From Dehalococcoidia bacterium (lineage in GTDB: Bacteria; Chloroflexota; Dehalococcoidia; Dehalococcoidales; W498), in assembly GCA_030608125.1 (NCBI GenBank), contig JAUWEU010000008.1:1-10997 (forward strand): a DNA stretch of 10,997 nucleotides, written 5' to 3'. Positions 1 through 10,997 of this stretch are shown here, piece after piece; positions within the stretch are counted from its first letter, which is position 1, and each line of letters opens with the position of its first letter. Made by a program: the position numbers and the translations under genes. The notes beneath the pieces were generated by a model. It was given only the letters and a program-made list of their open reading frames with translations. It had not been told where the DNA came from and searched no databases.

Positions 1-473
1 TCAAGGAATGTGGAGAGGAATTGATAGTCTTTCTGGCCCCAAATGGCATTGACTATGTTTAGCCTGAAAGCTTCTCCATCCTTACCTTCGGCACCTTCGC
101 CACGCTGACTGAGTTCGATATCCAAACTATTGAGTGTCGGATGCAGGCGATCTTGGGGGAGAATAAAGTGAAGAGTATCCGCCATCTGCTGTGCGGTCTC
201 ACCGCGAGCCCCGGCATATGTCATCGCCAGCGCCAGCGAGATACTATAGGGAGAGTAGAAGAGATTGTCATCGCCCTCTTTAAGCACCTGATACAGGTCA
301 AAAGCGAAGGCACTGTTTCCGTCAACCAGTATTACCAGGTCAGCTTCATCCACATCAGGCGAAGTCACCCGCTGCTTCTCTGATTGGACTATCTCACCAG
401 CTGCTGGTTGAACGCAGGCCACCAAACCCAACAGCACGACTACCATTAGTGCCGAAATAAATACCTTCTTCAT
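1..473 (-). CDS. Serpin-family lipoprotein, N-terminal part (runs off the left edge)
   Basis: The first 157 residues of a secreted lipoprotein with a serpin (serine/cysteine protease inhibitor) fold are visible. Residues 1-20 form a signal peptide with two lysines, a hydrophobic core and the lipobox LVAC, so Cys20 should be lipidated and the protein anchored outside the cytoplasmic membrane. After a linker, residues 70-101 carry the serpin signature (NLFYSPYSISLALAM, then YAGARGETAQQM and a Leu), followed by the LNIVNAIWGQ segment. Serpins are usually 370-420 residues, so more than half, including the reactive-centre loop that sets the target protease, lies outside the window. The ATG at 473 is preceded by a perfect AGGAGGT at 481-487, seven bases away, which fixes the start. 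The family assignment is firm. Whether the protein is an active inhibitor cannot be judged here. Confidence 0.88.
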   Translation of the reverse strand, partial: MKKVFISALMVVVLLGLVACVQPAAGEIVQSEKQRVTSPDVDEADLVILVDGNSAFAFDLYQVLKEGDDNLFYSPYSISLALAMTYAGARGETAQQMADTLHFILPQDRLHPTLNSLDIELSQRGEGAEGKDGEAFRLNIVNAIWGQKDYQFLSTFL

Positions 474-514
474 TTCAGTTACCTCCTGCTCATCCCACTT
501 AAATCAGTTTCCAT

Positions 515-520
515 ATTATA
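515..520 (-). promoter_or_regulatory. Possible -10 element of the serpin gene
   Basis: On the minus strand a perfect TATAAT (within TATATAAT) lies 42 bases upstream of the serpin start codon. No convincing -35 hexamer is seen 16-18 bases further upstream (ACTTAT at 538-543 is a poor match). The call rests on the -10 alone and on its position. Confidence 0.35.
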
Positions 521-665
521 TAACGAATAAGACGCCTATAAGTTAGTAAAGATTTTTGAGAGGTATAAGAAAAAAGCTGCAACCAACATTACGCTATGTT
601 GTGTAATAGGGAGAGTAGCAAGTAAAAGAAACGGCAGCCAAACGGATACATCCTATTAAACCAAG

Positions 666-932
666 ATGAAGATTGCTAGTCAACAATCTGCTGCGCTTGA
701 TTCAGAGATTCTGACCCAATGCGGCATTCGTATAGTTCACCGTATCACCTCGAAGGACGACTACAGGGCAATAGATGCTCTGAGTCCAGATTATCTGTCT
801 GAAGGACTTCCTAATCGTATCAAACAACTCAATGGTCCAGGACAGACATTAGTTATTGATGATGAACGGGAGAGTGTGATTCCAGTTCAAGTCCAGCCCA
901 GGCAAAGTCTCCACGGTGGCTTTAGCGCATAG
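666..932 (+). pseudogene. Remnant of a HerA-like (DUF87-type) ATPase, C-terminal end only
   Basis: The 88-residue reading frame resembles only the last part of HerA/DUF87-type hexameric DNA-translocating ATPases. It has a SQQSAALDSEILTQCG stretch, which corresponds to the family's SQRPS..D..VLSQC segment, then IVHRITSKDDYRAID (family: I.LR..NP.D...I), and finally VQVQPRQSLHGG, matching the usual R.S.HGG end. The Walker A and Walker B regions of such proteins are absent. An in-frame stop (TAA at 657-659) lies three codons upstream of the ATG, and no good ribosome binding site precedes it. I read this as the tail of a decayed or partly deleted gene. The alternative is a short orphan ORF. Confidence in the family match is moderate. 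Confidence 0.42.
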
Positions 933-1021
933 TAGGGGACTTGTTCGTAAGGTTAGATTTAAACTCCACGTCTTAGTGTGTTTCTACTTTTTCCTTAGTA
1001 GGTGGCCAGCTGAAGGTCACT

Positions 1022-1070
1022 GAAAAAATTCTCCCCGGCCAACTAAAATCTTGTCGATGCCAGCGGGGAG
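1022..1070 (-). terminator. Rho-independent terminator of tRNA-Ala
   Basis: Read on the minus strand, about 23 bases after the tRNA 3' end, CTCCCCG (1070-1064) pairs with CGGGGAG (1037-1031). The stem can be extended by GC/GC pairs around a small bulge. The loop is long, roughly 20-26 bases. AATTTTTT (1029-1022) follows the stem directly. Position, G+C-rich stem and T run agree with an intrinsic terminator, although the loop is longer than usual. Confidence 0.58.
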
Positions 1071-1092
1071 TTCTAGGTATCGTCCCCTTAAG

Positions 1093-1165
1093 TGGAGCTG
1101 AGGGGACTCGAACCCCTGACCTCCTCCGTGCAAAGGAGGCGCTCTCCCAGCTGAGCTACAGCCCC
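1093..1165 (-). tRNA. tRNA-Ala (anticodon TGC)
   Basis: A complete 73-base cloverleaf is present. The acceptor stem pairs GGGGCTG with CAGCTCC (one G-T pair), with discriminator A at 1093. The D arm is GCTC/GAGC, and the anticodon stem CCTCC/GGAGG encloses the loop TTTGCAC, giving anticodon TGC. The T arm is AGGGG-TTCGAGT-CCCCT. The CCA end is not encoded (the next bases are CT), so it must be added by CCA-transferase. A promoter lies just upstream (1179-1207) and an intrinsic terminator downstream (1022-1070), so the gene appears to be a single-gene unit. Confidence 0.97.
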
Positions 1166-1178
1166 ATTTACCAGTAAT

Positions 1179-1207
1179 ATTATAACAATAGTGGGGCTTA
1201 GTCGCAA
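1179..1207 (-). promoter_or_regulatory. Sigma-70-type promoter of tRNA-Ala
   Basis: On the minus strand the -35 TTGCGA (1207-1202) and a perfect -10 TATAAT (1184-1179) are separated by 17 bases. This would start transcription about seven bases before the mature tRNA 5' end at 1165. It is divergent from, and back-to-back with, the promoter at 1228-1256. Confidence 0.65.
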
Positions 1208-1227
1208 TTTACCTGAGCTTGTAGAGC

Positions 1228-1256
1228 TTGACAATATTAAAATAATTGGTTATTAT
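1228..1256 (+). promoter_or_regulatory. Strong sigma-70-type promoter of the metal-cofactor gene cluster
   Basis: A consensus -35 TTGACA (1228-1233) and a -10 TATTAT (1251-1256, five of six matches) have the ideal 17-base spacer. Transcription would start near 1263, giving a leader of about 29 bases before the DUF134 start codon. The -10 and start point are overlapped by the dyad at 1255-1270. Confidence 0.75.
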
Positions 1257-1270
1257 GAACATAAGTTCAT
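1255..1270. promoter_or_regulatory. Dyad overlapping -10/+1, candidate operator
   Basis: ATGAAC (1255-1260) and GTTCAT (1265-1270) form a perfect 6-bp inverted repeat around the spacer ATAA. It covers the end of the -10 hexamer and the expected transcription start, the position where a repressor would block RNA polymerase. The first gene downstream encodes an HTH protein, so autoregulation is a reasonable inference. No binding can be shown from sequence alone. Confidence 0.5.
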
Positions 1271-1291
1271 TACTCAAAGGAAATACTAATC

Positions 1292-1642
1292 ATGCCTAGA
1301 CCACCTAAATGGCGCTGTGTTAGTTTTATGCCACAAATAACCTACTTCAAGCCAGCGGGGGTACCTCTTCGCTTACTCAAGGAGGTATGCCTTTCTGTAG
1401 AGGAGGCTGAAGCTATCCGGCTTAAAGACTTAGAAGGGCTGGAGCAGGAAGAATGCGCCCAAAGGATGCACATCTCACGCCCTACCTTCCACAGGGTGCT
1501 GGGAGCAGCCAGAAAGAAGGTAGCTGAGTCACTGATTAATGGTAAGGCGATTAGAATTGATGGTGGTAACTTTGAAATGGCTACCAGCCGATTCCGGTGC
1601 GATGATGCTGGGCATCAAGGGGATGTGCCTTTGAAACAATGA
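1292..1642 (+). CDS. UPF0251/DUF134 helix-turn-helix protein
   Basis: A 116-residue protein of the UPF0251 (DUF134) family, predicted DNA-binding proteins often found beside NifX-like genes. It has the family's MPRPPKWRCVSFMP start and FKPAGVPL. These are followed by a sigma-70 region-4-like HTH at about residues 35-75 (LSVEEAEAIRLKDLEGLEQEECA, then MHISRPTFHRVLGAARKKVAESL) and then GKAIRIDGGNFEM. The C-terminus (RFRCDDAGHQGDVPLKQ) looks like an eroded CxxCGH zinc-ribbon segment in which the second cysteine has become Ala. The ATG follows AAAGG at 1276-1280 with 11 bases between, so the ribosome binding site is modest. As first gene behind the 1228-1256 promoter and its dyad, it is the likely local regulator. 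Its ligand is unknown. Confidence 0.88.
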   Translation: MPRPPKWRCVSFMPQITYFKPAGVPLRLLKEVCLSVEEAEAIRLKDLEGLEQEECAQRMHISRPTFHRVLGAARKKVAESLINGKAIRIDGGNFEMATSRFRCDDAGHQGDVPLKQ

Positions 1643-1710
1643 CGACTAATCCTGCCTCTAGAGCAGATTGTGAGCAGAATGCGTGACCTAGAAGCGAAGG
1701 AGAGATAAGT

Positions 1711-2094
1711 ATGAAAATTGCCATATCAGCCACCGGTCCGAGCCTTAATGCTGAGGTAGACCCCCGCTTTGGTAGATGTCAGTATTTTATTATTGCTGAC
1801 CCGGACACGATGCAATTTGAATCTATACAGAACCCAAATATCATGGCTGCTGGTGGGGCTGGCATTTCCACTAGTCAGACGATTGCCAACTCAGAAGTAC
1901 AGGTGGTGCTCACCGGCGACTGCGGTCCCAATGCCTACAAGGTATTATCTGCCGCTGGAATCCAAGTAATAACCGGAGTTTCCGGGAAAATCCGGGATGC
2001 CATTCAGGACTACAAATCAGGTCAATTTCGAGCCATCCCACAACCTACGGTGGGCACCGTTCTTGACATGGGGATGGGACGAGGCAGGGGGTAG
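1711..2094 (+). CDS. NifX/NafY-like (dinitrogenase FeMo-cofactor-binding family, MTH1175-type) protein, first copy
   Basis: A 127-residue protein whose residues 1-105 form a complete DiNase_FeMo-co fold: MKIAISATG, then AEVDPRFGRCQYFIIAD, the GGAGISTSQTIAN loop, VVLTGDCGPNAYKVL and GVSGKIRDAIQDYKSGQ. Relatives bind metal clusters, for example the Mo-Cu cluster of Desulfovibrio orange protein. The frame ends at TAG 2092-2094 within a Gly/Met/Arg-rich linker (DMGMGRGRG). In related proteins such a linker continues into a C-terminal coiled coil, which here is encoded downstream in the +1 frame (2099-2266). Joining the frames at 2091/2093 would give a 184-residue protein. The ATG has AAGGAG about 9 bases upstream. 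The family call is firm. Whether the natural product is the short or the long form is open. Confidence 0.86.
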   Translation: MKIAISATGPSLNAEVDPRFGRCQYFIIADPDTMQFESIQNPNIMAAGGAGISTSQTIANSEVQVVLTGDCGPNAYKVLSAAGIQVITGVSGKIRDAIQDYKSGQFRAIPQPTVGTVLDMGMGRGRG

Positions 2095-2101
2095 AGGAAT
2101 G
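2086..2101 (+). other. Frame-break site: G5 run and stop codon before the NifX coiled-coil tail
   Basis: The frame of the NifX gene reads AGG GGG TAG at 2086-2094. Skipping one base (U2092) gives AGA GGA ATG, and the Gly/Met/Arg linker continues without interruption into the coiled coil. The site combines a G5 homopolymer (2087-2091), a stop codon and a Shine-Dalgarno-like AGGGGG. That last sequence is also found upstream of the +1 frameshift site of prfB. It equally sits seven bases before an ATG at 2099. It could therefore be an indel, a programmed +1 shift (GGG to GGU slippage) or a reinitiation site. Confidence 0.5.
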
Positions 2102-2266
2102 GGCCGTGGTAGGGGAGTTGGGATGATACCTATGGCTGGACCGTCATCCCAGCCGGCAAGCCCGGAACAGGAGCTAGAGGTGCTTAAAGCCCAATCGCAG
2201 ATGCTAGCGCAACAATTAGCTGACCTCCAGCGCCATATCGAAGAACTGGAAAAAGACAAAAGATGA
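2099..2266 (+). CDS. Gly/Arg-rich linker plus coiled-coil segment, out-of-frame tail of the NifX-like protein or separate 55-aa protein
   Basis: From the ATG at 2099 this encodes 55 residues: a start rich in Gly, Arg and Met (MGRGRGVGMIPM), a Pro/Ser linker, and a coiled coil (about residues 21-55, PEQELEVLKAQSQ then LQRHIEELEKDKR with leucines in heptad-like spacing). This architecture is normal for the C-terminus of MTH1175-type proteins, so by origin it belongs to the preceding gene. The open frame extends upstream to 1997 but only overlaps NifX code there. If translated alone, AGGGGG at 2086-2091 would be its ribosome binding site, with spacing 7 and coupling to the NifX stop. It could also be reached by frameshifting, or be dead code after an indel. 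Confidence 0.55.
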   Translation: MGRGRGVGMIPMAGPSSQPASPEQELEVLKAQSQMLAQQLADLQRHIEELEKDKR

Positions 2267-2281
2267 AGAGGAGGATACGTC

Positions 2282-2455
2282 ATGGCCGTCTGGAAATACG
2301 CAGGCAAGGAGGTAAGTGAGGAGGAGATAGACAAGGCTATTAACGCAGTGGCAGAGGCTTGCTTTAAGTGTGGCAAGGAAAACCATACTGATGAGTGTCC
2401 CATTTTCCAATTGATAGAAGAGTTAAAAGCCTTGAAGGGCTCTAAGGAGGAATGA
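2282..2455 (+). CDS. 57-aa protein with zinc-knuckle-like CX2CX4HX3C motif
   Basis: A small gene with a perfect AGGAGG (2269-2274) seven bases before its ATG. It begins 15 bases after the coiled-coil frame and ends three bases before fmdB, so it is clearly part of the operon. The product begins MAVWKYAGKEVSEEEIDKA. It then has CFKCGKENHTDECP, with C27, C30, H35 and C39, and ends in a charged helix (IFQLIEELKALKG). The pattern CX2CX4HX3C is one residue shorter than the retroviral-type zinc knuckle CX2CX4HX4C, and it should bind one Zn or another metal. I do not recognise a named family. In this context a metal-handling or adaptor role is an inference. Confidence 0.78.
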   Translation: MAVWKYAGKEVSEEEIDKAINAVAEACFKCGKENHTDECPIFQLIEELKALKGSKEE

Positions 2456-2458
2456 ATT

Positions 2459-2680
2459 ATGCCAATCTATGAATACCAGTGCACCCAGTGTGGAGAAAGG
2501 TTTGAGGTTCGCCAATCCATTGGCGAGGACGGCTCCAAATTAAACTGTCCCAAGTGTAATACCCAAAATCCGAGACGACTCCTTTCTTCGTTCTACAGCC
2601 CAGGTTCAGGGAAAACTGAACCCTCAGAAATAAGCTATCCTACCTGCAGTTCGGGTGTTTGCAACCTTCCGCCAAGGTAG
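2459..2680 (+). CDS. FmdB-family zinc-ribbon protein
   Basis: A 73-residue protein with the hallmark FmdB/CxxC_CxxC_SSSS start MPIYEYQCTQCGERFEVRQS and two CX2C knuckles, C8/C11 and C30/C33, which form a small zinc ribbon. The family is named after a putative regulator of a formamidase operon, but its general role is unknown. The tail carries two more cysteines, C63 and C68 (TCSSGVC), outside the ribbon. AAGGAGG at 2444-2450 lies eight bases before the ATG, and the gene follows the zinc-knuckle gene by only three bases. It is the second of three consecutive small cysteine-rich proteins placed between the NifX and MinD genes. Confidence 0.9.
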   Translation: MPIYEYQCTQCGERFEVRQSIGEDGSKLNCPKCNTQNPRRLLSSFYSPGSGKTEPSEISYPTCSSGVCNLPPR

Positions 2681-2715
2681 TGAAAGGCAGTCAGTTCTTT
2701 ATCGGAGGTATCATT

Positions 2716-2940
2716 ATGCCTAGAAGGGATGGAACGGGACCGCCTTGGGGTGGTGATGCAAAAAGAGGTATTGGACGAGGTGGAGGAGGTAGTGGTAGGA
2801 TGGGAGGCATACATCCCGGAGCTGGACCCGGTGGGAATTGTGTCTGCCCCAGTTGTGGGGCAAAAGTTCCTCATCAAGCAGGAACTCCCTGCTATAACCT
2901 GAGCTGTCCTCAGTGTGGCACAAAGATGGCGAGGGGATGA
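2716..2940 (+). CDS. Glycine-rich protein with C-terminal zinc-ribbon (CxCxxC...CxxxxCxxC)
   Basis: A 74-residue protein beginning MPRRDGTGPPWGG, which resembles the start of DUF5320-type proteins (MPRGDGTGP). Residues 11-41 are Gly/Arg-rich and probably flexible. The C-terminal part (42-67) holds six cysteines: C42, C44 and C47 (CVCPSCG), then C59, C64 and C67 (CYNLSCPQCG), a likely metal-binding ribbon. I chose the ATG at 2716 because GGAGGT (2704-2709) lies six bases before it. An upstream in-frame ATG at 2659 would overlap fmdB and add 19 residues of unlike character. The stop is one base before the next ATG, so translation of the following ATPase is probably coupled. Function is unknown. 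Confidence 0.82.
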   Translation: MPRRDGTGPPWGGDAKRGIGRGGGGSGRMGGIHPGAGPGGNCVCPSCGAKVPHQAGTPCYNLSCPQCGTKMARG

Positions 2941-2941
2941 G

Positions 2942-3796
2942 ATGATAATAGCTGTTGCCAGCGGGAAAGGTGGCACTGGAAAAACCCTAGTCGCCACCAG
3001 CTTGGCTCTGTCATTAGAAAATAAGAAACCAGTGCAGCTTCTCGACTGTGATGTAGAGGAACCTAATGCTTATATTTTTCTAAAGCCATCATTTAGCCAT
3101 AAGGAGACAGTTTCTATTCCTATCCCCCAGGTAGATGGGGAGAGGTGCACCTATTGTGGCAAGTGTGCTGAGGTCTGTGCCTATAACGCTATTGTTGTTT
3201 TCCCCAAACATGTTTTGATTTTCCCTGAGCTGTGTCATGGTTGCGGGGCTTGCTCTTATCTATGTCCCGAGGATGCTCTCTTTGAGGTAAACAAGGAGAT
3301 GGGAATCTTAGAGGCAGGCAGCTCAAAAGGGATTGAATTTGTCCATGGCGAGCTTACCATTGGTGAGGCTATGGCTCCCCCCGTAATCAGGGAGGTAAAG
3401 AAGCATATCAACCGAAAAAAGCTTACCATTATTGATGTTGCTCCAGGAACATCATGTCCCGTAGTTGAAGCGGTCAAGGGCAGTGATTTCTGCTTGCTGG
3501 TGACTGAACCTACCCCCTTCGGTCTCAATGACCTGGCTTTGGCAATAGATATGGTTAAGGAGCTGAATATCCCTTGTGGTGTAGTTATTAATCGAGATGG
3601 TGCCGGAGATAGTAAGGTTGAAGAGTATTGCCGCAAGGAAGGCATCCCCATTCTGCTGCGGATACCGCTAGATATTGAGATTGCCCGACTATACTCCAGA
3701 GGAATTACTTTGGTGGAGGGAATACCACAGTGGCAGGAACCATTCCTCAGGCTTTATAATGATATTGAGCAGATAGCACGCCAGACCGAAGGTTAA
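2942..3796 (+). CDS. MinD/ParA-type P-loop ATPase with inserted 2x[4Fe-4S] ferredoxin domain, copy A
   Basis: A 284-residue cytoplasmic ATPase of the COG1149 type. Residues 9-15 (KGGTGKT, signature Lys9) form the deviant Walker A, and DCDVEEPN follows at 35-42. A bacterial ferredoxin insert contains C69, C72, C75, C79 and C98, C101, C104, C108, two CX2CX2CX3C sets that each should hold a [4Fe-4S] cluster. The ATPase fold resumes with IIDVAPGTSCPVVEAV, VTEPTPFGLNDLALA and VINRDG. I prefer the ATG at 2942, which begins the first beta strand (MIIAVASGKGG) and follows GAGGGG at 2930-2935. The frame opens further upstream at 2915, inside the previous gene. Its nearest characterised relatives by architecture are the two ATPases of the Desulfovibrio ORP gene set. 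ATP-driven cluster transfer or positioning is an inference. Confidence 0.92.
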   Translation: MIIAVASGKGGTGKTLVATSLALSLENKKPVQLLDCDVEEPNAYIFLKPSFSHKETVSIPIPQVDGERCTYCGKCAEVCAYNAIVVFPKHVLIFPELCHGCGACSYLCPEDALFEVNKEMGILEAGSSKGIEFVHGELTIGEAMAPPVIREVKKHINRKKLTIIDVAPGTSCPVVEAVKGSDFCLLVTEPTPFGLNDLALAIDMVKELNIPCGVVINRDGAGDSKVEEYCRKEGIPILLRIPLDIEIARLYSRGITLVEGIPQWQEPFLRLYNDIEQIARQTEG

Positions 3797-3802
3797 ACAA
3801 AG

Positions 3803-4651
3803 ATGAAGGAGATCGTGGTTATTAGTGGCAAGGGAGGTACTGGCAAAACCATTATAGTAGCTTCCCTGGCTGCCTTGGCTAAAAGTAAGGTTATGGTTGA
3901 CTGCGATGTAGATGCTGCTGACCTCTACTTACTCCTCCGGCCGGTTACTCAGGAGAGGCGGGAGTTCTGGAGTGGACATAAGGCAGTTATAGATAGAGAT
4001 AAGTGCACCCAGTGCGGTTTGTGTCAAGATTTGTGCCGATTTAATGCCATAAATGAGTTCCAAGTTGATACTATCTCTTGTGAGGGCTGCGGCTTCTGCT
4101 ATAATATCTGCCCTGAAGAGGCTATCACTATGCAGGAGAACCTATCGGGAAGCTGGTTCACTTCCGATACCAGATACGGACCCTTGGTTTACGCCAAACT
4201 GGGTATAGCCCAGGAAAACTCGGGGAAACTAGTAGCCACGGTCAGACAACAGGCTAAATTCATTGCTGAAAAGCAAGGGCTTGACTATATATTAAGCGAT
4301 GGACCACCTGGTATCGGCTGCCCGGTTATCTCTTCCATATCTGGGGTAAATCTGGCAGTTATCGTCACCGAGCCAACCCTGTCCGGGATACACGACCTGG
4401 ATAGAGCTATTAGCGTTTGTCAGCACTTCAATGTCTCGGTTATAGTATGTATTAACAAATATGACCTGAATGAAGATAACACTCGTCAGATTGAAAGCTA
4501 CTGCCACAGCCAGGGAATAGAGGTCGCCTCTAAGATTCCTTTTGATAATGTGGTAACTGAGGCATTGGTTAAGGGATTACCTGTGGTGGAGTACTCTGAT
4601 AATAGTGTTTCGCAACAAATAAAGGCGCTATGGCAATCTATAGCGGGTTAA
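3803..4651 (+). CDS. MinD/ParA-type P-loop ATPase with inserted 2x[4Fe-4S] ferredoxin domain, copy B
   Basis: A 282-residue paralogue directly after copy A (six-base gap). It has KGGTGKT at 10-16 and VDCDVDAADLYLLL. The ferredoxin insert carries C68, C71, C74, C78 (CTQCGLCQDLC) and C93, C96, C99, C103 (CEGCGFCYNICP). After it come LSDGPPGIGCPVISS, VTEPTLSGIHDLDRA and INKYDLN. All nucleotide-binding and cluster-binding residues are intact. The central part is longer than in copy A (SWFTSDTRYGPLVYAKLG), the segment typical of the second member of such pairs. Two adjacent, diverged copies suggest that the active unit is a heterodimer, since MinD-type ATPases work as dimers. The ribosome binding site is weak (GAAGG about ten bases upstream), consistent with coupling to copy A. 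Confidence 0.92.
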   Translation: MKEIVVISGKGGTGKTIIVASLAALAKSKVMVDCDVDAADLYLLLRPVTQERREFWSGHKAVIDRDKCTQCGLCQDLCRFNAINEFQVDTISCEGCGFCYNICPEEAITMQENLSGSWFTSDTRYGPLVYAKLGIAQENSGKLVATVRQQAKFIAEKQGLDYILSDGPPGIGCPVISSISGVNLAVIVTEPTLSGIHDLDRAISVCQHFNVSVIVCINKYDLNEDNTRQIESYCHSQGIEVASKIPFDNVVTEALVKGLPVVEYSDNSVSQQIKALWQSIAG

Positions 4652-4670
4652 TCAAACTTAGGAGGAGACG

Positions 4671-5069
4671 GTGAAGATTGCGGCTATATCCGACGATGGA
4701 ACAACTATCAGCCAGCATTTTAGCAGAGCACCAGTCTATGTAGTGGTCACGGTGGAAGATGGCAAGATTACAAGCCAGGAGACACGAGCCAAGACCGGGC
4801 ATCATACCTTCGCTGCCCACCACCCCCCCAATTTAGCCCCAGGTGAAAGGCATGGCTATGATGCTGGCTCAAAGCTAAAGCACAAAAGTATGGCTGAGAC
4901 TATCTCTGACTGTCAGGTTCTTCTTGCCGGAGGCATGGGCTGGGGAGCCTATGAGGCTATGCAGAGCTATAATATTACACCTATAGTTACCGATGTAAGA
5001 AGCATCAACGAGGCTGTGCAGCTCTATTTAGATGGCAAACTGACCAATCTAATGGAGCGCCTCCATTAA
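4671..5069 (+). CDS. NifX/NafY-like (dinitrogenase FeMo-cofactor-binding family) protein, second copy
   Basis: A 132-residue protein starting at GTG 4671, four bases after a strong GGAGGAG (4661-4667). It has the DiNase_FeMo-co fold: MKIAAISDDGTTISQHFSRAPVYVV at the start, then QVLLAGGMGWGAYEAM, PIVTDVRSINEAVQLYLDGKL and NLMERLH. Between the third strand and the first helix it carries an insert with several histidines (GHHTFAAHHPP, ERHGYD) that is absent from the copy at 1711 and could supply extra metal ligands. It lacks the Gly/Met/Arg linker and coiled coil, so the two paralogues are specialised differently. It follows the ATPase pair, its likely partners, by 19 bases. Confidence 0.88.
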   Translation: MKIAAISDDGTTISQHFSRAPVYVVVTVEDGKITSQETRAKTGHHTFAAHHPPNLAPGERHGYDAGSKLKHKSMAETISDCQVLLAGGMGWGAYEAMQSYNITPIVTDVRSINEAVQLYLDGKLTNLMERLH

Positions 5070-5096
5070 TATTTATTTAAGTTGAGGTCTAGACAA

Positions 5097-5402
5097 ATGG
5101 CACTGGTTGAAGTAAGTGTAATTCCCGTAGGCACGCCGACACCTTCGGTTAGTCAATATATAGCCCGGGCGGTGAAGGTACTTGAAGGCGAGAAAGACAT
5201 AAAGTATGAGCTAACAGCGATGGGAACAATTATTGAGGGTGATTTGGAGCAGGTCTTGACTTTAGTTCGGAAAATGCACGAAGCTGTATTTAATGCCGGA
5301 GTTATGAGAGTAGTAACTACAATTAAGATTGACGACCGGCGAGATAAGGCTTCAAGCATGAGTAGTAAAATGGAATCACTGAAGAGAAAGTTGGAGTATT
5401 AA
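5097..5402 (+). CDS. MTH1187-family (DUF77, YkoF-like) protein
   Basis: A 101-residue protein of the MTH1187/DUF77 family, small alpha-beta ferredoxin-like proteins that form oligomers and have been linked to thiamine-related ligands. Motifs seen are VEVSVIPVGTPTPSVSQYIA, YELTAMGTIIEGDLEQVL, and VMRVVTTIKIDDRRDK, the usual end of the domain. The ATG at 5097 is preferred because GAGG at 5084-5087 is nine bases upstream and the protein then begins MALVEVSV as relatives do. A TTG at 5082 would add five residues. It lies 27 bases after the NifX-like gene. Its role in this cluster is unknown. Confidence 0.87.
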   Translation: MALVEVSVIPVGTPTPSVSQYIARAVKVLEGEKDIKYELTAMGTIIEGDLEQVLTLVRKMHEAVFNAGVMRVVTTIKIDDRRDKASSMSSKMESLKRKLEY

Positions 5403-5404
5403 AT

Positions 5405-5707
5405 ATAGCTAATTTTGACCAAATAGATGAAGCACGACGATTGTTAGGCTTGGGGGAGGCGGCTACCTTGAAGCAAGTGAAAGCAGCCTACAAGAGGGCA
5501 GCTAATCGCTACCATCCTGATAGGTGTAAAGAGGTAGATAAGGCAAAATGTGATGGGATGATGAAGAAGATAAATGAGGCGTATGAGTTAATAATGAAAT
5601 ATTGCGCTGAATATAGCTATCCCTTTGGTGAAGAAGATGTGAGAAGAACATATCCACACGATGAGTATCTGAGGAAATACCACTACGGTTGGTTTGATGG
5701 TATATGA
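5405..5707 (+). CDS. J-domain (DnaJ-like) protein; probable AUA start at 5405
   Basis: A short J-domain protein. Helix II and the HPD motif are clear (KQVKAAYKRAANRYHPDRC), followed by KINEAYELIMKYC and a C-terminal FGEEDVRR...YHYGWFDG tail, so it should stimulate an Hsp70 ATPase. No zinc-finger or substrate domain of full DnaJ is present. The only standard start codon (TTG 5441) would begin at LLGLGEA and cut off helix I. The frame stays open upstream, encoding ANFDQIDEARRLLGL, which fits helix I of related proteins, and has no ATG, GTG or TTG there. AUA at 5405 lies eight bases after GGAG (5393-5396), so I chose it (100 residues; HPD at 37-39). If that is wrong, the gene is 5441-5707 (88 residues). 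A J-protein fits cofactor insertion, as HscB does in Fe-S assembly, but that link is an inference. Confidence 0.72.
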   Translation: MANFDQIDEARRLLGLGEAATLKQVKAAYKRAANRYHPDRCKEVDKAKCDGMMKKINEAYELIMKYCAEYSYPFGEEDVRRTYPHDEYLRKYHYGWFDGI

Positions 5708-6413
5708 TTCAATGATGGAGAGGGTGCTCTTTAATGACCAGGCTACGCAATATGCTCTTTGGTATCAGACACCAGAGGGGCAGTACGCCGATACCTTAGA
5801 AAAGGAGTTGTTTCTCAAGCTAGTCCGGCCTAAATCCGGTCAGAGTGTGCTTGATATCGGCTGTGGCACCGGACATAATCTGGCTTTCTTCAAGGAATTG
5901 GAGCTGAAGGCGGCTGGCATTGATGCGTCTAAGCCAATGTTGGCTATTGCGTCCAAGAAACTTGGACCCGATGCTGAACTCCATTGGGGTCATGCTGAGG
6001 CACTACCATTTGATAACGATTCTTTTGACATTGTTACTTTAATTACTGTGTTAGAGTTTGTTTCTGACCCAACCAAAGTGCTCAAGGAAGCAGGGCGGGT
6101 GGCGCGGGCGCAAATTTATCTAGGGGTCTTAAACAAAATTTCACTGCTTGGAATAAATCGCCGAATCAAGGGCAAATTTCGGGATTCCATTTATAACCAG
6201 GCAAAGTTTTATAGCATCTGGGAGATAGAGGCAATGGTCAGAAGGGCAATGGGGAAGGTGCCTCTTGAGTGGCGGAGTACCTTATTTTCCCCACTAAGCT
6301 GGCATAAGTATATTTATCGTCTCGACAGGCTTATGCCTTCGGTCAACAACCCCTTCGGTGCATTTCTAGGCGTGAAGCTAAATGTGGAGAGGGGAAAAAG
6401 GAACGGCGCGTGA
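5697..6413 (+). CDS. SAM-dependent methyltransferase (UbiE/class I type)
   Basis: About 238 residues with a class I Rossmann methyltransferase core at roughly 48-150. Motif I is VLDIGCGTGHNL at about 51, followed by an acidic strand-2 end AAGIDASKPMLAIA, then HAEALPFDNDSFDIVTLITVLEFVSDP (motifs II-III) and VLKEAGRVAR. The C-terminal half (after NRRIKGKF) has no motif that would identify the substrate. The start is uncertain: TTG 5694, ATG 5697, ATG 5712 and ATG 5715 are all in frame. The first two overlap the J-domain gene by 11-14 bases and none has a strong ribosome binding site. I use 5697. It is a less usual member of a NifX/MinD cluster and may methylate a small molecule or a protein partner. 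Confidence 0.82.
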   Translation: MVYDSMMERVLFNDQATQYALWYQTPEGQYADTLEKELFLKLVRPKSGQSVLDIGCGTGHNLAFFKELELKAAGIDASKPMLAIASKKLGPDAELHWGHAEALPFDNDSFDIVTLITVLEFVSDPTKVLKEAGRVARAQIYLGVLNKISLLGINRRIKGKFRDSIYNQAKFYSIWEIEAMVRRAMGKVPLEWRSTLFSPLSWHKYIYRLDRLMPSVNNPFGAFLGVKLNVERGKRNGA

Positions 6414-6490
6414 TGCTAGCCCCAGCTTAGAGCCAAAAGATAAAAGTGCTGTTGCTGGTCTCTATATAAGATAGAAAGGAAGTATTGTTA

Positions 6491-7501
6491 ATGATTACCA
6501 AAGAACAGATTGAGCAGGCGCTCATTGAGGTGCTCGTTCCTGGGGCAGGGCGTAGTATAGTGCAACTAAATATGGTACGGGAGATTGAGGCTATAGATAA
6601 TACGGTCAAGATTACCCTAGCCGCTACTGCCTTGAGCCAAGGCTCCCAGGACTGGGTCAGGACAAAAACAAAGGCAGTGGTGGAGGGACTGCCCGAGGTA
6701 AATAAGGTAGAGGTAGAATTTATAGAGCGCAAGCCTGCAGAGCTAAACCAGATTAACCATGTCATTGCTGTAATGAGTGGTAAGGGGGGAGTGGGTAAGT
6801 CCCTGATAGCTAGTCTTATGGCAGTTGCCCTCCATCGTCAGGGAAACGAGGTAGGTGTTCTGGATGCTGATATTACCGGTCCCAGCATCCCTAAAATGTT
6901 TGGCATATCCACTCGACCTGGTGGTAGTGATACCGGAATTCTGCCAGTGATATCAAGGTCGGGGATAGAGATTATATCCATTAACTTGCTTCTGCCTCAG
7001 GAGGATGATGCCGTTATCTGGCGTGGTCCTCTTATCTCTAAGGCTATTACACAGTTCTGGGAGGAGGTAGTCTGGGGCAGGCTTGATTACTTAGTGGTAG
7101 ACCTGCCCCCGGGCACTGCCGATGCCTCTCTTACCGTAATGCAGACAATTCCTATATCCGGGGTAATCATCGTTTTCACCCCTCAGGACTTAACAGCTAT
7201 GGTGGTTAGAAAAGCAGTGAATATGGTGCAGAAGATGGATAAAGCTATCCTGGGTGTAGTTGAGAATATGAGCTACCTGTACATACCCGAAATAGATAAG
7301 CGAATTGAACTCTTTGGCAAGAGTAGAGCAGAGGACATGGCACAGGTAGCCGGTGCCCCTTTTCTGGGGCAGTTACCCATAGACCCGGAGTTAGCCAGGT
7401 TATGTGATGAAGGCACTATAGAAAGCTACAACTCTGACGCCTTCATTGCTCTTAGTCAAGCCTTTGTCCAGGCATTGCCTAAAACCAAGGTAGAATGGTG
7501 A
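6491..7501 (+). CDS. Mrp/NBP35-type P-loop ATPase with N-terminal DUF59 (MIP18-like) domain, cysteine-poor
   Basis: A 336-residue protein of the Mrp/ApbC Fe-S carrier family. Residues 1-78 form a DUF59 domain (VPGAGRSIVQLNMVREIE, then VNKVEVEF). Residues 88-330 form the ATPase, with KGGVGKS at 98-104, VLDADITGPSIPKMFG, VIWRGPLISKAI, YLVVDLPPGTADASLT and GVVENMSYLYIPE. Normal Mrp proteins carry a CxxC after ENMSY that holds a bridging cluster. Here that position reads YLYIPEIDKRIELFG with no cysteine. The DUF59 TPGCP cysteine is also replaced (AATALSQGS). The only cysteine visible is in RLCDEG near the C-terminus. The ATG at 6491 has AAAGGAAG (6475-6482) eight bases upstream; a TTG at 6485 is too close to it. 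It ends inside the radical SAM start. Confidence 0.9.
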   Translation: MITKEQIEQALIEVLVPGAGRSIVQLNMVREIEAIDNTVKITLAATALSQGSQDWVRTKTKAVVEGLPEVNKVEVEFIERKPAELNQINHVIAVMSGKGGVGKSLIASLMAVALHRQGNEVGVLDADITGPSIPKMFGISTRPGGSDTGILPVISRSGIEIISINLLLPQEDDAVIWRGPLISKAITQFWEEVVWGRLDYLVVDLPPGTADASLTVMQTIPISGVIIVFTPQDLTAMVVRKAVNMVQKMDKAILGVVENMSYLYIPEIDKRIELFGKSRAEDMAQVAGAPFLGQLPIDPELARLCDEGTIESYNSDAFIALSQAFVQALPKTKVEW

Positions 7502-8265
7502 AATCTATAATCTATGGTCCTGTTCCTTCATGGCGGCTGGGTAGGTCTTTGGGAGTGGATTTAGTCTCTACTGAGGGCAAGACCTGCTCCTTTGACTGCA
7601 TCTACTGTCAACTGGGCAGAACAATATATCCTCAGATGGAACGGCGAGAATTTGTGACCATAGCTCAGCTAGCCACAGAGCTGGAGGCAGTAAAAAACAA
7701 TATAGTGGCTGACTATGTTACCTTCTCCGGGATGGCAGAGCCAACCCTAGCCAGCAATCTAGGAGAAGCCATCAGGATAGCCAAGTCAATCCTACCCTTA
7801 CCAGTGGCAATTCTAACTAACTCCTCTCTTATGCCCAGGGAAGATGTGTGTGATGATTTAGCACAGGCAGATGTAGTAATAGCCAAAATAGATGCGGCTA
7901 ATGAACAGATGTTCCGGCAGATTAATAACCCTGTGGTAGATTATTCCTTTGACCAAATACTCTGCTCCATAGAAGACTTCAGAAAAAGATTCAAGGGAAA
8001 GCTAGCTTTACAAATGATGTTCATTGCTATAAATAAGGATTATGCCCGACAAATGGCAGACATAGCCAGGCGGCTTTCACCTGATGAAGTACAGCTTAAT
8101 ACCCCACTGCGTCCCTGCCCGGTGAAACCGTTAACCCCAGAGGCAATGACCATTATAGAAAGTGAGTTTACCGGTCTAAGAGTGGTAAATGTCTATCAAG
8201 GGCTGAAACCAGAGGTTGTGCCACTAAATTTAGAGGAAACATTAAGACGGAGACCAAAACTATAG
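7495..8265 (+). CDS. Radical SAM protein, COG0731-like
   Basis: A 256-residue radical SAM enzyme. C31, C35 and C38 (CSFDCIYCQLG) form the CX3CX2C motif that binds the [4Fe-4S] cluster for SAM cleavage. The start YGPVPSWRLGRSLGVD and VTFSGMAEPTLASNLGEAI are typical of the COG0731-like group, which is often annotated as Fe-S oxidoreductase or wyosine-synthase-like. Other landmarks are VVIAKIDAANEQMF, RRLSPDEVQLNTPLRPCPV and LTPEAM. No SPASM or extra cluster domain is seen. The gene overlaps mrp by seven bases (ATGGTGA), so it is translationally coupled. Starts at ATG 7495 or GTG 7498 are both possible, with AAGG at 7487-7490. The substrate is unknown. A role in maturing the cluster's cofactor or protein partners is an inference. 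Confidence 0.87.
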   Translation: MVKSIIYGPVPSWRLGRSLGVDLVSTEGKTCSFDCIYCQLGRTIYPQMERREFVTIAQLATELEAVKNNIVADYVTFSGMAEPTLASNLGEAIRIAKSILPLPVAILTNSSLMPREDVCDDLAQADVVIAKIDAANEQMFRQINNPVVDYSFDQILCSIEDFRKRFKGKLALQMMFIAINKDYARQMADIARRLSPDEVQLNTPLRPCPVKPLTPEAMTIIESEFTGLRVVNVYQGLKPEVVPLNLEETLRRRPKL

Positions 8266-8281
8266 CTAGCAAGGCTTATTC

Positions 8282-8851
8282 TCAAAAATCCTGGGCTGGT
8301 TTTATCGGTAATGGTAAGCCAGCCACCATCAGGTAAATCTCATCAGCTCGCTGTGCCAATATCTGGTTTGCTTTACCCAGAAGGTCACGATATAACCTGC
8401 CCACTTTATTAGCCGGCACTAAACCTGTGCCAACCTCGTTGGTAACAATAATGAAGCTGGCATCAACTTGGTTGATACACTCTACTAGCTGGCTAATCTC
8501 ATCAGTAAGCTTTTTCTCAATAAGGGGAGCGTCAATTTGCTCGGTATTCTGGTGGCTATATTGACCAAAAATGTTATTAACCAGGAGGGTGATGCAGTCC
8601 AAAATCACTACCTGAGCCTCACCAATTTTTTGAAGAATCTCCCTACCGACATGGGTGGTAACCTCAAGGGTGCTCCAGGCTGATGGTCTTGCCTTTTGGT
8701 GCTCTTCAATGCGGTGCCGCATCTCCTCATCACTAGCCTCGGCTGTTGCCACAAAGAGTACCGGTTTGTCTAACTTTAGGGCAAGCTCCTGGGCAAAAGT
8801 ACTTTTGCCACTACGGGCGCCACCAATTATTAAGATGCACATTTTACTCAC
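8282..8851 (-). CDS. cobU: Adenosylcobinamide kinase / adenosylcobinamide-phosphate guanylyltransferase
   Basis: A 189-residue CobU. It phosphorylates adenosylcobinamide and then transfers GMP to give adenosylcobinamide-GDP, in the cytoplasm, late in cobalamin synthesis or salvage. Seen: P-loop GGARSGKST (10-18), VLFVATAEASDEEM, the RIEEHQKARP segment (47-56) in which the family has its GMP-accepting histidine, ILDCITLLVNN (Walker B-like), and VTNEVGTGLVPANKVGRLYRDLLGKANQ. Length is normal. I use the GTG at 8851, five bases after GAGG (8857-8860). ATG 8842 is in frame but 14 bases from it. It is the last gene of the cobT-cobS-cobC-cobU unit and ends 16 bases from the convergent radical SAM gene. 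Confidence 0.95.
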   Translation of the reverse strand: MSKMCILIIGGARSGKSTFAQELALKLDKPVLFVATAEASDEEMRHRIEEHQKARPSAWSTLEVTTHVGREILQKIGEAQVVILDCITLLVNNIFGQYSHQNTEQIDAPLIEKKLTDEISQLVECINQVDASFIIVTNEVGTGLVPANKVGRLYRDLLGKANQILAQRADEIYLMVAGLPLPIKPAQDF

Positions 8852-8873
8852 TTTGTCCTCAAGTCATACCTCT

Positions 8874-9479
8874 TTATCTCAAATGAGAAACCTCGTTTAA
8901 TAGATTTAGTATCGCTCCCTGGGAATAGGTTTCCACTATACTAAGCGAAGCCAAATCAAGGCGAAACTGCCGCCAGTGCCGCAACTCTAAGCCTAAAAGA
9001 TGGCATACCAGTAGCCGCAGCGGTCCGGCATGAGCCACAATAAGTATTGTTTCCTCTGGGGTATGCTTCTCCAGTGTGCTTAAGAATTTGCTCACCCGGT
9101 TATTGAACTTATCAAAATTTTCGCCATCGGGAAACTCAAGACCGAGACTCCGGCTGACCCACGCTTGAGCAACCTCAGGATAAAGCCGACTAACCTCGTC
9201 AAATGTCAGCCCCTCAATCTTGCCAAAGTTAACCTCGTTCAGCTCGTCACAGGTTATAACATTTGACTGGTGCTTAGAGGCTATAACCTTAGCCGTTACC
9301 GAAGCTCGCTGTAGGTTACTGGTATAAATAGCATCAATCTTCTCTGTTGCCAGCCGGTCACGCAATCTTTCAGCCTGCCTGAGTCCAGCACCACTCAGCT
9401 TGACATCACTCTGCCCCCAGTACCTTAGAGCACTGCCTGATTCAGTATCACCATGTCTCACCAGGAGTAATTTAGACAA
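8874..9479 (-). CDS. cobC: Histidine phosphatase, probable alpha-ribazole-5'-phosphate phosphatase
   Basis: A 201-residue member of the phosphoglycerate mutase-like phosphatase branch. The catalytic motif LLLVRHGDT has R8 and the phospho-accepting H9, and the core continues with R58 (NLQRAS), E82 (LNEVNFGKIEG) and H150 (IVAHAGPLRLL). The family is broad, but its place between cobS and cobU supports CobC, which removes phosphate from alpha-ribazole phosphate (or from cobalamin phosphate) during nucleotide-loop assembly. The start is TTG 9479 behind GGAGGT. The gap to cobS is 13 bases and to cobU 22 bases. Without the context a general phosphatase would be as likely. Confidence 0.88.
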   Translation of the reverse strand: MSKLLLVRHGDTESGSALRYWGQSDVKLSGAGLRQAERLRDRLATEKIDAIYTSNLQRASVTAKVIASKHQSNVITCDELNEVNFGKIEGLTFDEVSRLYPEVAQAWVSRSLGLEFPDGENFDKFNNRVSKFLSTLEKHTPEETILIVAHAGPLRLLVCHLLGLELRHWRQFRLDLASLSIVETYSQGAILNLLNEVSHLR

Positions 9480-9492
9480 TTATACCTCCGAA

Positions 9493-10272
9493 CTAGGCTA
9501 ACCCCAACCACTGGTTGTAAGCCAGCAGACAAACAAGGATAAGCACACAAACCTCAGCCACCTCATTTATAGCCCCGTAGGTGTCACCGGTAAGACCAGA
9601 AAACTTACGCTTAAAATAGGCTGCCATAGCTATGGTGATAACCCAGATACCTACTATTATAGCTGGTCCTACTAAAAAAAAGTAAGTTATGTTTGCCCAC
9701 CAAGCTAGACCTATGGCTACCGCCAGGGTTATGAGTGTAGCCATAATAAATCTTGGCCAGTCAGTAGCCTGCTTACGCTCCTTTCCCAAACCTGATGCTC
9801 TGGCAGAGGGATAGGCGAAAATAGCATAGACCATTGCCCAACGACTTACTACCGGCATAAGTACCAGGGTCATCATCAGTAAAGGCTCAGGCACACTATT
9901 CAGTGAGATATATTTAACCAGTAGTAGGCAACAAGCGCCAATAATACCAAAACCGCCGACCCGACTGTCACGCATTACCTGCCATCTTTCTTCAGGAGTC
10001 TTGTGCCCACCTATCCCGTCGCAGGTATCAACAAAGCCATCAAGGTGCAATGCGCCACTAATCACCACCAGGGCAACAATCAGCAGCACATTAGCTACAG
10101 ACGAAGGTAAAAAAAGACCCAAGAGCCAATAAAGCCCGACCAGGATTAGACCGATAAGAAAGCCGACCACGGGATAATAACCCACGGAGCGTACAAATTC
10201 CTCCCGGCTAGCTTCACGCCCCCAGGGTAATGGTATACTGGTTAGAAATCTTATCGCCGCCAGCAACGACAA
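9493..10272 (-). CDS. cobS: Adenosylcobinamide-GDP ribazoletransferase (cobalamin synthase)
   Basis: A 259-residue integral membrane protein that joins adenosylcobinamide-GDP with alpha-ribazole (phosphate). It begins LLAAIRFLTSIPLPWG, has the family hallmark GALHLDGFVDTCDGIGG (73-89) followed by RWQVMRDSRVGGFGIIG, with Asp/Arg residues expected to bind Mg and the GDP moiety, and near the end has FSGLTGDTYGAINEVAEV. About six to seven hydrophobic segments are apparent (roughly 35-52, 60-75, 108-125, 132-150, 170-190, 194-215 and 240-255). The likely start is TTG 10272, five bases after cobT stops, and a second in-frame TTG lies at 10266. The ribosome binding site is weak, consistent with coupling to cobT. 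Confidence 0.95.
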   Translation of the reverse strand: MSLLAAIRFLTSIPLPWGREASREEFVRSVGYYPVVGFLIGLILVGLYWLLGLFLPSSVANVLLIVALVVISGALHLDGFVDTCDGIGGHKTPEERWQVMRDSRVGGFGIIGACCLLLVKYISLNSVPEPLLMMTLVLMPVVSRWAMVYAIFAYPSARASGLGKERKQATDWPRFIMATLITLAVAIGLAWWANITYFFLVGPAIIVGIWVITIAMAAYFKRKFSGLTGDTYGAINEVAEVCVLILVCLLAYNQWLGLA

Positions 10273-10277
10273 CTTTG

Positions 10278-10997
10278 TTACTCTTCTTTCTCTGATACCT
10301 CAGCCTCAGCAAAGGTAGCCATTTCAGCCAGAATCCTGGCTGAAGTCTCAGCCAGAAATATTCCCAGCGCAGCCCCGGTGCCCTCACCCAAACGCATGTC
10401 CAGAGTGAGCAATGGCTTAAGCCCAAGATGCTCAAGTAGTAACCGATGACCTGACTCAGCCGAAAGATGAGCCGCAATAAGGAAAGCCTTCAATCCTGGC
10501 GCTAGTGCCGTGGCAATGAGAGCTGCCGCCCCAGAGATAAAGCCATCAATAACTACCGGAATGCGGTGGGCGGCTGCGGCTAACATCACCCCAACCAACC
10601 CACCAATCTCAAAGCCACCTACCTTAGCCAGCACAGCCAAAGGCTGAGCCGGGTCAGGGCGGTTCACCGCCAGAGCTCTGTTTATTACTTCCACCTTATG
10701 GGTCAACTGCTCATCAGTTATACCAGTACCTCTACCAGTTACCTCAGCCACTGGTTTCCCAGTAATAACGGCACAAATAGCGCTGCTGGCAGTAGTATTA
10801 CCGATGCCCATATCACCAGTGCCTACTATATCCAGACCCTTAGCCACCTCTTCCTTTACTATTTCAATCCCCGTCTCAATTGCCCTCACTGCCTGCTCGT
10901 CAGTCATAGCTGGACCTAGACATATATTTTGGGTGCCAGGGGCAACCTTCCTGGATAAAAGCTGAGGATTGGTTTCCAGCTCAGATGCCACCCCCAT
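10278..10997 (-). CDS. cobT: Nicotinate-nucleotide--dimethylbenzimidazole phosphoribosyltransferase, C-terminal two thirds (cut by right edge)
   Basis: 239 residues of CobT are visible, ending at TAA 10278. The N-terminal 110 or so residues lie beyond the window, and the ATG at 10997 is internal. CobT activates the lower-ligand base by forming alpha-ribazole phosphate from nicotinate mononucleotide. Diagnostic stretches are NPQLLSRKVAPGTQN, IVGTGDMGIGNTTASSA, VTGRGTGI, VLAKVGGFEIGGLVG, VVIDGFISGAAAL and MRLGEGTGAALG. The Glu of LGEGTGA (visible residue 205) corresponds to the family's catalytic base. It is the most upstream gene seen of the cob operon, so any promoter or cobalamin riboswitch would lie outside the window. 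Confidence 0.96.
   Translation of the reverse strand: MGVASELETNPQLLSRKVAPGTQNICLGPAMTDEQAVRAIETGIEIVKEEVAKGLDIVGTGDMGIGNTTASSAICAVITGKPVAEVTGRGTGITDEQLTHKVEVINRALAVNRPDPAQPLAVLAKVGGFEIGGLVGVMLAAAAHRIPVVIDGFISGAAALIATALAPGLKAFLIAAHLSAESGHRLLLEHLGLKPLLTLDMRLGEGTGAALGIFLAETSARILAEMATFAEAEVSEKEE

Follow-up and report, generated by a model that had tools for sequence, protein, structure and literature searches.

A gene cluster of a Dehalococcoidia bacterium most likely builds, stores or releases a metal-sulfide cofactor and, to judge from its sequences, is an expanded relative of the orange protein (ORP) gene set, not the strict ORP complex of Desulfovibrio vulgaris. One conserved gene set here unites the ORP fold with a storage architecture of the IssX kind, and adds a J-domain protein that was found, among the genomes tested, only where the ATPase MinD1 occurs. 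The cluster lies in a stretch of 10,997 nucleotides (contig JAUWEU010000008.1), referred to as the window, and all features described below are on its forward strand. The coding order and the presence of the genes proposed by a first-pass annotation of the sequence were upheld by the list of open reading frames and by Pfam and NCBIfam profile searches. An open-access literature search on ORP, NifX, MinD, DUF134, DUF5320, J-domain proteins and thioferrate showed no paper on the combination among the entries listed, which does not prove that there is none.

The MinD pair, Mrp and NifX2

According to parts of PMC6345978 the ORP complex of D. vulgaris contains Orp3, Orp4, Orp5, Orp8 and Orp9/MrpORP, and what the ORP genes do is not settled, with proposals that range over cell division, Fe-S maturation and a Mo-Cu cluster. 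The window has in common with this complex two MinD-ferredoxin ATPases (Orp3/Orp4), an ORP-fold NifX protein (Orp8-like), an Mrp protein and the occurrence in anaerobes. The two P-loop ATPases, MinD1 (2942..3796) and MinD2 (3803..4651), were identified by profile matches; each has a deviant Walker A motif and also matches 4Fe-4S profiles. In a tree of 121 and 107 sequences, with Desulfobacterota loci and one Desulfohalobiaceae locus (L078) in place of the D. vulgaris sequences, each formed its own clade with a clean split at a support of 1.0; the topology suggests that they are an old pair. MinD1-MinD2, NifX, a zinc ribbon, Mrp and DUF134, often with DUF5320, recur across Bacteria and Archaea, which bears out the ORP-like core recognised at first, and the whole gene set is present in a relative with an 88%-identical MinD1. 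Co-occurrence was scored in the window's class in 47 MinD1-positive and 33 MinD1-negative genomes. A heme-copper oxidase (COX1) over the cut-off was found in 0 of the 47 versus 27 of the 33, counts which, like the other co-occurrence counts in the class, are confounded by anaerobic lineages. The gene set is anaerobe-linked, being confined in the tested class to genomes without heme-copper oxidase over the cut-off.

The membership of both ATPases in the MinD family would also fit a complex for cell division or pole positioning, as formerly suggested for D. vulgaris, whose ORP complex is described as having a putative part in cell division and whose MrpORP is described as polar (PMC6345978). As the ATPases carry ferredoxin-type 4Fe-4S motifs and accompany NifX, J-domain and radical SAM proteins, such a role is considered highly improbable.

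One departure from the ORP complex concerns Mrp. In MrpORP a CxxC-bearing Mrp is joined to a Di-Nase domain, whereas the cluster has both domains as two genes, with the CxxC missing. The DUF59-Mrp ATPase (6491..7501; PF01883 and PF10609) has the deviant Walker A GKGGxGK[ST] in the form GKGGVGKS. Its CxxC is gone in 27 of 27 readable class sequences (29 open reading frames including that of the window, two of them unreadable) and kept in 27 of 27 readable frames of other loci (31 frames, four unreadable). An assignment as classical Fe-S carrier was rejected on account of the absent CxxC and of an NTPase domain with one or two cysteines throughout the class, and carriage of a [4Fe-4S] cluster by the Mrp partner should not be taken for granted in this class. 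CxxC is counted among the features common to HCF101 and Ind1 in PMC7980591, and other cysteines of HCF101 are listed by PMC5890173. NifX2 (4671..5069; PF02579, E=4e-15) is by motif tally of a Cys-poor SQHF..AP...ERLH type with a His-rich loop, lacks the cysteine ligands of MrpORP, in the comparison with the ORP complex the Cys/His ligands altogether, and gave no match at E 0.001 in a search of the PDB. The MrpORP model NF041136 matched Mrp with E=1.5e-93 and NifX2 with E=8e-8, the Mrp score of 314 bits lying below the cut-off of 450. Because Mrp has lost CxxC and NifX2 the MrpORP cysteine ligands, the cluster is not a strict D. vulgaris ORP complex. Further differences are the DUF59 domain of Mrp, the J-domain protein, methyltransferase, radical SAM protein and zinc ribbons added in the cluster, the long GMGR tail and helix borne by NifX1 of relatives, and the lack of a sigma-54 activator in the window.

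NifX1 and its tail

Two different NifX-like proteins had been proposed, and Di-Nase/NifX matches were indeed obtained at 1711..2094 and 4671..5069, the first of them being a fragment of a split gene. The N-terminal piece of NifX1 (1711..2094; PF02579, E=6e-24; PDB 2wfb and 1eo1) encodes the Di-Nase/ORP-fold domain together with the first part of the GMGR tail. The C-terminal piece, a GRG stretch and a C-terminal helix matching PF17253 (DUF5320), follows in another frame (1997..2266, where 2266 is the end of the part that matches relatives). Together they are two frames of one gene, collinear with a single protein of the related locus L111. Two separate genes for NifX1 and DUF5320 in the window were ruled out by this intact protein; a separate DUF5320 gene is found in L111 and is absent from the window. 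Since the NifX1 frame is interrupted, with the tail out of frame, and DUF134 is truncated, the window copy may be damaged or misassembled.

In intact NifX1 relatives the ORP-fold domain is extended by a (GMGR)n tail, after which comes a helix. A structural model of one of them yielded an ORP fold for residues 1-112, a disordered tail at about 120-198 and a confident helix at 201-231; its best fold match was ORP with an rmsd of 1.0 Å. By sequence NifX1 matched Desulfovibrio gigas ORP (2wfb) with E=1.3e-19 and MTH1175 (1eo1) equally well with E 1.8e-19. MTH1175 is assigned to the IssA clade by PMC5524996, where thioferrate is described as stored on such a domain with a cationic tail, and where IssX is an uncharacterised clade of non-thermophiles with the Gly-rich cationic tail feature. 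In the intact relatives the IPR003731 domain carries a C-terminal tail that is disordered, cationic and rich in Gly, an architecture that looks IssA/IssX-like, and the IssA-clade protein MTH1175 matches NifX1 as well as ORP does, by sequence match and not by tree. When NifX frames devoid of unknown residues were scanned, 65 of 220 had Gly-rich tails with a pooled composition of 30% G, 11.5% R/K and 4.7% D/E, the 155 missing the criterion including many NifX2-like proteins; a DUF5320-type helix was found in 26 of 220. L013 and L027, and by eye also L074, have NifX and a zinc ribbon in a single open frame. The class tails are Met-rich and aromatic-poor (14.6% M, 1.8% F/W/Y), which speaks against the storage reading, as the Pyrococcus furiosus tail is aromatic-rich; they also differ from IssA/IssX in ending with a helix and in standing in an ORP-like cluster with ATPases.

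Methionine clusters bind Cu(I), and the tail might therefore also suit an assembly line of the genuine ORP type, with a Mo-Cu sulfide cluster as its product. Cu(I) would come from the Met-rich tail and thiomolybdate from the MinD pair together with NifX2, and NifX1 would ferry the finished cluster to its target. This is in line with the match of NifX1 to D. gigas ORP, by sequence jointly with MTH1175 and best by the fold of the relative, and with the MinD pair and DUF134 recurring alongside NifX1. Two cysteines conserved in NifX1 of the class, in FGRC (33 of 35) and CGPNA (31 of 35), have however no counterpart in D. gigas ORP, where the alignment shows FGRA and VGPKA at these positions. The Mo-Cu assembly line is regarded as rather unlikely, and the Mo-Cu cofactor to which the first-pass annotation had alluded did not gain ground, as the NifX1 tail points to a putative IssA-type iron-sulfide storage at least as much.

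Extra genes and the proposed handling of a metal sulfide

Most of the extra genes proved to be linked in other genomes when these were searched for the gene set and co-occurrence was scored, and adjacency in this genome only does not apply to the radical SAM, J-domain and methyltransferase genes. The small J-domain protein (5405..5707; PF00226) has an HPD motif, invariant in 8 of 8 aligned J domains, a C-terminal tail and an apparent ATA start at 5405, versus ATG in L111. It is followed by a class I SAM methyltransferase (5694..6413; PF08241), relatives of which adjoin J or MTH1187, and, beyond Mrp, by a radical SAM protein with CxxxCxxC (7495..8265; PF04055), which we take to be COG0731-like and which had no match at E 0.001 in the PDB. 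As the loci held little sequence far from MinD1, whole-genome counts were used. The radical SAM gene was present in 32 of 47 MinD1-positive versus 0 of 33 MinD1-negative class genomes, in 9 of the 32 only at 36-44% identity. Across the genomes tested from two classes, the small J protein turned up in MinD1-positive ones only (9 of 9 and 20 of 20); MinD1 occurred in 20 of 20 small-J-positive genomes versus 6 of 30 others. In planctomycete loci MinD1 lay within 1.5 kb in 15 of 20 for small J versus 0 of 10 for canonical DnaJ, and the other five of the 20 had no core gene within that distance. In the window's class only four of nine J genes were within 10 kb of MinD1. A search in a Desulfobacterota class mostly returned a different J subfamily devoid of the core; of the 30 J loci fetched, only the 4 at 85-100% identity had the core within 1.5 kb.

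It is very unlikely that the core is an ordinary ORP-like one with the extra genes as unconnected neighbours, although several observations lean that way. In L154 and L155, J, methyltransferase and radical SAM genes are grouped together away from MinD1, and L151 has the J and methyltransferase pair. When genes were counted close to MinD1 and far from it within the loci, the outcome was mostly non-significant for these three: with the six closest loci set aside, p was 0.3 for radical SAM, 0.02 for methyltransferase and 0.3 for J (0.1 for FmdB), and within the class it was 0.04, 0.3 and 0.4 for the three. A terminator-like hairpin precedes the MTH1187 gene, which in 20 of 21 positive genomes is on a contig other than that of MinD1. 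Against independence stand the radical SAM gene at 10 kb or less from MinD1 in 18 of 32 genomes, the small J protein never seen without MinD1 in the two classes, and planctomycete loci with J or methyltransferase between MinD1 and MinD2. For MTH1187 itself (5097..5402; thiamine-binding type; TIGR00106; PDB 1lxn, E=1e-21) the family call of the first-pass annotation was confirmed, and its place in the assembly line was not borne out by its distribution. It occurs in 21 of 47 MinD1-positive and 8 of 33 MinD1-negative class genomes, was seen beside the cluster in no genome but G296 apart from the window, and probably stands outside the fixed system. It was discarded as a fixed part on these grounds.

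Radical SAM proteins, methyltransferases and Mrp are typical members of maturation sets. The cluster might accordingly mature one anaerobic enzyme family, e.g. corrinoid or tungsten/molybdenum enzymes, and the sulfide would then be just an intermediate. All three proteins are present, and the radical SAM protein weakly matches a model for a tungsten-cofactor maturase, with 39 bits against a cut-off of 380. Cobinamide-salvage genes adjoin the cluster in the window and cobU does so in G296; cobU was however a neighbour in just 1 of 40 class loci in a survey covering the searched families. We hold a maturation set to be quite unlikely.

The reading we prefer, tentatively and at slightly less than an even chance, is a system for assembling, storing and handing on an anionic metal sulfide in anaerobes, assisted by ATP, electrons and Hsp70, with NifX1 as the holder. 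We infer its cargo and each biochemical step from the gene set with its linkage and co-occurrence, the architectures, the loss of Fe-S ligands and the lack of heme-copper oxidase in MinD1-positive class genomes. The ORP-fold domain of NifX1 would bind the sulfide, the disordered cationic Gly/Met/Arg tail would wrap it and the C-terminal helix would serve oligomerisation, with DUF5320 and the zinc ribbon protein as putative parts of the same NifX1 body. MinD1-MinD2 would load or unload it by passing on electrons or clusters in an ATP-gated, ferredoxin-type manner. Mrp and NifX2, both Cys-poor, would be an ATPase-adaptor pair, not a classical [4Fe-4S] carrier, and the radical SAM enzyme and methyltransferase would alter cofactor or holder. 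In the ISC system the J protein HscB and the Hsp70 HscA act on IscU to release cargo. The J-domain protein may similarly bring Hsp70 for cargo release or polymer remodelling; a small HPD J protein tied to a metal-sulfide system is a functional parallel only, as Pfam gives just the DnaJ domain and no hscA or iscU was found among the window genes searched.

A more specific version, an undescribed Hsp70-assisted metal-sulfide polymer store, is judged unlikely. The (GMGR)n tail and helix of NifX1 would form a particle round an anionic Fe-S or Cu-Mo-S chain, which the MinD-ferredoxin pair would fill and empty with ATP and electrons and the J protein would disassemble via DnaK, while methyltransferase and radical SAM protein would alter the tail, with its RG-type repeats, or the sulfide. 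If true, ORP and IssA/IssX would be joined in one system. Whether MinD-type ATPases and Hsp70 fill and empty a metal-sulfide store in an anaerobe is now a testable question.

Control region and small zinc proteins

A sigma-54 activator gene lies beside ORP operons. None was found among the 18 window frames searched, and no frame of such a size is unassigned, which agrees with the initial observation. In its place a DUF134 regulator with a sigma-70 promoter had been proposed. The DUF134 helix-turn-helix protein is present (1292..1642; PF02001, E=6e-25) in truncated form, without the C-terminal Zn ribbon retained in L111. The promoter upstream of it (1228..1256; TTGACA-17-TATTAT, 11 of 12 consensus positions) is to be read as a consensus match only, because promoter-like sites in the region (13 versus 11.5 +/- 3.2 in shuffles) are not in excess. 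The terminator-like hairpin at the end of NifX2 (5050..5068) likewise comes from a consensus scan only, with 11 such sites in the region versus 7.6 +/- 2.4 in shuffles. In the part of PMC7565180 consulted, DUF134 and DUF5320 proteins figure solely as candidate carriers of an RG-type G-quadruplex-binding motif.

The claim of three small Zn proteins stood in part. The FmdB-family zinc ribbon (2459..2680; TIGR02605, PF09723) is clear. The Gly/Arg-rich zinc ribbon ZnB (2716..2940), which elsewhere shares an open frame with NifX, has a Pfam match below threshold, yet its family exists in relatives. ZnA (2282..2455) is a 57-residue protein that can be called Cys-containing only, and is present in 4 of 40 class loci.

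Gene content, flanks and spread

As found by ORF inspection together with Pfam and NCBIfam searches, the whole ORP-like gene run of the window extends from 1292 to 8265 on the + strand, and the inventory of the first-pass annotation was partly borne out. The run encodes a DUF134 protein, two NifX-type proteins, three small cysteine proteins (ZnA, 2282-2455; the zinc ribbon FmdB, 2459-2680; the Gly/Arg-rich zinc ribbon ZnB, 2716-2940), two MinD-ferredoxin ATPases, an MTH1187 protein, a J-domain protein, a methyltransferase, Mrp and a radical SAM protein. Convergent with it on the - strand lie cobU, a histidine phosphatase gene, cobS and cobT (8282-10997), which serve cobinamide salvage. Among the matches listed, the closest named relatives of the window are Dehalococcoidia. 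A partial serpin (serine protease inhibitor) gene (3-473, - strand, PF00079) is found in this Dehalococcoidia-like contig, and a tRNA-Ala (TGC) gene (1092-1165, - strand) lies directly upstream of the DUF134 promoter-like site.

The first ATPase, MinD1, was found at at least 80 loci in named genomes (the best 80 matches), spanning Bacteria and Archaea. Partners were counted by score thresholds in 74 of these loci (L007-L080), the six closest being left out, and the counts are lower bounds because many contigs are short: MinD2 71, NifX 67, DUF5320 34, Mrp 31, ZnB 21, DUF134 19, radical SAM 14, methyltransferase 14, FmdB 9, J 3 and MTH1187 0. In the class of G003 (genome of L005, titled Dehalococcoidia), 47 of 294 genomes contained MinD1 (E 1e-60). 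Forty of these 47 loci were counted, with seven left out, and yielded NifX in 39, MinD2 in 38, ZnB in 34, DUF5320 in 32, DUF134 and Mrp in 28 each, FmdB in 24, radical SAM in 15, a window-type NifX2 in 10, methyltransferase in 8, J in 5, ZnA in 4 and MTH1187 in one. The combination singled out by the first-pass annotation recurred in full in one of these genomes, G296, with gene order kept, a separate DUF5320 gene added and cobU beyond it; its MTH1187 member stood near MinD1 only there among the 80 class genomes compared. Adjoining cobU is likewise shared by the window and G296, and was not detected at the other 39 of the 40 class loci fetched.

The architecture of NifX1, a proposed holder

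Relatives encode NifX1 as one polypeptide, with a Di-Nase domain, then a repetitive tail of Gly, Met and Arg, then a helix at the C terminus. It is intact in the G296 locus (L111), where MinD1 is 88% identical to that of the window. Window 1711-2094 and the ORF 1997-2266 match the two ends of this protein in different frames, so that the "DUF5320" of the window is the end of NifX1. The repeat joining the ends is shorter than in L111. The window copy may be damaged or misassembled; intact copies are present in relatives. A separate DUF5320 gene and a C-terminal Cys-rich ribbon on DUF134, both found in L111, are missing from the window.

In the predicted structure of L111 NifX1, built on a 20-row alignment, residues 1-112 were modelled with confidence, about 120-198 came out disordered and 201-231 formed a helix. 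By fold, its top solved match was apo-ORP from D. gigas (40% identity over 115 columns at an rmsd of 1.0 A), and NifX in complex with NifEN was matched as well. Sequence comparison placed the window piece as close to MTH1175 (E 1.8e-19) as to ORP (E 1.3e-19). From 220 NifX ORFs of 114 loci and the window (L007-L080, L111-L150), 65 had a Gly-rich tail (18 aa or longer, 20% Gly or more, free of unknown residues). The tail composition takes in the helix where the pattern missed it; the helix was cut off in 16 of the 65. A DUF5320-type helix was found in 26, of which 22 belong to the class set. In L013 and L027 a ZnB-type zinc ribbon is in one frame with the NifX ORF, and by eye that of L074 continues into a related ribbon. 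These fusions argue that NifX1, DUF5320 and ZnB work as a unit. NifX1, unlike Mrp, keeps two conserved cysteines in the class; their motifs FGRC and CGPNA occurred in 33 and 31 of 35 class sequences, and in 31 and 13 of 45 outside the class.

Linkage of the radical SAM, J-domain and methyltransferase proteins

Eighty class genomes were compared, the 47 with MinD1 and, in list order, the first 33 of 247 without. The gene set is tied to genomes lacking heme-copper oxidase in this class: the oxidase passed the cut-off in 0 of 47 MinD1-positive genomes (one weak match fell below it) and in 27 of 33 negative ones, so that anaerobic lineages confound the co-occurrence within this class. Radical SAM (E 1e-30) was present in 32/47 vs 0/33 (Fisher p 4e-11), nine of the 32 matching at 36-44% identity only; at 56% identity or more the split was 23 vs 0 (p 4e-7). 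In 18 of these 32 genomes, three of them matching at 37-40% identity, it was no more than 10 kb from MinD1. MTH1187 (E 1e-8) was found in 21/47 and 8/33. A related cluster has, between its MinD2 and NifX2 genes (L119:5921-6934), a SPASM-type radical SAM protein that closely resembles AhbD/NirJ2 models.

The J subfamily (E 1e-12) occurred in 9/47 vs 0/33 (p 0.009). MinD1 is no further than 10 kb from four of these nine genes; another two share the radical SAM contig and one adjoins a methyltransferase gene. In the planctomycete class of G007 (the genome of a Phycisphaerae record) the J search matched 51 of 248 genomes, and the 30 loci fetched comprised 20 with a small J protein and 10 with canonical long DnaJ. 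MinD1 lay within 1.5 kb in 15/20 vs 0/10 of these (p 2e-4), and was present in 20/20 small-J genomes vs 6/30 others (p 5e-9), the others, taken in list order, being 20 that gave no J match and 10 that had long DnaJ only. The 15 loci had MinD2 in 9 and methyltransferase in 13. Of 241 genomes in the Desulfobacterota class, 68 gave a match, with the core within 1.5 kb in just 4 of 30 fetched loci, those at 85-100% identity.

Three of the 80 class genomes contain a window-type methyltransferase (E 1e-25): in G296 it is near MinD1, in G121 it adjoins J and in G162 it adjoins MTH1187. As the methyltransferases form at least three subfamilies, the pairing with J is recurrent, yet not with one protein. 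On a G162 contig (C29, L152) MTH1187 and the methyltransferase are adjacent and MinD1 is on another contig, which suggests a separate pair. At L144:2173-6462 genes for a damage-control phosphatase, ferredoxin and polypeptide deformylase adjoin the J, methyltransferase and radical SAM genes, in divergent orientation to the ORP-like cluster. The planctomycete G006 (genome of L029) carries a further set of MinD-like, NifX and J genes on another contig, C49.

Ligand loss, likeness to ORP and IssA, and a possible mechanism

Both Mrp and NifX2 have lost Fe-S ligands in the class. CxxC was found in none of 27 readable class Mrp sequences (29 ORFs, window included) and in 27 of 27 readable ones of other loci (31 ORFs). 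Cysteines in the NTPase domain numbered 1-2 in the 28 class sequences counted, against 2-8 in 30 from other loci; Pfam assigned DUF59 and NTPase domains to the window Mrp. NifX2 lacks the Cys/His ligands of MrpORP, whose motif is given in PMC6345978. Excerpts describe further cysteines in HCF101, another DUF59 protein (PMC5890173), and count CxxC as common to HCF101 and Ind1 (PMC7980591). Given these losses, the Fe-S carrier step of MrpORP, the Desulfovibrio Mrp fused to a Di-Nase domain, is not transferable to the class without a test.

Two marks of the D. vulgaris ORP complex, a fused MrpORP with CxxC and a sigma-54 activator, are absent, the latter as the first-pass annotation had said, so the system is not that complex in the strict sense. 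It is a variant of the ORP-like kind, in Dehalococcoidia and partly in planctomycetes and Desulfobacterota. IssA of P. furiosus, described in part of PMC5524996 as a proposed thioferrate holder, has the same plan as NifX1, a Di-Nase domain followed by a cationic Gly-rich tail; the same excerpt names IssX, an uncharacterised clade with Gly-rich tails. Extracts from two papers report that in M. voltae on pyrite two IssA homologues were up (PMC8516115), as were two radical SAM proteins whose gene numbers are nearby (PMC9431491). The system may work like ORP plus IssA. The tail and the ORP-fold domain would hold an anionic metal sulfide, either Fe-S or Mo-Cu-S; MinD1-MinD2 would gate electrons or clusters in an ATP-dependent manner, the J protein could recruit Hsp70 for release, and the SAM enzymes might modify cargo or holder.

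In a tree whose 121 MinD1 and 107 MinD2 members were labelled from their profile scores, with D. vulgaris represented by stand-ins only, the two ATPases split without error (support 1.0), so that the pair is an old duplication common to the sampled loci.
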